Part shown: positions 1 through 64,000 of the stretch, in pieces
How positions within the stretch are numbered: position 1 is the stretch's first letter
Layout of the letters: the number at the start of each line of letters is the position of its first letter
DNA from: Hyphomicrobiales bacterium
GTDB lineage: Bacteria; Pseudomonadota; Alphaproteobacteria; Rhizobiales; MH13
Assembly: GCA_017642935.1 (NCBI GenBank)
Contig: JAEPOK010000001.1
Coordinates: 186,001 to 250,000 of the forward strand
Length of the DNA stretch: 64,000 nt
Reading direction: 5' to 3'
Program-made: the position numbers and the translations under genes
Notes under the pieces: model-generated
Seen by the model: the letters and a program-made list of their open reading frames with translations, nothing else
Database searches by the model: none
Told to the model about the DNA's origin: nothing

Positions 1-423
1 CAGGCGTCGTCGGGCAGCAAAGGCGGTTACGATGATGTCACTGAATTCCGGATGGGTGGCGATCAGCTCTCGCAGCACGTCGTTTTTGACCGTGATGACT
101 TCGGCTTTCTCGCCGATTTCGGCGGCAAAGAAGGTCCGCTGACCCATCAGCATGCCAAGCTCACCGATGAAGTTGGGTGAGGATACCGTCACCACGGTGT
201 GCCCGTCGGTGCGGTCGATAACATGCATCGTGCCCGACAGAAGTTGATGGAAATCGTAGCTGTCTTGTCCCACCTCGAAGACAACGTCTCCCGGTTCCAG
301 CGTGCGGCGCTCGCCAACGCTTTCCAGAAGAGCGACATGTTCATCGGATAGCGTGGGGTAGGCCGCGCGCTCCAGGTTGTTTTTCGGCTGGGTGTTGCGC
401 GGCGTGTGGGTTTTGATTGGCAT
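1..423 (-). CDS. Cyclic nucleotide-binding domain protein, N-terminal part (probably of a thioredoxin reductase-like FAD oxidoreductase), truncated by the window edge
   Basis: The 141 residues visible start at an ATG (423-421) preceded by a weak G-rich ribosome site. They form one CRP/cNMP-type beta-roll: an [12 protein letters not shown] strand, a [13 protein letters not shown] strand and an [17 protein letters not shown] turn near residues 87-103. The stretch ends in FAARRRL at the window edge. The domain sits at the extreme N-terminus with no helix-turn-helix before it. From memory, this order and the closing RRxxL segment match alphaproteobacterial proteins in which a cyclic nucleotide-binding domain precedes a thioredoxin-disulfide reductase. 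The enzyme part would lie outside the window, so that half is inference. The gene is divergent from gloA. A CRP-like regulator is less likely because the domain is followed directly by the edge and not by a visible DNA-binding part. Confidence 0.7.
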
Positions 424-493
424 CGGGGGGACCTTGGTTCAGCGCGTCAGGTGTCCTATGTCGGGATCAACCAGACAAAAAGAAAGAGCGACG

Positions 494-949
494 ATGCGTT
501 ATTTGCACACCATGGTTCGCGTCCAAGATATCGACGCCAGCCTCAACTTCTACTGCAACCTTTTGGGCATGGTGGAAATTCGCCGCCGCGACAGCGAAGG
601 CGGCCGGTTCACGCTGGTGTTTCTGGCCGCGCCCGAGGACAAAGAGGCGGCGCTTGCCAACAAGGCGCCGATGATCGAGCTCACCTACAATTGGCCCGAT
701 GAGGACGGCAAATCCGAGGCCTATACCGGTGGCCGCAATTTCGGACATCTGGCCTATGTGGTCGATGACATCTACGCGCTCTGCCAAAGACTTCAGGATG
801 GTGGCGTGACCATCAATCGCCCGCCGCGCGATGGGCATATGGCCTTTGTCCGTTCACCGGACGGCATCTCAATCGAGATGCTGCAAAAAGGCGATAATTT
901 GCCGGCGCGGGAGCCTTGGGCATCCATGCCCAACACCGGCGAGTGGTAG
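494..949 (+). CDS. gloA: Lactoylglutathione lyase (glyoxalase I)
   Basis: This cytosolic metalloenzyme converts the methylglyoxal-glutathione hemithioacetal to S-lactoylglutathione. The 151-residue protein starts at [10 protein letters not shown], the usual GloA N-terminus. The four metal ligands of the family are visible: His5, Glu62 ([10 protein letters not shown]), His85 (FGHLAYVV) and Glu128 (ISIEML). The length is slightly above the E. coli enzyme because of a short C-terminal tail. The reading frame is open further upstream, but ATG 494 has a good AGAAAGAG ribosome site and gives the family N-terminus. The next gene starts three bases after the stop, so the two are probably cotranscribed. 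A weak promoter-like pair (TTGGTT at 434, TATGTC at 457, 17-base spacer) lies upstream. Confidence 0.93.
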
Positions 950-952
950 GCC

Positions 953-2164
953 TTGCGCTCTGACGACCGGCATTCAGATTATCTGGTGATTGGCGGCGGC
1001 ATTGTCGGTCTTTCGACCGCGATGCAGCTTGCCAAAACGCATCCGGATTCCACCGTTCGGGTGCTGGAGAAGGAAGACCGCCTGGCCGCCCATCAGAGCG
1101 GGCACAATTCCGGTGTCATCCATGCCGGGGTGTATTACGCGCCGGGCAGTTTGAAGGCGAAGTTTTGCCGCGCTGGTGTTGAGGCGACCATCGCTTTCTG
1201 CACGCGGCATCAGATCCCATTCGAGCAGTGCGGCAAGCTTTTGGTGGCGACCACGCCCATTGAGCTTGAGCGGATGGATGTGTTGGAAGAGCGCTGCCGC
1301 GCCAATGGGCTGGACCCCGAGCGCCTTTCCGCCGATGAGCTCAAAGCGCGCGAGCCAAACATCACCGGGCTTGGTGCGCTGTTCGTGCGGGTGACCGGCA
1401 TTGTCGATTATCCAGCGATGGCCCGCGCGATGGCTACGGAACTGATGGAAGCTGGCGGTGACGTGGTGCTGAACTGCGTCGTGACGGGTATCGCTGAAGG
1501 CCCCGACAGTGTTCCCGTTGCCACCAGTCGGGGCCTCTATGAAGCGAGGCAATTGGTCGTCTGCGGCGGCTTGCAAGCTGATCGGCTTGCCAAGATGGCG
1601 GGCGTCGATGTCGATTTTCAGATCGTGCCGTTTCGCGGGGAGTACTATCGCCTGAACGCGCGCCACAACGCGATCATCAAGCACCTTATCTACCCGATCC
1701 CTGATCCGGACTTGCCCTTTCTCGGCGTGCACCTGACGCGTATGATCGATGGGTCGGTGACCGTCGGCCCCAACGCGGTGCTTGGCTTTGCCCGCGAAGG
1801 TTATCCCAAGGGCTCGTTCAATGCAGGCGATGTCGCCGCGATGCTCGGTTTTTCAGGCTTCTGGAAAGTGATGGGCAAAAATCTCGGCTCGGGCATTACC
1901 GAGTTCCGCAACTCGCTCTCAAAACGGCGCTATCTGAAGCTCTGCCAGAAGTATGCGCCTGGTCTGGCGCTTGAGGATTTGGAGCCTTATCCGGCTGGCA
2001 TTCGCGCCCAAGCGGTCATGATGGACGGCACGCTGGTTCATGATTTTCTGATCAAACAGACGCCGCGCACGCTGCATGTCTGTAACGCGCCGTCACCGGC
2101 TGCCACATCATCGCTGCCTATTGGGGAGCATCTTGTTCGTCGTCTGGCAGAGGGCCCTGGCTGA
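953..2164 (+). CDS. lhgO: L-2-hydroxyglutarate oxidase/dehydrogenase (LhgO family)
   Basis: This FAD-dependent enzyme of the DAO/GlpD-type fold oxidises L-2-hydroxyglutarate to 2-oxoglutarate and passes electrons to the membrane quinone pool. The N-terminus carries the dinucleotide-binding motif VIGGGIVGLSTA (about residues 12-23), followed by the family stretch SGHNSGVIHAGVYYAPGSLKAKFC near residue 50-70. At 403 residues it is close to family length. The start is a TTG only three bases after gloA stops; I see no ATG or GTG ahead of the FAD motif. The last 47 bases overlap, on the opposite strand, the end of the alpha-mannosidase gene. Pairing with glyoxalase I suggests a small repair operon for toxic 2-oxo and 2-hydroxy metabolites; this is inference. 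Confidence 0.88.
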   Translation: MRSDDRHSDYLVIGGGIVGLSTAMQLAKTHPDSTVRVLEKEDRLAAHQSGHNSGVIHAGVYYAPGSLKAKFCRAGVEATIAFCTRHQIPFEQCGKLLVATTPIELERMDVLEERCRANGLDPERLSADELKAREPNITGLGALFVRVTGIVDYPAMARAMATELMEAGGDVVLNCVVTGIAEGPDSVPVATSRGLYEARQLVVCGGLQADRLAKMAGVDVDFQIVPFRGEYYRLNARHNAIIKHLIYPIPDPDLPFLGVHLTRMIDGSVTVGPNAVLGFAREGYPKGSFNAGDVAAMLGFSGFWKVMGKNLGSGITEFRNSLSKRRYLKLCQKYAPGLALEDLEPYPAGIRAQAVMMDGTLVHDFLIKQTPRTLHVCNAPSPAATSSLPIGEHLVRRLAEGPG

Positions 2165-5100
2165 TCAGCTCCAATGGTACGCCGCCGCCGGTGAGCGCGG
2201 GAATGACCCGTAGCGTGATGATCTGATAGGGCTTCACGTCCAGCTCGATATGGTTGTGGCGCACCGGCACCGGCTCCAGCACATCTTCCAGCAGATTACA
2301 GCGCATGACGGCTGCGACATCGAAGCCGAACTGAACCGTGACCGGCCCGCGCTCGCGGCTGTTCTCGTAAAGCCGCATGATAACACCATTGCCGTCTTCG
2401 GCCTGCTTGATGGTCTCGATGATGAGGTTGGATTGATGCGGCATGGCAAAATGGCGCCAGGGCGTTCGCCCGCCCGTATGCTTAACGTGACGGACGATCA
2501 GCGGATTGTTGAGATCATAGGCCGCGCGCGGCACATCGCGGCGCCAATCACCTTCATGGGGCAGCAGGGCGTAAGTCATGTAGTGCACGCCCTGATCGGC
2601 AATCGGATCGGGCATGGTGGCCGATTTCAGCAGCGAGAGCCGCATGACATTGTGGTGGATGTCATAGCCATACTTGCTGTCATTCAGCAGCGCGACGCCG
2701 TAATTGCCCTCTGACAGATCGGCCCACTTTTGGGCCGCGCTCTCAAAGTGCGCATAGTCCCAGCTGGTGTTGCGGTGGGTGGTGCGCTCCATATTGCCGA
2801 ACTGAATGTCGTAGGTCGCGGTTGGCGACAGGATAGCCACCGGAAAAGCGGTTTTCAGCAAGGTGTGGGTTTCGTTCCAATCGATCACCGTGTCGAACAT
2901 GATGCGTTTGGAGCGATGATCAAGCGAGATGCGCTGGGTGATGGTGGAATGCCGGAAGGTGCGGGTGATTGCGATGGTTGCGCGCAGCGGACCGGTTTCC
3001 ACCACCTCCATGGAATCGAGGGTATCGATTACATCGCAGCGGTCTTCGTAATAGATGTCGATGTCCCAGGCATCCCAGACAACAGGCCGGTCCTCGAAGG
3101 CGAGAAGGCGGTTGCCGGTTTTGCCTTCTTCGAGCACCTCGCGCTTGGCACGCTTGTCCCAGATGGAGGCGATCTCGCCCTTCAGATCGAACACGACCTT
3201 GAGGTCAAAGTTCTCCAGGGTAGCGCCGGTCTCGGTAAGTTCGGCGGTGAGGCCGGTGTTCGTGTTGGCCGGGCTCGCGGTCGGTCCAAGGGCGATCACC
3301 GAATAGGGCTCGATGATCGGGGTCTCGATCAGCGTGCCGCCATCGACGGCTTGCGTGAGCAGGCTGCGTTCATCGCGCAAATCCATCAGACCGGTGTCGA
3401 TGTCGTCAGCCAGGAAGCCGGTGCGCCCGCCGCCAAAGGGCTGGGCATTGATGACCAGGGCCGTGGCGCGTTCAGGCATGGACCCAGCCAGTGCTTTGAT
3501 CGCCTTTTCGCGCACCGCGGAAACGCTGCGGCGCACCTCGGCATAGTCCGCCATGGTTTCCTCGTAGACCTCAGTGATCGAGGAGCCTGGCAGAATGTCG
3601 TGGAACTGATTGAGCAGTACCAGCTCCCAGGCCTTGCGCAGCGTTTCGGCCGGGTAGGGGTGACCGGTTGTTATATTGGCCAGCGCGCCGATGAACTCGG
3701 CCTGATGCAGCAGCACTTCGCATTTTCGGTTGTGCCACTTGGCTCGGGCCTGGCTGGTCAGCGTGCCACGGTGGAGCTCCAGATAGAACTCGTCGTTCCA
3801 GGTGGGGATGCTTGTGACTTCGGGATCGTTTTCAGCGTTTTCGAAGAATTCGCGCACCGTGCCCGGACGTAGGCGCGGCGCGCCTGGCATCTGATCATAG
3901 GCGTGCAGCGTGTCGATGAGATCACGGGTCGGTCCGCCGCCGCCATCGCCATAGCCGTAGGCGATAATCAGCTCATTGTGGGAAGGTTTCTGGCGGAAGT
4001 TCTCCCAGGTGCCAAACACCTCTTCAGCGGTCAGTTCGGCCTTATAGGTCGTTGCATGGGGCAGGTACTGCACTTTGCGCGGCGTGGTGAAGAAATGGGC
4101 CATCACCTTGCTGCCATCCAGGCCTTGCCACCACATCAGCTGGTGCGGCATCTGGTTGTACTGGTTCCAGTTGAGCTTGTTGGTGACGAACCATTTCAGG
4201 CCCGCTTCCTTCATCAGTTGCGGCAATGACCAGGTGAACCCGAACGTGTCGGGCAGCCAGAGCACCGGCGTCTCGGCCTCCGGGCCATACTCCTCGCGGA
4301 AATAGAGGCGGCCATAGACAATTTGGCGGGCCAACGCTTCGGCACCGGTGATCACGCAGTCGGGCTCGACCCACATGCCACCAAGCACTTCCCAGCGACC
4401 TTCTTCGATGCGGGCGCGCATGCCCTCATAGATCGCCGGATAGTCTTCCTTGGTGAACTGATATTGGAGCGGTTGCGACTGGCTGAAGTGATGGTCCGGG
4501 TAGGTGTCCATCATCTTCAGCACGTTGGCGAAGGTGCGCCCGCATTTGCGGCGCGACTGATCAACGGTCCACATATAGGCCAGATCAAGATGGGCGTGGC
4601 CGATGGCGATGATATCGACGTCCAGCGGGTTGCCACCTTGCGCAAGGCCATCCTTGAGCACCTGAAGCGCCTCTGGCACGGAGGCGTAAAAGGGCTCGCC
4701 GCCGACCGGGTCGCGCGTGTCGAGCGCTTTGAAAGCAGCGTCGAGGCTTTTCAGAATTTCGTTGCGCGCGGTGGAGGTTTCCGGCTGCTGGCTGACCACA
4801 TCGAGCGCGGTGTGCGCCAATTGGCATAGCTCGCGGGTCGGCGGATCAATCTCCACTAGCGAGCATTCGCGCATAAAGAGCTTGTCTTTGGCGTTGGGGT
4901 TAGGCGGCCAGCCGGAAAGGCCGGTCCAACCGTGCAGCGCCAGGTCATGTTCTTGCCCATCATTGACGCGCTCCGGCAGGAAGAGTTCGTGATGGTGGCG
5001 GTCAACGGAGGCTTCTTGCTCGCCATCGATGTAGGCGAGTGCCTCGGGGTGGGTGAAAATATCGCCGGCCACCCCAAGCGGCAGATGCAGGGCGAGCGGC

Positions 5101-5363
5101 CCGATATCGCCCCATCCCGGAGGTACTGAAAGCCGCGTGCGCAACACAAAGTCCGTCGCCCAATTGCCCCAGTAGCTGTCGAACGGGATCATCGGCCAAT
5201 CGCTGATGTCAACGCCCGCTTCGACGGGAGCCTTGGCAAGCGGACCCTCCAGCGTCGTGTAGCGGAACGGCATGATCGGCTGGCGGCGCCGATAGACCAG
5301 GGGCGCGACCAGTTTCAGACGGGCGGCGATTTTCTCGACCGTCCAATAGATGTTGTGCTTCAT
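2118..5363 (-). CDS. GH38 alpha-mannosidase
   Basis: This retaining zinc-dependent alpha-mannosidase probably trims mannose from imported glycans or mannosides in the cytoplasm, as no signal peptide is present. The protein is 1081 residues when started at the ATG at 5363 (MKHNIYWTVEKIAARL), the typical N-terminus of bacterial and yeast-type GH38 enzymes. The catalytic domain begins at IIAIGHAHLDLAYMW, where His258 and Asp260 are the expected zinc ligands. The nucleophile is Asp372 in WLPDTFGFTW. WVEPDC at 331-336 and the C-terminal beta-sandwich domains follow. The gene is last in an operon with an ABC importer, 22 bases after the ATPase gene, so the importer probably supplies its substrate. 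The true substrate is unknown. Confidence 0.93.
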   Translation of the reverse strand: MKHNIYWTVEKIAARLKLVAPLVYRRRQPIMPFRYTTLEGPLAKAPVEAGVDISDWPMIPFDSYWGNWATDFVLRTRLSVPPGWGDIGPLALHLPLGVAGDIFTHPEALAYIDGEQEASVDRHHHELFLPERVNDGQEHDLALHGWTGLSGWPPNPNAKDKLFMRECSLVEIDPPTRELCQLAHTALDVVSQQPETSTARNEILKSLDAAFKALDTRDPVGGEPFYASVPEALQVLKDGLAQGGNPLDVDIIAIGHAHLDLAYMWTVDQSRRKCGRTFANVLKMMDTYPDHHFSQSQPLQYQFTKEDYPAIYEGMRARIEEGRWEVLGGMWVEPDCVITGAEALARQIVYGRLYFREEYGPEAETPVLWLPDTFGFTWSLPQLMKEAGLKWFVTNKLNWNQYNQMPHQLMWWQGLDGSKVMAHFFTTPRKVQYLPHATTYKAELTAEEVFGTWENFRQKPSHNELIIAYGYGDGGGGPTRDLIDTLHAYDQMPGAPRLRPGTVREFFENAENDPEVTSIPTWNDEFYLELHRGTLTSQARAKWHNRKCEVLLHQAEFIGALANITTGHPYPAETLRKAWELVLLNQFHDILPGSSITEVYEETMADYAEVRRSVSAVREKAIKALAGSMPERATALVINAQPFGGGRTGFLADDIDTGLMDLRDERSLLTQAVDGGTLIETPIIEPYSVIALGPTASPANTNTGLTAELTETGATLENFDLKVVFDLKGEIASIWDKRAKREVLEEGKTGNRLLAFEDRPVVWDAWDIDIYYEDRCDVIDTLDSMEVVETGPLRATIAITRTFRHSTITQRISLDHRSKRIMFDTVIDWNETHTLLKTAFPVAILSPTATYDIQFGNMERTTHRNTSWDYAHFESAAQKWADLSEGNYGVALLNDSKYGYDIHHNVMRLSLLKSATMPDPIADQGVHYMTYALLPHEGDWRRDVPRAAYDLNNPLIVRHVKHTGGRTPWRHFAMPHQSNLIIETIKQAEDGNGVIMRLYENSRERGPVTVQFGFDVAAVMRCNLLEDVLEPVPVRHNHIELDVKPYQIITLRVIPALTGGGVPLELISQGPLPDDEQDAPQ

Positions 5364-5385
5364 GGGATATGTTCTTCGAAGAGCC

Positions 5386-7155
5386 TTATGCCGCTTTCGA
5401 CATACTCCCAGGAACGGTGAGATCAAAGCCCGGCACCTGACCGCGGAACACGGTTTGGGTGTTTTGGCTGAGCGCCGCCAGCGTTTTGACATCCTCATCG
5501 GCGGAGGCGGACTCGCCCCAGGAGCGGTTCACATCCGGCCAGGGGATCGAGTCGATGAGAAGCTGGGTGTAGGGGTGCTGTGGGTTGCCGATCACCTCTT
5601 TGGGCGGCCCAGCCTCGGCGATATGGCCGTGGTAGAGAACGATCACATAATCTGACACGTGATAGGCGGTCGCCAGATCGTGGGTGATGTAGAGGATCGA
5701 AATCCCATACTGGTCTTTCAGATCGTAGATGTTCTTCAGGATCGTTGCGCGCAAGCTTGCATCTACCATCGAAACCGGTTCATCGGCGATCAACAGTTTC
5801 GGTGAAAGCATCAGCGCGCGGGCGACGATCAATCTCTGACGCTGGCCGCCGGAGAGCTGGTGCGGGTAGCGGCGCAGCACCTGGTTTGGATCAAGCCCGA
5901 CGGCTGTGCAGGCCTCGAACATCTTTTCTTCGGTGTGCGCCTCGGACTTGGCAAAACCGAAGCGTTTGAACGGGAATTTCAGGGCGTGATCGACCCGGTA
6001 GAACGGGTTGAAGCAGGCATAGGGATCCTGGAACACGGCCTGGACGTTCTTGCGGAAATCAAGGCTCGCTGACGGTCCCATCCTGTTGATGTCCTGACCC
6101 TCAAAGAGCACCCGGCCTGAGGAAGGTGGCGTAAAGCCGAGCATCATGCCGCCCATGGTCGATTTGCCGGACCCTGACTGCCCAACGATGGAGATGATCT
6201 TTGGTACCTCGCCGTCGAGCTTGAAGGACATGGGGTGCACGGCGGTGACATCGCCATAGGTCTTGGAGACCGCATCGAACTCCAGCAGCGCCTCGGCGCC
6301 AGCGGAGCGGTTGACTGGTGGGGCGCCGATGCCCTCATCCAAAAAGCTGTCGCCGCCAACCAGCGGGACAGAGGAAATCAGTTGCTTGGTGTACGGGTGC
6401 TGCGGGTTCTCGATGATTTGTTTGACCGTGCCGTGTTCGACCAGTTCGCCATCTTTCAGCACGGCCAATTCATCGACGGATTGCGCCATCAGGCCCATAT
6501 CGTGACCAATGAGAATGAGGCCCGAACCGATCTTGGCCTGCACCTCTTTGAGCGTCTGCATGACGTGGCGCTGGGTTACCACGTCGAGCGCGGAGGTCGG
6601 TTCGTCGGCGATGATGAGTTCCGGGTTCAGCGACACGCCAAGCGCGATGCAGACGCGCTGCTTCATACCGCCCGATAGCTCGTGCGGATAGAGCCTGCCG
6701 ACATGGCCAGCGAGACCCACGCTTGCCAGGCAATCGTCGGAGCGGCGCTTCAGTTCCGCCTTCGACACATTGCCCTCATGGGCGCGCACGGCATCCCAGA
6801 TCTGATCCTCGATGCGCATGATGGGGTTGAGCGAGTTCATCGCCCCTTGAGGAATGTAAGCGACCCGCTGAAGGCGGGTCCTGCGCATCTGCTCCTCGTT
6901 GAGGTCGAGGATTTCGGTTTCGCCAAGCTTGATCGAGCCCGACGAGACGTATCCCGGCGCTGCCAGCATCTGCATGACTGCCAGTGCGGTGGTGGTCTTT
7001 CCGGAGCCGGACTCACCGATGAAGCCGACGCGGCGGCCTTCATAGATTGCCAGATCGAGGTTGCGCACGGCGTGCACCAGCCCCGCCGACGTCGGGAAGT
7101 CGATGGAGATGTCCTTCAGTGTGAGGACGGTCTTGCCTGATTGTTCAACGGCCAT
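5386..7155 (-). CDS. Fused double ATP-binding protein of a peptide/oligosaccharide-type ABC importer (DppD-DppF fusion)
   Basis: Two complete ABC ATPase domains are joined in one 589-residue chain, where the Dpp/Opp systems usually have two subunits. Domain 1 has Walker A GESGSGKTT (about 47-55), signature LSGGMKQ (about 160) and Walker B IIADEPTSALD. Domain 2 has GQSGSGKST (about 325), LSGGQRQ (about 434) and LLIADEPVSMVD. Each domain ends in the NPQHPYT(K/Q)(Q/L)L segment typical of this subfamily. The second D-loop reads VSMVD where most relatives have TSALD. I prefer ATG 7155, which has GAGGA at good spacing. A GTG at 7170 overlapping the permease stop is also possible and adds five residues. 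The protein energises the two permeases upstream. Confidence 0.92.
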   Translation of the reverse strand: MAVEQSGKTVLTLKDISIDFPTSAGLVHAVRNLDLAIYEGRRVGFIGESGSGKTTTALAVMQMLAAPGYVSSGSIKLGETEILDLNEEQMRRTRLQRVAYIPQGAMNSLNPIMRIEDQIWDAVRAHEGNVSKAELKRRSDDCLASVGLAGHVGRLYPHELSGGMKQRVCIALGVSLNPELIIADEPTSALDVVTQRHVMQTLKEVQAKIGSGLILIGHDMGLMAQSVDELAVLKDGELVEHGTVKQIIENPQHPYTKQLISSVPLVGGDSFLDEGIGAPPVNRSAGAEALLEFDAVSKTYGDVTAVHPMSFKLDGEVPKIISIVGQSGSGKSTMGGMMLGFTPPSSGRVLFEGQDINRMGPSASLDFRKNVQAVFQDPYACFNPFYRVDHALKFPFKRFGFAKSEAHTEEKMFEACTAVGLDPNQVLRRYPHQLSGGQRQRLIVARALMLSPKLLIADEPVSMVDASLRATILKNIYDLKDQYGISILYITHDLATAYHVSDYVIVLYHGHIAEAGPPKEVIGNPQHPYTQLLIDSIPWPDVNRSWGESASADEDVKTLAALSQNTQTVFRGQVPGFDLTVPGSMSKAA

Positions 7156-7166
7156 TGCGTGTGTCC

Positions 7167-8195
7167 TCACATTTTCCGCAGGCGCGGGTTGGAGACTTCA
7201 TCGAGCCCCAAATTCACCAGCAACAGCGCGATGAACATGATCGCGAGCAAGGCCGTTGGTAGGCCCCACCACCACCAGAGGTTCTGGATGAGCGCGCCGG
7301 AATTGATGGCGTCGTAAATGATGCGCCCAAGGGTCGGGATGCGCTGCGGACCAAGACCAAGGACTTCTAGCCCGACAGCCGTCACGATGGCGGTGGTCAC
7401 GTTGGCGATGAAGGAGCCGAACAGATAAGGGATCAGGTTCGGCATCATCTCGCGGAACATGATGTGCATGGTCGATGCGCCGGAGAGCTGGGCCATTTTC
7501 ACGTAGCCCGACTCGCGCATTGAAAGCACTTGCGCGCGGATGAGGCGGGTCGGCGATTGCCACATGAAGCCTGCGATCAGCACCGCCATCATGATCAGCG
7601 ACACATCGCCAAACGCCGATTGGAACACCACCAGAATGAGCAGCGGCGGGATGGTGATCATGACATCGGAAAAGATGCGGATCACATCGTCGACACGGCC
7701 GCCGATGAAGCCGGCGGAAAAACCAAGGAAGATGCCGGTTGACATGCCGATGAGTGACGCGACTGCGCCGATCATCAGCGTGTTGGGGGTGCCAACGATC
7801 AAGAGCGCGAGAAGGTCGCGGCCTGCGCCATCGGTGCCAAGCGGAAACTCGGCCAGGCCTTCCTGGCGGCGCAAGTTCTCAAAACCAAGCGGCGGCAGTT
7901 TGAGGGGCGTTGACCCGGTGAAGACCAGTTCGGTGTTCCAAATGATCCCGCCGATGAACCCCAGGAAGAGGATGCCGCCAAGGATGACGACGCCCCAGAT
8001 AAGCTTCGGATTGAGCCAGGGATTGTCGAACCGATTGAAGCGGCCTGACGCGGTAGACGTGTCAACGACGCCGACGGCGGCGCTGTCGGTGGTTGGGTCG
8101 ATGTTGCCGGGTTTCGCGCCAAGCAAACGGGCAGGGTCGTCTAGCGTTGCCTTGTCGGATGCGGTGCCGGCTTGCGAGTGGGTGGTGTCAGCCAT
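7167..8195 (-). CDS. ABC transporter permease, DppC-like
   Basis: This is an inner-membrane subunit of the importer encoded here, with 342 residues. A hydrophilic N-terminal extension of about 60 residues precedes the first membrane helix (LIWGVVILGGILFLGFIGGIIW). The DppC signature follows: FPLGTDGAGRDLLALLIVGTPNTLMIG, and later the EAA-type loop in the stretch GYVKMAQLSGASTMHIMFREMMPN. The C-terminus has further helices ending in LALLLVNLGLDEVSNPRLRKM. Its ATG overlaps the last base of the DppB-like stop (TGATG), and its own TGA overlaps a possible GTG start of the ATPase, so all three are translationally coupled. Confidence 0.92.
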   Translation of the reverse strand: MADTTHSQAGTASDKATLDDPARLLGAKPGNIDPTTDSAAVGVVDTSTASGRFNRFDNPWLNPKLIWGVVILGGILFLGFIGGIIWNTELVFTGSTPLKLPPLGFENLRRQEGLAEFPLGTDGAGRDLLALLIVGTPNTLMIGAVASLIGMSTGIFLGFSAGFIGGRVDDVIRIFSDVMITIPPLLILVVFQSAFGDVSLIMMAVLIAGFMWQSPTRLIRAQVLSMRESGYVKMAQLSGASTMHIMFREMMPNLIPYLFGSFIANVTTAIVTAVGLEVLGLGPQRIPTLGRIIYDAINSGALIQNLWWWWGLPTALLAIMFIALLLVNLGLDEVSNPRLRKM

Positions 8196-9271
8196 CAGCT
8201 GTTGCCTCCCGCAGACTGGCGTATCCTTGGATCGATCAGCGGATAGAGCAGATCAACGAGGAATACGCTGAGCGCCGTCATCAAGATGATGATGAAACTG
8301 ACGCCTTGGATCACCGCGAAATCCTGATCAAGGATCGCGTCATAAAGCAGTTTGCCCATGCCGTTGTAGGAGAAGATGCGCTCAACAAGAATCTGGCCGG
8401 AAACAAGCAGGCCGATCTTCAGTGCAAAGGCTGTAACCTGCGGCAGGATCGCGTTGCGCACCATGTATTTGTAGAGAATGTAACGCGGCTTCAGACCCTT
8501 GGCCTTGGCAAGATTCACATAGTCCTCGCCCTGCACGGTGATCATCAGGCCGCGCATGCCGAGCGTCCAAAAGCCGAAGGTGACAAGGATGATGGAAAGG
8601 GCAGGCAGCGTGCCGTGCTCGACCACGCTCATGGCAAAATCGAGCGACCATTCGGGCACGACATCCAGGCCGTAACTGCCCGTTAGCGGTAGGGCTCGCA
8701 GCTGCACCGCGAACACGTACATCAATAAGAGTCCCGAGAGGATCGGTGGGACCGAGGTGAAGATCATCAAGGTCGGGATCACGACCTTCCAGACCCTTGG
8801 GGTTCGCTCCCAAACCATGAAGGCGCCCAGCGCATTGCCGATGATGAAGGTGATGATCACCGAAAGCAGCATCAGGCCGATGGTCCAGGGCAGGGCCTGG
8901 GCGATCAGCGAGGCGACGGGCGTGGGAAAGCTGGCTGCGGAAAGGCCGAAGTCGAAGGTGATGATCGATTTCAGATAGAGGAGATATTGCACCCAGAGCG
9001 GCTCATTGAGGCCAAAGCGCTCGCGCAACTGTTCTAGAATTTGGTCAGAGCCCTCAACGAAGGCACCGCCGGCGGCCATACGTCCGAGCATTACTTCAGC
9101 CGGGTCAACGGGTGAGAGGCGCGGAATGATCCAGATGAGCGTTGCCGCGATCCAGACGGTCAGTACGAAGGTGATCGCCCGGTTGACGATATAGTCGCGC
9201 GGGATGCCGAACAGCGTCGCGCCGCCCGATCCCTTGCTTGCCGGTGGGCTGGTTGCCGTTGCATCGCTCAT
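8195..9271 (-). CDS. ABC transporter permease, DppB-like
   Basis: This is the second channel subunit, with 358 residues. After about 25 polar residues comes the DppB-type start YIVNRAITFVLTVWIAATLIWIIPRLSPVDPAE. It continues with the family loop LNEPLWVQYLLYLKSIITFDFGLS and the EAA-type region GEDYVNLAKAKGLKPRYILYKYMVRNAILPQ. About six membrane helices are evident. It lies 102 bases downstream of the binding-protein gene; a strong hairpin with a U-run sits in that gap, so permease expression is probably lower than that of the binding protein. Confidence 0.92.
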   Translation of the reverse strand: MSDATATSPPASKGSGGATLFGIPRDYIVNRAITFVLTVWIAATLIWIIPRLSPVDPAEVMLGRMAAGGAFVEGSDQILEQLRERFGLNEPLWVQYLLYLKSIITFDFGLSAASFPTPVASLIAQALPWTIGLMLLSVIITFIIGNALGAFMVWERTPRVWKVVIPTLMIFTSVPPILSGLLLMYVFAVQLRALPLTGSYGLDVVPEWSLDFAMSVVEHGTLPALSIILVTFGFWTLGMRGLMITVQGEDYVNLAKAKGLKPRYILYKYMVRNAILPQVTAFALKIGLLVSGQILVERIFSYNGMGKLLYDAILDQDFAVIQGVSFIIILMTALSVFLVDLLYPLIDPRIRQSAGGNS

Positions 9272-9303
9272 CGGTCATTTCCCCCTCGTCCTTTGCTGCA
9301 CTG

Positions 9304-9363
9304 GCCCGGTATTGTGCCGGGCAGGGTGCAAAAAAGGCGGGGCGCATGGATGCGTCCCGCCTT
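9304..9363 (-). terminator. Tandem hairpins with U-run between binding-protein and permease genes (partial terminator or mRNA stabiliser)
   Basis: Ten bases after the binding-protein stop, positions 9334-9346 pair with 9351-9363 in a 13-bp stem (one G-T pair) with a four-base loop. Read on the minus strand, a run of T (complement of 9331-9335) follows. A second hairpin, GCCCGG/CCGGGC, lies at 9304-9322. Such structures after the first gene of ABC import operons commonly reduce read-through or protect the 3' end, so the binding protein is made in excess. Confidence 0.75.
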
Positions 9364-9373
9364 GGATTGGCTG

Positions 9374-11107
9374 TTATTCAGCGCGTTCCAGATTGTGGAT
9401 GATCTGGTGTGCCGACCCCCACCAGAAGGCGGGATGGTTGTAGTTGTTTTCAGCCGTCGGCCAGCCCGTCCAATAGGTGGTGTTGAACGGCAGCAGCTTG
9501 GCAGCTTGAACCAGTGGCACGAATGGAACCTCGTTTGAGAGATAGCCGTGCGCTTCGGCCACCATCGCCGGGATCGCCGGATCGCCGATGGCCATCGTGC
9601 CCATCTGCTCGACAATCTCGGTATAGGCGGCTGTCGCGTCGGTGTCCCACCGGCCGGTGTTGTTGAAGCCTGGCGCGCGCTCGCCGATCGGCGCGATGGT
9701 CGCGTTGGTGTAGCGGTTCATCGACGCCCAGGGCTCGTTGACCGAGCCACAAGAGAGCCAGGAATAGCTCATGTCGTAGCCGCCAAGCGGCAGGACTTCG
9801 CCCCAGAACACCGAGTTTTCAACCGGCACGGCGCGGGCGGAGATGCCGGCGCGATTGAGCTGTTCAACCACGATGTCGATGGTCCGAGTGTACTCGGTGG
9901 AGGCCGAGTTCACATGAATGTTGGCCGTCAGGTCTTCGCCGTTCAGCTCATAAATGCCATCGTCGCCGCGCGTGTAGCCCTGGGCTTCGATGATGGCCTG
10001 CGCGCCTTCGACATCGGCTTCGGCCGTGAAGGCGTGGCCCGCGGCTTCCACCGCATCGATGAACGGATCCATCGCGCCATACTGCACGAACATGGAGCGC
10101 GAGGGCTGCGTCGTACCCTCATAAGCGATATTCACGATCTGATTGCGATCGATCAGCATCTCCACGGCCCGGCGCATATCGGCATTGTCCCATGGCGCGA
10201 CGGTCGTGTTGAACTCCATCTGGCGGGCGCAAGGATCTGGCCAAGCGTAGGGCAGATCGTCAAACCAAGCGATTATGTTGGGGTTTTGGAAACCCATTGC
10301 CTCGAACGTACCGAGGGTTACGGCCTGCGCCGCATCCATCTGGTTGGAGACCATGAGCTGGGCGCGGTTTTCCTCGCCGCCCGATTCCAGGAAGATCACG
10401 CGCAGCGGCTCTGGCAGGTCTTCAAAACCGGCTTGTGCGCCCCACCAATCATCATTGCGATCCCAGATCGCGCGGTTGGTGGCAATGGAATCCAGCGTGT
10501 AAGGCCCTGTGCCGATTGGTGGGTTGAAGGCGAAGGTTGCCGGGTCTTCGCCGGCCCAAACATGTTCGGGCATGATCAGGAACGAGCCAAAGATGCGGTT
10601 GGAAAAATTCTCCAAAATGAAGCGCGGATTGGCATTGTTCAGTGTGAAGCGCACCGTCAGATCGTCGACCTTTTCGATGCTTGCGACCTGAGCGCGGATC
10701 GTTGCCGGCTCGCGTTCCGACAGGCCCTCATTGTCGAGCGCCATCTGCACGGTGAACACCACATCATCGGCGTTGAACGCCTCGCCATCGGACCAGCTAA
10801 CGCCGTCGCGCAGGGTGACCGTCCACTCGTCTTGGGCTTCGTTGGATGAGAAGCCTGTGGCGAGCCACGGTTCGATTTCACCGGACTCATAGTTCAAGAT
10901 GAAAAGCGGCTCCCACATCGTCTGGTGGGCACCATGCTGGCGTTTCACGCCAGGCGTGAAGGGATTGAAGTTTTCCGGGTCGCGGATCGTGCGGTCAATG
11001 TCAAAGATGACCGTGTCTTCGCGCGCGACCTCTTGGGCGGCGACAACGCCAGTCAGAGCAACGGCGAAGGCCGTGCCAGCAAGCAGGCTGGCTTTCAAAT
11101 GGTTCAT
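9374..11107 (-). CDS. Extracellular solute-binding protein of a peptide/oligosaccharide-type ABC importer (SBP_bac_5 family)
   Basis: This periplasmic receptor of the importer is 577 residues long. ATG 11107 follows a strong GGGAGGAAACC ribosome site and gives a clean signal peptide: MNHLKASLLAGTAFAVALTGVVAAQ, with cleavage after AxA near residue 24. The mature part shows the family features: PFTPGVKRQHGAHQTMWEPLFILN, then WTVTLRDGVSWSDGEAFNADDVVFTVQMALD. Many proteins of this family bind oligosaccharides and not peptides. Since the operon ends in an alpha-mannosidase, a mannoside ligand is the best guess, but nothing in the sequence proves it. A plausible promoter and a LacI-like inverted repeat lie upstream. 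Confidence 0.92.
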   Translation of the reverse strand: MNHLKASLLAGTAFAVALTGVVAAQEVAREDTVIFDIDRTIRDPENFNPFTPGVKRQHGAHQTMWEPLFILNYESGEIEPWLATGFSSNEAQDEWTVTLRDGVSWSDGEAFNADDVVFTVQMALDNEGLSEREPATIRAQVASIEKVDDLTVRFTLNNANPRFILENFSNRIFGSFLIMPEHVWAGEDPATFAFNPPIGTGPYTLDSIATNRAIWDRNDDWWGAQAGFEDLPEPLRVIFLESGGEENRAQLMVSNQMDAAQAVTLGTFEAMGFQNPNIIAWFDDLPYAWPDPCARQMEFNTTVAPWDNADMRRAVEMLIDRNQIVNIAYEGTTQPSRSMFVQYGAMDPFIDAVEAAGHAFTAEADVEGAQAIIEAQGYTRGDDGIYELNGEDLTANIHVNSASTEYTRTIDIVVEQLNRAGISARAVPVENSVFWGEVLPLGGYDMSYSWLSCGSVNEPWASMNRYTNATIAPIGERAPGFNNTGRWDTDATAAYTEIVEQMGTMAIGDPAIPAMVAEAHGYLSNEVPFVPLVQAAKLLPFNTTYWTGWPTAENNYNHPAFWWGSAHQIIHNLERAE

Positions 11108-11142
11108 GGTTTCCTCCCTTGGAACCTGATTCATGGAACCGG

Positions 11143-11156
11143 CGAAAGCCTTTTCG
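11143..11156. promoter_or_regulatory. LacI-type inverted repeat in the leader of the ABC/mannosidase operon (candidate operator)
   Basis: CGAAAGCCTTTTCG has perfect 5-base arms (CGAAA/TTTCG). It resembles the LacI-family consensus GAAAnCGnTTTC except that the central CG is CC. It lies 36 bases upstream of the binding-protein ATG and downstream of the proposed promoter, a position suited to a road-block repressor. It is related to the stronger site at 17818-17835 in front of the LacI gene. Assignment is inference. Confidence 0.35.
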
Positions 11157-11208
11157 ATGGTCGTTGCAGACCAGGCTCGCGCTCTTCTTACGAAGCTATT
11201 TTTCAGCA

Positions 11209-11238
11209 AGCATAAGTCCAGAATGAATACGAATGCAA
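11209..11238 (-). promoter_or_regulatory. Candidate sigma-70 promoter of the ABC/mannosidase operon
   Basis: On the minus strand TTGCAT (complement of 11233-11238) and TATGCT (complement of 11209-11214) are separated by 18 bases in an A+T-rich patch. This would start transcription near 11200 and give a leader of roughly 95 bases. Found by eye only. Confidence 0.35.
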
Positions 11239-11290
11239 GGGTGCACGTTTTTTGTGCTGCCGTTGGGTAAATTGTACAGGCTGGTCGGCG

Positions 11291-11905
11291 TTAGCTGAGT
11301 GTCGCGTAAGCCACAGAAAGCAATAGAAGAATGGCGAATGCGATGTTGACGATGCGCGATGTTCGCGGATTTTGCAGGGCACTTGTCATCGCAGCACCGG
11401 CAAAAAGCCAGGCCGTGTTGACTACACAGATCGTCAAGATCAGCAGGCCGGCTTTCCAAAGGCTGTCGGTAAGCTGGCTGCCTTCGACGAGCACATGACC
11501 GGAAAAGAGCGCCGCCATGGCCGCATAGGCCTTGGGATTGACCAACGAAAGGCCGAACCCTTCATACCAACGCGGCGCCGTTTCTTCATTGACCTTGGTG
11601 TTGTCTTCAGCGGGTTGATTCAGCGGCGGAGCCGTCGCGATGCGATAGGCAAGATAAAGGAAATAGGCTGCGGCCAGCGCGGTCACGACGGGCGCAATGC
11701 CGGGCACGGCCAGCACAATGCCAGCGAAGCCCGTGCCAACCAAAGCGATCACCGCAACCATCCCGAGGTTAAGGCCGGCCATGTATTCCAGGCCCCGCAA
11801 ACGCCCGAACGACGCGCCAACGGCGGCCATGCTCAGCGTGTTGGGGCCAGGGCTGCCGGTGAGGGCCAAAGCGGCAAGCAAAAAGGAGAGGGTGGCTGTC
11901 AGCAT
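11291..11905 (-). CDS. LysE/RhtB family amino-acid exporter
   Basis: This is an inner-membrane exporter of 204 residues with about six hydrophobic helices. The N-terminus MLTATLSFLLAALALTGSPGPNTLSMAAVGASFG contains the family motif GSPGPNTL. A central polar loop (about residues 95-110) is followed by EGFGLSLVNPKAYAAMAALFSGH, where the NPK motif is also conserved in the family. The substrate cannot be read from the sequence. It is not obviously part of the ABC operon downstream, since about 180 bases with a promoter-like signal lie between them. The upstream MBL-fold gene ends 21 bases before it, so those two may be cotranscribed. Confidence 0.88.
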   Translation of the reverse strand: MLTATLSFLLAALALTGSPGPNTLSMAAVGASFGRLRGLEYMAGLNLGMVAVIALVGTGFAGIVLAVPGIAPVVTALAAAYFLYLAYRIATAPPLNQPAEDNTKVNEETAPRWYEGFGLSLVNPKAYAAMAALFSGHVLVEGSQLTDSLWKAGLLILTICVVNTAWLFAGAAMTSALQNPRTSRIVNIAFAILLLLSVAYATLS

Positions 11906-11926
11906 CGCTGCCCACCACTACCGTGG

Positions 11927-12604
11927 CTAGTGGACGTAATCCATCACCAAGACGCGGGTTTCATCGGGGATGTTGGACTTGGTAATATCGACGACATGTT
12001 CAAAGGCAAAGTCGACTTTTGCGTCGTCAAAGTAGGCGAGGAAGCTCTCGATCCACATGGTGTTGCGCGGCTTGTAGGTGAGGGTGCGAAAGTGCATCGG
12101 CACGATGATCTTTGGGCGCACTTTTTTGATGAGCACATCCAGGTCCGGCAGCTCAATCGTCAAATAGCCGCCAGCCAGCGCCAGCAGCACATCGACATCT
12201 TCAAAGAAGGCCATCTGCGCATCCGTCAGTGGATTTCCAACGTCGCCCATATGGGCGATTTTGATGCCATCGACCTCGAAACGGTACATGCCGTTTTGGC
12301 CTGGTATGCCCCGAGGATGGTTGACCCATTCGGCCGCTTCGATGGCATTGACGGTGACGCCTGCCGCCGTTGCGCTTCCACCGTCAAGCGCGGTGTCGAG
12401 GGCGTTGATGACCGCCGGTTTGCCAGGGATGAGATCGGCGCGGCAGTGAGCGTCATCATCATCGGATGAGATGATGACCAGATCGGCGGTTTCCTTGATC
12501 GGTCGGTAGCCGACACCCTCCGGCGTATAGGGATCGGTGATGATGGAGGTTCCATCCTCGGCGGTGATGCGGAAGGCGGCGTGGCCGTACCATTTCAGTT
12601 GCAT
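11927..12604 (-). CDS. MBL-fold (beta-lactamase-like) metal-dependent hydrolase, UlaG/UPF0173-like
   Basis: The protein is 225 residues when started at ATG 12604 (MQLKWYGHAAFRIT); upstream codons are not protein-like. It has the layout of small MBL-fold proteins: WYGHAAF near residue 6-12, IITDPY, IAHMGDVGNPLT (about 130) and IIVPMHFRT (about 180). The usual first metal motif HxHxDH is absent: the corresponding stretch reads IISSDDDDAHC (about 45-55). From memory, this belongs to a subfamily with SSDxDxxHC at this place, so metal binding may be altered. The substrate is unknown. The gene is divergent from the DMT-family gene. Confidence 0.75.
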   Translation of the reverse strand: MQLKWYGHAAFRITAEDGTSIITDPYTPEGVGYRPIKETADLVIISSDDDDAHCRADLIPGKPAVINALDTALDGGSATAAGVTVNAIEAAEWVNHPRGIPGQNGMYRFEVDGIKIAHMGDVGNPLTDAQMAFFEDVDVLLALAGGYLTIELPDLDVLIKKVRPKIIVPMHFRTLTYKPRNTMWIESFLAYFDDAKVDFAFEHVVDITKSNIPDETRVLVMDYVH

Positions 12605-12748
12605 GACAGAGAAATCCCGGTTTTGGTGCGGTGAATCGTTCGCGCATCTTGAATGCGTATGCAAGACCCGATCGTTCGTTGGGTCCGACAGTGCGCATTT
12701 GGCTTCCCGCGCGAGGCAAAGGCGCTGTGATCCGCAAAGGAATGCGCC

Positions 12749-13222
12749 ATGTCCACCGACCCGTCTCCCGCCCTGTTGATTGTCGCCATCCTTGCGATGA
12801 TCGCCGGTGGCGTGGCCATTTCTGTGCAAGCGCCGATCAACGCCACATTAAGCCGTGGGCTTTCCGATCCGATTCTCACCGCCTGTATTTCCTTCTTTGT
12901 CGGCTTTCTCGCGCTCCTTGCGGCTTGGGGGATCAGCCTAACGGTGCGCAGCAGCGGACCTGATCTCGCAGGCCTTTCTGGTTTACCGGCTTGGGTCTGG
13001 GTCGGCGGCATTCTCGGCACCGTTTATGTTCTGGCCGCTCTGTGGAGCGTGCCAAAGGTGGGCGTCCTAACCGTCGTGGCGGCGGCGGTCTTCGGACAGC
13101 TCATGGCGGCGCTGGTTATGGATGCCATCGGCGCGTTTGGGCTTGCAGCGCGCGAGATATCGCTGACGCGAATTCTAGCTGTCTTCATGGTGCTCGGCGG
13201 CTTGGTCCTCTCGCGCGTCTAA
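12749..13222 (+). CDS. DMT-superfamily membrane protein (DUF606 type)
   Basis: This small inner-membrane protein of 157 residues has five predicted helices: LLIVAILAMIAGGVAISVQ, ILTACISFFVGFLALLAAW, WVGGILGTVYVLAALWSV, LTVVAAAVFGQLMAALVMD and ILAVFMVLGGLVLS. The NATLSR segment after helix 1 and the QL(M/T)xAL segment in helix 4 are typical of the DUF606 half-size transporters, which act as dimers in related families. No substrate is known. The gene ends four bases before the convergent dioxygenase gene. Confidence 0.82.
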   Translation: MSTDPSPALLIVAILAMIAGGVAISVQAPINATLSRGLSDPILTACISFFVGFLALLAAWGISLTVRSSGPDLAGLSGLPAWVWVGGILGTVYVLAALWSVPKVGVLTVVAAAVFGQLMAALVMDAIGAFGLAAREISLTRILAVFMVLGGLVLSRV

Positions 13223-13226
13223 GGCG

Positions 13227-14069
13227 CTAGTTCCCGCCGACATTGCGTGGCCCCTCTTTTGGCGAAAACCGGTCCGATGATGGGCGCGGGTGGTGGCGCC
13301 AACGGCCGGTTGGGTCTTCGCCACGGCAGAGGATGGCTTCAATCCCGGTTTCCCATTGCGCGTCGGTGATGGTGACTTCCGGTGGGCAGTAGCGAATCGT
13401 GAGGCCGCAGCGGCGACGCTCCGACGTGTTGGGCAGCGAGCCGTGCGCCAGCATGTCGGCGTGAAGCGAAAACTGTCCGGCTTTTAAAGTGTTGGAGAAC
13501 GGCTTCCCAAGCTCCTGCGCGCCAACAAGTTCCTTGTCGAGAACGTTGCCATCGCCGGCAGCCTGCCATTGCAACTCGCCCTTATCGTGGGTGCGCGGGA
13601 TGAACCGCATCGCCGCATTGTCCACATCGGCGTCATCGATCGCGAGCCACACGGTCACGGTGCGCGCCGGAGCGAGATGCCAGAAGCTGGCGTCCTGATG
13701 CCACGGCACCGTTTTGGGATCGCCGGGCAGTTTGGCGAAAAAGTGCGAGGCCCAGCAGATGATGTTGGGGCCGACAATGTCTTCGACATGGTTGAGGATT
13801 GTTGGGTTGGTGCACAGGTCCCAAACGCCTTTCAGACGTGCCTGAAAGCAATTGATGGCATAGCCGCCCTCCGGTCCGGCTTGTTCCAAAAGCGAGTAAA
13901 AGTAGGCGCGGTTTTGTGTGGCGCCAGCTTCGTCAAAGGCAGTCAGCCCGGTGATGAAACCCTCGCGGTTGTAGTGGGCGATGTGATCACGCGTCAGGGT
14001 ACGCGGGTTCTCTGTTTCGACCGGCGAAAATGACAGATCAGAGACTGTTTGCAGCATGGCTTGCGGCAT
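13227..14069 (-). CDS. Phytanoyl-CoA dioxygenase (PhyH) family Fe(II)/2-oxoglutarate oxygenase
   Basis: This 280-residue cytosolic oxygenase is likely to hydroxylate a small molecule using Fe(II), O2 and 2-oxoglutarate. The iron ligands can be read: His and Asp in PWHQDASFWHLAP, and the distal His in SLHADMLAHGSLPN. The 2-oxoglutarate-binding Arg is in RRRCGLTIRYCPPEV. The N-terminal TLTRDHIAHYNREGFITGLTAF is the family start. PhyH-family members act on many substrates (ectoine, phosphonates, fatty acyl groups), and none is indicated here. It is transcribed away from an AraC-type regulator whose gene starts 90 bases away, and that protein probably controls it. Confidence 0.85.
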   Translation of the reverse strand: MPQAMLQTVSDLSFSPVETENPRTLTRDHIAHYNREGFITGLTAFDEAGATQNRAYFYSLLEQAGPEGGYAINCFQARLKGVWDLCTNPTILNHVEDIVGPNIICWASHFFAKLPGDPKTVPWHQDASFWHLAPARTVTVWLAIDDADVDNAAMRFIPRTHDKGELQWQAAGDGNVLDKELVGAQELGKPFSNTLKAGQFSLHADMLAHGSLPNTSERRRCGLTIRYCPPEVTITDAQWETGIEAILCRGEDPTGRWRHHPRPSSDRFSPKEGPRNVGGN

Positions 14070-14107
14070 TCCTTGAGGGTGGGTGCTAGCCTTGACGATG
14101 TCTCCTA

Positions 14108-14149
14108 TTGAATGATCTATCTTGCATTATCTATCCATTTTCTTATGGT
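14108..14149. promoter_or_regulatory. Divergent promoter region with direct repeats (candidate AraC-type operator)
   Basis: The 90-base gap between phyH-like and araC-like genes is notably A+T-rich. It contains two direct copies of ATCTATC, at 14115-14121 and 14129-14135, 14 bases apart. AraC-family activators often bind direct repeats. A weak promoter-like pair (TTGCAT at 14122, TATGGT at 14144) points towards the regulator. All of this is by inspection. Confidence 0.35.
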
Positions 14150-14159
14150 ATTTTGACTA

Positions 14160-15008
14160 TTGAGTGCCATCACGCTGCATCTGAGCGATTACCTAGAGCC
14201 GGACGAGCGGTTTCACTTCGCACGTACCCGTCTCGTGCCGGGCGCCAAGGCGCGCGAGCATCGGCACGACTTTTTTGAGATGTTTTGGGTCGAGCGCGGA
14301 CGGGTTGCCCATCGAGCCTTTGACAACGAGGAGCCGCTGGCGGAAGGGGCGCTCTGTTTCATTCGTCCGGAAACTGTCCATAGCTTGCGTCCCAGGGATG
14401 GCGCCGCGACGATCACAAACATCGCCTTCTGGCCGGAAACGGTGGTGCATCTTCAAAGTCGATATGGCGAAACGCTGGCACAGGTTGGCGCCTGGTCAGA
14501 GGACCGGTCAACCTCTCACGACCTCAATGGTGCCGATCATCGCAAGCTCACTGCGTTGGCGGGCCAGTTGGAACAGGCTGGGCGCAGCCAGTTCGCGCTT
14601 GACGCCTTTCTACTTTCAGCATTCTCGCTTTTGACCCATCCGGATCCATTGCCGGACGGCGCTGATCAGGGGCCGGTTTGGCTTACCGAGTCCTGCCGCG
14701 CGCTGAGGCAAACCGACGTCTTGCGCGCGGGTGTCGCCGGATTTGTTGCCGTCAGCGGCCTTAATCCCTCGCATGTGTCTCGGGTCTGCGTCCGCCACAC
14801 CGGCAAGACGCCCTCGCAGCTTGTTGCGGCGGCGCGCATGGCGATGGCAGCCCGTCTTTTGGCCACCACGGATGAGCCGATCATTGCCATCGCAATGGAA
14901 GTTGGGCTGGACAATCTCAGCCATTTTTATGCGCTCTTTAAGCGCTACCATGCGACGACGCCGCGGGCCTATCGCGTGCAGCATCGCCGTTCTATCGTTG
15001 GCGTCTAG
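14160..15008 (+). CDS. AraC family transcriptional regulator
   Basis: This 282-residue regulator has an N-terminal cupin-like sensor domain: PGAKAREHRHDFFEMFWVERGRVAH, then GALCFIRPETVHSLRP. It ends in two helix-turn-helix motifs, the second being ARLLATTDEPIIAIAMEVGLDNLSHFYALFKRYHATTPRAYR. The start appears to be a TTG at 14160; no ATG or GTG lies in frame before the domain. The gene is divergent from the PhyH-like oxygenase, the most likely target. The ligand is unknown. Confidence 0.87.
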   Translation: MSAITLHLSDYLEPDERFHFARTRLVPGAKAREHRHDFFEMFWVERGRVAHRAFDNEEPLAEGALCFIRPETVHSLRPRDGAATITNIAFWPETVVHLQSRYGETLAQVGAWSEDRSTSHDLNGADHRKLTALAGQLEQAGRSQFALDAFLLSAFSLLTHPDPLPDGADQGPVWLTESCRALRQTDVLRAGVAGFVAVSGLNPSHVSRVCVRHTGKTPSQLVAAARMAMAARLLATTDEPIIAIAMEVGLDNLSHFYALFKRYHATTPRAYRVQHRRSIVGV

Positions 15009-15164
15009 CGTCCAACGGCTGGCATTATCACTCACCTGGTTCGGCTGCTAACATATTGGCAAATTGAGACAAAACACACCCACGCTTAGGTCGCGTTCAG
15101 CACTTGTTAACCTTAGAGGCAGACGCTTCCATGATGGCGATAGGCCAGTATGGAGGTAACTGTG

Positions 15165-15485
15165 ATGATGACGGATCAAGGTGCCGACGGACCGCGCGGC
15201 GATGCCGGGCATGAAGGTGGCCTGAGCGAAATGGAGCTGATGCTGAAGGGCTATGGCCTGACAACAGCAAACATACTCTATCGCATGCCTGATCATCCCA
15301 GCGTCCTGCAGACCTTCATTTGGCAGGACTATGATCTGGCCCCGAAATTTCCGCGCTTATTTAGTTTTTTGGATTTCTGGCGCGATAAGCTGGATGGGCC
15401 GCTGCACTCGGTGCAATACGCCCACAATAAGCTGATCAAGCCAGGCCTTTGGCGCAAGGTGGACGGCGAACTCAGCCTGCATTGA
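15165..15485 (+). CDS. usg: Usg family protein
   Basis: This 106-residue protein is of unknown biochemical role and conserved in alphaproteobacteria. The core LMLKGYGLTTANILYRMPDHPSVLQTFIWQDYDLAPKFPRLFSFLDFW followed by LDGPLHSVQYAHNKLI is characteristic of the Usg family. ATG 15165 is chosen because GGAGG (15152-15156) sits eight bases upstream; an ATG at 15150 lies on top of that site. No membrane segment or signal peptide is seen. It is followed after 116 bases by the D-lyxose isomerase gene. Confidence 0.85.
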   Translation: MMTDQGADGPRGDAGHEGGLSEMELMLKGYGLTTANILYRMPDHPSVLQTFIWQDYDLAPKFPRLFSFLDFWRDKLDGPLHSVQYAHNKLIKPGLWRKVDGELSLH

Positions 15486-15601
15486 TTGCACGATTGGACC
15501 GTTTCCCAGCGCGCAGATCATTGACCGCTGATGCTATCGGTCTAAACAGGCAGCTCCGTTTGGACTGATCCCTCGGGATCTTCAGCGTCAGGACCAATGC
15601 C

Positions 15602-16300
15602 ATGAAGCGCTCGCAGGTAAACGCCATTCTTGAAGAGGGCGATGCCTTCTTCAAATCCTTTTCCTATTGTCTGCCGCCCTTTGCCTATTGGTCGCCGGAC
15701 GAACTGATCGCGCATGGCCGTGCACCCGGCGGCAGCATGATCATCGACCGGCGCATGGGTTGGGACATTACCGACTATGGCAAGGGCGATTTCGGTTCGA
15801 CCGGTCTGTTCCTGTTCACCGTGCGAAACGGCCTTTTGTCGGATCTGCAGGCCGGCGGTGGCATGGTCTATGCCGAGAAAATCATGATCTCGAAGAAGGA
15901 TCAGCTGGCGCCCATGCACAAGCATGTCATCAAGGCTGAGGACATCATCAACCGCGGTGGCGGGAAGCTGGTGCTTGAGCTTTTCACCTCTGCGGAGGAC
16001 GGCTCATGCCATCCGACCGAACCGGTCACGGTTCCTGTCGATGGCGAGTTGCGCACCTTGCAAGCCGGGGGCCTCTTGAAGCTTGATCCGGGCGAGAGTG
16101 TGACGCTTTTGCCGGGCGTTTGGCATGCCTTCTGGGGCGAGGGTGGCGATGTGCTGATCGGCGAAGTCTCCACCGTCAACGATGATGAGACCGACAACAT
16201 CTTTCAGGAAGATATCCCACGCTTTGCCCACATCGAGGACGATGTGGAGCCCAATCATTTGCTGGTGTCCGACTATGACAAATGGCTGGCCAATGCGTGA
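15602..16300 (+). CDS. D-lyxose isomerase (D-lyxose/D-mannose ketol-isomerase)
   Basis: This 232-residue cupin-fold isomerase converts D-lyxose to D-xylulose, and in characterised family members also D-mannose to D-fructose. The N-terminus MKRSQVNAILEEGDAFFKSFSYCLPPFAYWSP is typical. The metal site follows cupin spacing, His106-x-His108-(x)4-Glu113 (PMHKHVIKAEDI), with a later ligand His175 in LLPGVWHAFWGEGGDVLIGEVS. ATG 15602 has AGGA about nine bases upstream. The next gene, a MATE transporter, follows 25 bases later and a LacI regulator after that. Mannose activity would connect it to the alpha-mannosidase at 2118-5363; that connection is inference. Confidence 0.87.
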   Translation: MKRSQVNAILEEGDAFFKSFSYCLPPFAYWSPDELIAHGRAPGGSMIIDRRMGWDITDYGKGDFGSTGLFLFTVRNGLLSDLQAGGGMVYAEKIMISKKDQLAPMHKHVIKAEDIINRGGGKLVLELFTSAEDGSCHPTEPVTVPVDGELRTLQAGGLLKLDPGESVTLLPGVWHAFWGEGGDVLIGEVSTVNDDETDNIFQEDIPRFAHIEDDVEPNHLLVSDYDKWLANA

Positions 16301-16325
16301 TGATACGCGCACAGCGGCACGATGA

Positions 16326-17711
16326 GTGTCTGATGCGCCGCTCCCACTGACCCAAACGCCCAATACGCTGCGCTGGCATGTGCGGCGTACGCTGGTGCTT
16401 GCCTGGCCAGTGATCCTCTCGCGCGTCGGCGTGCTGATGATGACCACGCTTGACGTCGTCGTGGTTGGCCGGGCTGGGGCGCAGGAACTTGCCTATTACG
16501 TTCTCGGCTACGCGATCATCGACAGCATGGTCGCAGTGATGGCCGGCTTGCAACTGGGTGTACCGGTGCTAACCGCCCGCTCGATTGGCGAGGGCAGGGC
16601 GCATTTGGCAGCTTTGATCTGGCGCCGGGGTCTCATCTTTTCCATCGTTATCGGCCTTGGCGCCGCGCTGTTCTGGCAAATCGCGCCTTGGTTTTTTGAG
16701 GCTATGGGCCAAGAACCTGATCTAGCACGCGGCGGCGGCGCGGTGACGGCCTTGCTGGCGTTTAGCTTGCCCTTTGTCGGGCTTTTTTTGGTTTCTGCCA
16801 TGCTCTTGGAAGCGTTGGAAAAACCGTTTCACGCGACCATCGCCGTGTTGCTCGCCAATGGTTTGAACCTAGGCCTGAGCATTCTCTTCGTCTTTGGCGC
16901 TGGACCGATCCCGGCCATGGGCGCCTGGGGGTGTGCGCTGGCCACCGTCATCACCTCGGCGTGTCTCGGCTTCGGCCTGGCCGGCTATGTTCGGTTCCTC
17001 CTGCCTGGGCGGCAGACGTTCGGCTTTGGCGCGAAAAAAGATGATGCCCCGCCATCGGGCATCGAACAAAGGCGGCTCGGCTATGCCGCCGGTGCGTCCT
17101 ACGGTCTGGAAGCAGCGGCCTTTGCCGGTATCACGGTGATTGCCGGCTTGCTCGGCGTGATCGGGCTCGCAGCCATGGGCGTTCTGTTCCAGCTTTTCGC
17201 GCTCACCTTCATGATCTCGTTCGGCATCGCTGGCGCAACGCAGGTGCGGGTCGGCAATGCTTGGGGCCGCCAGGACGCGCGCGGCATGGCCCAGGCCGGT
17301 TGGGCGGGCTTTGGTCTGTCGCTTGTCTGTTCGGCGGCGATCAGCCTGGTGTTTTTGATCGTTCCAACCTTCTTCGTCGGTCTTCTCACCACCGATCAAG
17401 TGGTGATCGCCGCCTCGCTTCCAGTCATGATTTGGATGGTGATGGCGTTGCTCGCCGATGGTGGCCAGACCGTTCTCAATCATGCCTGCCGTGGGCGCGG
17501 CGATACCTGGGTCCCCACCCTGCTCCATATGGTCAGCTACTGGTTCGTCATGTTGCCGCTGGCCTGGCTGCTGGCGTTGCGGCTCGATGGCGGGGCGGTC
17601 GGTCTCTATCAGGCGATCCTGGTAACCAGCCTGGTTTCGCTGGTCGCGATGGGTAGCCGTTTTGTCCAGTTGTCACGCCGCGGCCTGCCTGCCATACCGC
17701 AGCCGACGTAA
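16326..17711 (+). CDS. MATE family multidrug/organic cation antiporter
   Basis: The protein has 461 residues and about twelve hydrophobic helices in two related halves. The first half starts RTLVLAWPVILSRVGVLMMTTLDVVVVGRAGAQELAYYVLG. The second begins at GYAAGASYGLEAAAFAGITVIAGLLGVIGLAAMGV and includes FMISFGIAGATQVRVGNAWGRQDARGMAQAGWAGFG, the VG-x-x-x-G-x region typical of MATE proteins. The likely start is a GTG at 16326; no clear ribosome site is visible, so the N-terminus is uncertain. Substrate unknown. Its position between the isomerase and the LacI gene suggests coexpression with the isomerase. Confidence 0.88.
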   Translation: MSDAPLPLTQTPNTLRWHVRRTLVLAWPVILSRVGVLMMTTLDVVVVGRAGAQELAYYVLGYAIIDSMVAVMAGLQLGVPVLTARSIGEGRAHLAALIWRRGLIFSIVIGLGAALFWQIAPWFFEAMGQEPDLARGGGAVTALLAFSLPFVGLFLVSAMLLEALEKPFHATIAVLLANGLNLGLSILFVFGAGPIPAMGAWGCALATVITSACLGFGLAGYVRFLLPGRQTFGFGAKKDDAPPSGIEQRRLGYAAGASYGLEAAAFAGITVIAGLLGVIGLAAMGVLFQLFALTFMISFGIAGATQVRVGNAWGRQDARGMAQAGWAGFGLSLVCSAAISLVFLIVPTFFVGLLTTDQVVIAASLPVMIWMVMALLADGGQTVLNHACRGRGDTWVPTLLHMVSYWFVMLPLAWLLALRLDGGAVGLYQAILVTSLVSLVAMGSRFVQLSRRGLPAIPQPT

Positions 17712-17817
17712 GCCAAACGTGCGGCGCACGGCCTTTGGCAGCGTGCTCTCATCCCGGTTCTTTTTCCTTGACGACGATCTTGGCCCTTGCGCGGCGGCCC
17801 TTGGATGGGGCAGGCTG

Positions 17818-17835
17818 AGCGAAACCGCTTTCGCT
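17818..17835. promoter_or_regulatory. LacI/GalR-type operator upstream of the LacI regulator gene
   Basis: AGCGAAACCGCTTTCGCT is an 18-base inverted repeat matching itself at 16 of 18 positions. It contains GAAACCGCTTTC, an exact match to the LacI-family pattern GAAAnCGnTTTC with a central CG. It lies 59 bases before the LacI start codon, a usual place for autoregulation. Confidence 0.65.
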
Positions 17836-17894
17836 AGGTCTCCACCGGCGGCTGCGTTGAAGATGGCCGTGAAGGTCACTACCGGGGGAAACGC

Positions 17895-18992
17895 GTGACC
17901 AAGTCACCGAACACCGGTCCGAGGCGTTTGAAACGTCGCCGGATTGGCATCAATATCAATGATCTGGCCGAACGCGCGGGCGTGGCGCCGGCAACAGTGT
18001 CGCGCGCCCTGAACGGCTATACCGATATTGCGGAAGCGACGCGTACGCGCATCCTGAAGCTTGCCAGCGAACTCAATTATCAACCCTCCTCGCGTGCCCG
18101 CCAGCTTGCACGTGGTCGCGTGGAGACAGTGGCTTTTGTGCTGCCGGTGAACAGCCGCCAGTCGAACGATCCGTTTCTTTCCGATTTTCTCGACGCGCTC
18201 GCCTCGGCACTATCGGCGCGCGACCACGATCTTTTGGTTGCGACGATTCGTGATGATGAAGACGAGATCGAGGTTTATCGACGGCTGATCGCCGCGCGCA
18301 AATGCGCAGGGTTCATCGTCACAAACTCACGCGATGATGATCCGCGCATTAGTCTGCTGCGCGAGTTAAACGTACCGTTTGTCGTTTATGGCCGCGCATC
18401 CAGTGATGTGCCCTATCCGCATCTGGACATGGACAATGAGGCCGGCATCGCCGGCATGGTCGATCATTTGGTGGCGCTCGGTCACCAGCGGTTTGCCTAT
18501 GTCGATCTGGAGGAGGTGGCGACTTTTGCACGCCTGCGCCGCGCTGGTTTCGAGCAAGGCGTTTTACGCAACCGATTGCCCGAGCAACAGGTAGCGATGG
18601 TGCGGGTGCCGCACACCTCCGCCGGAGGGCAAAGCGCCATCGCCACTTTGTTTGACGGCGGCAACTCGCACCGGCCGACGGCCGTCGTTTGCCCAGCCGA
18701 TGTAGTGGCGATAGGCGCCATTCAGGCGGTGAGCGCCCGCGGCTATCATGTGGGGCGGGATGTTTCGATCACCGGTTATGATGGGGTGCCGCTCGGCGCC
18801 TACACGGCCCCGCCACTGACCACAATGAGCCAGCCGACTCGTGACATCGGCCAACAGCTTGTCGATATTTTGTTTCGGGTGATGGAGGGGGCCGATCCGG
18901 CCCAGTTCGATGCCGTGCTCAAGCCGACGCTCGTGCGCCGGGCATCGGACGGCTCGCCAACGCTGGTCGAAGCGGCGCGGGCCTTGCCCTAA
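17895..18992 (+). CDS. LacI family transcriptional regulator
   Basis: This 365-residue repressor or activator has an N-terminal helix-turn-helix and hinge (ININDLAERAGVAPATVSRALNG, about 19-41, then LNYQPSSRARQLARGR). A periplasmic-binding-protein-like sugar-sensing domain follows, including VICPADVVAIGAIQA-type and DVSITGYDGVPLGAYTAPPLTTM segments. The start is GTG 17895, preceded by GGGGGAA. A LacI-type operator lies 59 bases upstream. Its last four bases overlap the convergent thiamine pyrophosphokinase gene. The ligand is unknown; neighbouring D-lyxose/mannose isomerase and the nearby mannosidase operon make a pentose, mannose or mannoside signal plausible. Confidence 0.9.
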   Translation: MTKSPNTGPRRLKRRRIGININDLAERAGVAPATVSRALNGYTDIAEATRTRILKLASELNYQPSSRARQLARGRVETVAFVLPVNSRQSNDPFLSDFLDALASALSARDHDLLVATIRDDEDEIEVYRRLIAARKCAGFIVTNSRDDDPRISLLRELNVPFVVYGRASSDVPYPHLDMDNEAGIAGMVDHLVALGHQRFAYVDLEEVATFARLRRAGFEQGVLRNRLPEQQVAMVRVPHTSAGGQSAIATLFDGGNSHRPTAVVCPADVVAIGAIQAVSARGYHVGRDVSITGYDGVPLGAYTAPPLTTMSQPTRDIGQQLVDILFRVMEGADPAQFDAVLKPTLVRRASDGSPTLVEAARALP

Positions 18993-19639
18993 TCGTTTTG
19001 GTTTGCCAGCCGCGCGATCAGCAGCGCGGTTCCTTTGTTCAAGGTGGCTGTCAGCCGGCCATCGACCTCGTTGGAAATCGTCAGCGTGTCGCCGAATGGC
19101 ATCGTGATCGCGTCGAGCGGCCAAACCGCGCCCTCCAGGGTCAGTCCTTCCAGGCCAGAAAAAGCCAGCACGCTGAACACTGTGCCGCTCGAATAGTCGA
19201 AGGTCTGTGGCTCGGGTGACAGCGGCGTGGCCTCTTCCTCGCCATTGCTGAGCAGAACCGACAGTCCCTCTTTGGCCCGCGCACAGGCATCGGCCATGAT
19301 CGCAAAGGTATGGTCGGTGCGCCCACCAAAAGCGCCGACAATCGTGATGGCGGTGGCGCCGCGCTTGATCGCCTCTCGGATCGCCAGCGCCCCATCGGTG
19401 ATCGATTTGGCGGCTGGAAAGGCCTGGCGTGTGATGTCGGGATAGGCATCGCCATCCCCGTTCGACGACGAGTCAAAATCTCCCACCCAGAGTTCTGGCG
19501 TCAGGCCGAGGGTTTTGGCGTGGGCAATGCCGCCATCAGCGGCAATCGTTCGCGCACCTTCCACCTGATGGCGCAGGCGCGTGGTGGGCGTCACTGGTCC
19601 TGCCAGCAGCACGGCAAAATGAGTCGAGTCTTGGGTCAT
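18989..19639 (-). CDS. Thiamine diphosphokinase (thiamine pyrophosphokinase)
   Basis: This cytosolic enzyme transfers pyrophosphate from ATP to thiamine, producing TPP. Started at ATG 19639 (MTQDSTHFAVLLAGP) it has 216 residues, the usual size. Recognisable motifs are IAADGGIAHAKTLGLTPELWVGDFDSS (the DFDS acidic motif), SITDGALAIREAI and VGAFGGRTDHTFA. It lies head-to-head with the TPP riboswitch and thiBPQ transporter operon, so uptake and activation of thiamine are neighbours. Its own leader has no riboswitch that I can see. Its stop overlaps that of the LacI gene by four bases. Confidence 0.9.
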   Translation of the reverse strand: MTQDSTHFAVLLAGPVTPTTRLRHQVEGARTIAADGGIAHAKTLGLTPELWVGDFDSSSNGDGDAYPDITRQAFPAAKSITDGALAIREAIKRGATAITIVGAFGGRTDHTFAIMADACARAKEGLSVLLSNGEEEATPLSPEPQTFDYSSGTVFSVLAFSGLEGLTLEGAVWPLDAITMPFGDTLTISNEVDGRLTATLNKGTALLIARLANQND

Positions 19640-19737
19640 CGGCGCCACCCAATGGACCAGCGCAAGGTGCGACGCAAGCGCCCAAGTGGCGTGACACCTA
19701 CTGGACAGGGTCACTGCCTCGGCCTATGTCTCCTCTT

Positions 19738-19822
19738 GCTCACCGGGGTGCCCTTTGACGAGGGCTGAGATGCTGACGCGAACCCGTAGAACCTGATCCG
19801 GATCATGCCGGCGGAGGGATTT
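19738..19822 (+). ncRNA. TPP riboswitch (THI element)
   Basis: The conserved blocks of the thiamine pyrophosphate riboswitch are all present in order. GGGGTGCC is at 19745-19752 and AGGGCTGAGA at 19761-19770. GAACCTGATCCGGATCATGC runs from 19789, and CCGGCGGAGGGA follows to 19820. The element ends about 90 bases before thiB, leaving room for an expression platform. Binding TPP should switch off the thiBPQ transporter. Confidence 0.95.
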
Positions 19823-19911
19823 GGGCCAGCGTCTTGCCGTCTCGGCAAAGCGCTATCTCAACATCTGTCATCCGTTTGGTGTTCCGCTCTTTTGACGTGG
19901 AGACCTTACCT

Positions 19912-20928
19912 ATGGCCAATCGCCTTACCCAGTTCACAGCCTGTGCCGCTCTCGCAACCGCGATAGCGCTGCCCACCGCAGCGAGCGCTCAAGACCGCAC
20001 GCTGACCATCTACACCTATGACAGTTTCGTCGCCGATTGGGGCCTTGGCCCGGTCTGGCAGGAGATGTTCGAGGCGCAGTGCGATTGCACCATCGAATGG
20101 GTCGCGCCCGGCGATGGTGTGGCGGTGCTTAGCCGCCTGCGTTTTGAAGGTGACTCGACGGACGCCGATCTTGTTTTAGGGCTTGATCAGAACCTGATCG
20201 TGGCCGCCAAGCAAACCGGGTTGCTGGCGCCGCATGAGGCTGATCTGTCGGTTTTGCAGATGCCCGTCGATTGGACCGACGACACGTTCGTGCCGTTCGA
20301 TTTTGGCTATTTTGCCGTGATGTACGATGCGGAAGCGGTTGAGAACCCGCCGTCGAGCTTGGCAGAATTGATCGATGGCCCCTCCGACCAACCGCTGGTC
20401 ATTCAGGACCCACGCACCTCTACCCCGGGGCTTGGCATGGTGCTCTGGATGAAGGCCGTTTACGGCGATGAGGCCAACGAAAAATGGGCTGAGCTTTCCG
20501 ACCGAATCCTTACTGTGACGCCGGGTTGGAGCGAGGCCTATAGTCTGTTCACCTCTGGCGAAACGCCGATGGTGCTCAGCTACACCACCTCTGCCGCCTA
20601 TCACATGCTGGTCGAAGAAGAGGAGCGTTATCAGGCACTTGCATTTGACGAGGGTCATTACATCCAGATCGAGGTCGGTGCCGCGATCAAGGATTCGCCG
20701 GAGCTCGATCTCGCCCGTCAGTTCCTCGATTTCATGATTTCGGCCGAAGCGCAGGCGGTGATGCCGGTCAATCATTGGATGATGCCGGTGCGTGAGCCGT
20801 CCGACCCTCTGCCGGCCGTGTTTGACCGTCTTGTTGAGCCAACACAGGTGCTTTCCATCGATGCCGAGACGATCGCCGAGCAGCGTGCCGGTTGGGTCGA
20901 TGAATGGCTCGACGCGATGAGCCGCTAG
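19912..20928 (+). CDS. thiB: Thiamine ABC transporter, periplasmic binding protein
   Basis: This periplasmic receptor for thiamine or thiamine phosphates has 338 residues. ATG 19912 follows GGAGA and gives a signal peptide MANRLTQFTACAALATAIALPTAASAQ. The mature start RTLTIYTYDSFVADWGLGPVWQEMFEAQC, then FDFGYFAVMYD and PGLGMVLWMKAVYGD, are typical of ThiB. The gene is under a TPP riboswitch and is followed by thiP and thiQ, giving the complete importer. Confidence 0.93.
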   Translation: MANRLTQFTACAALATAIALPTAASAQDRTLTIYTYDSFVADWGLGPVWQEMFEAQCDCTIEWVAPGDGVAVLSRLRFEGDSTDADLVLGLDQNLIVAAKQTGLLAPHEADLSVLQMPVDWTDDTFVPFDFGYFAVMYDAEAVENPPSSLAELIDGPSDQPLVIQDPRTSTPGLGMVLWMKAVYGDEANEKWAELSDRILTVTPGWSEAYSLFTSGETPMVLSYTTSAAYHMLVEEEERYQALAFDEGHYIQIEVGAAIKDSPELDLARQFLDFMISAEAQAVMPVNHWMMPVREPSDPLPAVFDRLVEPTQVLSIDAETIAEQRAGWVDEWLDAMSR

Positions 20929-20951
20929 CAGCACCACCAGGGAACAGGTCG

Positions 20952-22535
20952 ATGCGCGCCAGCGCCCTGCCAGGGGTCATTGTTGTGGCCGGATTTGGCG
21001 CGTTCATCGCGCTGGCGCTCGTCATGCTCGTCATGGCGGGCGGGTCCGGCCTTCCGGTGGATCGCCTCACCAGTCCCTACACGCGCTCGCTGCTTGGTTT
21101 CACCTTGCTGCAGTCGACCTTGTCGGTGACGCTCTCGGTGCTTGGCGCACTCCCGTTGGTCGTCGTGATGCATCGCCACCAGCGGTTTTTTGGGCGGGCG
21201 GCGTTGGTGCGCCTGCTGGCTCTCCCGCTGGCCTTGCCGCCCTTGGTCGCGGTGTTCGGCCTATTGGATGTGTGGGGCCGCAATGGGCTTGTCTCCTGGA
21301 TGCTGCAACAGGCCGGCTTCGACGTTCGGCTGGATGTTTTTGGCCTGCAGGGCGTTCTTCTGGCGCACGTGTTCTTCAACTTGCCGCTGGCCGCACGCCT
21401 GATGCTGACGCATTTGGAGCGGCAACCGGCCACGACCTTTCGCCTCGCCGATCAGCTTGGATTGGAGGGCTGGAACCGGTTCTTCCGTCTCGAATGGCCT
21501 TTGCTTCGTGCGCATCTGCCGGGCGTTGCCGGTCTCATCATGATGCTCTGCATTGGCTCCTTCACGCTCGTTCTGACGTTGGGTGGCGGACCATCGTCCT
21601 CAACCTTTGAGGTTGCGATCTATCAGGCGCTACGCTTTGACTTTGATCCGGGTCTGGCCGCGCTCTACACGATGGTTCAGCTGACCTTGGCCGGCGCCGT
21701 GCTTCTGTTTTTGACCAGACTTGGCGGCGCACCTGAGGATAGAGCTGGGGCGCTGCCGACCAGTGAAGCACGGGCAAGACCCTTGCCGCTCTGGGGTCGT
21801 GCAATCTTAGGCTTGGCACTTCTCTTTTTGGTCCTCCCGCTTGTGGCTCTTGTGGTCGGTGGGTTAATTGCCGAATGGGGGCGGCTTTTCGGCATGGCGC
21901 GGCTCTGGTCGGCCGTCGGAACCAGTTTGGCCATCGCAACGGTCGCGGCAATCTTGGCGACAGGCGCCAGCTACGCGCTGCTTGTGGCGCGCGAGCGCGG
22001 ATTTCAGCCCCGAAGCACGGCGCTGCGCCTCTATGAGACCGGGTATGGCATGGTTGGATCGGCGGTGTTGGCGGTGCCGCCGCTTGTCCTGGGCGCCGGA
22101 TGGTTTTTGGCGATGCGTGGTTGGCCGGCGCCGACCTTCATCGCTGGGTGCCTGGTTGTTTTGGTCAACGCCTTGATGGCGCTGCCCTTTGTCCTGCGCA
22201 TCATGAGTCCGGCCTTTCAGGCCTCCGAACGGCGCTATGGCGCCCTTTCGGCCAGCCTCGGCATGACAGGTCTGCATCGTTTTGCCCGTGTGGATGCGCC
22301 GGTTTTGGCACGCCCGTTTGCGGTTGCGCTTGCTTTCGCGCTGGTGCTTTCGGTCGGCGATCTGGGAGCGGCCGCTTTGTTTGGGGCCTATGATTTGGTG
22401 ACGCTGCCGGTTCTGATCCTCAACCTGATGGGCAGCTATCGCACCGATGATGCAGCAGGCGTTGCACTGCTGCTTGGGGTTTTCGTTTTTGTGCTCATCG
22501 CGCTTGCTGAGCGTACGCATAGGGTTTTGGGATGA
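20952..22535 (+). CDS. thiP: Thiamine ABC transporter, permease
   Basis: This inner-membrane protein with two fused permease halves is 527 residues from ATG 20952 (MRASALPGVIVVAGFG). A GTG at 20904 overlapping thiB is an alternative and would add 16 residues. Each half carries a binding-protein-dependent permease motif, for example RLADQLGLEGWNRFFRLEWPLLRAHLPGVAG and RYGALSASLGMTGLHRFARVDAPVLARPFA. About twelve helices are visible, as in E. coli ThiP (536 residues). The stop overlaps the thiQ start (ATGA). Confidence 0.93.
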   Translation: MRASALPGVIVVAGFGAFIALALVMLVMAGGSGLPVDRLTSPYTRSLLGFTLLQSTLSVTLSVLGALPLVVVMHRHQRFFGRAALVRLLALPLALPPLVAVFGLLDVWGRNGLVSWMLQQAGFDVRLDVFGLQGVLLAHVFFNLPLAARLMLTHLERQPATTFRLADQLGLEGWNRFFRLEWPLLRAHLPGVAGLIMMLCIGSFTLVLTLGGGPSSSTFEVAIYQALRFDFDPGLAALYTMVQLTLAGAVLLFLTRLGGAPEDRAGALPTSEARARPLPLWGRAILGLALLFLVLPLVALVVGGLIAEWGRLFGMARLWSAVGTSLAIATVAAILATGASYALLVARERGFQPRSTALRLYETGYGMVGSAVLAVPPLVLGAGWFLAMRGWPAPTFIAGCLVVLVNALMALPFVLRIMSPAFQASERRYGALSASLGMTGLHRFARVDAPVLARPFAVALAFALVLSVGDLGAAALFGAYDLVTLPVLILNLMGSYRTDDAAGVALLLGVFVFVLIALAERTHRVLG

Positions 22536-23248
22536 TCGAGCTTTCCGGTGCCACCAAACGGTTTTCGGAGGAAGGCGTGTTTCGCTTCGATCTGAACGTC
22601 GGCGAAGGCGAGAGCCTTGGCGTCATCGGTGCCAGCGGTGCGGGTAAGTCAACGCTGCTGCAAATGATCGCCGGATTTGTCGATCTGGATGGCGGGCTCA
22701 TTCGCTTGGCGGGGCAGGATCACAGCACCAGTACGCCCGCGGCCCGCCCCATATCGATGGTGTTTCAGTCCAACAATTTGTTCGATCATCTGGATGTGGC
22801 CACCAATGTAGGGCTTGGCATCGCGCCTGGTTTTCGCCGTGCAGGCGCGGCCATGGGAAAGGTCAAAGATGCGCTGCGTCAGGTCGGGCTTGATGGCTTT
22901 GAAGACCGGCGGCCGTCCGGCCTTTCCGGCGGGGAAGCCCAACGGGTTGCATTGGCGCGGGCGTTGGTGCGCGACAAGCCCATCCTTCTGCTCGATGAAC
23001 CTTTTGCGGCGCTCGGCCCGTCCATGCGTGCTGATTTCACCACGTTGCTCAGCGCCATGCAGAAAGATCGTGGGCTGACGATGTTGACGGTTTCGCACGC
23101 ACCAACCGAGCTGCGCGGACTGTGTTCTCGGCTGGCTTTCGTCGCTGACGGAGGGATCGCAGCGCTTGGCGACACCGAAGCGATGCTAACCGATCCGCCG
23201 CATCCTGCCTTGGCGACCTATTTGGGCGTGTCCGCACACCAGAATTGA
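22532..23248 (+). CDS. thiQ: Thiamine ABC transporter, ATP-binding protein
   Basis: This ATPase of 238 residues energises ThiP. Walker A is GASGAGKSTLLQMIAG, the signature is LSGGEAQRVALARAL, and Walker B is ILLLDEPFAALGP with a D-loop-like GP; the switch His is in VSHAPTEL. It has the short ThiQ format without a C-terminal regulatory domain. The start codon overlaps the thiP stop (ATGA), so translation is coupled. Confidence 0.93.
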   Translation: MIELSGATKRFSEEGVFRFDLNVGEGESLGVIGASGAGKSTLLQMIAGFVDLDGGLIRLAGQDHSTSTPAARPISMVFQSNNLFDHLDVATNVGLGIAPGFRRAGAAMGKVKDALRQVGLDGFEDRRPSGLSGGEAQRVALARALVRDKPILLLDEPFAALGPSMRADFTTLLSAMQKDRGLTMLTVSHAPTELRGLCSRLAFVADGGIAALGDTEAMLTDPPHPALATYLGVSAHQN

Positions 23249-23315
23249 GCGTTTGTCCGACATGGCGACGTCACGTTGATTGCGTTAGGAACGGGGAGTT
23301 GAAACGGAATCCGTC

Positions 23316-24761
23316 ATGAATCTCTCCCCCTCCGATACCTCAGGCAGTCTTGCCAACACGCCCTTTGATCAACTGCGCGTCGGGCAAAGCGCCTCGGTTG
23401 TGCGGCTTTGCACGGCCAATGATCTGATCGTCTTCGCCCACGCTTCGGGCAATTTGAACCCGATCCATTTGCCGTCCACCGATACAACCGGCGACGGCGT
23501 TGACGATGCGCCGATCGCGCCAGGCATGTGGCTTGCATCGCTCATCTCTTCGGTTTTGGGCAATCATCTGCCGGGGCCGGGCAGTCTGTACCTGTCGCAG
23601 ACGCTGACTTTCTCCGGTCGGGCCCGGGTTGGGGATGAGTTGACGGTCAAAGTGACCGTGGCAGAGCTGTCCGAGGATCGCCGTGTGACACTGGTTACGC
23701 GCGTCAAGGGACCTGATGGCGTTGTGCTGGTGGAAGGCGAAGCGCAAATCCAGGCGCCAGAGGCACCGGTCTATCTCAATGATATCGAGGTGCCGGACCT
23801 TCAGGTGCAGAAGCACCGCCACTTCGACGCCATGCTGGAACTGGCGCAGAGCCTGGATCCTCTGCCGGTCGCCGTCGTCGCGCCGGACGACCCCAATTCT
23901 CTCGGCGGTGCGCTGTTGGCGCGTGACGAGGGGCTGATCAAGCCCATTTTGGTGGGGTCGAAAACGCGCATCGAACAGGCGGCCGCGACCCTTGGAGTAT
24001 CAATCGAGGATCTGGAACTCATCGATATTGAGGATGAGCCAGCCTCTGCGGCCTGCGCGGTGTCGTTGGTGCATGAGGGCCGCGTGAACGCGGTTATGAA
24101 GGGTCATCTGCATACCGACGGGCTGCTCAAACATGTGGTGAAAGCCGATGGCGGGCTGCGCACCGGCAAGCGGATCAGCCATGTGTTTGTGATGGATGTT
24201 CCCGGTCGTCCGCAGCCGATCATCATCACCGATGCGGCGATCAACATCACGCCGGACCTCAAAACCAAGGTCGATATCGTCCAGAACGCGATCGATATTG
24301 CGCTCGCGATCGGGATCGAAACGCCGAAGGTCGGCATTCTCTCCGCCGTCGAAACGGTGAACCCTGCCATTCCGTCCACGTTGGATGCGGCGGTGCTTTC
24401 CAAGATGGCTGATCGCGGTCAGATCAAGGGCGGCATCGTCGATGGGCCGCTTGCAATGGACAATGCGGTGGATGTTGGCGCGGCGCGCACCAAAGGCATT
24501 GGCGGCTTGGTGGCCGGGCACGCCAATGTGCTGGTCGCGCCCAACCTTGAAGCGGGCAATATGCTCGCCAAGGAGTTGACCTTTTTGGCGCATGCCGAAG
24601 CTGCAGGGCTCTTGGTTGGGGCGAGCGTGCCGGTGATCCTCACCAGCCGGGCCGATGATGACAAGGCACGGCTCGCGTCCTGTGCGCTCGCGGTGCTCTA
24701 CGGGGCTTGGTTGCGCACGCGCAAACCGGTCAATGCGCGCCTCTTCAACGAAACCGAGTAA
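23316..24761 (+). CDS. Bifunctional enoyl-CoA hydratase (MaoC) / phosphate acetyltransferase
   Basis: Two domains are fused in 481 residues. The first 145 or so form a MaoC hot-dog domain (QLRVGQSASVVRLCTANDLIVFAHASGNLNPIHL), with the dehydratase-like Asp/His region partly kept as SGNLNPIH. The rest is a phosphate acyltransferase domain (LPVAVVAPDDPNSLGGALLARDEGLIKPILVG, then VMKGHLHTDGLLKHVV). The protein makes acetyl phosphate from acetyl-CoA or the reverse, and acetate kinase follows six bases later. The role of the MaoC part is uncertain. An 11-base palindrome ACGGAATCCGT sits directly before the ATG. Confidence 0.9.
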   Translation: MNLSPSDTSGSLANTPFDQLRVGQSASVVRLCTANDLIVFAHASGNLNPIHLPSTDTTGDGVDDAPIAPGMWLASLISSVLGNHLPGPGSLYLSQTLTFSGRARVGDELTVKVTVAELSEDRRVTLVTRVKGPDGVVLVEGEAQIQAPEAPVYLNDIEVPDLQVQKHRHFDAMLELAQSLDPLPVAVVAPDDPNSLGGALLARDEGLIKPILVGSKTRIEQAAATLGVSIEDLELIDIEDEPASAACAVSLVHEGRVNAVMKGHLHTDGLLKHVVKADGGLRTGKRISHVFVMDVPGRPQPIIITDAAINITPDLKTKVDIVQNAIDIALAIGIETPKVGILSAVETVNPAIPSTLDAAVLSKMADRGQIKGGIVDGPLAMDNAVDVGAARTKGIGGLVAGHANVLVAPNLEAGNMLAKELTFLAHAEAAGLLVGASVPVILTSRADDDKARLASCALAVLYGAWLRTRKPVNARLFNETE

Positions 24762-24767
24762 CGGGCG

Positions 24768-25940
24768 ATGAGCGACGCGTTGCTGACGCTGAACGCCGGT
24801 TCATCGAGCCTCAAGTTCAGCCTGTTTGCTCTTACCGACGACGCGCCAGAACGGCGCTACACCGGCGCATTCGACCGTGGCGGGGCGCCGGGCGAGGTGG
24901 CCATCACCAGCGCCGACGGAGCGCGCAAGAACTTGACGCTGGACCAGCCCGGCGACCTGGCGAGCGCCTTTGCTGCGGTGCTCACTTGGTGTGAGCAGCA
25001 GTCCGACTTTGATGAGGTTGTTGCCGTCGGCCACCGGGTGGTTCACGGCGGGATGGATCACGCTGCGCCTGTGGTGCTGACCGAGGATGCAATTGCCGAC
25101 CTGGCAAAGCTTTCGCCTTTGGCGCCGTTGCATCAGCCACACAATTTGGCGGGTGTTGAGCAGGCGAAAGCGGCCTTTCCAAAGGCCTTGCAGGTGGCCT
25201 GTTTCGATACTGCGTTTCACCGCACTCATCCGTTTGTGAATGACACGTTCGCGCTGCCACATCGTTTCTATGCTGAGGGTGTGCGGCGCTATGGTTTCCA
25301 CGGGCTGTCTTATGATTACGTGTCGAGCACGCTTGATCCGGCACTGACGGCTGGCCGGGTGATCATCGCCCATCTCGGCAATGGCGCGTCGATGTGTGCG
25401 CTCAAAGCCGGACAAAGCGTCGGCTCGACGATGGGGTTTTCGCCGCTCGATGGCCTGCCCATGGGCACGCGCTGCGGGCAAATCGATCCTGGTGTCCTGC
25501 TCTACCTGATGCAGGAACACGGCATGGATGGCGATGCGATTGCAACGCTGCTCTACAAGGAGTCGGGCCTGAAGGGTATGTCGGGTCTGACCAATGATAT
25601 GCGCGTGTTGCTTGCCAGCGATGATCCCCATGCCAAAGAGGCGCTCGACTATTTCGTCTTCCGCATTCAGCGCGAAATCGGCGGTATGACGGCCGTGCTT
25701 GGCGGTCTGGATGCCCTGGTTTTCACCGGTGGTATCGGTGAGAACGCCGCGCCGATCCGCGAGCGTGTGTGTTCGGGTTTTGAATGGCTTGGCCTGGCCT
25801 TGGATGAGGACGCCAACACCGCCAATGCGCACGACATCGCGGCTGAAGGTTCGTCGATCCGCGTGCTGGTCGTGCCAACCGATGAAGAGGGCATGATTGC
25901 CCGCTACACAGCCGATCTGCTAGGGTCGTCCCATGAGTGA
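24768..25940 (+). CDS. ackA: Acetate kinase
   Basis: This cytosolic enzyme interconverts acetyl phosphate plus ADP with acetate plus ATP. It has 390 residues, as usual for the family. Visible motifs are LLTLNAGSSSLKFSLF at the N-terminus, GHRVVHGG, YGFHGLSYDYV, IIAHLGNGASMCA, DGLPMGTRCGQIDPGV and LVFTGGIGENAAPIRERV. It lies six bases after the MaoC/phosphate acetyltransferase gene, completing an acetyl-CoA to acetate branch. Its end overlaps the start of the next gene by eight bases. Confidence 0.95.
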   Translation: MSDALLTLNAGSSSLKFSLFALTDDAPERRYTGAFDRGGAPGEVAITSADGARKNLTLDQPGDLASAFAAVLTWCEQQSDFDEVVAVGHRVVHGGMDHAAPVVLTEDAIADLAKLSPLAPLHQPHNLAGVEQAKAAFPKALQVACFDTAFHRTHPFVNDTFALPHRFYAEGVRRYGFHGLSYDYVSSTLDPALTAGRVIIAHLGNGASMCALKAGQSVGSTMGFSPLDGLPMGTRCGQIDPGVLLYLMQEHGMDGDAIATLLYKESGLKGMSGLTNDMRVLLASDDPHAKEALDYFVFRIQREIGGMTAVLGGLDALVFTGGIGENAAPIRERVCSGFEWLGLALDEDANTANAHDIAAEGSSIRVLVVPTDEEGMIARYTADLLGSSHE

Positions 25941-26550
25941 GGATGGTTCCAATGTTGTGCCCATGGTGAGCCGCGCCGGTCGATTGGCCGATGCGCTACA
26001 ACGGGTTCGCGCACGCGAGCAGGCCCGTGCCCGTGATGCCATGGCCGCGCGTGACGGGCGCCTGGAAGCTTTGGCCGATGATCTGCGCGCCATGGCCGAC
26101 GAGTTGCCCGCCGGCGAAGGCGATCGCTTTGCATTTGTGCCAGCACAGAATGGCGAGCGCTTGACGATCGATGCGCAGAGCTTTGTCGATCTGCACCCTG
26201 AGACGCTGGATTACCGGCTGGTGCGGCAAGACCGCGACGGCCCCGACGTGATTGCCGAGAGTTCGAAGCGCGAGGCGATGGCCGACAGCGTGGCTGATTA
26301 CGTCGCCGAACGGATCGTGCAACGCGAAGGGCTGGCCGGAGCCACATCTCAGTCCCCGGTTGCTCGAACTCCCAGCCCGACTGCCGCGCCTGCGCCCGCA
26401 ACCACGCCCGCCGTTTCGACACCGGTTGCGGCGTCGCCACCTCAGAAATCACGGTTTTGGGTTGGGTTCTGGTGGTTCGTGCTTGGCGGTGTTTGCTCGG
26501 CCACAGCGCTGTTCACCTACGCTTGGCTTCAGGCGGGCCCTCCTGGCTAG
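25933..26550 (+). CDS. Hypothetical protein with charged N-terminal part and single C-terminal membrane anchor
   Basis: I do not recognise this 205-residue protein. Residues 15-65 are Arg/Ala/Glu-rich and probably helical or coiled-coil (ADALQRVRAREQARARDAMAARDGRLEALADDLRAMADEL). Residues 65-135 look like a small folded domain (FAFVPAQNGERLTIDAQSFVDLHPETLDYRLVRQ). A Pro/Ala/Thr linker follows (about 142-170), then one helix, WVGFWWFVLGGVCSATALFTYAWLQA, placing the bulk in the cytoplasm. The start overlaps ackA by eight bases, so it is translationally coupled to it. Its stop overlaps the convergent phosphoesterase stop (CTAG). Confidence 0.65.
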   Translation: MSEDGSNVVPMVSRAGRLADALQRVRAREQARARDAMAARDGRLEALADDLRAMADELPAGEGDRFAFVPAQNGERLTIDAQSFVDLHPETLDYRLVRQDRDGPDVIAESSKREAMADSVADYVAERIVQREGLAGATSQSPVARTPSPTAAPAPATTPAVSTPVAASPPQKSRFWVGFWWFVLGGVCSATALFTYAWLQAGPPG

Positions 26551-27443
26551 GCCCGCAAGGCGGCAAAGCTTTCGGTCGATAGTTCGGTGATCGGTCCGCC
26601 ATCGGCTGGATAACCCCGTCGTGTGGCGGAGACCTTCCAGCCTTGCTCGCTCTCGTCAATGTCGAACAGTGTGTAGCTGGCCGCAGGTTTGTGCCCACCG
26701 ATGCTCTGGGCTGCCGAGGATACGCCGAATACCGGGATCGGTCCGGCCGGGCCCTGGACAGTGCGCCGCGTCGGCAAATGGGTATGACCGTGCAGGATGA
26801 GGTCGGCGCCGTGATCTTGCCAAATCGCGCGCACCCTTTTCGCGTCGATCAGCCGCTTATGCCACGGCCCGGCTCTGTCAAACGGCGGGTGGTGGATAAG
26901 GACCAGCCGAAATTTGTCCTTTGAGCCATCAAGCGCCGCTGCCATGCGCGTGCGCTGGTTTCGATCCACCGCGCCCGTGGCGAGAAATGGCTCGGTCGCC
27001 GTCGCCGTCGATAGGCCGATAATCTGCACCGGCCCGCGTTGACGCAGCACCGGGTAGAGCAGGGGCCCGGGCATGTCGGATTCCAAAAATGGCGCGCAAT
27101 GCAGATTGAAGCGATCCAGGGCGCCAGGAACATAAGCGTCGTGATTGCCGGGTATCGCAGTCACGATGTCCGGCGAACCGAGGGTCGCCAAAAAACGGCC
27201 GGCATTCTCAAACTCTGCTTCCAGCGCGATGTTCACCAAGTCGCCGGTGACGGCAATATGATCGGGCGACTGGGCCTTGAGGTCGGCGACCAGCGCCTCG
27301 GTCGTTCCGCCGACAAAGGCCTTGGCGCGATTGCGCTGCCAATTCAGGTAGCCGAGCACGCGCTTGGACAGAAGCTCGCGCCGGTGCACCGGCGGCAACG
27401 GTCCAAGATGGCAATCGGAAAGGTGGGCAATGCGGAAGGTCAT
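26547..27443 (-). CDS. Metallophosphoesterase (calcineurin-like)
   Basis: The 298-residue protein has the full set of binuclear metal-site motifs in order: DCH in IAHLSDCHLG, GDLVNIA, GNHDAYVPG, the histidine pair in LVLIHHPPF, and GHTHLPT. ATG 27443 is used because the codons upstream are not protein-like and MTFRIAHLSDCH is the normal N-terminus. No signal peptide or membrane helix is seen, so it is cytosolic. The substrate (a phosphodiester, possibly a nucleotide or UDP-sugar derivative) cannot be told. It is divergent from the membrane protein at 27616. Confidence 0.88.
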   Translation of the reverse strand: MTFRIAHLSDCHLGPLPPVHRRELLSKRVLGYLNWQRNRAKAFVGGTTEALVADLKAQSPDHIAVTGDLVNIALEAEFENAGRFLATLGSPDIVTAIPGNHDAYVPGALDRFNLHCAPFLESDMPGPLLYPVLRQRGPVQIIGLSTATATEPFLATGAVDRNQRTRMAAALDGSKDKFRLVLIHHPPFDRAGPWHKRLIDAKRVRAIWQDHGADLILHGHTHLPTRRTVQGPAGPIPVFGVSSAAQSIGGHKPAASYTLFDIDESEQGWKVSATRRGYPADGGPITELSTESFAALRA

Positions 27444-27615
27444 GGCGCGCGCACATTGGCCATTCCTGCGCGCCGCGCAAGGCCTGAAAGGCCAGCCAAA
27501 TGTGGAATGAAAAGCCGCCGCTAACCCTTTAACCAGGTTTGTCGTGCCAGACCCGACGCTCGTTGTTAGGTTCAATTCTGCCGAATACTGGTTTCACCTA
27601 AGGGATACGCGCACC

Positions 27616-28308
27616 ATGTCTTTCGTTCATACTCACCTTTCCCACGCTCAAACACACGAAGAGCTCGCGCCGCCGCGTTTCTTCTTTGGTTTGGCGGGTT
27701 TGGCGATCCTTGGCGTGATTGCCTACATCGCGCTCTCGATTGTTGCAGCGCCCAGCGATGAGCCGCTCTACCATTTTGGCGAAGATGGCGCGATTACCGC
27801 GCTTTCCACGGTGTTCCTCTCCATGGCCAGCGCACTTGCCTTGGCGGTGTTCTACCTGCGGATTGAGGATTGGAAGAGCGGTGCGCTGTTCTGGCCGGTT
27901 CTTGCTGCCGGATGCGCGTTCCTGGCGCTTGATGAGCAGCTGATGCTACACGAACGCGGCGGTCACGTTATTGAGGTGAGCAGCGTTGGCGCGACCGAGA
28001 TGTTCCGCAACTGGAACGACGTTATCGTGATCGGCTACGGCGTTGTGGCGCTGGCCATCGCGGCCATGTTCGGGCGGGAAATTCTGCGCTGCCGGGTGTT
28101 TGCCTTGGTGTTTCTGGGCGGCTTTGCCTTCTACGCGTTGCACACCGGCATCGATTCCATCGTGCCTGACACGGTGGCCTGGAAGGATATTCCAGAAGAA
28201 AGCGCCAAGCTGAAAAGCGTGCTCTTCCTGTTCCTGGCGGTGATGGCGCAGTTCCTGGCTGTGGTCGAACCGCTGCGCCGTGATCTTGGCCAGACGGCAG
28301 GGCGCTAG
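27616..28308 (+). CDS. Unknown six-helix membrane protein with intramembrane LDE...HE and EExxK residues
   Basis: I cannot name this 230-residue protein. About six hydrophobic segments are visible, near residues 21-44, 61-80, 88-106, 130-150, 157-175 and 196-216. Helix 3 ends in CAFLALDEQLMLHERGG, an acidic/histidine pattern. HTGIDS follows helix 5 and PEESAKLKSVLFLFLAV starts helix 6. From memory, similar LDE...HE patterns occur in several uncharacterised bacterial membrane protein families, which might mean a metal site. ATG 27616 has AAGGGAT upstream. The stop codon lies inside an 18-base perfect palindrome. Confidence 0.7.
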   Translation: MSFVHTHLSHAQTHEELAPPRFFFGLAGLAILGVIAYIALSIVAAPSDEPLYHFGEDGAITALSTVFLSMASALALAVFYLRIEDWKSGALFWPVLAAGCAFLALDEQLMLHERGGHVIEVSSVGATEMFRNWNDVIVIGYGVVALAIAAMFGREILRCRVFALVFLGGFAFYALHTGIDSIVPDTVAWKDIPEESAKLKSVLFLFLAVMAQFLAVVEPLRRDLGQTAGR

Positions 28309-28315
28309 CGCCCTG
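28298..28315. terminator. Perfect 18-base palindrome spanning the stop codon of the membrane protein gene (possible terminator)
   Basis: CAGGGCGCTAGCGCCCTG is identical to its reverse complement and includes the TAG at 28306-28308. Transcribed from either strand it forms a G+C-rich hairpin; on the plus strand a short T-containing stretch (GTTCTTT) follows. It could also serve the small gene on the other strand. Confidence 0.4.
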
Positions 28316-28334
28316 GCCGTTCTTTGCGTTCCGC

Positions 28335-28448
28335 TTAGAGCGGCATCGTATCGCGGGCGGCGTAATTGCCGGGGCGCGACCAGTCCATCGACGAGTGGCG
28401 GGCACTCAAAGGGCCGGACCAAAGAACCTTCCAAAACATAGCAAACAT
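28335..28448 (-). CDS. Candidate small protein of 37 residues
   Basis: A short reading frame runs from ATG (28448-28446) to TAA (28337-28335). Its N-terminal third is hydrophobic and aromatic (MFAMFWKVLWSGPL). The rest is polar with a compact, protein-like composition (SSMDWSRPGNYAARDTMPL). GGTGATAGAA before the ATG is a poor ribosome site. The third codon positions of the second half are mostly G or C, like real genes here. It fills an otherwise empty 330-base gap and is followed by the 28298-28315 palindrome. I do not recognise the family, and it may be chance. Confidence 0.35.
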   Translation of the reverse strand: MFAMFWKVLWSGPLSARHSSMDWSRPGNYAARDTMPL

Positions 28449-28640
28449 TTCTATCACCAAAGCCTAGGTGTGGGGGGAAGCGCTGCCATCGGCCGCGCAG
28501 GCATAATCATCGGGACAGGGGCTATGACGCGTTTGACCGCTGCCAACAACAGATGGCAAAGCGGGGCAGCCATGCGCGGCACGCATGTGGCCGGCAACGC
28601 TTCCTTCACACATAACAAAAGCCTTTCGAGCGGGTGACAC

Positions 28641-29120
28641 TTGGACAAGCCTAGGGGCCTTTTCGGCAGGCTGACGCGCTGGATTTGGGTGCGGATCATG
28701 CTTCTGCAACGAGGCATGACGTTTGGCGTGCGGATCATTGCGCTCAATGCGGAAGGCCAGGTGCTGCTGGTTCGCCACGGCTACACGCCGGGCTGGCATT
28801 TGCCCGGTGGCGGCGTGGATTATCGCGAAACGGCCGAGCAAGCCGTGCGACGCGAACTGGAAGAGGAAACTGGTTATCGCGTCGCCGGTGGCCTGACCTT
28901 GCGCGGCTTGGCCTACAATACCCGTCAATGGAAGGGCGATCATGTCGCCGTCTTTCACACGGCTGCCGTTGAGAAGGTACGCGATGTTTCGCCGACCTTT
29001 GAAATTGCCGAGATCGGGTTTTTCGCGCCTGATGCCTTGCCAGAGGGCACGACGAAAGGCACGCGTGCCCGGCTTACCGAATGGCAAACCGGGCAGGATG
29101 TCGATCCCTATTGGGCCTGA
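28641..29120 (+). CDS. NUDIX hydrolase
   Basis: The 159-residue protein hydrolyses a nucleoside-diphosphate-linked compound. The NUDIX box is complete: G-x5-E-x7-REL-EEETGY in the stretch HLPGGGVDYRETAEQAVRRE followed by LEEETGY. The N-terminus has an amphipathic basic stretch (RLTRWIWVRIMLLQRGMTFGVRIIALNAEG) found in related alphaproteobacterial NUDIX proteins. The start appears to be TTG 28641; ATG 28698 would remove part of that stretch. It stops three bases before the convergent GST gene ends. Confidence 0.85.
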   Translation: MDKPRGLFGRLTRWIWVRIMLLQRGMTFGVRIIALNAEGQVLLVRHGYTPGWHLPGGGVDYRETAEQAVRRELEEETGYRVAGGLTLRGLAYNTRQWKGDHVAVFHTAAVEKVRDVSPTFEIAEIGFFAPDALPEGTTKGTRARLTEWQTGQDVDPYWA

Positions 29121-29123
29121 GGT

Positions 29124-30116
29124 TTACGCCGCAGCTTTTAGGCTGTCGCGACCATGGGCAACCGTCAGGTCTAGGTCTGGTCCAACCGGCACGACGCGGG
29201 TCGGATTGATGGTTTCATGGCTCATGTAATAGTGCCGCTTGATATGATCCATGTTCACGGTCTCGGCGACGCCCGGCACTTGGTAAAGCTCGCGCAAATA
29301 GCCAAGCAGGTTTGGATAATCGGCGATGCGGCGGATGTTGCACTTGAAGTGGCCGACATAGACCGGGTCGAACCGCACCAGCGTGGTGAACAGGCGCCAG
29401 TCGGCCTCAGTGATCTGATCGCCAACGAGATAGCGACGTGCACCAAGGCGGTCTTCCAGCTCATCAAGAACGGTGAATAGTTCAGTCACAGCCTCTTCAT
29501 AAGCTTCTTGCGTCGTCGCAAAGCCCGACTTGTAAACGCCGTTGTTGACCGCGTGATAGACGCGCTCGTTGATGGCATCGATCTCTTCGCGCAGGGCTTG
29601 CGGGTAGAAATCACCCGGGGTGGCGCCGATGCCGTCAAAGGCCTCGTTGAACATGCGAATGATCTCTGAGGACTCGTTGGAAACGATGGTGTTCGTCTGC
29701 TTGTCCCAAAGGATCGGCACCGTGACGCGGCCTGAGTATTTGGGATCGGCCTTCACATAGATATCGGCGGCCACGTCCGAGCCGAACAAGCGGTCTGTCG
29801 TTGCGTCGGGCTGATCGGCGTCGAACACCCAGCCTTTGTCGTACATCAGCGGTGAGACCACATCGACGCTGATCATGTCTTCCAGGCCTTTAAGCTTGCG
29901 GAAGATGAGTGTGCGGTGCGCCCAGGGGCAAGCGAGCGACACGTAGAGATGGTAGCGACCCGCCTCAGCTTTGAAGCCGCCTTTTCCGGTCGGCCCGGCG
30001 CTGCCATCGGCAGTGATCCAGTTGCGGAACTGGGAGGCCTTGCGGACGAATTTGCCGCCCGATTTTTTCGTGTCGTACCAGGTGTCGTGCCAGACACCAT
30101 CTACCAGCAAGCCCAT
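29124..30116 (-). CDS. Xi-class glutathione S-transferase (glutathionyl-hydroquinone reductase, YqjG/PcpF type)
   Basis: This 330-residue cytosolic enzyme reduces glutathionyl-hydroquinones. The catalytic cysteine is in YVSLACPWAHRTLIFR, the CPWAHR motif of the Xi class. ATG 30116 with AAAGGAG gives MGLLVDGVWHDTWYDTKKSGGKFVR, the family N-terminus with the WYDT segment. The C-terminal all-helical domain includes YLVGDQITEADWRLFTTLVRFDPVYVGHFKCN, and MDHIKRHYYMSHETINPTRVVPVGP is typical at the end. An inverted repeat (30158-30184) lies about 42 bases upstream. Confidence 0.92.
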   Translation of the reverse strand: MGLLVDGVWHDTWYDTKKSGGKFVRKASQFRNWITADGSAGPTGKGGFKAEAGRYHLYVSLACPWAHRTLIFRKLKGLEDMISVDVVSPLMYDKGWVFDADQPDATTDRLFGSDVAADIYVKADPKYSGRVTVPILWDKQTNTIVSNESSEIIRMFNEAFDGIGATPGDFYPQALREEIDAINERVYHAVNNGVYKSGFATTQEAYEEAVTELFTVLDELEDRLGARRYLVGDQITEADWRLFTTLVRFDPVYVGHFKCNIRRIADYPNLLGYLRELYQVPGVAETVNMDHIKRHYYMSHETINPTRVVPVGPDLDLTVAHGRDSLKAAA

Positions 30117-30432
30117 GGGGCGCTCCTTTGCAAATTGGCTTCGTTTGGACATAAATCCCTGTCGGGTCATACCCTTGCGACAGGACATAGAGCGCGCGCA
30201 TCGTTCTGCCTAGCGACCCGATGTGACACGCACTGTTGTCGAATGGCGAACAACGCCGCTTTTGAGCGATTGCATCACCCGTTTGACCGTGATAGCGCAA
30301 CGCCATGAAAACGATCCGGTTCCAGGCAGAGCGACGACGCTCGCGACGATAGTGCGCCCACCGCACGCCCTATGGCGATGTGCTGTCGCCTTTCCGCTCG
30401 CTTGAGCCTGTTTCCTTCTGAGTATCGTTTTC
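30117..30432. other. Intergenic region between GST and GNAT genes
   Basis: 316 bases without a supported gene. It holds an inverted repeat, CCTGTCG (30158-30164) with CGACAGG (30178-30184) around a 13-base loop that itself contains GGGTCATACCC. Placed in the leader or promoter of the GST gene, it could be an operator or a hairpin. I see no clear promoter and nothing else. Confidence 0.4.
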
Positions 30433-30966
30433 GTGACCCATTCCCCATTGAACGTCGGTGCGTTTGCCGCGCCTAGCCATGTCACCATTTCTCCTATGTA
30501 TGCCAGCGACGACGCGCGCGTGCAGGCGTTGCAGGCCGAAGTTTTCGGCCCTGGCCGTTTTGCCCGCACGGCGTTTCGATTGCGCGAGACGGCCGCACCG
30601 CTCCTGCCGCTTTCTCTGATTGCGGAGGAGAGTGACCAATTGATTGGTGCGGTTTCGATGTCACGGATTATGGTCGGCGCGGTCCGTGGCGTGTTGCTCG
30701 GGCCGCTTGCGGTGCTTCCCGACAAGCGTGATCTCGGCATCGGCAAAGCGTTGCTCGCCAAGTCCGTTGCCAAGGCTTTCGATGCCGGAGAACTCTTCGT
30801 GCTGTTGGTGGGCGACTTGCCGTATTACGCGCCGGTCGGTTTCAAGACGGTGCCATTTGGCACGATGACCACGCCCGGTCCGGTGGACCCATCACGGCTG
30901 CTGATTGCGATGAATCCTGAACATTCATCATCGCCCAGCGGCGCAGTGCGTGGTGCCGCCGACTAG
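30433..30966 (+). CDS. GNAT family N-acetyltransferase (YhbS-like)
   Basis: The 177-residue protein has the acetyl-CoA-binding GNAT core: GAVRGVLLGPLAVLPDKRDLGIGKALLAKSVAKAF (motif A with the Q/R-x-x-G-x-G/A loop as KRDLGIGKA). It continues with FVLLVGDLPYYAPVGFKTVP, typical of the YhbS group. It begins at a GTG (30433) with no strong ribosome site, so the first 20 residues are uncertain; an ATG 65 bases further in starts just ahead of ASDDARVQALQAEVFGPGRFA. The substrate is unknown. The stop overlaps the convergent membrane protein gene at CTAG. Confidence 0.82.
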   Translation: MTHSPLNVGAFAAPSHVTISPMYASDDARVQALQAEVFGPGRFARTAFRLRETAAPLLPLSLIAEESDQLIGAVSMSRIMVGAVRGVLLGPLAVLPDKRDLGIGKALLAKSVAKAFDAGELFVLLVGDLPYYAPVGFKTVPFGTMTTPGPVDPSRLLIAMNPEHSSSPSGAVRGAAD

Positions 30967-33101
30967 CGCCCTTCACGCCACCAGGCGGCGCCCCAGAGCG
31001 CGAGTGCCGGCAGCAGGGTCCAAAGTCCGAGTGAGAGCGGCTGCTGCCGTGCACCAACCAGGACACTAGCATCGGTGCGGCGCACGCCGATCCATCCATT
31101 GCCGGACGTGCGTGCCGCCTCGCCCACTAGGCGCAGGCGGGGCACGTCCATCTCCTCGCCTTGGCTTTGCGCCAGGCGCGCGATGGAGCCGTTGCTTGCC
31201 TCAGTCAGCGGTTGCAGCCGATCTGGGGTCGAGACCACCTGTTGCAGCTCGACCGGATTGGGCGGACCGACATGGGCGAGGGTGGTGCGTGTGCCATCGG
31301 TGATCCGCCAGAGGCCGATCTCTTCGGCGGGAAGACTGCCGCGAAACAGCCCGTCGCCTTCATCGGTGAGTACCAGCGTTGTGATCGCACCAGACGGGGC
31401 GGTGATTTGCAGCGGATCGACGGTTTCACCCAGCGTGCGCCGCTCAACGATCATCCGCTGGCCCTGCGTACGTGCGGTCAGCGTTTCGTCTTCCAAATCG
31501 GGCTCGCGCATCAGCCAATGCGCCATGCGCCGCAGTAGCTGAACATGCGGACCGCCGCCCTCAAAATTGCGGGCCCAAAGCCAGACATGATCGGACAGAA
31601 GAAGGGCGATGCGGCCTTCCTCGACACGGTCAAGCGCCAACAAGGGCGCGCCGGGCATGGAACTGGTTGTCGGCGCGCGCATGGCAATCGTGCTGGCGTT
31701 GGAGGCTTCGGCTTCGATCAGGCGGAACCAGCGGCTCCAGCTGGGATCACCATCACCATCGCCCGCCACATCGCCAGAAACGTCCCCTGGCAGGCCGCGC
31801 GTGATTGGGTGGCGGCGGCCCAAGTCGGTGACCCTTGGCCGAAAGGGCTCCTCGGCAATGGAGCCGGTCGGGTAGGCTGGCAGGATGTCAGCCAACGCGG
31901 TGAAAGCAATGCTGCTGGTATCGGCAAACTCTGGGCCGGCCGCCACCAAAAGCGCGCCGCCACGGCGGACATAGTCGGCAATGTTCTCAAAATAGACGAG
32001 CGGCAGCACGCTGCGCCGTTGGTAACGATCAAGAATGATCAGATCGAAGTCATTGATGCGATCGACGAACAACTCGCGGGTTGGAAACGCGATCAAAGAC
32101 AGCTCGCTGATCGGAGTCCCGTCCTGCTTTTCCGGTGGACGCAAAATGGTGAAGTGGACCAGGTCCACCGAAGGATCGGATTTGAGAAGATTGCGCCAGG
32201 TGCGCTCGCCGGCATGTGGCTCACCGGAAACGAGCAGAACGCGCAGCGTGTCGCGAACGCCTTCGACGGAAAACACCGCCTGATTGTTCAGCGCGGTCAG
32301 CTCGCTGTCGGCGGGCTCGATGCGGATTTCAAACAGATTGTCGCCTGCACGGTCCACCTGCACCGGTACGTCGACGGTCACGCCGATCGGAACTGGCGCC
32401 TCGGCGAGTATGGCGTTGTTGCGCAGGATCGTCAGATTAACGGTGGGGTTCGGATTGGCTGAGAGCGGCACGCCTTCCTCAACAACCGTGAACCGCACCA
32501 CCTCGCGGCGATCGACCAAGGCAAAGCGCGGCACTTGCTCCAGCTCTATCCGGCGATCGCCCTCGTCAGGATGGCCCGTCAACAGTGTGTGGACAGGAAT
32601 AGCGCCGGACTCGATCAGCGGCGTTGAGGCGCCGTCCGCAGGCGCGTCGGCGATCTGTCCATCGGTGAGCAGGATGATGCCGCCGATCTGATCCTGGGGC
32701 ACGTCTGCGAGTTCTTCCTGGATCGGGCCAAGCGCCCGCGTTCCGCTTTCAGCATCGGTGCCGAGACGGATGGTGCGCACATCGATGTCGCCCAGCGCTT
32801 CCAGTTTCGGGCGCAGCGCGTCGGCGGCGCCTTGCGCCATAGCGCTGCGATCCTCGATGGACTGGCTTGCGCTTTCGTCGGTGACCAGCGCGACAATGGT
32901 TGGCAGTCGGTCGCGTTCTTCCAAGCGCAGCGACGGATCGGCCAAGGTCAGAACGATGATGGCCATGGCCGCTGCGCGCAGCAACGCACCCGGACGGCCG
33001 CGCCAAAGCGCAAAACCGACAAGAACAATGCCGATCACACCAAAGAGGATGATCAGCCAGACCGGAACCAGCGGATCGAAAAGCAGCGTCCAATCGGTCA
33101 T
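30963..33101 (-). CDS. Large membrane protein with von Willebrand A-like and glutamine amidotransferase-like segments
   Basis: The 712-residue protein begins with two membrane helices (VWLIILFGVIGIVLVGFALW and LLRAAAMAIIVLTLADPSL) and ends with one (LWTLLPALALWGAAWWREGR). The large middle part is therefore periplasmic. It contains a metal-binding-like VWA motif DESAS (IVALVTDESASQS) and GGIILLTDGQIAD. Around residues 350-450 there is a ThuA/amidotransferase-like segment (LIILDRYQRRSVLPLVYFENIADYVRRGGALLVAAG). It is the last gene of the MoxR-DUF58-DUF4159 operon and its ATG overlaps the preceding stop (ATGA). Function is unknown; relatives are linked to envelope stress or assembly of metal-containing complexes. 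Confidence 0.8.
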   Translation of the reverse strand: MTDWTLLFDPLVPVWLIILFGVIGIVLVGFALWRGRPGALLRAAAMAIIVLTLADPSLRLEERDRLPTIVALVTDESASQSIEDRSAMAQGAADALRPKLEALGDIDVRTIRLGTDAESGTRALGPIQEELADVPQDQIGGIILLTDGQIADAPADGASTPLIESGAIPVHTLLTGHPDEGDRRIELEQVPRFALVDRREVVRFTVVEEGVPLSANPNPTVNLTILRNNAILAEAPVPIGVTVDVPVQVDRAGDNLFEIRIEPADSELTALNNQAVFSVEGVRDTLRVLLVSGEPHAGERTWRNLLKSDPSVDLVHFTILRPPEKQDGTPISELSLIAFPTRELFVDRINDFDLIILDRYQRRSVLPLVYFENIADYVRRGGALLVAAGPEFADTSSIAFTALADILPAYPTGSIAEEPFRPRVTDLGRRHPITRGLPGDVSGDVAGDGDGDPSWSRWFRLIEAEASNASTIAMRAPTTSSMPGAPLLALDRVEEGRIALLLSDHVWLWARNFEGGGPHVQLLRRMAHWLMREPDLEDETLTARTQGQRMIVERRTLGETVDPLQITAPSGAITTLVLTDEGDGLFRGSLPAEEIGLWRITDGTRTTLAHVGPPNPVELQQVVSTPDRLQPLTEASNGSIARLAQSQGEEMDVPRLRLVGEAARTSGNGWIGVRRTDASVLVGARQQPLSLGLWTLLPALALWGAAWWREGR

Positions 33102-35938
33102 TGGACAAGCCGTTCCAGCAGCGCTGGGATATGGACCTGATCGGCCTTGTAATTGCCGGTCATGACATACATGCCGATGTTGATGCCCGTGCGGTAGGCG
33201 AACTCGCGTTGCAGCCGATTGGGCGGTGAGGTGGCATAAAGCGGCCGTCCATCCGAGGAGAGCGCCCAAGCCGACGCCATATCATTGCCGGTGATCATGA
33301 TCGGGCTCACGCCGTCACCGCCGCGCGCTGGGCGATCGACATTAGCCGGGTCGTCTGGCAGCGCTTCCACCCAAAGCGGTCCCGTGGCGTAGCGACCGGG
33401 AAAGCTGTCGAGCAGATAAAAGCTTTTGGTGAGCACATGATCGTCGGGCACCGGCTCCAAGGGCGGAATGTCCAGCGCCGCCAGGAGCGTGCGCAGATTG
33501 GCGGTTTGCGCGCTGATCGAGGAGGTAGCGAAGTTGGAGGCTTCATCACGGGTGTCGAAGAGGATCGTGCCACCATTGTTCATATAGGCGTCGATGCGTG
33601 TGATCAGCCGGTCGGAGACAGCGATCGGCGTTTCCGGCATCGGCCAGTAGATCAGCGGATAGAAGGCAAGCTCATCGTCGGCAGGATCTATGGCCATCGG
33701 ATCGCCAGGTTCAAACGCGGTGCGCTGGGTGAGGATACGCGACAGACCGGAAAGGCCCTCGCGTGAGCGCTGATCGATCTGACGATCGCCGGTCACCACA
33801 TAGGCAAGTCGGGTGGAGTTCGCGGCAGCAATCATCCGACTGATCTGCGACTGCTCGGCGCTGTTGGATTGTGCAAGTGCGCTTGTTGGCGCGAGCTGGC
33901 CAGAAAACACGAGCCCAGCGGCCAGGACAGCAATGCTGGCAGCCGTCCCGGCGCGACGTGAACCAGCAAGGCCACCCAACGCGCCCGACAGGACAAGTAC
34001 GATGACCGCGTCCGCAAGGGCGAGCAGGGCGACCAGCGTAACAAGAGCCGGTCGCAACGAGATCGATTGATCTGCGCCGATTTCCAGTGGTTCCGCGCCG
34101 AGCTGCGCGGCGAGATCAGCATTGGCAAGGGTCAGTGTGGGTGGTTCGGCAAACAGGTTGAGCGCGCGCGGGCTCGCCGCCGGGCCGTAAAAGCCCGGTG
34201 GGTTGGTTACTGATGGCGCGGATGAACCGGTGCTGGCCGTCCAAGGCTCCGCATGTTGCGGCGGGCTGCCCAGCGTTCCGAAGGCATCAAGCGTGGTGCG
34301 CGGGGCGAGCAGGCTTTCGTCGCTTGGCGCTAGGCCTGCCCCAGCGTCCGAGCGTGTGGGCGCGAGTTCCACCAATCGTCCAAGCATATCCACAAAGAGG
34401 CCCGAGAGGGGCAGGTTGGACCAACCTGTGTCGGCGGTGACGTGGAACAGAACAAGTTGACCTGTTCCGCGCGCCTCGCCCGTGACCAAAGGCGTGGAGT
34501 CAGCCAATTCCGCATAAGTTCGTGCAGCGAGCGCGGCGCCCGGTTCGCTGAGCACTTGGCGTTCGATGGCCACGTCCTGCGGGATGAAAAGGCCAGCAAA
34601 CGGGCTGCCTGCGGCGAAGGGCGCGATGCTTTGCGGTTCCTCCCAGGTGAGCGCGCCGCCGAGTTGCCGATCGACCGCGCGCAGTGGCACGGGGATCAGG
34701 TCATCGTTGGATTGGGTGAGGCCGGTGGAGGCAAAGCGGATCAACACGCCGCCCTCCTCGATCCACGGCTCGAGCAACGACACGGTGGAAGGTATGAGGC
34801 TGGCGACATCGACCAGGACGATGACGTCGACGCCTTGGGCGATCATGGTATCGATTTCACCACTGGTGTCGCCAGAGCGCGGCACGACCACATCGGCGGT
34901 CGGACGCAATGCTCGCTCCACATAGGTTGTCCCGGAAAGGAGCGGCTGCGCCTCGTCGCGCCGCTCGGCGCCGACAATGCCAACGCGCCTGCGTTCCAGC
35001 CGATCATCAACCAGAACGACCTCGCCGGTATGGCGCGTAGGGACGATGGCGATGCGAGCAATATCATTGCGCAAATCAAGCGGCAGGTCGAAGGCAACGC
35101 GATTGCGAAGGTTGCCATCATCGTCAGTCAAAGCAACGAGCGCCAATTGGCGGCCAGAACCGTCCAACGCCGCGACGGAACGTGGATCAGCGACAGGTTC
35201 TTCGGTGGTGACCGCAGTCACGATGGCCGCTGGGCCATCAACGCCCCCATCCAGGCTTAGCGCCAGATCAGGCGTCTGGCCGGACACCAGGGCAATCGGC
35301 CGCTCGGACGCAAGCGATGTTAGCCATGCTTGGGTGTCATCATCAGGTGCCCAACCATTTGTCAGCCAGACGAGGGACGCGTCACGCCAACCGGGATTGG
35401 CCAACACCGTTTCAATATGAGCGCGCAAAGCGGATGAATCGGTCGCTACGGGTTGGGGCGCGATATTGGCGAGCATGGCCAGCGCGTCAGCCCGGTCACC
35501 GGGCAAAGGGGTGAGGGCCAACGGTTGCGGGAAGGCTGTTATGGCGACGGGGCGGCCTTCGGCGCTTGCCGCCTCAATGAGGCGGGTCGCCTGGTCTTGG
35601 CGCACGTCCCAAGCGGATGCCGTCGCCCAATCGCTCTGCATGACGATGAGCAGAGGGGTGTCGTTTGCGCCGGGCAGGGCAATCGGGTCCGACGCCCGCC
35701 AGACTGGGCCTGCAAAGGCGAGAATGAGCAAGGTCAAAAGCAGAAGGCGAAGGGCCAACAGCCACCAAGGTGTTTTGACCGGCGTTTCTTCAGCGTTGGT
35801 GAGCTTTTCCAGAAGGCGCAGCGGCGGGAAAGGCGTTGTTGCCGGTTGCGGCGGGGTCGCGCGCAACAGCCACCAAAGCGCCGGCAGCGCGAGCAGGCCG
35901 AGCAGTGCCAAGGGTGCAAGAAAGCTCACCGCGCTCAT
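33098..35938 (-). CDS. BatA-like / DUF4159 domain membrane protein
   Basis: This 946-residue inner-membrane protein starts with a BatA-type N-terminal region: helix FLAPLALLGLLALPALWWLLRATPP, then FPPLRLLEKLTNAEETPVKTPWW and helix LALRLLLLTLLILAFAGPVWR. A VWA-like domain and a long periplasmic part follow. Two helices lie near residues 660-720 (TLVALLALADAVIVLVLSGALGG and SIAVLAAGLVFSGQLAP). The C-terminus is a DUF4159 domain (LAYVVTGDRQIDQRSREGLSGLSRIL, then DELAFYPLIYWPMP and RIDAYMNNGGTILFDTRD). The gene starts immediately after the DUF58 stop (TAAATG). Exact function unknown. Confidence 0.87.
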   Translation of the reverse strand: MSAVSFLAPLALLGLLALPALWWLLRATPPQPATTPFPPLRLLEKLTNAEETPVKTPWWLLALRLLLLTLLILAFAGPVWRASDPIALPGANDTPLLIVMQSDWATASAWDVRQDQATRLIEAASAEGRPVAITAFPQPLALTPLPGDRADALAMLANIAPQPVATDSSALRAHIETVLANPGWRDASLVWLTNGWAPDDDTQAWLTSLASERPIALVSGQTPDLALSLDGGVDGPAAIVTAVTTEEPVADPRSVAALDGSGRQLALVALTDDDGNLRNRVAFDLPLDLRNDIARIAIVPTRHTGEVVLVDDRLERRRVGIVGAERRDEAQPLLSGTTYVERALRPTADVVVPRSGDTSGEIDTMIAQGVDVIVLVDVASLIPSTVSLLEPWIEEGGVLIRFASTGLTQSNDDLIPVPLRAVDRQLGGALTWEEPQSIAPFAAGSPFAGLFIPQDVAIERQVLSEPGAALAARTYAELADSTPLVTGEARGTGQLVLFHVTADTGWSNLPLSGLFVDMLGRLVELAPTRSDAGAGLAPSDESLLAPRTTLDAFGTLGSPPQHAEPWTASTGSSAPSVTNPPGFYGPAASPRALNLFAEPPTLTLANADLAAQLGAEPLEIGADQSISLRPALVTLVALLALADAVIVLVLSGALGGLAGSRRAGTAASIAVLAAGLVFSGQLAPTSALAQSNSAEQSQISRMIAAANSTRLAYVVTGDRQIDQRSREGLSGLSRILTQRTAFEPGDPMAIDPADDELAFYPLIYWPMPETPIAVSDRLITRIDAYMNNGGTILFDTRDEASNFATSSISAQTANLRTLLAALDIPPLEPVPDDHVLTKSFYLLDSFPGRYATGPLWVEALPDDPANVDRPARGGDGVSPIMITGNDMASAWALSSDGRPLYATSPPNRLQREFAYRTGINIGMYVMTGNYKADQVHIPALLERLVQ

Positions 35939-36880
35939 TTAGCGATCCCGCGCGCGCGACAGCGCTTCATGCACGCTGAGTAAAGGCGTGGCGGCGGGGC
36001 GGTCCGTGTGCGTGACCGTGTGGCTCCAGCCGCGCGCGCGTGCGATTTGCCGCAGCTCGTCGGTGAAAGCGCGGAACAGCGCCTGGTAGGGTTGCCGCCA
36101 GCTTTCGGCGCGCCCAGCCGTGATTTCGGAACTGTTCTTGCTGAGCGGCTGAAAGCGCATGCGCCCCTTAAAGGGAAAGGCTTCTTCGACCGGATCGATG
36201 ATTTGGACCAGATGCGCGCGTGCACCGCGCGAGACCAGTTGCTCGACCAGTCGGTCGCGGCTTGTCTCGTCGAAGAGAAAATCGGACAGGATGATCACAT
36301 CCTCGCGCGGTTTCACCGCTGTCATGTCCGACCAGCGATGTTTGCCAGATTTGTCTGTGTCGCGCGTGATCAGTTCCAGCGCCATGGTGTTGAGTGCGGC
36401 ATCACCGGTCTTGGGGCGCTCGCCGCCAATCAGCCCGACCCGTTCGCCGCCTTTGGTCAGCATGGCCGACAGGGCCAGCGCCATGACCACGGCGCGGTCG
36501 CGCTTGGGTTCGCGAGCGTCCGGAGAGGCAAAACGCATGGAGGACGACATGTCGACTGACAGGCGCACCGTGTGGGCGCTTTCCCACTCCATTTCGCGCA
36601 CGAAAAGCGCGTCGCCGCGCGCCGACCGCCGCCAGTCGATGCGGCTTGAGGCATCGCCCGAGCCGTACTGGCGAAACTGCCAGAAGGACTGGCCGGAGCC
36701 GGCGCGCTTGCGGCCGTGCAGGCCGGCAAGCAGCGAGGCGGCAAGGTTTTTCGCTTCCACCATCAAGTCCGGCATCGCATCGGCCAACGCGCGTGGGCGC
36801 GTGCCCAAGTCGAGCGGATCGAGCGGTGTTAGAGCGCCGGGGCCGCTGGATTGTGTGGTGCGCCGTGGAAGCGTGATCAC
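35939..36880 (-). CDS. DUF58 domain protein (MoxR-associated)
   Basis: The 313-residue protein is partner to MoxR AAA+ ATPases. The family core is clear: FWQFRQYGSGDASSRIDWRRSARGDALFVREMEWESAHTVRLSVDMSSSMRFAS, with the metal-ion-dependent adhesion motif DMSSS. A Rossmann-like strand follows in VIILSDFLFDETSRDRLVEQLVSRGARAHLVQIIDP. I start at GTG 36880, which overlaps the MoxR stop (GTGA); codons upstream belong to MoxR. It has no membrane helix, so it probably acts in the cytoplasm with MoxR to remodel or insert cofactors in envelope proteins encoded downstream. Confidence 0.87.
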   Translation of the reverse strand: MITLPRRTTQSSGPGALTPLDPLDLGTRPRALADAMPDLMVEAKNLAASLLAGLHGRKRAGSGQSFWQFRQYGSGDASSRIDWRRSARGDALFVREMEWESAHTVRLSVDMSSSMRFASPDAREPKRDRAVVMALALSAMLTKGGERVGLIGGERPKTGDAALNTMALELITRDTDKSGKHRWSDMTAVKPREDVIILSDFLFDETSRDRLVEQLVSRGARAHLVQIIDPVEEAFPFKGRMRFQPLSKNSSEITAGRAESWRQPYQALFRAFTDELRQIARARGWSHTVTHTDRPAATPLLSVHEALSRARDR

Positions 36881-37890
36881 AAAAGCGCCTCGACGAGTTT
36901 GGCAACCAGATCGCGACGGGTGACGCCTTCGGCGCGCGCTGCATAGGTCAGCGCCATCCGGTGGCGCAAAATTGGCTCGGCGAGCGCGGCGACATCGTCC
37001 TTGGACGGTGCGAAACGACCGTCGAGCAAAGCGCGGGCGCGGGTTGCCAGCATTAAGGCCTGCGATGCACGTGGTCCAGGTCCCCAATCGAGATGGTCGC
37101 CGACGACCGGATGCGCGCCCGCGCCGGGACGCGCGCCGCGCACGAGATCAAGGATCGCATCGGCAACCTGTTCGCCGACTGGCATGGCGCGGACAAGTTT
37201 TTGCGCTTCGATCAGTTCTTCCGGGCCCATGACGGACTGTGGCGGCGTCTCGGTTTCTCCCGTTGTCAGCCGCAGCATGGCGCGTTCGGATTCCCGGTCG
37301 GGAAAGCCGATCTCGATTTCGAGCAGGAACCGGTCAAGCTGCGCTTCCGGCAGCGGATAGGTGCCTTCCTGCTCGATCGGGTTCTGCGTGGCGAGCACAT
37401 GAAACGGGCTCGGTAGATCGTGGCGGGTGCCGGCCACCGTGACATGGTGTTCCTGCATCGCCTGCAACAAAGCCGACTGGGTCCGTGGGCTCGCCCGGTT
37501 GATCTCATCGGCCATCAAAAGCTGCGAAAAGATCGGACCTTCGATGAAGCGGAAGGCGCGCGATCCGGTTGCACTTTCTTCCAGGACTTCAGCGCCCAAA
37601 ATGTCGGACGGCAACAGGTCAGGCGTGAATTGCACCCGGCGGGCGCCAAGCGAGAGCACCGTGCCGAGCGTTTCGACGAGTTTGGTTTTCGCCAGGCCCG
37701 GCAGGCCGACCAGGAGTACGTGGCCGCCACAGAGCAGGCCGACCAAAGTGTTTTCGATCACTTGCTCCTGGCCAAGAATGGTCTTGCCGATGGCTGTCTT
37801 GGCGGCGGCTAGCCTGCCAGCCACCGCTTCGGCGCGGTCGGTGATCGCCGTTTCGGCATTGGCTTTGGGTTCCAATTGCGTATCCTGCAC
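36877..37890 (-). CDS. MoxR family AAA+ ATPase
   Basis: This 337-residue ATPase leads a four-gene operon. Walker A is VLLVGLPGLAKTKLVETLG, Walker B LLMADEINRASPRTQSALLQAMQEH, sensor 1 VLATQNPIEQEGTYPLPEAQLDRF, all diagnostic of MoxR proteins. The start is GTG 37890 with TTAGGAG at proper spacing. MoxR proteins act as chaperones for enzyme activation or metal-cofactor insertion, usually with VWA-domain partners; those partners are the next genes here. Confidence 0.93.
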   Translation of the reverse strand: MQDTQLEPKANAETAITDRAEAVAGRLAAAKTAIGKTILGQEQVIENTLVGLLCGGHVLLVGLPGLAKTKLVETLGTVLSLGARRVQFTPDLLPSDILGAEVLEESATGSRAFRFIEGPIFSQLLMADEINRASPRTQSALLQAMQEHHVTVAGTRHDLPSPFHVLATQNPIEQEGTYPLPEAQLDRFLLEIEIGFPDRESERAMLRLTTGETETPPQSVMGPEELIEAQKLVRAMPVGEQVADAILDLVRGARPGAGAHPVVGDHLDWGPGPRASQALMLATRARALLDGRFAPSKDDVAALAEPILRHRMALTYAARAEGVTRRDLVAKLVEALL

Positions 37891-38191
37891 GTGATGCTCC
37901 TAAGGGCGGCAATTCTCTGGTGAATAAAGTTGGCGCACGATCGAATCTGGGCAACGCGCCACCTTATCGGCACCGTTCATGGCGCCTTTTTGTCGTCGCC
38001 CGTGTTGGCCTTTGTCTGCCCTCGCGGAGGATTCTCAAAGGCTGGTCGGTTGGAGGCTGCGCAATCTGTGCGCCAGACGCAAGGTCCAAAGGTCGCTTCT
38101 GCGCTCACCATATGGTGAAAACTAGGGTCTCTATGGGATTTGGAAACGTCAAATGGTGGGATTGAGCACCGCTGAGCCAGCGTAAGACAGG
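37891..38191. other. Divergent intergenic region between MoxR operon and DUF1285 operon
   Basis: 301 bases without a gene. Both promoters should be here. The only distinct element is TCACCATATGGTGA at 38105-38118, a perfect 14-base palindrome that could be a binding site for a regulator. It lies 74 bases before the DUF1285 start codon and over 200 before the MoxR start. Confidence 0.45.
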
Positions 38192-38749
38192 ATGACCACC
38201 ACCTCGTTTGAAAACCTTTTGTTTGCGGCTGGATCGGGCAAGCGCACGCCGCCTGTCGAGCGCTGGAACCCTGAACTTTGTGGCGCCATCGACATTCGTA
38301 TTGCCGCCGATGGGACCTGGTTTCATGAAGGCAGGGCGATCCAGCGTACTCGGCTTGCCAAGCTCTTTTCTTCGCTCTTGCGCAAAGATGGGGATGGCGT
38401 GACCTATCTTGTCACGCCGCATGAAAAGCTCGCCATCCAGGTCGACGATGCGCCGCTCGTCGTCGTCGACTACGCTGCGAAGCAAGGCCTCGACGGGGAG
38501 GTATTGGTGTTGCGTACGTCGATGGATGATGTGGTCGAGGTTGGCGCTGATCATCCGGTGCGTTTCGCGCTGGAAGTTGGCAGTGAGGGCGTGAAGCCTT
38601 ATGTGCTTGTCCGTGGCCGGATCGACGCGCTGCTCAATAGGGCCACGACCATTGCTCTTCTCAACGACGAGCGCTTTGTCGATCTGGATGGGCAAACGCC
38701 CGTGCTGCGTTCCGGCGCAGCGATCTTTCCAGTTTTGCCCGCCGATTGA
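38192..38749 (+). CDS. DUF1285 domain protein
   Basis: The 185-residue protein belongs to a family conserved in alphaproteobacteria with no proven role. Recognisable stretches are PPVERWNPELCGAIDIRIAADGTWFHEGRAIQRTRLAKLFSSLLRKDGDG and YLVTPHEKLAIQVDDAPLVVV. No signal peptide or membrane segment is seen. It is first in a tight cluster with CoA pyrophosphatase, DUF6111 and CCA transferase, an arrangement common in Hyphomicrobiales. Confidence 0.87.
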   Translation: MTTTSFENLLFAAGSGKRTPPVERWNPELCGAIDIRIAADGTWFHEGRAIQRTRLAKLFSSLLRKDGDGVTYLVTPHEKLAIQVDDAPLVVVDYAAKQGLDGEVLVLRTSMDDVVEVGADHPVRFALEVGSEGVKPYVLVRGRIDALLNRATTIALLNDERFVDLDGQTPVLRSGAAIFPVLPAD

Positions 38750-38781
38750 GCCAATCTCCTTTTTTCGCTTAGGAACCTTTT

Positions 38782-39474
38782 TTGTCGAACCAGGCACAAC
38801 CTTTCGCCAATCAGCCTGAACTGCCGGCTGGGCTAGATGGCCATCGTCTCGCCAATGCGTTGTTTGAGTCCCTGACCAACGACCAGCCGGTCGTTTCGAG
38901 TGATGCGCAGGCCGATGATCCGTCCGGCGATCATGTTCTCAACCCTGATTTTGCGACCTTTCGACCGAAAAACGGTCTGAAACCGGCTGCGGTACTGATC
39001 GCCATCGATATGGCTAAGGCCGAGCCAGACGTGACATTGACGGTGCGGACCAGCACGTTGAGCGCTCATGCCGGTCAGATCGCCTTTCCCGGAGGGCGAA
39101 TGGATCCCGGCGAGGTTCCCGAAGAGACGGCGCTCCGCGAGGCGGAGGAAGAAATCGCGCTGTCGCCGGGCGCGGTGGAGGTGCAAGGGTTCTTGCCCAG
39201 TTATGCCTCGCGCACCGGCTACCGTGTCTATCCAGTCGTCGGAGCACTTGATGGCTTGCCGCCGCTTTCGCCGAGCCCGGCGGAGGTCGACAGCATCTTT
39301 CAGGTGCCGTTGTCGTTCCTGCTCGATCCCACCAACGCGGAACGCACGAGCCGTGTGTTTGAAGGCAAAGAGCGCTATTTTTATACCTACCGATTTGAGA
39401 ATCATGCCATCTGGGGTTTGACGGCGGGTATCGTGCACCACATGTCAGAACGGTTGATCTCTCACCTCACTTAA
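38782..39474 (+). CDS. CoA pyrophosphatase (NUDIX, NudL-like)
   Basis: This 230-residue enzyme cleaves coenzyme A to phosphopantetheine and 3',5'-ADP. The CoA-specific signature precedes the NUDIX box: LTVRTSTLSAHAGQIAFPGGRMD, then PGEVPEETALREAEEEIAL. In the box the usual Gly before the last residue is Ala (EEIAL). The start is a TTG at 38782 with AGGA eight or nine bases before it; no ATG precedes the domain. Cytosolic. Lies between DUF1285 and DUF6111. Confidence 0.9.
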   Translation: MSNQAQPFANQPELPAGLDGHRLANALFESLTNDQPVVSSDAQADDPSGDHVLNPDFATFRPKNGLKPAAVLIAIDMAKAEPDVTLTVRTSTLSAHAGQIAFPGGRMDPGEVPEETALREAEEEIALSPGAVEVQGFLPSYASRTGYRVYPVVGALDGLPPLSPSPAEVDSIFQVPLSFLLDPTNAERTSRVFEGKERYFYTYRFENHAIWGLTAGIVHHMSERLISHLT

Positions 39475-39498
39475 CGCTTCGGCCAATGGAGTTTTCGC

Positions 39499-39753
39499 GT
39501 GCTGCGTATAGCCATCATCAATCTGGCGCTGTTTCTTGTCCCGTTCGCCCTCTACCTTTTGTGGACAACGGTGCGCGGCAAGCGCTCCGACATGCCGTTT
39601 TACTGGCTTGTCGGATCGGGCGTAGCGCTGGTTCTGGTGGCGATGATCGCTTTTGCTCAGTTCGAAACCGGGGACGTGACAGGTCAGTATGAGCCACCAC
39701 GGTTCGAGAACGGCGAGATCGTGCCGGGCCGGATCGTCGAACCGGTTGAATGA
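39499..39753 (+). CDS. DUF6111 family small membrane protein
   Basis: The 84-residue protein has two membrane helices (IAIINLALFLVPFALYLLW and FYWLVGSGVALVLVAMIAFA) and a short polar C-terminal tail with PPRFENGEIVPGRIVE. It starts at GTG 39499 and its stop overlaps the start of the CCA transferase (ATGA), so the two are coupled. Function unknown; the family is widespread in Hyphomicrobiales at this location. Confidence 0.82.
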   Translation: MLRIAIINLALFLVPFALYLLWTTVRGKRSDMPFYWLVGSGVALVLVAMIAFAQFETGDVTGQYEPPRFENGEIVPGRIVEPVE

Positions 39754-40997
39754 GTGAGCCGCTTCGCGACCTTTTAGAGCGACCAGGCGTCCGCCCGGTT
39801 CTTAAGGCTATCGCGCAAGACGACGATGACGCCTGGCTGGTTGGTGGCTGCGTACGCAACGCGCTGCTGGGTCAGCCGATCAGCGACATCGATATCGCCA
39901 CGCAGGCGCTGCCGGAAATCGTGACCGCGCGGAGCGAAGCTGCCGGGCTCAAAGCTGTGCCGACGGGCATAGAGCATGGCACCGTGACCGTAGTGGTCGA
40001 TCACCATCCAATAGAAGTGACGACGCTGCGCCGTGACGTTGAAACTGACGGCAGGCGGGCCGTTGTGGCCTTCAGCCGCGAACTGGCGGAAGATGCCGGC
40101 CGGCGCGACTTCACGATGAACGCGCTTTATGTCGATCGCGCTGGCGCCCTCCACGACCCGGTCGGCGGCCTTGAAGATCTGGAAGCGCGGCGGGTGCGCT
40201 TCATTGGTGATGCGGGCACACGCATCCGCGAGGATTATCTGCGCACGCTGCGCTATTTCCGGTTTTACGGCTGGTATGGCCACGGCTCGCCGGATCGCAA
40301 GGCGATCAAAGCCATCGTCGCCAATAAATCCGGGCTGACCTCTTTGTCGGCTGAACGGGTTTGGGCGGAGCTGAAAAAGATACTCGCCGCGCCACAGGTC
40401 ACCCGCTCGCTGCTTTGGATGCGCCAGACCGGCGTCTATCAGGTCGTGCTGCCCGAAAGCGGCGATATGGATGGGTTCGCCCGGTTCATACGGCTGGAAG
40501 AGGCCGTTGGCATACGAGCTAATCCTTTGCTGCGGCTAATGGCGCTGCTGCCGCCGCGGGCGCTGGACCGTGTGCAGGATTTGGCCAAGCGGCTGAAGCT
40601 ATCCGGCGCCGAGCGCGAACGGTTGGTGTCGGCCATGAAGGCCGATGCGGTGCTCGACACGTTGCAACTCGATGACCCGAAACCCTTGCGCGCTGCCCTT
40701 TACGATCATGGCGGGCGGGCGGTGCGCGATGTTTTGGTTTTGCAGGCTGCCAGGGCGCTCGATGCCGATCCGGAACAGCCCTTGCCGGATGGCGTTGCCG
40801 ACCGGGTCGCTCGGCTTTGGAACCTCTCCGACACCTGGACCAAACCTGACTTGCCCGTCTCCGGCAATGATCTGTTGGGGCGGGGCATCCCGGCCGGCCC
40901 GCAACTGGGGGCCGCGCTGAAAGTGATGGAGGGCGCCTGGGTCGCTTCAGATTTCACGATGACCCGCGACGATCTGCTGGCTGTGTTGAAATCCTAA
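39750..40997 (+). CDS. cca: CCA tRNA nucleotidyltransferase
   Basis: This 415-residue enzyme adds or repairs the 3' CCA end of tRNAs. The class II nucleotidyltransferase head is clear: AWLVGGCVRNALLGQPISDIDIATQALPE with the catalytic DxD, then RRDVETDGRRAVVAFSRELAEDAGRRDFTMNALYVD. The neck and RNA-binding parts follow (RIREDYLRTLRYFRFYGWYG). Its C-terminus is the longer alphaproteobacterial form. The start overlaps the DUF6111 stop and its own stop overlaps the end of the convergent GNAT pseudogene by four bases. Confidence 0.92.
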   Translation: MSEPLRDLLERPGVRPVLKAIAQDDDDAWLVGGCVRNALLGQPISDIDIATQALPEIVTARSEAAGLKAVPTGIEHGTVTVVVDHHPIEVTTLRRDVETDGRRAVVAFSRELAEDAGRRDFTMNALYVDRAGALHDPVGGLEDLEARRVRFIGDAGTRIREDYLRTLRYFRFYGWYGHGSPDRKAIKAIVANKSGLTSLSAERVWAELKKILAAPQVTRSLLWMRQTGVYQVVLPESGDMDGFARFIRLEEAVGIRANPLLRLMALLPPRALDRVQDLAKRLKLSGAERERLVSAMKADAVLDTLQLDDPKPLRAALYDHGGRAVRDVLVLQAARALDADPEQPLPDGVADRVARLWNLSDTWTKPDLPVSGNDLLGRGIPAGPQLGAALKVMEGAWVASDFTMTRDDLLAVLKS

Positions 40998-41478
40998 CCG
41001 GCTCTCTCTGCCAGCGATTCTAAGGCCTCACCATCCCAGCGCAGATAGGCTTTGCGCGTGTCGATTGCGCCCAAGCGTTCGTACAGCGCTCGCGCGCCAT
41101 CGTTCCCTGCATCCACGGTGAGATCGAACCGAGCGCCTTTGCGGCGCAGCGTTTCCTTAGCGCAAGCCTTGATAAGAGCCTCGCCAATGCCTTCGCCGCG
41201 AGCGGCGCTCGCGACATAAATGTCTTTCAAGAACCATGCAGTGTCGAGGTTGCCAGCTGGAAACAGGGGGCAAATGACCGCGTGGCCGACAAGTGACTTG
41301 TCTTTGACGGCCACGAGCATGACGCTGTCGCTGGTCTTGTCGAACAATGGGTTAGGCGCCGACGTGCCGTGCTTTCATCAATGGCCTCATCGCCTTGGTA
41401 GTGCGTTTCCATTTCAAGGCAGAGCGGCACCAGCGCTGGGACATCGCTTAGCGTTGCCAATCGAATGCTGAAACTCAC
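40994..41478 (-). pseudogene. GNAT family N-acetyltransferase, frameshifted
   Basis: The acetyltransferase is split over two reading frames. The first begins at GTG 41478, overlapping the hemF stop (GTGA), and reads [43 protein letters not shown]. The second, open down to 40994, reads PLFDKTSDSVMLVAVKDKSLVGHAVICPLFP, then FLKDIYVASAARGEGIGEALIKACAKETLRRKG with the GNAT acetyl-CoA loop, and ends ALYERLGAIDTRKAYLRWDG. The total span is 485 bases, one short of a multiple of three. One extra G in the GGG at 41349-41351 would join the halves into about 161 residues, the normal size. It is either a real lesion or a base-calling error. Confidence 0.8.
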
Positions 41479-42410
41479 GGCCAGCGGACCTCGGGGGGCA
41501 TGGACGACAAAATGGCGTCGACATTGCCGCCCGTTTTCAGACCGAAGATGGTGCCACGGTCGTAGAGCAGGTTGAACTCGACATAGCGCCCGCGCCGGAC
41601 CAACTGTTCGTGCCGCTGCTCTTCGGTGAAGGGCGTGTCCCAATTGGCGCGAACAAGCTTGGGATAGATATCGGCAAAGCCGCGCCCAACCGACTGGGTA
41701 AGCGTGAAGTCGGCATCCCAGTTTCCCGAATTCAGATAGTCGTAGAAAATGCCGCCAATGCCGCGCGGTTCGTCGCGGTGGGGCAGATAGAAATAGTCCT
41801 CACACCAGGCTTTGAGCGCCGGGTAATCGGCCTGTGCATGGCCTTCGCACGCCATCTCCATCGCTTCATGGAAGGCAATGGTGTCTGGGTCGGTCTGGTT
41901 GCGCCGTGCATCGAGAACCGGCGTCAGGTCTGCGCCGCCGCCAAACCATTGGCGTGTCGTGACGACCATGCGGGTGTTCATATGCACGGCTGGAATGTTC
42001 GGGTTGCGCATGTGGGCGATGAGTGAGATGCCGGCCGCCCAAAACCTTGGATCCTCCTCCGCGCCTGGGATTTGCTTTTGGAAAGCGGGCGCAAATGTGC
42101 CGTGGACGGTTGAGACGTGCACACCCACTTTTTCAAAGATACGGCCTTTCATCAGCCCCATCGTGCCACCGCCACCAGGCGTGCCGTCATGATTTGTGCG
42201 CTCGTGCGGAATCAATCGGAAGCGACCGGGCTCATATCCCTCGGTGCCAGGTTTATCATCGGCCTCATCTTCAATGCGCTCGAACGCGCCGACGATCTGA
42301 TCGCGCAACTGCGCAAACCAAGCCTGCGCGGCGTCTTTCTTTGTGTCGATATCACTTGGCAAGCCAGGTTTGAGCTGATCGGGCGAGAAAATCGGCGTGA
42401 AGGCTGTCAT
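41475..42410 (-). CDS. hemF: Oxygen-dependent coproporphyrinogen III oxidase
   Basis: This cytosolic enzyme of haem synthesis, 311 residues, decarboxylates coproporphyrinogen III to protoporphyrinogen IX with O2. Diagnostic stretches are [81 protein letters not shown] and [35 protein letters not shown]. Its start overlaps the trmL stop (ATGA) and its stop overlaps the GNAT start. Only the aerobic enzyme is visible here. Confidence 0.95.
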
Positions 42411-42922
42411 GATGTTGCGTTTCCTGTCGCAGGCGCATCGTCCACAGGGGTCTGCGGCATGGTGTTTGGGAAATCATTGGTCTGGCGCAAAGCTTCGCCG
42501 ACAACAAGGCCGGCGGCAACGGCCATATTGAGCGACCGCGCATCCGGCATCATCGGAATGATCAGCCGCGCATCAGCGCGGCCATGCAGCCAGTCCGGCG
42601 CACCGGAGGTTTCCCGGCCCATCATGATGACATCGTCGCGCTGAAACTGAAAATCGGTGTGCGCGGTTGTCGCCTTGGTGGTCATCAACACCAACCTGGG
42701 CGGCGCCCAGGCCGTGGCCTTGCGAAAGGCATCGAAGTCAACGTGGACGGACGTCAGCGCTTTGTCGCGATAGTCCAGGCCAGCGCGGCGCAAAGCCCGG
42801 TCGTCCATAGAAAATCCGGTGGGGCCGATCACGTGCAAAGGCACGTTGAGGCAAGCCGACAAACGCATCAGCGTGCCGGTATTCGATGGGATTTCGGGCT
42901 GGAAAAGGGCGAGTGAAACCAA
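42407..42922 (-). CDS. trmL: tRNA (cytidine(34)-2'-O)-methyltransferase
   Basis: This 171-residue SPOUT-class enzyme methylates the wobble base ribose of certain tRNA-Leu species. The N-terminus [50 protein letters not shown] is typical. The knot motifs near the end are [10 protein letters not shown] and [29 protein letters not shown]. It appears to start at TTG 42922 and lacks a strong ribosome site. Translationally coupled to hemF (ATGA). Confidence 0.92.
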
Positions 42923-43266
42923 CGGGTGTGCGAAGCGTCAGAGGAGAGGGTGAGGCGCGTCTTCTTTCTACACATTACGACGTCCTGCGCGAGACCAAAG
43001 ATGGCATGGATGCCTCAGCCATTGGCCGAAGAGGGTGGGTACGAGTTCGATCGCCTCATGCCGCACCCTTCCCACCCATGGACTAGTGGACAAGCGCGCC
43101 GCGCAAACGCTAAGAGCAGCCACCTGTTGAGCCTTCGGGAATGCGGCGATATGCCTGCATGCCAAGGCGCGCGCGATTCTCTATAGCGTCTCTGCTCATC
43201 AGAGTATGGAATTTTACGGGGTCTGGCGTTTGATTTGCTGGCCCCATCGGACAGTTGCTACGAAGG
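42923..43266. other. Divergent intergenic region between trmL and petABC
   Basis: 344 bases without a supported gene; the promoters of trmL/hemF and of the bc1 operon must lie here. GGGTGGG (43033-43039) and CCCACCC (43071-43077) form an inverted repeat with a 31-base spacer. I cannot assign a promoter with confidence. Confidence 0.4.
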
Positions 43267-43839
43267 ATGACGAAGTTGTCGACTGAAGCCCAGACACAGG
43301 ACGAGCCGACCCGGCGCGACTTTCTCTTTATTGCTACGGCCGCCATGGGCGCCGTTGGCGTTGGCGGGCTGGCTTGGCCCTTCATCGCCCAAATGAACCC
43401 GGACGCTTCGGCGCTGGCACTGTCGACCAGTGAAGTTGACATCGGCTCGATGCAGCCCGGCGAGCAGGTCTCGGTGATGTGGCGCGGTAAACCGGTTTTC
43501 ATCCGCTACCGCACCGAGGAAGAGATCGCTGAGGCTGAGGCTGTCGACGTAGATGATCTTCCCGATCCGGCTGCCCGTTTGGCCACCGATGAGGCCGCGC
43601 TGGCCACCAATGAGGCGCGCTCGGTTCCGGAAAATCCAGCGCTACTGCTGATGATCGGTGTTTGCACGCATCTGGGCTGTATCCCATTGTCTGAGGCTGG
43701 TGATTTTGGCGGTTGGTTCTGCCCGTGCCACGGCTCGCACTATGATACTGCTGGCCGAATTCGCCGCGGCCCGGCGCCGGAAAACCTGCACATTCCGCAG
43801 TATGCGTTCATTTCAGAAACGACCATTCGCATCGGCTAA
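43267..43839 (+). CDS. petA: Cytochrome bc1 complex, Rieske iron-sulfur subunit
   Basis: This subunit carries electrons from quinol to cytochrome c1. The protein is 190 residues from ATG 43267. It has a Tat-type N-terminal anchor ([28 protein letters not shown]), and the cluster ligands are Cys133-T-H135-L-G-C138 and Cys152-P-C154-H155-GSH. A TTG at 43276 is a serious alternative start: AAGGA lies eight bases before it, whereas the ATG has GAAGG directly adjacent. First gene of petABC; an acidic insertion ([17 protein letters not shown]) follows the head strand. Confidence 0.93.
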
Positions 43840-43883
43840 GCCGATCCTATCTTTCGTTTGAAAGGTTTCTAGGAGACCCCTTT

Positions 43884-45176
43884 ATGGCTGGACCTTCAAC
43901 CTACGTTCCAAAGAGCGGTATTGAGCGTTGGCTCGATGCACGCCTGCCTGTCGTGCGGATGATGCACGGGCAGTTTGTCGAGTTCCCGATCCCGCGCAAC
44001 CTGAACTACATGTACACGTTCGGCGGTATCCTGATGATCATGCTGGTATCGCAGATCATCACCGGTATCGTGCTTGTGATGCACTACACGCCGCACGCCG
44101 ACATGGCGTTCAACTCCGTTGAGCACATCATGCGCGATGTGAACTATGGTTGGCTGTTGCGCTACATGCATGCGGTTGGCGCCTCGATGTTCTTTGTGGC
44201 GGTCTATCTGCATATTTTCCGCGGCCTCTATTACGGCTCCTACAAAGAGCCACGTGAGGTTCTTTGGATCCTCGGTGTTGTCATCTACCTTCTGATGATG
44301 GCTACCGCCTTCATGGGCTATGTGCTCGTTTGGGGTCAGATGTCCTTCTGGGGCGCGACCGTGATCACCAACTTCTTCTCGGTGTTCCCGATCGTCGGTG
44401 AGACCTTGGTGCAGTGGCTTTGGGGCGGGTTTGCCGTCGATAACCCGACGCTTAATCGCTTCTTCTCGCTGCACTACTTGCTGCCGTTCATGATCTTCGG
44501 TGTGGTGATCCTGCACGTTTGGGCGCTGCACATCACCGGCCAGACCAACCCAACGGGCGTGGAAGTGAAGCAGAAGTCGGACACGGTGCCGTTCACACCC
44601 TATGCGACGGTCAAAGACCTGTTCGCCATGGTGCTGTTCTTCATCTTGTTCGCCTACTTCCTGTTCTACCTGCCGAACTATCTCGGCCACGCGGACAACT
44701 ACATCCCCGCTGATCCTTTGGTCACGCCAGCGCACATCGTGCCCGAATGGTACTTCCTGCCGTTCTACGCGATCCTGCGCGCGGTGCCCGATGCGCTCGG
44801 TGGCGTGCTCTTGATGTTTGCGTCCATTGCGGTGTTGTTCTTCCTGCCGTGGCTCGACACGTCCAAGGTCAAATCGGGCGCCTTCCGTTCGGTCTGGTTC
44901 AAGGTCGCATTTTGGGTGTTTGCCATCAACGCGGTGTTCCTGGGCTGGCTTGGTTCGAAGCCCGCTGAAGGCCTCTACGTGACGCTGATGCAGCTCTCGA
45001 CGGTCTACTACTTCGCTTACTTCCTGATCATCCTGCCGCTGCTTGGCCTGTTTGAAACGCCCAAGCCGCTGCCGGCATCGATCACCGAAGCTGTGCTGAA
45101 GAAGAACGGCAAGGATGTTGCCTCAGGTGGTGGCCAACCGGCCGGCGCTACGGCGGCACCGGAAACCAAGGGCTAA
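43884..45176 (+). CDS. petB: Cytochrome b subunit of the bc1 complex
   Basis: This 430-residue membrane subunit binds haems bL and bH and both quinone sites. ATG 43884 follows AGGAGA. Haem-ligand histidines lie in helices B and D ([23 protein letters not shown] and [24 protein letters not shown]). The Qo-site motif appears as [17 protein letters not shown]. Eight helices are visible, followed by a Gly/Ala-rich tail. Between petA and petC in the standard order. Confidence 0.96.
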
Positions 45177-45208
45177 TCGGCGACTTCGCCAATAGGAGAC
45201 TTTTATCC

Positions 45209-46054
45209 ATGGCTTTCTTTTCAAGCCGCATCTTGAAAACCCTGACGGCCGTTGCCTTGGCGGCGGCACTGCCGGCAACGGGCGCCTTGGCTGCCGGTGA
45301 TTCCAAAGCACCACGCATGCAGGACTGGTCGTTCGCCGGTATCTTCGGCACCTACGATACCGCGCAATTGCAGCGCGGGTTCCAGGTCTACACCGAGAAC
45401 TGCTCGGCCTGTCATGCGCTGAGCCGGATCGCGTTCCGCAACCTAATGGAGCCGGGCGGCCCTGAGTTTTCCGAGGCTGAAGTTCGCGCCATCGCAGCCA
45501 ACTATTTCGTTGAGGACGGGCCGGACTCGTTCGGCGAAATGTTCGAGCGTGAGGCCCGCCTTTCGGATCGCTTCCCGCCACCCTTCCCGAACCAGGAAGC
45601 GGCAGTCGCGGCGATGGGTGCTTACCCGCCGGACTTTTCGCTGCTCGCCAAAGCGCGCGCACCGACCCGCGGGTTCCCGAACTTCGTGTTCGATATTTTC
45701 ACCGGCTATGCTGAAAACGGTCCAGACTACATCTATTCGCTTCTGACCGGCTATGAAGAGCCGCCGGAAGGTGAGGAAGCGCCGATTGGCCTGAACTACA
45801 ACCCGTACTTCATCGCTGGTGAGTGGATTGCCATGGCGCCGCCGCTGTTCGAAGGCATGCACGCCTATGCGGACGGCTCGCCGGAGACCGTGTCGCAATA
45901 TGCGCAGGACGTGTCGGCCTTCATGATGTGGGCAGCCGAGCCGCACCTCAATGCCCGCAAGGAGATGGGCTTCCGCGTGATGGCGTTCCTGCTGATCTTT
46001 GGCGGTCTGGTCTACATGACCAAGCGCCGGGTCTGGAGCACGATCGACCACTAA
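45209..46054 (+). CDS. petC: Cytochrome c1 subunit of the bc1 complex
   Basis: The 281-residue protein has a signal peptide (LKTLTAVALAAALPATGALAA), then the haem-binding site Cys65-S-A-Cys68-His69 in YTENCSACHALSRIAFRNL. It ends with a single membrane anchor (GFRVMAFLLIFGGLVYMTKRRVWSTIDH). ATG 45209 follows AGGAGA. It completes the operon; an intrinsic terminator lies 25 bases after the stop. Confidence 0.96.
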   Translation: MAFFSSRILKTLTAVALAAALPATGALAAGDSKAPRMQDWSFAGIFGTYDTAQLQRGFQVYTENCSACHALSRIAFRNLMEPGGPEFSEAEVRAIAANYFVEDGPDSFGEMFEREARLSDRFPPPFPNQEAAVAAMGAYPPDFSLLAKARAPTRGFPNFVFDIFTGYAENGPDYIYSLLTGYEEPPEGEEAPIGLNYNPYFIAGEWIAMAPPLFEGMHAYADGSPETVSQYAQDVSAFMMWAAEPHLNARKEMGFRVMAFLLIFGGLVYMTKRRVWSTIDH

Positions 46055-46078
46055 GGTCATCGCATCCCTATCTTTTTC

Positions 46079-46113
46079 AAGCCGCCCGACGAGTTCCGCC
46101 GGGCGGCTTTTTT
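46079..46113 (+). terminator. Rho-independent terminator of petABC
   Basis: GCCGCCCG (46081-46088) pairs with CGGGCGGC (46100-46107) around an 11-base loop; the flanking AA/TT extends the stem. It is followed directly by a run of six T (46108-46113). Classic form. Confidence 0.9.
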
Positions 46114-46223
46114 GTGGGCGAACGCGGCATGACCTTGGTCGAGCTTTTCAGCAGCCAAGTGTGCGACTAGGGTAGCCCGGTTTGTCGCATTCGCGGCGTG
46201 TTCCGCCCAATCGGAGAGTATCC

Positions 46224-46769
46224 TTGGCTATCCAACCCGATCCGACACTTGAATCGGCGATCCGCACCATTGTCGACTATCCCAAACCCGGCATCAGTTT
46301 TCGCGACATCACAACTCTTCTGGGCGATGCGCGTGCGTTTCGCCGCGCAGTCGACCAGTTGGTCCAACCCTATGCCGGGCTGAAAATCGACCAAGTGGCC
46401 GGCATTGAGGCGCGCGGGTTTATTCTCGGCGGCGCCGTGGCGCATCAAATTTCGGCTGGCTTCGTGCCGATCCGCAAGAAAGGCAAGCTGCCGCATGAGA
46501 CCGTGCGCATTGCCTACAGCCTTGAGTACGGCATTGACGAAATGGAGATGCACAAAGACGCTATCGAGCCGGGCGAAAAAGTCATCGTTGTGGATGATCT
46601 GATCGCGACGGGTGGTACCGCTGAAGCGGCGATCAAGCTTCTGCAATCGATGGGAGCGGATGTCGTCGCAGCCTGCTTCATCATCGATCTACCGGACCTG
46701 CAGGGTGCGAAGAAGATCGAAGCACTCGGGGTGCCGGTGCACGCACTGATGGAGTTTGAAGGCGATTAG
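46224..46769 (+). CDS. apt: Adenine phosphoribosyltransferase
   Basis: This 181-residue purine-salvage enzyme makes AMP from adenine and PRPP. The PRPP-binding motif is [38 protein letters not shown] and [14 protein letters not shown] are family signatures. A TTG start at 46224 with GGAGAG five bases upstream gives the standard length; the frame is open 14 codons further but those codons are not Apt-like. Stands alone after the petABC terminator. Confidence 0.93.
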
Positions 46770-46786
46770 CGGCGAGGCGCCGCCGC

Positions 46787-46812
46787 GTGACTTGAGTCTC
46801 CGATCAAGTCAC
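46787..46812. repeat. Inverted repeat between convergent genes apt and the YdjM-like gene
   Basis: GTGACTTGA (46787-46795) and TCAAGTCAC (46804-46812) form a perfect 9-bp stem with an eight-base loop. It could end transcription from both sides, but neither side has a clear T-run. Confidence 0.5.
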
Positions 46813-47423
46813 CCGCCGAACTGCAGAAACCAGAACACGGGGATGGCGAGATAAGCGAAGATGCCTGCTGCCAAGATTGACCGCACCCACAATGCCTTGA
46901 ACCGGCGGAAGAGGAGCGTGGCCAGCGCAACGCCGAGCGCCGCCTCGAAGGCCGAAAACGCGCGGCCATGATGGGCGCCATCCCAGTAGGATATGGGCGA
47001 GCGAAACCGCCAGTCGGAGAGGGGCCAAAAGTGCGGGTGGGCGTCATCCACATGGACGGGGAAGTCGCCAGCCAGATGGGATAGGGCGGCCAGCCCCAAC
47101 ACCGTCAATGCGGGTAGCGCCGGAAGCGGCTCACCTGTCGTTTCCCGTGCTTGTGACTTTGCCCAAAACCAGCCGAGCAGCGCGGTCGCGATATAAAGCG
47201 GCGCAGAATTGCCGATCGCTGTAATGGTCAGCATAGGCTCGGAGAAATAGATGCGGCCCCAAAGCTCGCTTTGCGGTACGCCGGTCACCATCGCCCAACC
47301 GAACAGCGCAAAAATCGCGGCATCCGGCAGCAGCGCGCCGATGATCAGCGCCATGTTGCGCTTGGGCGCATCGGGTTTGGCGAAAAGGGCGGCAGCGACG
47401 AGCAGGTGGGTTTGGGTGTTCAC
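46809..47423 (-). CDS. YdjM-like (DUF457) membrane protein, putative membrane-bound hydrolase
   Basis: The 204-residue membrane protein begins MNTQTHLLVAAALFAKPDAPKRNMALIIGALLPDAAIF, with a His early and PD after the first helix. LGLAALSHLAGDFPVHVDDAHPHFWPLSDWRFRSPISYWDGAHHG follows near residues 108-155. The order TH, PD, SHxxxD, HxHFWPLSxWRF resembles the YdjM/DUF457 family of metal-dependent membrane hydrolases. About five helices. Substrate unknown. Confidence 0.7.
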   Translation of the reverse strand: MNTQTHLLVAAALFAKPDAPKRNMALIIGALLPDAAIFALFGWAMVTGVPQSELWGRIYFSEPMLTITAIGNSAPLYIATALLGWFWAKSQARETTGEPLPALPALTVLGLAALSHLAGDFPVHVDDAHPHFWPLSDWRFRSPISYWDGAHHGRAFSAFEAALGVALATLLFRRFKALWVRSILAAGIFAYLAIPVFWFLQFGG

Positions 47424-47446
47424 GGCTCGTCGCTAGCGCGTTGGTC

Positions 47447-48205
47447 TTAAAGGTTTTCAGCCAGGAACACTTGTAAGCCGGACCAAGAAGCTTGATCGGC
47501 CTCCAGCAGATAGTCGCTGGAGTTAAACACCGTGAACGAGTGTCGCGCGCCGCCGAAAACGCCGGCGGCATGCTCAACACCTGCCGCCTCAAGTTCGTTC
47601 AGCGTCTGGGCCAAATCAGCCAGACCGGAAACCGGATCGGCGCTGCCATGGTAGAACTGGATCGGTCCCATGACGGAAGCCCAGTCCTGGCCGTCGGGCG
47701 TGCCCAGACCCGCATGGAAGGCGACGAAGCCATCGACATCGGCGCCAGCACGCGCTGCTTCCAGAACAGCTGCTCCGCCAAAGCAGTAGCCGATCATCAC
47801 TATGTCCTCGCTGGCGCCTGGAATGTTGGCGGCTTCATCGACGGCGCCCAGCAAACGCTCGCGGAAGGTTTCGCGGTCGGCATACATGGCGCCGGACGCC
47901 GCGCGGTACTCCTCAAAACCTTGCGGGTTCACTTCGGTGGAATAAACGTCGATGGCGAAGGCCGTGTAGCCGAGCGCGGCCAACATATCGGCGCGGCGCA
48001 TCTCATAGTCGGTAAGGCCGTCCCAATCATGGACGATGAGGACCGTGCCCTTGGGATCCTCAAGAGCGGTGTTGGTGGCCACATACCCCTCAAAGGTCTG
48101 GTCACCGATGGTGTAGAGATGTGTTTCGCCGACGATTTCGGCGGACACGGGCGCCGCAAACAGGGCGGTTGAAACAAGCAGGGCAGGGGTGAGAACCAAG
48201 CGCAT
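47447..48205 (-). CDS. Dienelactone hydrolase family protein, exported
   Basis: This alpha/beta hydrolase of 252 residues has a signal peptide (MRLVLTPALLVSTALFAAPVSAE). ATG 48205 is preceded by GGAGG. The nucleophile elbow is IVMIGYCFGGAAVLEAA, with cysteine as in dienelactone hydrolases. The acid is in YHGSADPVSG and the base is the His in FGGARHSFTVF, giving a complete triad. Its true substrate is unknown; periplasmic location is inferred from the signal peptide. Confidence 0.87.
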   Translation of the reverse strand: MRLVLTPALLVSTALFAAPVSAEIVGETHLYTIGDQTFEGYVATNTALEDPKGTVLIVHDWDGLTDYEMRRADMLAALGYTAFAIDVYSTEVNPQGFEEYRAASGAMYADRETFRERLLGAVDEAANIPGASEDIVMIGYCFGGAAVLEAARAGADVDGFVAFHAGLGTPDGQDWASVMGPIQFYHGSADPVSGLADLAQTLNELEAAGVEHAAGVFGGARHSFTVFNSSDYLLEADQASWSGLQVFLAENL

Positions 48206-48295
48206 GGGAGCCTCCAAAGGATGGGTCGAACGTGTGATCCCACTTAGCGTCGGCTAGCATGATGACCAGTGTGTGGCACTGATAGGGAGGTGCGC

Positions 48296-49393
48296 TTACG
48301 TGTTGAACTTGAAAAGCAGCACATCACCATCCTGGACGACATATTCCTTGCCTTCGTCGCGCGCCTTGCCGGCCTCCTTGGCCGCCGTTTCACCTTTCAG
48401 CGCGACATAGTCGTCATAGGCAATGGTCTGCGCCCGGATGAAGCCGCGTTCAAAATCGGTGTGGATGACCCCAGCGGCCTGCGGCGCCTTGGTGCCGGTG
48501 GTGATGGTCCAGGCGCGCGTTTCTTTCGGCCCGGCGGTGAAATAGGTGACGAGACCCAGCAGCGCGTAGCCTTCGCGGATCAGGCGGTCGAGGCCCGCTT
48601 CTTCCAGGCCCAGCGTTTCCAGGAACTCGGCGTGTTCGTCCTGGGGCAGCACGGCCACCTCAGCCTCAATAGCCGCAGAGATCACAACGCTGCGCGCGCC
48701 GGTTTCTTTGGCGTAGGCCTCAACCTTGGCCGAGTAGGCATTGCCATCGCCGGCGGCGTCTTCCTCAACGTTGCAAACATAAAGGATCGGCTTGGAGGTC
48801 AGGAGGTTGAGCATCTGAAATGCCTTTTCCTCCTCCGCTGAGCGCTCCACCAAACGGGCCGGTTTGCCGTTCTGCAGCATCTCCAACGCCTGTTCCATGA
48901 TCGGCAGGATGGTCAGTGCTTCCTTGTCTTTGCCGGAAGCTTTCTTGCGCGTTGCGACGACGCGTTTTTCTAGGCTCTCCAGGTCGGCGAGCATCAGCTC
49001 GGTTTCGATGGTCTCAATGTCCGCCAGCGGTTCGATTTTCCCGTCGACATGAGTGATGTCTTCGTCCTCAAAGCAGCGTACGACGTGCACTATGGCATCG
49101 ACCTCGCGAATGTTGGCCAGGAACTGGTTGCCCAAGCCTTCGCCTGAGGCCGCGCCGCGTACGAGGCCGGCAATGTCGACAAAGGTGATACGTGTTGGGA
49201 TGATCTCTTTCGACTGGGCAATCGCGGCGATCTCATCCAGGCGCGGATCGGGTACCGCCACATCGCCGGTGTTCGGCTCGATGGTGCAGAACGGATAGTT
49301 GGCCGCCTGGGCAGCCGCCGTTTTGGTCAGCGCGTTGAAAAGGGTCGATTTGCCAACATTGGGCAGGCCGACAATGCCGCATTTAAAACCCAT
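48296..49393 (-). CDS. ychF: Ribosome-associated ATPase YchF (OLA1 family)
   Basis: This 365-residue P-loop protein prefers ATP over GTP and binds ribosomes. The N-terminus [43 protein letters not shown] contains the P-loop. [30 protein letters not shown] and YVCNVEED (G4 variant) follow, and the C-terminal TGS-type part contains [29 protein letters not shown]. It lies 15 bases after pth, the usual neighbour. Confidence 0.95.
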
Positions 49394-49408
49394 CGGGCTC
49401 TCTCTTTC

Positions 49409-50164
49409 TTAGGTGTCTTTGGTGCCGAGCAGCTTTTTCAGCATGTCGGCCATCGGTCCCTTGGTTGGAACTTTCGGTGCTGTGGTTTGCCGTGCCTGAC
49501 GGATATGAGATTGGCCGCTTCCGGTGGCGGCGGACGTTTGCGTTGAAGCTTTCTTCTCAGCCTTGGCGGGTTTCTCAGACCGCCACTGTGCCGTCGCCTC
49601 GTTTAGGCGGGCATTCAGGTCGCTGTCTTTGCCGTCGAGTGCCAGATCGATCGAGCGCGCCAACTCCTCGCAGACCGCGTTTACCCAGGGTTCATCGGCC
49701 TTGGGGAAGTCTTTCAGGACATAGCCTGAGACCAGATCCTTGTGGCCAGGGTGGCCAATGCCGAGGCGAATGCGGCGATAGTCTTTGCCAAGATGTGCGT
49801 CCAGGCTCTTCAAGCCATTATGCCCGCCATGGCCACCGCCGGCTTTAATCCGGGTGCGCCCTGGTTCGAGATCAAGCTCATCATGGATTGCCGTCACATC
49901 GCCTGCCTCGAGCTTGTAGAAGCGGGCGATCTCACCAGCGGCCTGACCGGACAGATTCATGAAGGTTGTCGGCTTGGCGAGCAGCACTTTGTGGGCGCCA
50001 TTTGGCCCTTCTATGCGGCCTTCGCTAACCTGCGCAGAGAAACGCGAACGCCACGGCGAAAAGCCGTGGCGCGCATGGATGGCATCAACGGCCATGAAGC
50101 CGATATTGTGCCGATTTTGGGCGTACTGACCGCCTGGATTGCCAAGGCCGACAAGCAGATGCAT
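49409..50164 (-). CDS. pth: Peptidyl-tRNA hydrolase
   Basis: The enzyme releases peptides from stalled peptidyl-tRNA. MHLLVGLGNPGGQYAQNRHNIGFMAVDAI contains the catalytic His in the NRHN motif; KPTTFMNLSGQAAGEIA, AIHDELDLEPGRTRIKAGGGHGGHNGLKSL and RLGIGHPGHKDLVSGYVL are family signatures. At 251 residues it carries a C-terminal Lys/Ala/Gln-rich tail of about 60 residues beyond the bacterial core, ending in MADMLKKLLG. GAGG precedes the ATG. In the rplY-pth-ychF cluster. Confidence 0.95.
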   Translation of the reverse strand: MHLLVGLGNPGGQYAQNRHNIGFMAVDAIHARHGFSPWRSRFSAQVSEGRIEGPNGAHKVLLAKPTTFMNLSGQAAGEIARFYKLEAGDVTAIHDELDLEPGRTRIKAGGGHGGHNGLKSLDAHLGKDYRRIRLGIGHPGHKDLVSGYVLKDFPKADEPWVNAVCEELARSIDLALDGKDSDLNARLNEATAQWRSEKPAKAEKKASTQTSAATGSGQSHIRQARQTTAPKVPTKGPMADMLKKLLGTKDT

Positions 50165-50211
50165 GGCTCGCCTCGTTCAGGTGGACCGGACCAAAGCCTA
50201 GTCTTCCAAAC

Positions 50212-50868
50212 CTAGTCTTCGGCTTCTTCCTCGCCGACGGTCGGCACTTCGGCCGGTGTTTCTGCTGCATCCTCGTCCGCTTCGTCTTCGTCGCTCTTCA
50301 GCGCTGCAGGCGAGGCGATCGTGGCGATCACGAAGTCACGATCGGTGATCGTAGGTTCGGCGCCATCAGGCAGGTTGATCGCTGAGATGCCAAGCGTGTC
50401 GCCAAGCTCAGCGGTGCCAAGGTCGAGTTCCAGGAACTCAGGGATCGCGTTGGCTGGGCAGTTGAGTTCCACTTCGTGGCGCACAACGTTCAACACGCCA
50501 CCAGCTTTCAGCCCGGGCGAGATTTCCTCGTTGAGGAAGTGCACCGGAATGTTGACCGTCAGCGTTGCACCTTTAGCCACGCGCAGGAAATCAACATGCA
50601 TTGGAAAGTCGCGCACGGGATCGAGCTCGTAATCCTTGGCGATCACCTGGTGCTTTTCACCGTCAACATCGATCGTGCCAACCGTGGTCATAAAACCACC
50701 GCCATGGATCAACAGGTTCACTTCCTTGTAGGGAAGGGCAAGGGGGATCGGATCTTTTTTGTCGCCGTAAATTACGGCGGGCAGCATGGCCTCGCGTCGC
50801 AGAGCACGGGCAGCTCCCTTGCCGACCCGTTCGCGCCGCGTGCCAGCCAGTTCATAGCTCTCACGCAT
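50212..50868 (-). CDS. rplY: 50S ribosomal protein L25 (general stress protein Ctc)
   Basis: This 5S-rRNA-binding ribosomal protein of the long Ctc form has 218 residues. The L25 domain ([36 protein letters not shown]) is followed by the C-terminal Ctc domain ([55 protein letters not shown]). A Glu/Asp-rich tail closes it. ATG 50868 has GGAGAAA. A terminator hairpin with a competing hairpin lies in its leader, suggesting attenuation. Confidence 0.95.
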
Positions 50869-50890
50869 GGCATTTCTCCAATGAAACAAT

Positions 50891-50922
50891 AAAAAACGCC
50901 GGACAATCCGGCGGTTTCCGCC
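50891..50922 (-). promoter_or_regulatory. Attenuator-like leader of rplY: terminator hairpin and overlapping antiterminator hairpin
   Basis: On the minus strand a 7-bp stem, CGCCGGA/TCCGGCG (complement of 50897-50913), is followed by six T (complement of 50891-50896), ending 22 bases before the rplY ATG. A second hairpin, GGCGG-AAA-CCGCC (complement of 50910-50922), uses four of the same bases. The two cannot form together. No other minus-strand gene lies directly upstream, so the terminator would act on the rplY transcript itself. Confidence 0.65.
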
Positions 50923-51051
50923 GCGCGTGCCTCCAGGGGGGTCTGGCGCGGACGCCGGTCTATAACGCCGATTGGTGTGCGATGCAAATGCTGTTGCGCT
51001 CGACACCGTCAGTGTCATTGCGCTGTCATAGAGCCTCGCCTAGGACGGGGC

Positions 51052-52374
51052 ATGACGACCGGCTATTCCGACACGACCGACCACCATGCGCAAGCAAGTC
51101 TTGGTGATGTAACCACCACTTTCGCGCGTATTGGCGTGCTGTCGTTCGGCGGTCCGGCGGCGCAGATCGGCCTCATGCACAAAGTGGTGGTGGATGAGAA
51201 GAAGTGGTTGCCGGAAGATCGGTTTCTGCACGCGCTCAACTATTGCATGCTTTTGCCAGGTCCGGAGGCGATGCAGTTGGCAACCTATATTGGCTGGCTT
51301 TTGCAAGGTGCACGCGGTGGCCTGATCGCGGGCCTGCTTTTCATTCTGCCCGGTTTCCTCGTCCTGCTTGGGTTGGCGACGCTTTATGTGACGTTGGGCC
51401 ATGTACCCGCGGTTGAGGGACTGTTGTTTGGCCTTCAAGCAGCGGTGGTGGCCATCGTTTTGCAGGCGCTTATCCGATTGTCGCAAAAGACGCTGACCTC
51501 ATCGCTGGCCGCTGCCCTTGCTTTGGCAGCCTTCACGGCGCTTTACATGTTTGATGTGCCTTTCCCGCTGGTCATTGCCGTTGCCGCTTTGATTGGCGTT
51601 GCCGTTTGGGGTCGCGGCGAGGAGCGAATTGAAGCGGTGCCCGTTGCGGCCCACAGCGCGCGCAACGCTTCGTCGCTTTGGGCCGCTGCCGTTTGCGCTG
51701 CTCTTTGGCTGGGACCACTCGTTCTACTGGTACTCGGCCTTGGGCTGCAGTCGCTCTGGACGCAGCAAGCTTTGTTCTTTTCCTGGACGGCGATCATTAC
51801 ATTTGGCGGCGCCTATGCGGTGCTCGCCTACATTACGCAGGTCGTGGTGCAGGATTTTGCCTGGCTTTCCACCGCTGACATGGTGACGGGTTTGGGCTTG
51901 GCCGAATCCACGCCAGGACCGTTGATCCTCGTTCTGGTTTTTGTCGGCTATGTTGCGGCGGCGCAGGCCGGGCTCGACCTCAATCCGGTGCTGGCCGGAC
52001 TGTTGGGCGGTACGCTGACGCTCTGGTTCACGTTCTTGCCGTGCTTTGTCTGGATTTTCCTCGGCGCACCCTTTGTTGAGCGCACGCGGGAAATTGTTTG
52101 GCTGAAGAATGCCTTGCGCGGCGTGACGGCGGCGGTCGTCGGTGTGATCGCGTCGCTTGCAGTCTGGTTCGCGATCCAGGTTCTCTTTGATGTGGTCAGT
52201 GAAGCCCGCCTGGGCCCAGCGAGCTTGCCAGCGCCCATGCTCTCCAGCCTCAACGTTCCCGCCTTGGCGATCGCTGTACTCGCGGGCATTCTGTTGATCG
52301 GATTGCACCGCGGACTGTTCACGACGCTGGGCCTATGCGCCGCGCTGGGTGTTGCGTTTCGACTGTTTGTCTAG
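51052..52374 (+). CDS. chrA: Chromate transporter (CHR/ChrA family)
   Basis: The 440-residue membrane protein has two homologous halves, the long CHR format. The first half has FARIGVLSFGGPAAQIGLMHKVVVDEKKWLPEDRFLHALNYCMLLPGPEAMQLATYIGWLLQG. The second has FSWTAIITFGGAYAVLAYITQVVVQDFAWLSTADMVTGLGLAESTPGPLILVLVFVGYVAA. The FGGP/FGGA and PGP motifs are those needed in ChrA proteins. ATG 51052 follows AGGACGGGG. It exports chromate in known members. It lies between rplY and prs, convergent with a TetR gene. Confidence 0.93.
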   Translation: MTTGYSDTTDHHAQASLGDVTTTFARIGVLSFGGPAAQIGLMHKVVVDEKKWLPEDRFLHALNYCMLLPGPEAMQLATYIGWLLQGARGGLIAGLLFILPGFLVLLGLATLYVTLGHVPAVEGLLFGLQAAVVAIVLQALIRLSQKTLTSSLAAALALAAFTALYMFDVPFPLVIAVAALIGVAVWGRGEERIEAVPVAAHSARNASSLWAAAVCAALWLGPLVLLVLGLGLQSLWTQQALFFSWTAIITFGGAYAVLAYITQVVVQDFAWLSTADMVTGLGLAESTPGPLILVLVFVGYVAAAQAGLDLNPVLAGLLGGTLTLWFTFLPCFVWIFLGAPFVERTREIVWLKNALRGVTAAVVGVIASLAVWFAIQVLFDVVSEARLGPASLPAPMLSSLNVPALAIAVLAGILLIGLHRGLFTTLGLCAALGVAFRLFV

Positions 52375-53084
52375 TCGAGTTTTGCGAGGGCTGCCGCCAT
52401 GCGTGGCTTGAAGCTTTCGGTGCCATAACGGGCGATGAACGTTTCAAGCGTTTCTTTGACGACGCGGTTGCGATGGTTTTGGCTAACCGTGTCACGCACC
52501 TGGAACATGAGCTCATAAAAATATACGGACCGCGCCAACTGCCAGAATTGGTGCGCGGCAAAGTGTTTGTCTGGAATGATTAAGTCGCCAGCCTCCTCGC
52601 TGCGCTCGAAGATGGCCGTCAAATGTTCGACCATTGGCATGATGGCTGCGATGTAAAAGGCATGGCCGACATGTGGCAGGCGCTGCGCCTCAGCCACGCA
52701 GGTGCGATAGACGGCTTGGGCCAGCGGTGAGACCATGAACGTCACCGCAAGCTTGCAACCCTCGATCAGTGCATCTTCGGTGGATGCATTGAATGTCACC
52801 GCACGCAGACGCGCGCGCTGTTCCACGCAGCGGCGGTCGATGACAGCGCGAAACAGCGCCTCCTTCTCATGGAAATATTTGTAGAGCGTGGCTTTGGAGA
52901 TGCCCGCTTTGAGCACGATGTCGTCAACGCTCGCGCCAGCATAGCCATGGGAGAGGAAGATCTCTTCGGCCGCGTCGAGCAATTGATCCTCTTTGCGCCC
53001 GACAGGTTTGCGGGTCATCGCCGCGTCAAGCGCGTGGAGAACCTCGGCAGGCACGGAAGGGGTCTGCGGCGTGGTGTCAGTCAT
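52371..53084 (-). CDS. TetR/AcrR family transcriptional regulator
   Basis: The 237-residue regulator has a helix-turn-helix at residues 30-80: QLLDAAEEIFLSHGYAGASVDDIVLKAGISKATLYKYFHEKEALFRAVI. A C-terminal ligand domain of the AefR-like type follows. Two related inverted repeats (53133-53153 and 53200-53220) lie between it and the divergent small periplasmic gene, indicating autoregulation and control of that gene. Its stop overlaps that of chrA (CTAG). The inducer is unknown. Confidence 0.9.
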   Translation of the reverse strand: MTDTTPQTPSVPAEVLHALDAAMTRKPVGRKEDQLLDAAEEIFLSHGYAGASVDDIVLKAGISKATLYKYFHEKEALFRAVIDRRCVEQRARLRAVTFNASTEDALIEGCKLAVTFMVSPLAQAVYRTCVAEAQRLPHVGHAFYIAAIMPMVEHLTAIFERSEEAGDLIIPDKHFAAHQFWQLARSVYFYELMFQVRDTVSQNHRNRVVKETLETFIARYGTESFKPRMAAALAKLD

Positions 53085-53132
53085 GAATCAAGTCTTTGGT
53101 TCGGATCTGGGGCAGGCGATTGGTCACAAAAA

Positions 53133-53153
53133 TAAAACAAACCGTTTAGTTCA
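53133..53153. promoter_or_regulatory. TetR-type operator, copy 1
   Basis: This site ends in CCGTTTAGTTCA and matches copy 2 (53200-53220) at 18 of 21 positions, in the same orientation and 67 bases away. It lies 49 bases before the tetR start, where it could repress that gene. Its left arm is degenerate. Confidence 0.6.
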
Positions 53154-53199
53154 TTTTTGCATTGACCGTAGCGCATTCTCGTGGCATTTGTCCATCAAC

Positions 53200-53220
53200 T
53201 GAACCAAACGGTTTAGTTCA
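53200..53220. promoter_or_regulatory. TetR-type operator, copy 2
   Basis: A 21-base near-perfect inverted repeat: TGAACCAAAC and GTTTAGTTCA flank a central G, with one mismatch between the 10-base arms. It lies 36 bases before the ATG of the small periplasmic protein gene, the position of a promoter operator. Confidence 0.75.
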
Positions 53221-53256
53221 CTATGTAAACGAAACTCAACTTGAAGGAATGAACCC

Positions 53257-53526
53257 ATGAAACGTTTTGCTCTTACCCTCGCCGCCGCCTCACTTGCAGC
53301 TGGCAGCGTCGCCGCACCAGCCTTGGCTGACGGCATGGATACCTACGTTGATACGACTGTGGTTTCCGTCGATCGCGATAATGGGCGGATGAATCTGGCC
53401 AACGGTACCACGCTTGATCAGTCGATCGAGTGGTTCGCCATCCCGCCGCAGGCTTCTGCAGGCGACAAGGTGCGCGTCATCATCGATCACAACAATGATC
53501 TGGACCGCGTGGTTGTTCTACGCTGA
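53257..53526 (+). CDS. Small exported protein (DUF1344-like)
   Basis: The 89-residue protein has a signal peptide MKRFALTLAAASLAAGSVAAPALA and a mature part of about 65 residues. That part reads TTVVSVDRDNGRMNLANGTTLDQSIEWFAIPPQASAGDKVRVIIDHNNDLDRVVVLR. The pattern of a strand, then a D/N-G-T-T turn, then GDKVRV resembles the DUF1344 family of small periplasmic beta-proteins. AAGGAA precedes the ATG. It is probably repressed by the TetR protein encoded divergently through the operator at 53200-53220. Function unknown. Confidence 0.75.
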   Translation: MKRFALTLAAASLAAGSVAAPALADGMDTYVDTTVVSVDRDNGRMNLANGTTLDQSIEWFAIPPQASAGDKVRVIIDHNNDLDRVVVLR

Positions 53527-53550
53527 GGCGCAGCTCATGCGTGATGCAAG

Positions 53551-53589
53551 CAGGCGGATCGAAAATACATCGGTCCGCCTGTTCCTTTT
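53551..53589. terminator. Bidirectional terminator hairpin between the small exported protein gene and prs
   Basis: CAGGCGGA (53551-53558) pairs perfectly with TCCGCCTG (53574-53581); CGA/TCG can extend inside. On the plus strand TTCCTTTT follows. It sits seven bases before the prs stop codon on the other strand, so it can end both transcripts. Confidence 0.65.
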
Positions 53590-53595
53590 GAGGCT

Positions 53596-54531
53596 TTAGG
53601 CGAAAAGGCTGGAGACTGATTTTTCCAGGGCGGTGCGCATGATCGCCTCGCCAAGCAGGCTTGCAACGGTGACGACACGGATGTTGTGGGCATTTTTCAC
53701 CGCTTCGGTGGTCTCGATCGTATCGGTGATCACCAGCTCTTTGAGGTTTGAACCGGCGATCCGCGTCACGGCGCCGCCTGAGAGCACACCATGTGTGATG
53801 TAGGCTGAGACCTCTTTGGCGCCCATGCCCAGCAGCGCATCGGCCGCATTGCACAGCGTGCCACCGGAATCGATGATGTCATCGACCAACAGGCACGACA
53901 TGCCTTCCACTTCGCCGATTACGTTCATCACTTCAGATTCGCCTGGCCGATCGCGGCGCTTGTCGACGATGGCAAGCGGCGCATCGACGCGCTTGGCGAT
54001 GGCGCGAGCGCGCACAACGCCGCCTACATCTGGTGACACCACCGCCAACGGACCGTTGGCCGTGTAGTGGTCCATAATGTCTTTGGAGATCACCGGCTCG
54101 GCGAAAAGGTTGTCGGTGGGGATATCGAAGAAGCCCTGAATTTGTCCGGCGTGCAGATCAATGGTCAGCACGCGGTCTGTGCCTGCCTGGGTGATCATGT
54201 TGGCGACCAATTTGGCGGAGATCGGCGTGCGACCTGCCGTGCGTCGATCCTGACGCGCGTAACCGAAGTAAGGAATCACCGTTGTGATGCGCTTGGCGGA
54301 GGATCGACGCAGCGCATCGACCAGAATCAGCATCTCCATCAGATTGTCGTTGGCCGGAAAACTGGTGGACTGGAGAACGAACACATCCTCGCCGCGGACA
54401 TTTTCCTGGATTTCAACGAATATTTCCTTGTCGGCAAAGCGCCGGACGTCCGCTTTGCAGAGCGGCACATCAAGATAGCCCGCAATGGCGTTGGCCAGCG
54501 CGAGGTTGGAGTTTCCGGCGACAAGCTTCAT
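53596..54531 (-). CDS. prs: Ribose-phosphate pyrophosphokinase
   Basis: The 311-residue enzyme makes PRPP from ribose 5-phosphate and [65 protein letters not shown] is the standard start. [26 protein letters not shown] and [18 protein letters not shown] (PRPP-binding) are visible. ATG 54531 is selected over an upstream in-frame codon by homology. In many Hyphomicrobiales prs is followed by rplY-pth-ychF; here a chrA-tetR module separates them. Confidence 0.95.
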
Positions 54532-54649
54532 GTGGGCGGTCCTGAACGGGATAGGTCGCGCGTGTGTTAGCGAAAGGGTACCCGTGAGTCCATGCACCGC
54601 TTTGGGCGTAGGTGACCGATATGTTGACGCTGGCGAGACGCAGCTTGGG

Positions 54650-55477
54650 TCAGACCGGATTCTGCTGCAGCCACTGCATCATGCGCCCGGCGACATCATC
54701 GGCGATCAGCTGGACGGTATTGGGATCAACCAAAGCCCAGCCGTCTGGTCCGGAACGCGGGATCGAGCGGGCGCCGGATACGCGGTGACGCAGCGTTCCA
54801 CGCGCATCGAAGATATCAAAAACATAGATGACGGAGGTCACCTGATCAGCAGGAATCGCGCTGACTTGCGAGCGCACCACAAATTGCGCGGTTTCATCGC
54901 CAAAAAAGGCCAGCTGCATGCCGCGCCGGTAGGTGGCATCGTCGATGGCATCGAACAGCTGGGTTGCTTGCGGCTCGGGTGCTGTTGTGATTGGCGCCAG
55001 GGAAACGCGCGGCCATTGCGGCGTTGCCGGCGCTAGCGCTGGCGCCACCGATTGTGGCTGAAGACCGGCCTGTACGGCCTCTTGCAGTGTTTCTGTTGAA
55101 GATCCGTCAGAGGCGCCAAGGGTTTGGGAGCGCTGGCTTGCAAAAGGATCGCTGCCTGGCACCGGGTTGGGGTCGATGCGCGAAAAATCTTGCAGCGTCG
55201 TCTGGGTGCCCGGCGCCGGTGAGAGGGTGCCAGGTTGTAAGGTGCCGGGTTGTAAAGTTCCCGGCTGGATTGATGTCGGCTGGGCGGTCTGCACGGGCTG
55301 CGCGCCTGGCGTTCCCAGCGGCTGGGCCGTGACGGTGCCGGGCAGTGGTGCGGTTTGAACCTGCGACACTGGCTGAGGCGTGATCGGGCTCACGCTCTCC
55401 AGCGAACCTGGGCCTTCCGGCGATGCGCACGCGCCCAGTAACAACAAGGCGGCAAGGATGGCGACGCGGTTCAACAA
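54650..55477 (-). CDS. Lipoprotein with proline-rich tandem repeats (uncharacterised)
   Basis: The likely start is a TTG at 55477 or 55474 giving a lipoprotein signal, [17 protein letters not shown], with lipobox LLGAC and about 275 residues in all. A GTG at 55546 would place 40 residues before the lipobox and is less likely. Residues 25-115 are a Pro/Gln/Thr-rich spacer with the unit QPGTL three times. The C-terminal part (about residue 175 on) is a folded domain with [38 protein letters not shown] and [25 protein letters not shown] do not recognise a named family. Probably anchored in the outer membrane. Confidence 0.7.
55226..55270. repeat. Three tandem 15-base repeats within the lipoprotein gene
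   Basis: GGTGCCAGGTTGTAA (55226-55240) and GGTGCCGGGTTGTAA (55241-55255) differ at one base, and AGTTCCCGGCTGGAT (55256-55270) is a diverged third copy. On the coding strand they encode the repeated QPGTL unit. Confidence 0.8.
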
Positions 55478-55554
55478 GGGCGTACTCGACTCAACGTAGG
55501 GGAAGGTCTGCGACAGACCGGCTTTATCGCGGCTAACCCCTACCACGTCTAGGG

Positions 55555-56355
55555 TTAAGCGTTTTCTTCTGTTGGTTGCCCGTGTGTCAGCATGATGGCG
55601 CTGGCGAGGCGACCATAGTCTGGCTCACCCAAATGCGTCGCGCGACGGTAGCTATAGAAGAGGTCTGGCTCGCTGTAGGTGCAGCGCGCCAAATTGTTGG
55701 CAGCAATACCCGCCCGCGCCAGCCGCTCCATCGTATAGGCGGGCAGATCGAACATGAAATGATCCTCGCGTTTGGACGGGGTGAAAAAGCGGGTGTTTTG
55801 CGGATCGTCCTGAAGGAAACGCGCCCGATAGTCCGCGCCGACCTCATAGGCTTTGGCGCTAATCGATGGGCCCAGGGCGGCTTTGATGTTAGCCCGGCTC
55901 GCCCCTTCGGCTTCCATTTGCGCCAAGGTCGCTTCGACAATGCCGGTCATCGCGCCCTTCCATCCTGCATGGGCTGCGCCGATGACACCTGCCTGTTCAT
56001 CGGCAAACAGAATCGGCCCGCAATCGGCGGCCTGGGCGCAGATGACCAGGCCAGGCGTTGCCGTCACGATGCCATCGGCGCGCGGGGCGGCGTTTGATTG
56101 CCAGGGCACAGCGGTGCGGATGCAGGTCGCGCTGTGATGCTGATAGACCGTGAGGAATGCGTCACCGCCAAGGTAAGCCAGGATGCGGGCGCGGTTCACC
56201 TTCACATGAGGGACGTTGTCGCGTGAGCCCAGCCCGGTGTTGAGGCTGTTGTAGAGCCCCATGGAAACGCCGCCCTGGCGGGTAAAGAAGCCATGGCGGA
56301 CACCTTCCATCGCGCCAAGCGTTGGGTCGAGAAGCGGCTTCAGCGCATCGCTCAT
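55555..56355 (-). CDS. pgeF: Peptidoglycan editing factor PgeF (laccase-domain, YfiH family)
   Basis: This 266-residue multicopper-oxidoreductase-like cytosolic enzyme removes wrongly incorporated L-Ser from peptidoglycan precursors in E. coli. Key segments are RHGFFTRQGGVSMGLYNSLNTGLGSRD, LTVYQHHSATC, VICAQAADCGPILFAD and GAAHAGWKGAMTGI, with the conserved His and Cys. Its start overlaps the midA-like stop (ATGA). In an lgt-midA-pgeF operon, normal for alphaproteobacteria. Confidence 0.93.
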   Translation of the reverse strand: MSDALKPLLDPTLGAMEGVRHGFFTRQGGVSMGLYNSLNTGLGSRDNVPHVKVNRARILAYLGGDAFLTVYQHHSATCIRTAVPWQSNAAPRADGIVTATPGLVICAQAADCGPILFADEQAGVIGAAHAGWKGAMTGIVEATLAQMEAEGASRANIKAALGPSISAKAYEVGADYRARFLQDDPQNTRFFTPSKREDHFMFDLPAYTMERLARAGIAANNLARCTYSEPDLFYSYRRATHLGEPDYGRLASAIMLTHGQPTEENA

Positions 56356-57449
56356 GCAAGTTCCTTCAAGGTGGTGATCGGCTCAAGGCCGGGAAGGGAG
56401 ATTGGGGCACTGGCAAAACCCATGACTTTGAACAGCTTGCCCATCGCCGCGTCGCCGGCCAGCCGTTCCACGGCCAGGCTGATGGCATTTTGGGTGGCGG
56501 TGTCGCCGTGAGCGCCAAGTTGGCCAGCCCGCTCCAGAAGCCCCAGCGCAAGGAGGAACGGTCCTTGGTCAGCCATGCCGAGAGTCGTCAGTCCGCTGCC
56601 TTGGGCAATGTTCGCAAGGTGCTCAAAATCGACATGGGTTGTGAGGTCGGCCGATCCGGGATCGGCAAGCGAATCGGTCTTTCGGTGGTTGCGCACTGCC
56701 TGCAGCGTGTCGCCAGTTCCCGATTTCAGCGCGCCATAATCAATGATGAGGCCTGCGCCGCCATTGGTGTGCAGGTGGTTTGCCAGCTGCCGCATCACGG
56801 CGTCTTGCGCCGGGCTGTGCTCGACGATGGTCCCCGCCGGACAATCAGCAATGGATTTTAGCGTTGGTAAGGGTGTCGGATCGACGCCGAAGACCAAGTC
56901 GCCCTGGTCGTCGAGGCCAATCTTGCGGGCGTTCCAGCCTTTCGGGGTGCGAACCCATTGATTGGTCGGTAGCGCATCGAAAAACTCATTGGCCACCCAG
57001 AGTGTCGGCACGTTAGGCACCGATTCCAGGCTGCCATGGTGGGTCGGCGTGACGCCAACAGCAGCAAGTGTCGTGATCTGCGCGGCGCGTAGTGCAGGGC
57101 TCGTCTCGACAAGGTGGGTATCGAGCGCGTCGCGCAACGCCGGTTCGAGGCTGACGATGCGCAGGATGTCGGCCATCAGCGTACCGCGCCCTGGACCAAG
57201 TTCGACCAAGGCACACGGCGCTGGGCGTCCCAGCTGGCGCCAGGCTTCGACAAGCCACGCGCCGATTAACTCACCGAAAAGCTGGCTGATCTCCGGCGCG
57301 GTGGTGAAATCGCCCTCGCGCCCAAGCGGATCGCCTTTGACGTAATAGCCATGCTCGGGATGGCTTAGGCAGAGCTGCATGTACCGGCCGACAGTGATCG
57401 GCCCGGACGTCTCGATCTCGGTGCGGATAAGATCGTGAAGAAGCGTCAT
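56352..57449 (-). CDS. Class I SAM-dependent methyltransferase (MidA/NDUFAF7 family)
   Basis: The 365-residue enzyme is related to NDUFAF7, which methylates an arginine of complex I in mitochondria. The N-terminus has LIRTEIETSGPITVGRYMQLCLSHPEHGYYVKGDPLGREGDFTTAPEISQLFGELIGAW. The SAM motif is CALVELGPGRGTLMADILRI, and NEFFDALPTNQWVR and LIIDYGAL follow. Start and stop overlap its neighbours lgt and pgeF (ATGA each). Bacterial substrate unproven. Confidence 0.92.
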   Translation of the reverse strand: MTLLHDLIRTEIETSGPITVGRYMQLCLSHPEHGYYVKGDPLGREGDFTTAPEISQLFGELIGAWLVEAWRQLGRPAPCALVELGPGRGTLMADILRIVSLEPALRDALDTHLVETSPALRAAQITTLAAVGVTPTHHGSLESVPNVPTLWVANEFFDALPTNQWVRTPKGWNARKIGLDDQGDLVFGVDPTPLPTLKSIADCPAGTIVEHSPAQDAVMRQLANHLHTNGGAGLIIDYGALKSGTGDTLQAVRNHRKTDSLADPGSADLTTHVDFEHLANIAQGSGLTTLGMADQGPFLLALGLLERAGQLGAHGDTATQNAISLAVERLAGDAAMGKLFKVMGFASAPISLPGLEPITTLKELA

Positions 57450-58285
57450 GCGGCAGCGCTGGCGGGCGTTTTGCGCGATAGCGCGATCAGCACAAGACCC
57501 GCGAGGATCATGGGCAGGGACAAAAGCTGACCCATGGTGATCAGCCCGCCGATCAGGCCAATGCTAGGATCGAAGGCGCGGACATATTCTGCCAGGAAGC
57601 GGGTGATGCCGTAGCCGGCCGTGAAAATGCCGCCGACAAGGCCAGGCCGTTTGAGACCGCCCAAACGGATAGCAATCGCGCAGACAAGGAACAGCACCAC
57701 ACCCTCGCCGAATGATTGGTAGAGCTGGCTTGGATGGCGCGGCAGATCATCGGCCATCGGAAAAACCATGCCCCATGGCAGATCGGTCGGGCGGCCCCAC
57801 AATTCGCCATTGATGAAGTTGGCAAGTCGGCCAAAGAATAGGCCAATCGGAGCAGCCGCGCCGATGATATCAAACAGGGAGAGGGCGCTGGCTTGGCGTT
57901 TGCGGGCATACAGGATCATCGCCCCGATGACGCCCAAGAGCCCGCCATGGAAGCTCATCCCACCGTTCCAAACCTGCAGGATCGTGATCGGATCGGCCAA
58001 AAACCGGGCGGGTTCGTAGAAGATAACATAGCCGAGGCGCCCGCCGATGATGACGCCGAGCGTTGCCCAGGTCAGGAAATCGTCAATGTCTTCCGGCTTG
58101 TAGGGGGCACCAGAGGCGGGCCAAAGCTGCGGGCGTTGGACAAGGCGTCGGACATACCACCACCCGCCGACGAGACCGGCAATATAAGCAAGCGCGTACC
58201 AACGAATCGCGAAGGGGCCGATCTCGAACAGCACCGGATCGATGACCGGAAAGGCAAGCGCGGGCAGGGTTGTCAGGGTTATCAT
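57446..58285 (-). CDS. lgt: Phosphatidylglycerol-prolipoprotein diacylglyceryl transferase
   Basis: This 279-residue inner-membrane enzyme catalyses the first step of lipoprotein maturation. Diagnostic segments are GPFAIRWYALAYIAGLVGGWWYV near the start, GGRLGYVIFYEP, HGGLLGVIGA, the Lgt signature GRLANFINGELWGRPTDLPWGMVFP, and RHPSQLYQSFGEG. Seven helices can be traced. First gene in a coupled operon with midA-like and pgeF. Confidence 0.96.
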   Translation of the reverse strand: MITLTTLPALAFPVIDPVLFEIGPFAIRWYALAYIAGLVGGWWYVRRLVQRPQLWPASGAPYKPEDIDDFLTWATLGVIIGGRLGYVIFYEPARFLADPITILQVWNGGMSFHGGLLGVIGAMILYARKRQASALSLFDIIGAAAPIGLFFGRLANFINGELWGRPTDLPWGMVFPMADDLPRHPSQLYQSFGEGVVLFLVCAIAIRLGGLKRPGLVGGIFTAGYGITRFLAEYVRAFDPSIGLIGGLITMGQLLSLPMILAGLVLIALSRKTPASAAA

Positions 58286-58416
58286 AGGGACAGGCTTGTT
58301 GCTCCGGTCTCATCATCGGATGGCTCGTTTTGCCCCTCTCTTGCATGAACGCGAGGGCTGAACCATATGTTTCGCAGCGCTGGTGGCGCGACGTTGCAAA
58401 AAAGGATCACACCAAC

Positions 58417-58704
58417 ATGACCCAATCGAACAGCCGTTTGTTTGACGATCTTGGCCGCTTGATGACCGATGCCGCGGGTCTGGCCGATGGTGTGCGCCGC
58501 GAAGTGGAAACGGTTGCCCGCTCGCAGATGGAGCGCATGGTCGCCACGATGGACTTGGCTCGCGAAGAAGACATTGATGTTTTGCGCGACATGGTCGCTA
58601 AGCAGCGCGAGGCCAATGAGGCGTTGGAAGCGCGCGTCGCGGCTCTGGAAGCCCAAATTGCGACCCTGTCCAGCGGAAAACCTGCTGACGAGTCAACCGA
58701 CTAA
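58417..58704 (+). CDS. ubiK: Ubiquinone biosynthesis accessory factor UbiK (BMFP family)
   Basis: The small protein has 95 residues. SRLFDDLGRLMTDAAGLADGVRREVETVARSQMERMVATMDLAREEDIDVLRDMVAKQREANEALEARVAALEAQI shows the amphipathic N-terminal helix and C-terminal coiled coil of the UbiK/YqiC family, which forms a trimer and supports aerobic ubiquinone synthesis with UbiJ in E. coli. ATG 58417 is the family start; the frame extends upstream but not convincingly. Divergent from lgt. Confidence 0.88.
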   Translation: MTQSNSRLFDDLGRLMTDAAGLADGVRREVETVARSQMERMVATMDLAREEDIDVLRDMVAKQREANEALEARVAALEAQIATLSSGKPADESTD

Positions 58705-58901
58705 GGATCGTTGGGCCGGAGCACCCGTCCCAGTCATCCACACCATCAATCGAAGTTGTTCACCGATAATACTGCGCTGCACCGCCTGCTAAAGGCTGTT
58801 GTGGGGTGCCGGGCGCCTGCCGCTCACCTATAGTTGACGTGTCGAAAGATTCGCTGGCTCCCGAACCGGTTTTTGATTGGCTCGGGCAAAGGATAGGCAG
58901 T

Positions 58902-59402
58902 ATGTCGCTTGCCGATTTCGAGGCCGACCGCCTCAATCATCCCGTCGATGTTGTCGAACATCTGGCCTCACTCAATGAGTGGGCGTTTGAGCGTTCGAGC
59001 GACCATGAAATCACAATTTCGGTCGAAGGATCTTGGTCGTCCTATCATGTCTCGTTCTCCTGGATGGAGGATTATGAGGCGCTGCATCTGGCGTGTGGGT
59101 TTGACCTCAAAGTCCCGCCGACGCGGCTGACGGAGATCACCAAGCTTTTGGCGTTGGTGAATGAACAGCTTTGGATCGGTCACTTTGATCTTTGGCGCGA
59201 CCAATCGGCGATTGTGTTCCGGGCAACGCTGCTCCTCAGCGGTGGCGCAGATGCCACGCCGCAGCAATGCGCCAGGATGCTGGAATCGGCCGCCGAAGTC
59301 TGCGAGCGTTATTATGAGGCGTTCCAATATGTCGTCTGGGCCGGCAAGAGCGCGCAGGATGCCTTGTCCGACGCGCTGTTTGAGACGGCCGGCGAAGCGT
59401 AG
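58902..59402 (+). CDS. YbjN domain-containing protein
   Basis: The 166-residue protein starts MSLADFEADRLNHPVDVVEHLASLNEWAFERSSDHEITISVEG, characteristic of the alphaproteobacterial YbjN family. YHVSFSWMEDYEALHLACGFDLKVP follows, and YEAFQYVVWAGKSAQDALSDALFETAGEA closes it. ATG 58902 has AAAGGA upstream. Starts at GTG 58806 or 58839 are possible but give a longer protein than usual. The family is thought to be a type III secretion chaperone-like fold; role in this organism is unknown. It precedes proC by five bases. Confidence 0.85.
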   Translation: MSLADFEADRLNHPVDVVEHLASLNEWAFERSSDHEITISVEGSWSSYHVSFSWMEDYEALHLACGFDLKVPPTRLTEITKLLALVNEQLWIGHFDLWRDQSAIVFRATLLLSGGADATPQQCARMLESAAEVCERYYEAFQYVVWAGKSAQDALSDALFETAGEA

Positions 59403-59407
59403 GCCTG

Positions 59408-60241
59408 ATGTCCGGCTTTGACAGCATCGTGGTGATCGGCGCCGGCAAAATGGGCGGCGCCCTTGTCGATGGATGGTTGGCACAGGGCGTTGACCCCGCC
59501 AGCATTCGCCTTGTCGATCCAGCGCTTGAAACCGATGATCGAGGCTGGCCCGCCCGGGGCGTCTCCTGTTTTGGCTCCGTCGAAGCGCTCGACATAAGGC
59601 ATCCGGCGCTCGTTCTCTTGGCGATCAAGCCGCAAATGATAGCGGCTGTGCTGCCCGGTTTGGCAGGTCTTGATCATGATGGGTTGACCGTTCTTTCCAT
59701 CGCCGCGGGTACGACGCTCGCAACATTGCAAGGTGCCTTTCCAAAAGCCGTCTCTATTCGCTCCATGCCCAACACTCCGGCAGCCGTTGGTGCAGGCATC
59801 ACGGCGGCCTATGGGCCAGATACCAGCCAGACTGTGCGCGAAGGCGTGACAGCGCTTCTAAAAGCGGTGGGACAAGTCGTCTGGGTAGATGGCGAACGCG
59901 CGATGGATGCTGTGACCGCCGTCTCAGGTTCTGGACCAGCCTACGTCTTCCACATGGTTGAAGCTCTGGCAGAGGCTGGCGAGGCGCTCGGATTGCCGGC
60001 GGAAACGGCGATGGCGTTGGCGAGGCAGACGGTTGTTGGGTCTGGCAAACTGCTTGCTGATGCAAACGAAAGCGCTGCGCAATTGCGCGTTAATGTAACG
60101 TCGCCCGGCGGCACGACGGCCGCTGGATTGAGCGTCTTGCGCGACACTGGACGGCTTGCTGACCTGATGCGCGAAACGACCAAGGCAGCGTTTGACAGAT
60201 CGGTGGCGCTTGCGGCATCCAAAAGCGACGAGACGCCGTAA
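59408..60241 (+). CDS. proC: Pyrroline-5-carboxylate reductase
   Basis: The 277-residue enzyme performs the last step of proline synthesis. The NADP-binding motif is IVVIGAGKMGGALVDGW, followed by VLLAIKPQMI, SIRSMPNTPAAVGAGITA, VTAVSGSGPAYVFHMVEAL and LRVNVTSPGGTTAAGL, all ProC signatures. It is the middle gene of a plus-strand run from ubiK to csaA. Confidence 0.95.
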   Translation: MSGFDSIVVIGAGKMGGALVDGWLAQGVDPASIRLVDPALETDDRGWPARGVSCFGSVEALDIRHPALVLLAIKPQMIAAVLPGLAGLDHDGLTVLSIAAGTTLATLQGAFPKAVSIRSMPNTPAAVGAGITAAYGPDTSQTVREGVTALLKAVGQVVWVDGERAMDAVTAVSGSGPAYVFHMVEALAEAGEALGLPAETAMALARQTVVGSGKLLADANESAAQLRVNVTSPGGTTAAGLSVLRDTGRLADLMRETTKAAFDRSVALAASKSDETP

Positions 60242-60267
60242 ATTCTGCGGTAGTCGCAGGAGAGAGC

Positions 60268-60954
60268 ATGCTCAACAAGACCGAGACCAAAGCCGTCATA
60301 GACGCGTTCATGATGCTGTTGGCGACAACGTCGTTTTCTGACATCCGGCTGCGAGACGTCGCCGACAAGGCCGATGTGCCGCTCGCCAAGCTGGCGATGA
60401 GTTTCGCCTCTCGCCTTGACCTGTTCGAAGCCTTCGCAGCACAGATCGATGAAATTGTGTTGGCTGGCGATGATCCGGATATGGCCGAAGAGCCGGCTCG
60501 CGAACGGTTGTTCGACGTCTTCATGCGCCGTTTCGATGCGATTTTGCCCTACAAACCGGCGCTCATTCAGCTTGAGCGTGATCTCAAACGAGACCCGGCG
60601 CTGGCCATGTCCTTTGCGCGTATTGCTTCACAATCCATGACGCGGATGGCGGCCAGCGCCGACATTGATGTCGAAGGTGCCCGTGGCGCGCTCGTGCGCG
60701 CTGGGCTGTTGCAGGTTTATGGTCGGGTGATGCGCGTGTTCTTGCAGGAGAGTGATGAAGGCCAGGCGCGCACCATGGCCGAGCTCGACAAGGCGCTGCG
60801 TCAGGCCGAACGGCGCATTGGCGATCTGGATGGCATGATGACCATGCTGCGTGGCGAAGGTGGTATGAGCGGCGGACCGCTCTGCCGGTGGCGCGAACAA
60901 ATGCGCCGACGCGGCGGGAACGATGATGCTGAGCCAGCGCCGGAAGCCGCCTAA
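60268..60954 (+). CDS. TetR-like protein, possibly COQ9-like
   Basis: The 228-residue protein has a TetR-type N-terminus (VIDAFMMLLATTSFSDIRLRDVADKADVPLAKLAMSFASRLDLFEAFA). The recognition helix LAKLAMSFASRLDLF is less basic than in typical DNA-binding members. The remainder is helical, and the tail is Gly/Arg/Asp rich (MTMLRGEGGMSGGPLCRWREQMRRRGG). COQ9 proteins in ubiquinone synthesis share the TetR fold, and ubiK is close by, so a lipid-binding role is conceivable. A regulator is the safer call. Confidence 0.65.
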   Translation: MLNKTETKAVIDAFMMLLATTSFSDIRLRDVADKADVPLAKLAMSFASRLDLFEAFAAQIDEIVLAGDDPDMAEEPARERLFDVFMRRFDAILPYKPALIQLERDLKRDPALAMSFARIASQSMTRMAASADIDVEGARGALVRAGLLQVYGRVMRVFLQESDEGQARTMAELDKALRQAERRIGDLDGMMTMLRGEGGMSGGPLCRWREQMRRRGGNDDAEPAPEAA

Positions 60955-60959
60955 GTGCC

Positions 60960-61301
60960 ATGAGTGACACCATTAGCTTCGATGAATTTCTCAAAGTCGA
61001 TGTGCGTGTCGGCACCATCGTGGAAGCTGAGCCGTTTCCCGAGGCGCGCAAACCGGCGATCAAACTGAAGATCGATTTTGGTGATGCGATCGGCGTGAAG
61101 AAGAGCTCCGCACAGATCACCAAGCACTACGCGCCTGAAAATCTCGTCGGTCAGCAGGTGATGGCGGTGGTGAACTTCCCGCCGCGCCAGATCGGGCCGA
61201 TGATGTCGGAGGTTTTGACGCTCGGCGTTCCTGATGGGGACGGCGAGGTTGTGCTGCTGCGGCCGACGGACACCGTGCCGAATGGCGGGCGCCTCTACTA
61301 G
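60960..61301 (+). CDS. tRNA-binding domain protein (CsaA family)
   Basis: The 113-residue OB-fold protein is of the CsaA type. Its core is ISFDEFLKVDVRVGTIVEAEPFPEARKPAIKLKIDFGDAIGVKKSSAQITKHYAPENLVGQQVMAVVNFPPRQIGPMMSEVLTLGVPD. Such proteins bind the tRNA elbow or act as export chaperones in Bacillus. It follows the TetR-like gene by five bases. Stops ten bases before the convergent histidine kinase ends. Confidence 0.92.
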   Translation: MSDTISFDEFLKVDVRVGTIVEAEPFPEARKPAIKLKIDFGDAIGVKKSSAQITKHYAPENLVGQQVMAVVNFPPRQIGPMMSEVLTLGVPDGDGEVVLLRPTDTVPNGGRLY

Positions 61302-61311
61302 GGTCTCGACG

Positions 61312-62883
61312 CTAGGCCGGGATTGTGATCTTGGCCTGCAATCCGCCAAGCGGACTGTCACCCAGCGTGATGTCACCGCCATGGGCACGCGCGATGTCGC
61401 GGGCGATCGCCAAGCCAAGGCCTGTGCCGCTTTCATCCAAATTGCGTGCCTCATCGAGTCGGAAGAACGGACGGAAGACGTCCTCGCGCTTTTCGCTGGG
61501 AATGCCTGGGCCGTCATCATCGACAGTGACGATCAGTTGATCGGCGGTGCGTTCGCCGCGTAGGGCGACATTGTCTGCGTGGCGTTGGGCATTGGTGACG
61601 AGATTGGTCACCAGCCGCTTAAAGGCAAGCGGTTTGACCGACGCGGTCGGCGCGCCGTCGAAACGTACCTCGACGGTGTGTTCGTTGGTGCTTGCGGTTT
61701 GGGCGATATCCGCGAGCAGCTCTTCGACATTGCAGGGCGCGCTGACCTCGCCATCATCGCCGCGCGCGAAGGCCAGATAGCCTTCCAGCATCGCCTGCAT
61801 TTCATCGACATCACGGCCCATTTCCTGCGCGGCTTTTTCATCACCAAGCAGTGCCAGTTCCAGTTTGAAACGGGTTAGAATCGTGCGCAGATCGTGACTC
61901 ACGCCTGACAGCATTGCCGTGCGCTGGTCGACATGGCGCTCAATACGCTCGCGCATGCGCCAAAACGCGATAGTCGCGCGGCGGATCTCGCGCGCACCGC
62001 GCAAGTTCATTTCCTCGTCTACTTCCTGGCCACGGCCAAAGCGGTCGGCGGCGTCGGCAAGGCGCAGGACCGGCCGGATCTGATTGCGTAGAAAGAGGAC
62101 GGCCACAATCAACAGCACAAGCGATGCGCCGGTCATCCACACCAGAAAGATATGGGAGTTGGAGGCGTAGGTTTGGTTGCGCCTGGCAAAGACCCGCAAA
62201 ACCTGGCCGTCATCGAGTTTGACCCGCACCTCAACCAGGTTGGAGCGACCGACGGTGTCGATCCAAAAGGGCCGTTGAATGCGCCGCGAAATCTCTTGGC
62301 TAAGCGTGCGGTCGAGCAAGTCGAAGAATGGCTTGGGCAACGCCGTCGGCAGGGCGGTGTCGGGCAGGAACGCGACGTTGAGGTCGAGGGCGTCGCGGGC
62401 GATCCGGATGACTTCGGTTTGGTCGGCCTCGTTCTCGGGAAAGGTCTCGACCATCTCGATGACGGCGGCGATATCGCGCGTCACCGCTTGCGACAAACGC
62501 TCGGTCACCAGTTCCCAGTGGCGTTCCATGAAGACAAAGGCGACCACCGATTGCAGGATCACCACAGGCGTGATGATGATCAGCAGGGAGCGGGCATAGA
62601 GTCCCTGAGGCAGGATCGGCTTGGCGACTTGGCCAAGCTTGCGTAATCCCCAGCGCAAGCCGCGGAACATGGAGCCCACCGGCGCAAAGATGGCTCCCCA
62701 TGCACTGCGCTTGATGCCTGGCGCTTCATCGTGTGCGCTGTCACCTGATGGCGTCGCTCTGCGCGTGCCGCTCCACCAATGTCTCGACACCCGGCGCCAT
62801 AGGCCGCCCAACCCTTGTCGCGGGCGGCCATCTGCATCGGCAAGGCCAATGGCGTCAGAATTGGTTTCTTGCCAGTCGGCCAT
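61312..62883 (-). CDS. Sensor histidine kinase (EnvZ-like)
   Basis: The 523-residue membrane kinase has an N-terminal cytoplasmic segment of about 90 residues and two helices (YARSLLIIITPVVILQSVVAFVF, about 98-120; FLVWMTGASLVLLIVAVLFL, about 230) flanking a periplasmic sensor. HAMP follows (RNQIRPVLRLADAADRFGRGQEVDEE). The H box is LSGVSHDLRTILTRFKLELALL, the N box NLVTNAQRHA, G1 DDDGPGIP and G2 GTGLGLAIARD. It pairs with the response regulator upstream. Confidence 0.93.
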   Translation of the reverse strand: MADWQETNSDAIGLADADGRPRQGLGGLWRRVSRHWWSGTRRATPSGDSAHDEAPGIKRSAWGAIFAPVGSMFRGLRWGLRKLGQVAKPILPQGLYARSLLIIITPVVILQSVVAFVFMERHWELVTERLSQAVTRDIAAVIEMVETFPENEADQTEVIRIARDALDLNVAFLPDTALPTALPKPFFDLLDRTLSQEISRRIQRPFWIDTVGRSNLVEVRVKLDDGQVLRVFARRNQTYASNSHIFLVWMTGASLVLLIVAVLFLRNQIRPVLRLADAADRFGRGQEVDEEMNLRGAREIRRATIAFWRMRERIERHVDQRTAMLSGVSHDLRTILTRFKLELALLGDEKAAQEMGRDVDEMQAMLEGYLAFARGDDGEVSAPCNVEELLADIAQTASTNEHTVEVRFDGAPTASVKPLAFKRLVTNLVTNAQRHADNVALRGERTADQLIVTVDDDGPGIPSEKREDVFRPFFRLDEARNLDESGTGLGLAIARDIARAHGGDITLGDSPLGGLQAKITIPA

Positions 62884-62919
62884 TGGCGGGCGGCGATCCT
62901 TACAGACGGTGCGGTGGTG

Positions 62920-63642
62920 CTAGTCGCTGATCAGACGATACCCCACGCCGCGCACGGTTTGAAGATGGGCCGGTGCAGCGGGGTTTTCTTCGATCTTTCG
63001 GCGCAAACGCGTCATCTGAACATCGATGGCCCGATCGGTCTTGTTGGGATCATCGCCGAGCAAGTCAAGACGCGAGACCGTCGCATTCGGGCGGGCCGCA
63101 AGCATGGCCAAAATCTCGCGCTCACGCTCGGTTAGCCGAACGATCTCGCCATCCTTGGTGAGCTCTCGTTTGGAAAGTGCAAACCGGAAGCGGCCAAAAT
63201 CCACCGCATCGGCGCTGCCGCTGCGCGTTTGCTGGCTGGCGCGCAAGATGTTGTCGATGCGCAAGAGCAGTTCGCGTGGCTCAAACGGCTTGCCAAGATA
63301 ATCGTTGGCCCCGGTTTCAAGCCCAGCAATGCGATCACCGGCGTCGCCGCGTGCTGTCAACATGATCACCGGGATGGCGGATGTTTTGCGCAGCTCGGCA
63401 AGATAGTCCAAGCCGCTTTCGCCGGGCATCATGACATCCAGCACCATCAGATCGAAGGACAGGCCTGAAGCCGCGCGCCGTGCGTCTTCAGCTGATTTGC
63501 TGACCGTGACGCGATAGCCATTGTCGCCGAGATAGCGTTTCAAAAGGTCGCCGATGCGTGCGTCATCATCAACGATCAGAATGTGGGCGGCTGTGTCGGC
63601 GGGAATCGACAGGGAAGCGGCGGCAGACGGCATAGCGGACAT
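62920..63642 (-). CDS. OmpR-family response regulator (PetR-like)
   Basis: The 240-residue protein's receiver domain starts ILIVDDDARIGDLLKRYL, with phospho-acceptor Asp69 in LMVLDVMMPGESG and the Thr/Lys of MLTARG and YLGKPFEP. The C-terminal winged helix is ELTKDGEIVRLTEREREILAMLAARPNATVSRLDLLG and RAIDVQMTRLRRKIEENPAAPAHLQTVRGVGYRL. In Rhodobacter capsulatus a homologous regulator, PetR, lies with a MarR protein (PetP) near petABC. The neighbour here is also MarR, but petABC is 17 kb away. Confidence 0.93.
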   Translation of the reverse strand: MSAMPSAAASLSIPADTAAHILIVDDDARIGDLLKRYLGDNGYRVTVSKSAEDARRAASGLSFDLMVLDVMMPGESGLDYLAELRKTSAIPVIMLTARGDAGDRIAGLETGANDYLGKPFEPRELLLRIDNILRASQQTRSGSADAVDFGRFRFALSKRELTKDGEIVRLTEREREILAMLAARPNATVSRLDLLGDDPNKTDRAIDVQMTRLRRKIEENPAAPAHLQTVRGVGYRLISD

Positions 63643-63670
63643 CCTTGTTCGGCGTGCCAGGTCCTGCGGT

Positions 63671-64000
63671 CTAGCCGCGATCGCCCGGTTTGCCAGCGGT
63701 GTTCAAGCTTTCCAACGGCGTGACCGGATCATTCATCAGCGCGCGCAGAAAATCGCGCACATCGCTCCGGCCGCCCGCTGGGAGCGCCTGCAATGCGCCT
63801 TCGATCCGTGACGATTGTATGGCGATCAGCTTTTCTGCCAGCACAGCGCCTTTTTCCGTCGTGTAGAGCAGCCGCTGACGGCGATCATCCGGTCCTGTTT
63901 CCTGGGTGATGTAGCCGGTCTCGATCAGGTTTTTGAGCACGCGCGCCAGGCTCTGTTTGGTGATTTGCAAGATCTCCAACAGCACCGCGACCGTCATGCC
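63671..64000 (-). CDS. MarR family transcriptional regulator, C-terminal part (PetP-like), truncated by the window edge
   Basis: 109 residues are visible and the frame is still open at 64000. The winged helix is MTVAVLLEILQITKQSLARVLKNLIETGYITQETGPDDRRQRLLYTTEKGAVLAEKL, with the DxRxR wing of MarR proteins. The tail ends 28 bases before the response regulator start, so the two are cotranscribed. The ATG at 63997 cannot be the true start, because the recognition helix follows at once and MarR proteins have about 50 residues before it. Confidence 0.85.
   Translation of the reverse strand, partial: GMTVAVLLEILQITKQSLARVLKNLIETGYITQETGPDDRRQRLLYTTEKGAVLAEKLIAIQSSRIEGALQALPAGGRSDVRDFLRALMNDPVTPLESLNTAGKPGDRG

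Follow-up and report, generated by a model that had tools for sequence, protein, structure and literature searches.

The question raised by this locus is how synthesis of ribosomal protein bL25 is controlled, and which features of the rplY leader would allow for such control. The window (the whole 64,000-nt stretch of DNA that was analysed) carries rplY on its minus strand, and the gene product matches NCBIfam NF004128 with 282.9 bits (cut-off 174) and combines the Pfam domains PF01386 and PF14693, the arrangement of bL25/CTC with a TL5 C-terminal domain. Positions of the features discussed here are collected in Table 1. A sequence-only reading of the same DNA had proposed an attenuator in this leader, in which a terminator and an overlapping hairpin compete, and had argued for control of rplY itself from a lack of upstream minus-strand genes for about 2 kb. 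That distance needs correction, since a TetR-like gene ends ~1.4 kb away; this gene on the minus strand and a chromate transporter gene on the plus strand separate prs (53596-54597) from rplY. Control of rplY itself through a structured leader is strongly supported by the comparison across relatives presented below. In one relative (L220), the apparent end of prs lies, by reading, directly 5′ of the rplY leader.

The rplY start that aligns with the relatives is 50868. The reading frame stays open 5′ of it to an ATG at 51018 (268-aa ORF; stretch 50869-51018, minus strand), and automatic start calling could swallow the leader at that ATG. The promoter listed in Table 1 is absent from the output of a consensus promoter scan, and a transcription start near 50952 is predicted as likely.

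Table 1 Features of the rplY leader and its surroundings, in window coordinates
Feature	Position	Strand	Remarks
rplY, ribosomal protein bL25/CTC, 218 aa	50212-50868	−	ATG at 50868
Coding-region hairpin, codons 14-21	50807-50829	−	CGGG/CCCG and CGGC/GCUG, loop AAGGGA 50820-50815
Shine-Dalgarno GGAG of rplY	50876-50879	−	by reading
Intrinsic terminator	50891-50913	−	CGCCGGATTGTCCGGCG 50913-50897, then T6 50896-50891
GGCGG-AAA-CCGCC hairpin, possible antiterminator	50910-50922	−	present in sequence
Hairpin P1, predicted mRNA 5′ end	50921-50951	−	CCGCGC/GCGCGG, conserved loop inside
Conserved motif CCCCCCTGGAGG, consensus CACCCYTGGAGG	50930-50941	−	within P1
Likely rplY promoter	50959-50987	−	TTGCAT 50987-50982, 17-nt spacer, TATAGA 50964-50959; by reading
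Chromate transporter gene	starts 51052 (ATG by reading)	+	PF02417
TetR-like gene	52371-53084	−	by reading; nearest minus-strand gene upstream of rplY

The leader was compared with rplY upstream regions from 109 loci (L003-L111) drawn from public named genomes and from the family and order to which the window belongs, from 60 genomes that represent roughly one per genus of the order where a taxonomic place was listed, from 60 genomes of the class (one per family), from 20 more of the class that follow up exceptions and from 20 families that belong to the phylum but not to the class. Out of 230 upstream stretches, 227 are distinct; the identical pairs (L004/L032, L005/L033 and L015/L108) are counted twice in the counts of motifs, promoters, terminators, kissing pairs and leader lengths, and the codon count over 108 genes leaves out L032 and L033.

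A covarying hairpin where the mRNA is predicted to begin

The conserved part of the leader begins with a 5′-terminal hairpin, P1, which the sequence-only reading had missed together with its partner in the coding region. The loop of P1 is near-invariant (ACCCYUGGAG; CCCCCUGGAG in the window), and the motif that contains it, [N]CCC[C/T]TGGAGG, is present in 163 of the 169 leaders of the first set. Among 207 motif-bearing sequences, 195 carry the consensus CACCCYTGGAGG, divided into CACCCTTGGAGG (108) and CACCCCTGGAGG (87), nine carry the form of the window, the window included, and the last three are otherwise, one of them (L221) being a wrong match. The genome of the window has a single perfect match to the motif with its spacing, and every other place is at least one base off. 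A stretch of 23S rRNA, ACCACCCTTGAAG (L260:685-697), resembles the U variant of the motif, a likeness that is probably due to chance.

A TATA-like hexamer is found in 135 of the 207 motif-bearing relatives, and 95 of these have it 16-17 nt upstream of the motif; the distance in the window is 17 nt. From this spacing between the −10 element and the motif, P1 is predicted to lie right at the 5′ terminus of the mRNA. The distance from motif to start codon is variable, at ~14-200 nt and below ~40 nt in 15 of 193 leaders, with the start codon placed at a fixed distance before the coding block described below.

In the isolated leader of the window, P1 pairs with a probability of 0.95-0.98. Its covariation score over 55 sequences of the class and outgroup is 0.411, compared with 0.182 ± 0.023 after shuffling (0 of 500 shuffles as high), and all six slid versions score lower. 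Moreover, P1 duplexes formed with their own partner beat swapped ones in 143 of 164 cases, and in 47 of 65 within the GAC group, the subgroup of the window in which GA precedes the motif. The 99 distinct sequences outside that group form the first pair below the loop-closing pair in 66 cases vs 40.6 ± 3.9 in shuffles and the next pair in 77 vs 43.0 ± 4.0, with a signal that fades outwards. The 65 sequences of the GAC group carry a bulged variant of P1 with weaker covariation, and because of this bulge an ungapped pairing tried over all 170 distinct sequences paired poorly and was set aside. Counts of covarying pairs and of pair types give no excess over shuffles for either P1 or the coding-region stem. 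By the covariation score and the duplex comparison, P1 is a conserved RNA stem with covarying arms.

The near-invariance of UGGAG, one half of the P1 loop, is not accounted for by the loop pairing described below, in which these bases take no part. Of the 78 long leaders in the GAC group (for example L034-L109), 72 carry its complement, CUCCA, ~30 nt ahead of the rplY start codon, where shuffles give a rate of 11%. As a general partner of UGGAG, CUCCA was rejected, being found in 1 of 30 and 0 of 43 leaders elsewhere, and it is a feature of this lineage only. Within the GAC group it may provide a second pairing that switches the P1 loop between partners.

A second hairpin inside the coding region

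The partner of P1 lies at codons 14-21 of rplY, which in the window read CGG GTC GGC AAG GGA GCT GCC CGT and in the consensus CGN GYN GGN AAG GGG KCC GCN CGN, with AAGGGG as the loop. The block of the window folds on its own at −12.2 kcal/mol. The glycine codon in the loop is GGG in 104 of 108 genes and GGA in the other four, while GGG makes up only 22 of the 1445 glycine codons elsewhere in the same genes. Within the stem, the third base of the first codon (mostly Arg) can pair with that of the second Ala/Ser codon in 97 out of 110 distinct blocks, where 1000 shuffles give 71.2 ± 3.1; the pairs used are G-C, A-U, U-A, C-G and G-U. Among the 18 blocks whose leaders lack the motif, the same positions pair in 9 cases vs 8.0 ± 2.0 in shuffles. 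These are synonymous sites, and on this comparison conservation of the protein does not explain their pairing.

The covariation score of the coding stem is 0.194 vs 0.123 ± 0.011 for shuffles (0 of 500 as high) in a 70-sequence alignment made up of the blocks that fit the search pattern, and one of the seven pairs changes on both sides, the only one to do so. Covariation among relatives had been put forward in the sequence-only reading as a check on the leader; run on P1 and the coding-region stem, this check supports both of these stems. When the first 174 nt of the window's mRNA are folded, the minimum-energy structure keeps the coding hairpin and loses P1, a modelled result that speaks against a simple static picture.

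Complementary loops that occur together

What would connect two hairpins on opposite sides of the translation start? The CCCYU of the leader loop is complementary to the A(A)GGGG of the coding loop, and their pairing would span the Shine-Dalgarno sequence and the start codon. In the window, the bases C, C, C and U at 50938-50935 are able to pair with 50819-50816. Both parts are present in 220 sequences; five pairs form in 208 of them and four are listed for the other 12, although three of these 12 (L012, L125 and L131) really form five, since their loop is AAGGGG and the search pattern was one base off; L221 and L226, which have AAA for Lys, are possibly shifted in the same way. All four genomes of the window's genus have GGA as the loop codon with an unchanged leader, and so form four kissing pairs instead of five. 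The kissing helix is nearly invariant, and for this reason covariation within it rests on one change in one family (f62), where a leader UCCCU and a coding AGGGA are found together in 4 of 4 genomes examined, which is a compensatory change.

The two parts also come and go together. In a set of 160 genomes from 118 families (20 of them picked to follow up exceptions, the window's genus left out), the 110 genomes with the motif have GGG in 104 cases, GGA in five and GGC in one, whereas the 50 without it have GGG in five and another codon in 45. With families taken from their labels, joint loss is seen inside three of them, namely f147 (both parts in L243, neither in L244), f137 (L248 and L247) and f80 (L259 and L258). 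Of the 20 families from elsewhere in the phylum, six have both parts, one (L268) combines GGG with a leader that lacks the motif, and the other 13 have neither part; in the six, the coding stem is built differently, by reading, around the same loop. Escherichia coli K-12 has a leader without the motif and GGT as the glycine codon. Exceptions are L211, with GGC in the loop, and family f106 (L220, L245 and L246) together with L257, which keep GGG without the leader motif; the f106 leaders have lost the UGGAG half, and a C-rich stretch remains, by reading, in L220 and L245. Both hairpins, the complementarity of their loops, their co-occurrence and the link to rplY thus emerge directly from the comparison of sequences.

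Attachment to rplY and known bL25 leaders

The link to rplY was followed with a P1 covariance model, built from 55 sequences and run over 57 genomes of the class up to an E-value of 1. All 22 matches with E < 0.003 lie directly upstream of rplY (14 placed there by tblastn, 8 by position); ten of these are in genomes that fed the model and are found there by construction, and 12 are in genomes that gave it no sequence. The matches considered are these 22 and the next one, which has E 0.006 and lies in G250 ~10 kb from rplY, with no rplY in the surrounding stretch. The model gives the window's own P1 15.2 bits and misses it in a genome-wide search at E up to 1; the two matches in that genome (E 0.026 and 0.075) are both elsewhere than rplY. 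As in r-protein leaders generally, a covarying structured element is therefore found consistently upstream of an r-protein gene. Rfam has no match for the window leader (best E 0.51, 17.7 bits) or, at gathering score, for the leaders of nine relatives.

Is this the bL25 leader that is already known? Autoregulation by bL25 is described, in the part of the account available, for E. coli and related gamma-proteobacteria with a short bL25 (PMC10931766), and the portion of an r-leader survey that was available places the L25 r-leader in Enterobacteria only (PMC7247131). The main text of a 50-genome survey, as far as it was accessible, makes no mention of rplY or L25 (PMC11109978), a term search of the text of PMC2864571 gives neither name, and PMC1273637, PMC2704228 and PMC8632094 show no rplY at the level of their listings. 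No description of an alphaproteobacterial rplY leader was found in the literature searched, which was poor in subscription papers. The element described here and the enterobacterial L25 r-leader have in common the same gene and a structured 5′ leader, through which, in the partial account cited, bL25 controls its own translation there, and the element of the window likewise lies in the 5′ UTR of rplY. However, the enterobacterial leader is described as one irregular hairpin before a weak conserved GAGA Shine-Dalgarno sequence in species with a short bL25 only, whereas the arrangement here is a 5′-terminal hairpin with a fixed loop and a hairpin in the coding region; the leader of the window has P1, the terminator and a GGAG Shine-Dalgarno sequence, and its bL25 is the two-domain protein (PF01386 and PF14693) rather than the short one-domain form.

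Comparable architectures exist in the leaders of other r-protein genes. The S15 (rpsO) and S4 (alpha operon) leaders form pseudoknots in which the r-protein stabilizes a tertiary pairing around the start and traps or blocks the 30S subunit; there a leader loop pairs with sequence near the start codon, whereas here two hairpin loops would kiss, one of them at codons 14-21. In the L20 leader, distant parts of the mRNA pair in a long-range pseudoknot to form the operator, a likeness in distant pairing with a different gene, fold and sequence. The L10, S10 and L20 leaders also serve as attenuators with an intrinsic terminator between structured leader and gene, and the terminator of the window's genus is placed alike, but it is lineage-specific and not the conserved part.

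The terminator is real and accessory

The sequence-only reading rested on a terminator hairpin with six T between the promoter region and the rplY start, and this terminator is confirmed. Its stem has seven pairs, six of them G-C, and a stem of this quality (seven pairs with at least six G-C, then T6) occurs once in the 64-kb window over both strands, whereas 200 dinucleotide shuffles of positions 48500-52500 (minus strand) contain no such stem. A looser consensus scan returns 8 sites where 6.7 are expected by chance, so that only the quality of the rplY-leader terminator stands out. The GGCGG-AAA-CCGCC hairpin shares four bases (50913-50910) with the first terminator arm, exactly as had been stated, and the two are mutually exclusive; its overlap with P1 amounts to two bases (50922-50921) in the 3′ arm of that hairpin.

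The proposed switch between these two hairpins is not what is conserved, and the antiterminator is weak. Pair probabilities in the window leader are 0.73-1.0 for the terminator and at most 0.001 for the antiterminator, with folding energies of −12.3 and −8.5 kcal/mol, and P1 and the terminator fold together at −21.6 kcal/mol, the antiterminator remaining marginal. The default fold of the leader, as modelled, is thus the terminator. The antiterminator forms in the fold of a shorter RNA, before the terminator arm exists, and an equivalent is visible by reading in two congeneric leaders (L003 and L004) and not clearly in a third (L005). An intrinsic terminator between promoter and gene is what a transcription attenuator requires, but the stable, mutually exclusive antiterminator of such a device is absent, the candidate being exclusive and not stable.

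Strict terminators lie between motif and start codon in 25 of the 207 motif-bearing leaders vs ~0.5% in shuffles, a rate so far above chance that they are likely selected in some lineages. The remaining 182 leaders keep the motif, and no strict terminator was found in them; within the window's genus, L005 lacks one, whereas L003, L004 and the window itself have one. By this distribution, the terminator is an accessory that a minority of lineages have, and it lies outside the conserved core of the leader. Termination would moreover be decided before the coding hairpin is made, which leaves the terminator at most an added layer.

A proposed model for the control of bL25 synthesis

We propose that the P1 loop ACCCYUGGAG at the 5′ end of the mRNA and the loop AAGGGG at codons 14-21 would pair, and that this kiss would close the Shine-Dalgarno sequence and the start codon into a lasso that hinders binding of the 30S subunit. 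Free bL25, when in excess over 5S rRNA, would bind and stabilize the kissing complex and repress its own synthesis. Where a terminator lies between P1 and the start, as in the window's genus and in some others, it would add a transcriptional layer, which is possible because formation of P1 is compatible with the terminator. Two hairpins that flank the initiation region, with loops able to pair whatever the spacing between them, suit such a translational lasso. We infer from these features that the loops kiss in the cell, that the sign of control is repression, that bL25 is the ligand and that some lineages use the terminator; bL25 is a reasonable candidate by analogy, since other r-leaders are analogous and the strong matches to the element sit at rplY. 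Most likely, then, the element is an autogenous bL25 leader that blocks initiation, with ligand and action deduced from such parallels, and the full proposal (a two-part kissing element stabilized by bL25 that represses its own initiation, with a terminator layer in some lineages) is given a rough probability of 0.56.

Could the kissing element work with no protein ligand at all? It might instead sense translation, with a translating ribosome that opens the coding hairpin and so makes the initiation region accessible; when no ribosome is present, the lasso would close, giving all-or-none expression or a coupling to 30S availability, and the GGAG of the P1 loop would perhaps serve as a 30S standby site. 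The coding hairpin does lie in the path of the first elongating ribosome, the near-invariant UGGAG is Shine-Dalgarno-like and unneeded for the kiss, and by eye the 5S rRNA of the window's genome, the target of bL25, has no convincing likeness to either loop. Attachment to an r-protein gene that is autoregulated in gamma-proteobacteria, according to the part of PMC10931766 available, favours a protein ligand, and translation sensing is considered unlikely. A quite different role would be in mRNA stability or processing, in which P1 shields the 5′ end and the kiss circularizes the start of the mRNA against RNase E, initiation not being directly affected. The predicted place of P1 at the 5′ terminus is that of some known structures that stabilize mRNAs, but this role gives no reason for the partner to sit in the coding region, immediately beyond the initiation region, at every leader length (~14-200 nt), and it is considered improbable.

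The attenuator of the sequence-only reading, in which antiterminator and terminator compete and bL25 favours termination, draws on an excellent and rare terminator and on the excess of such structures among the leaders. Against it stand the many leaders that keep the motif with no strict terminator found, an antiterminator 3.8 kcal/mol weaker and unpopulated in the terminated RNA, and a conserved coding hairpin which, arising after termination has been decided, would be left unexplained; as the main mechanism it is rather doubtful. The loops might also never pair, the same factor (bL25 or rRNA) binding each of them separately with complementarity as a by-product. Such separate binding would fit a pairing that is nearly invariant and mostly untried by variation, and the two halves of the P1 loop do resemble anti-Shine-Dalgarno and Shine-Dalgarno sequences; however, the compensatory change in f62, the joint loss in three families and loops that stay fixed while the stem sequences vary make it very improbable.

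Returning to the kissing element, we consider probable a broader statement that covers closure of the lasso by either bL25 or translation: an ancient kissing-loop operator, half at the mRNA 5′ end and half in frame within the gene, controls bL25 in most of the class and at least six families outside it, and a rare glycine codon is held for its sake. The element looks like an undescribed feedback switch in a huge bacterial group. If this is true, two-domain bL25 has a widespread and easily testable leader, part of an r-protein operator can lie inside its own gene, and the odd fixed GGG codon of the bL25 gene is explained.

Elsewhere in the window, a TPP riboswitch (RF00059, 68.5 bits) lies on the plus strand at 19734-19837 and adjoins two ORFs (19834-20928 and 20904-22535) that by reading encode a solute-binding protein and a permease, perhaps for thiamine uptake.
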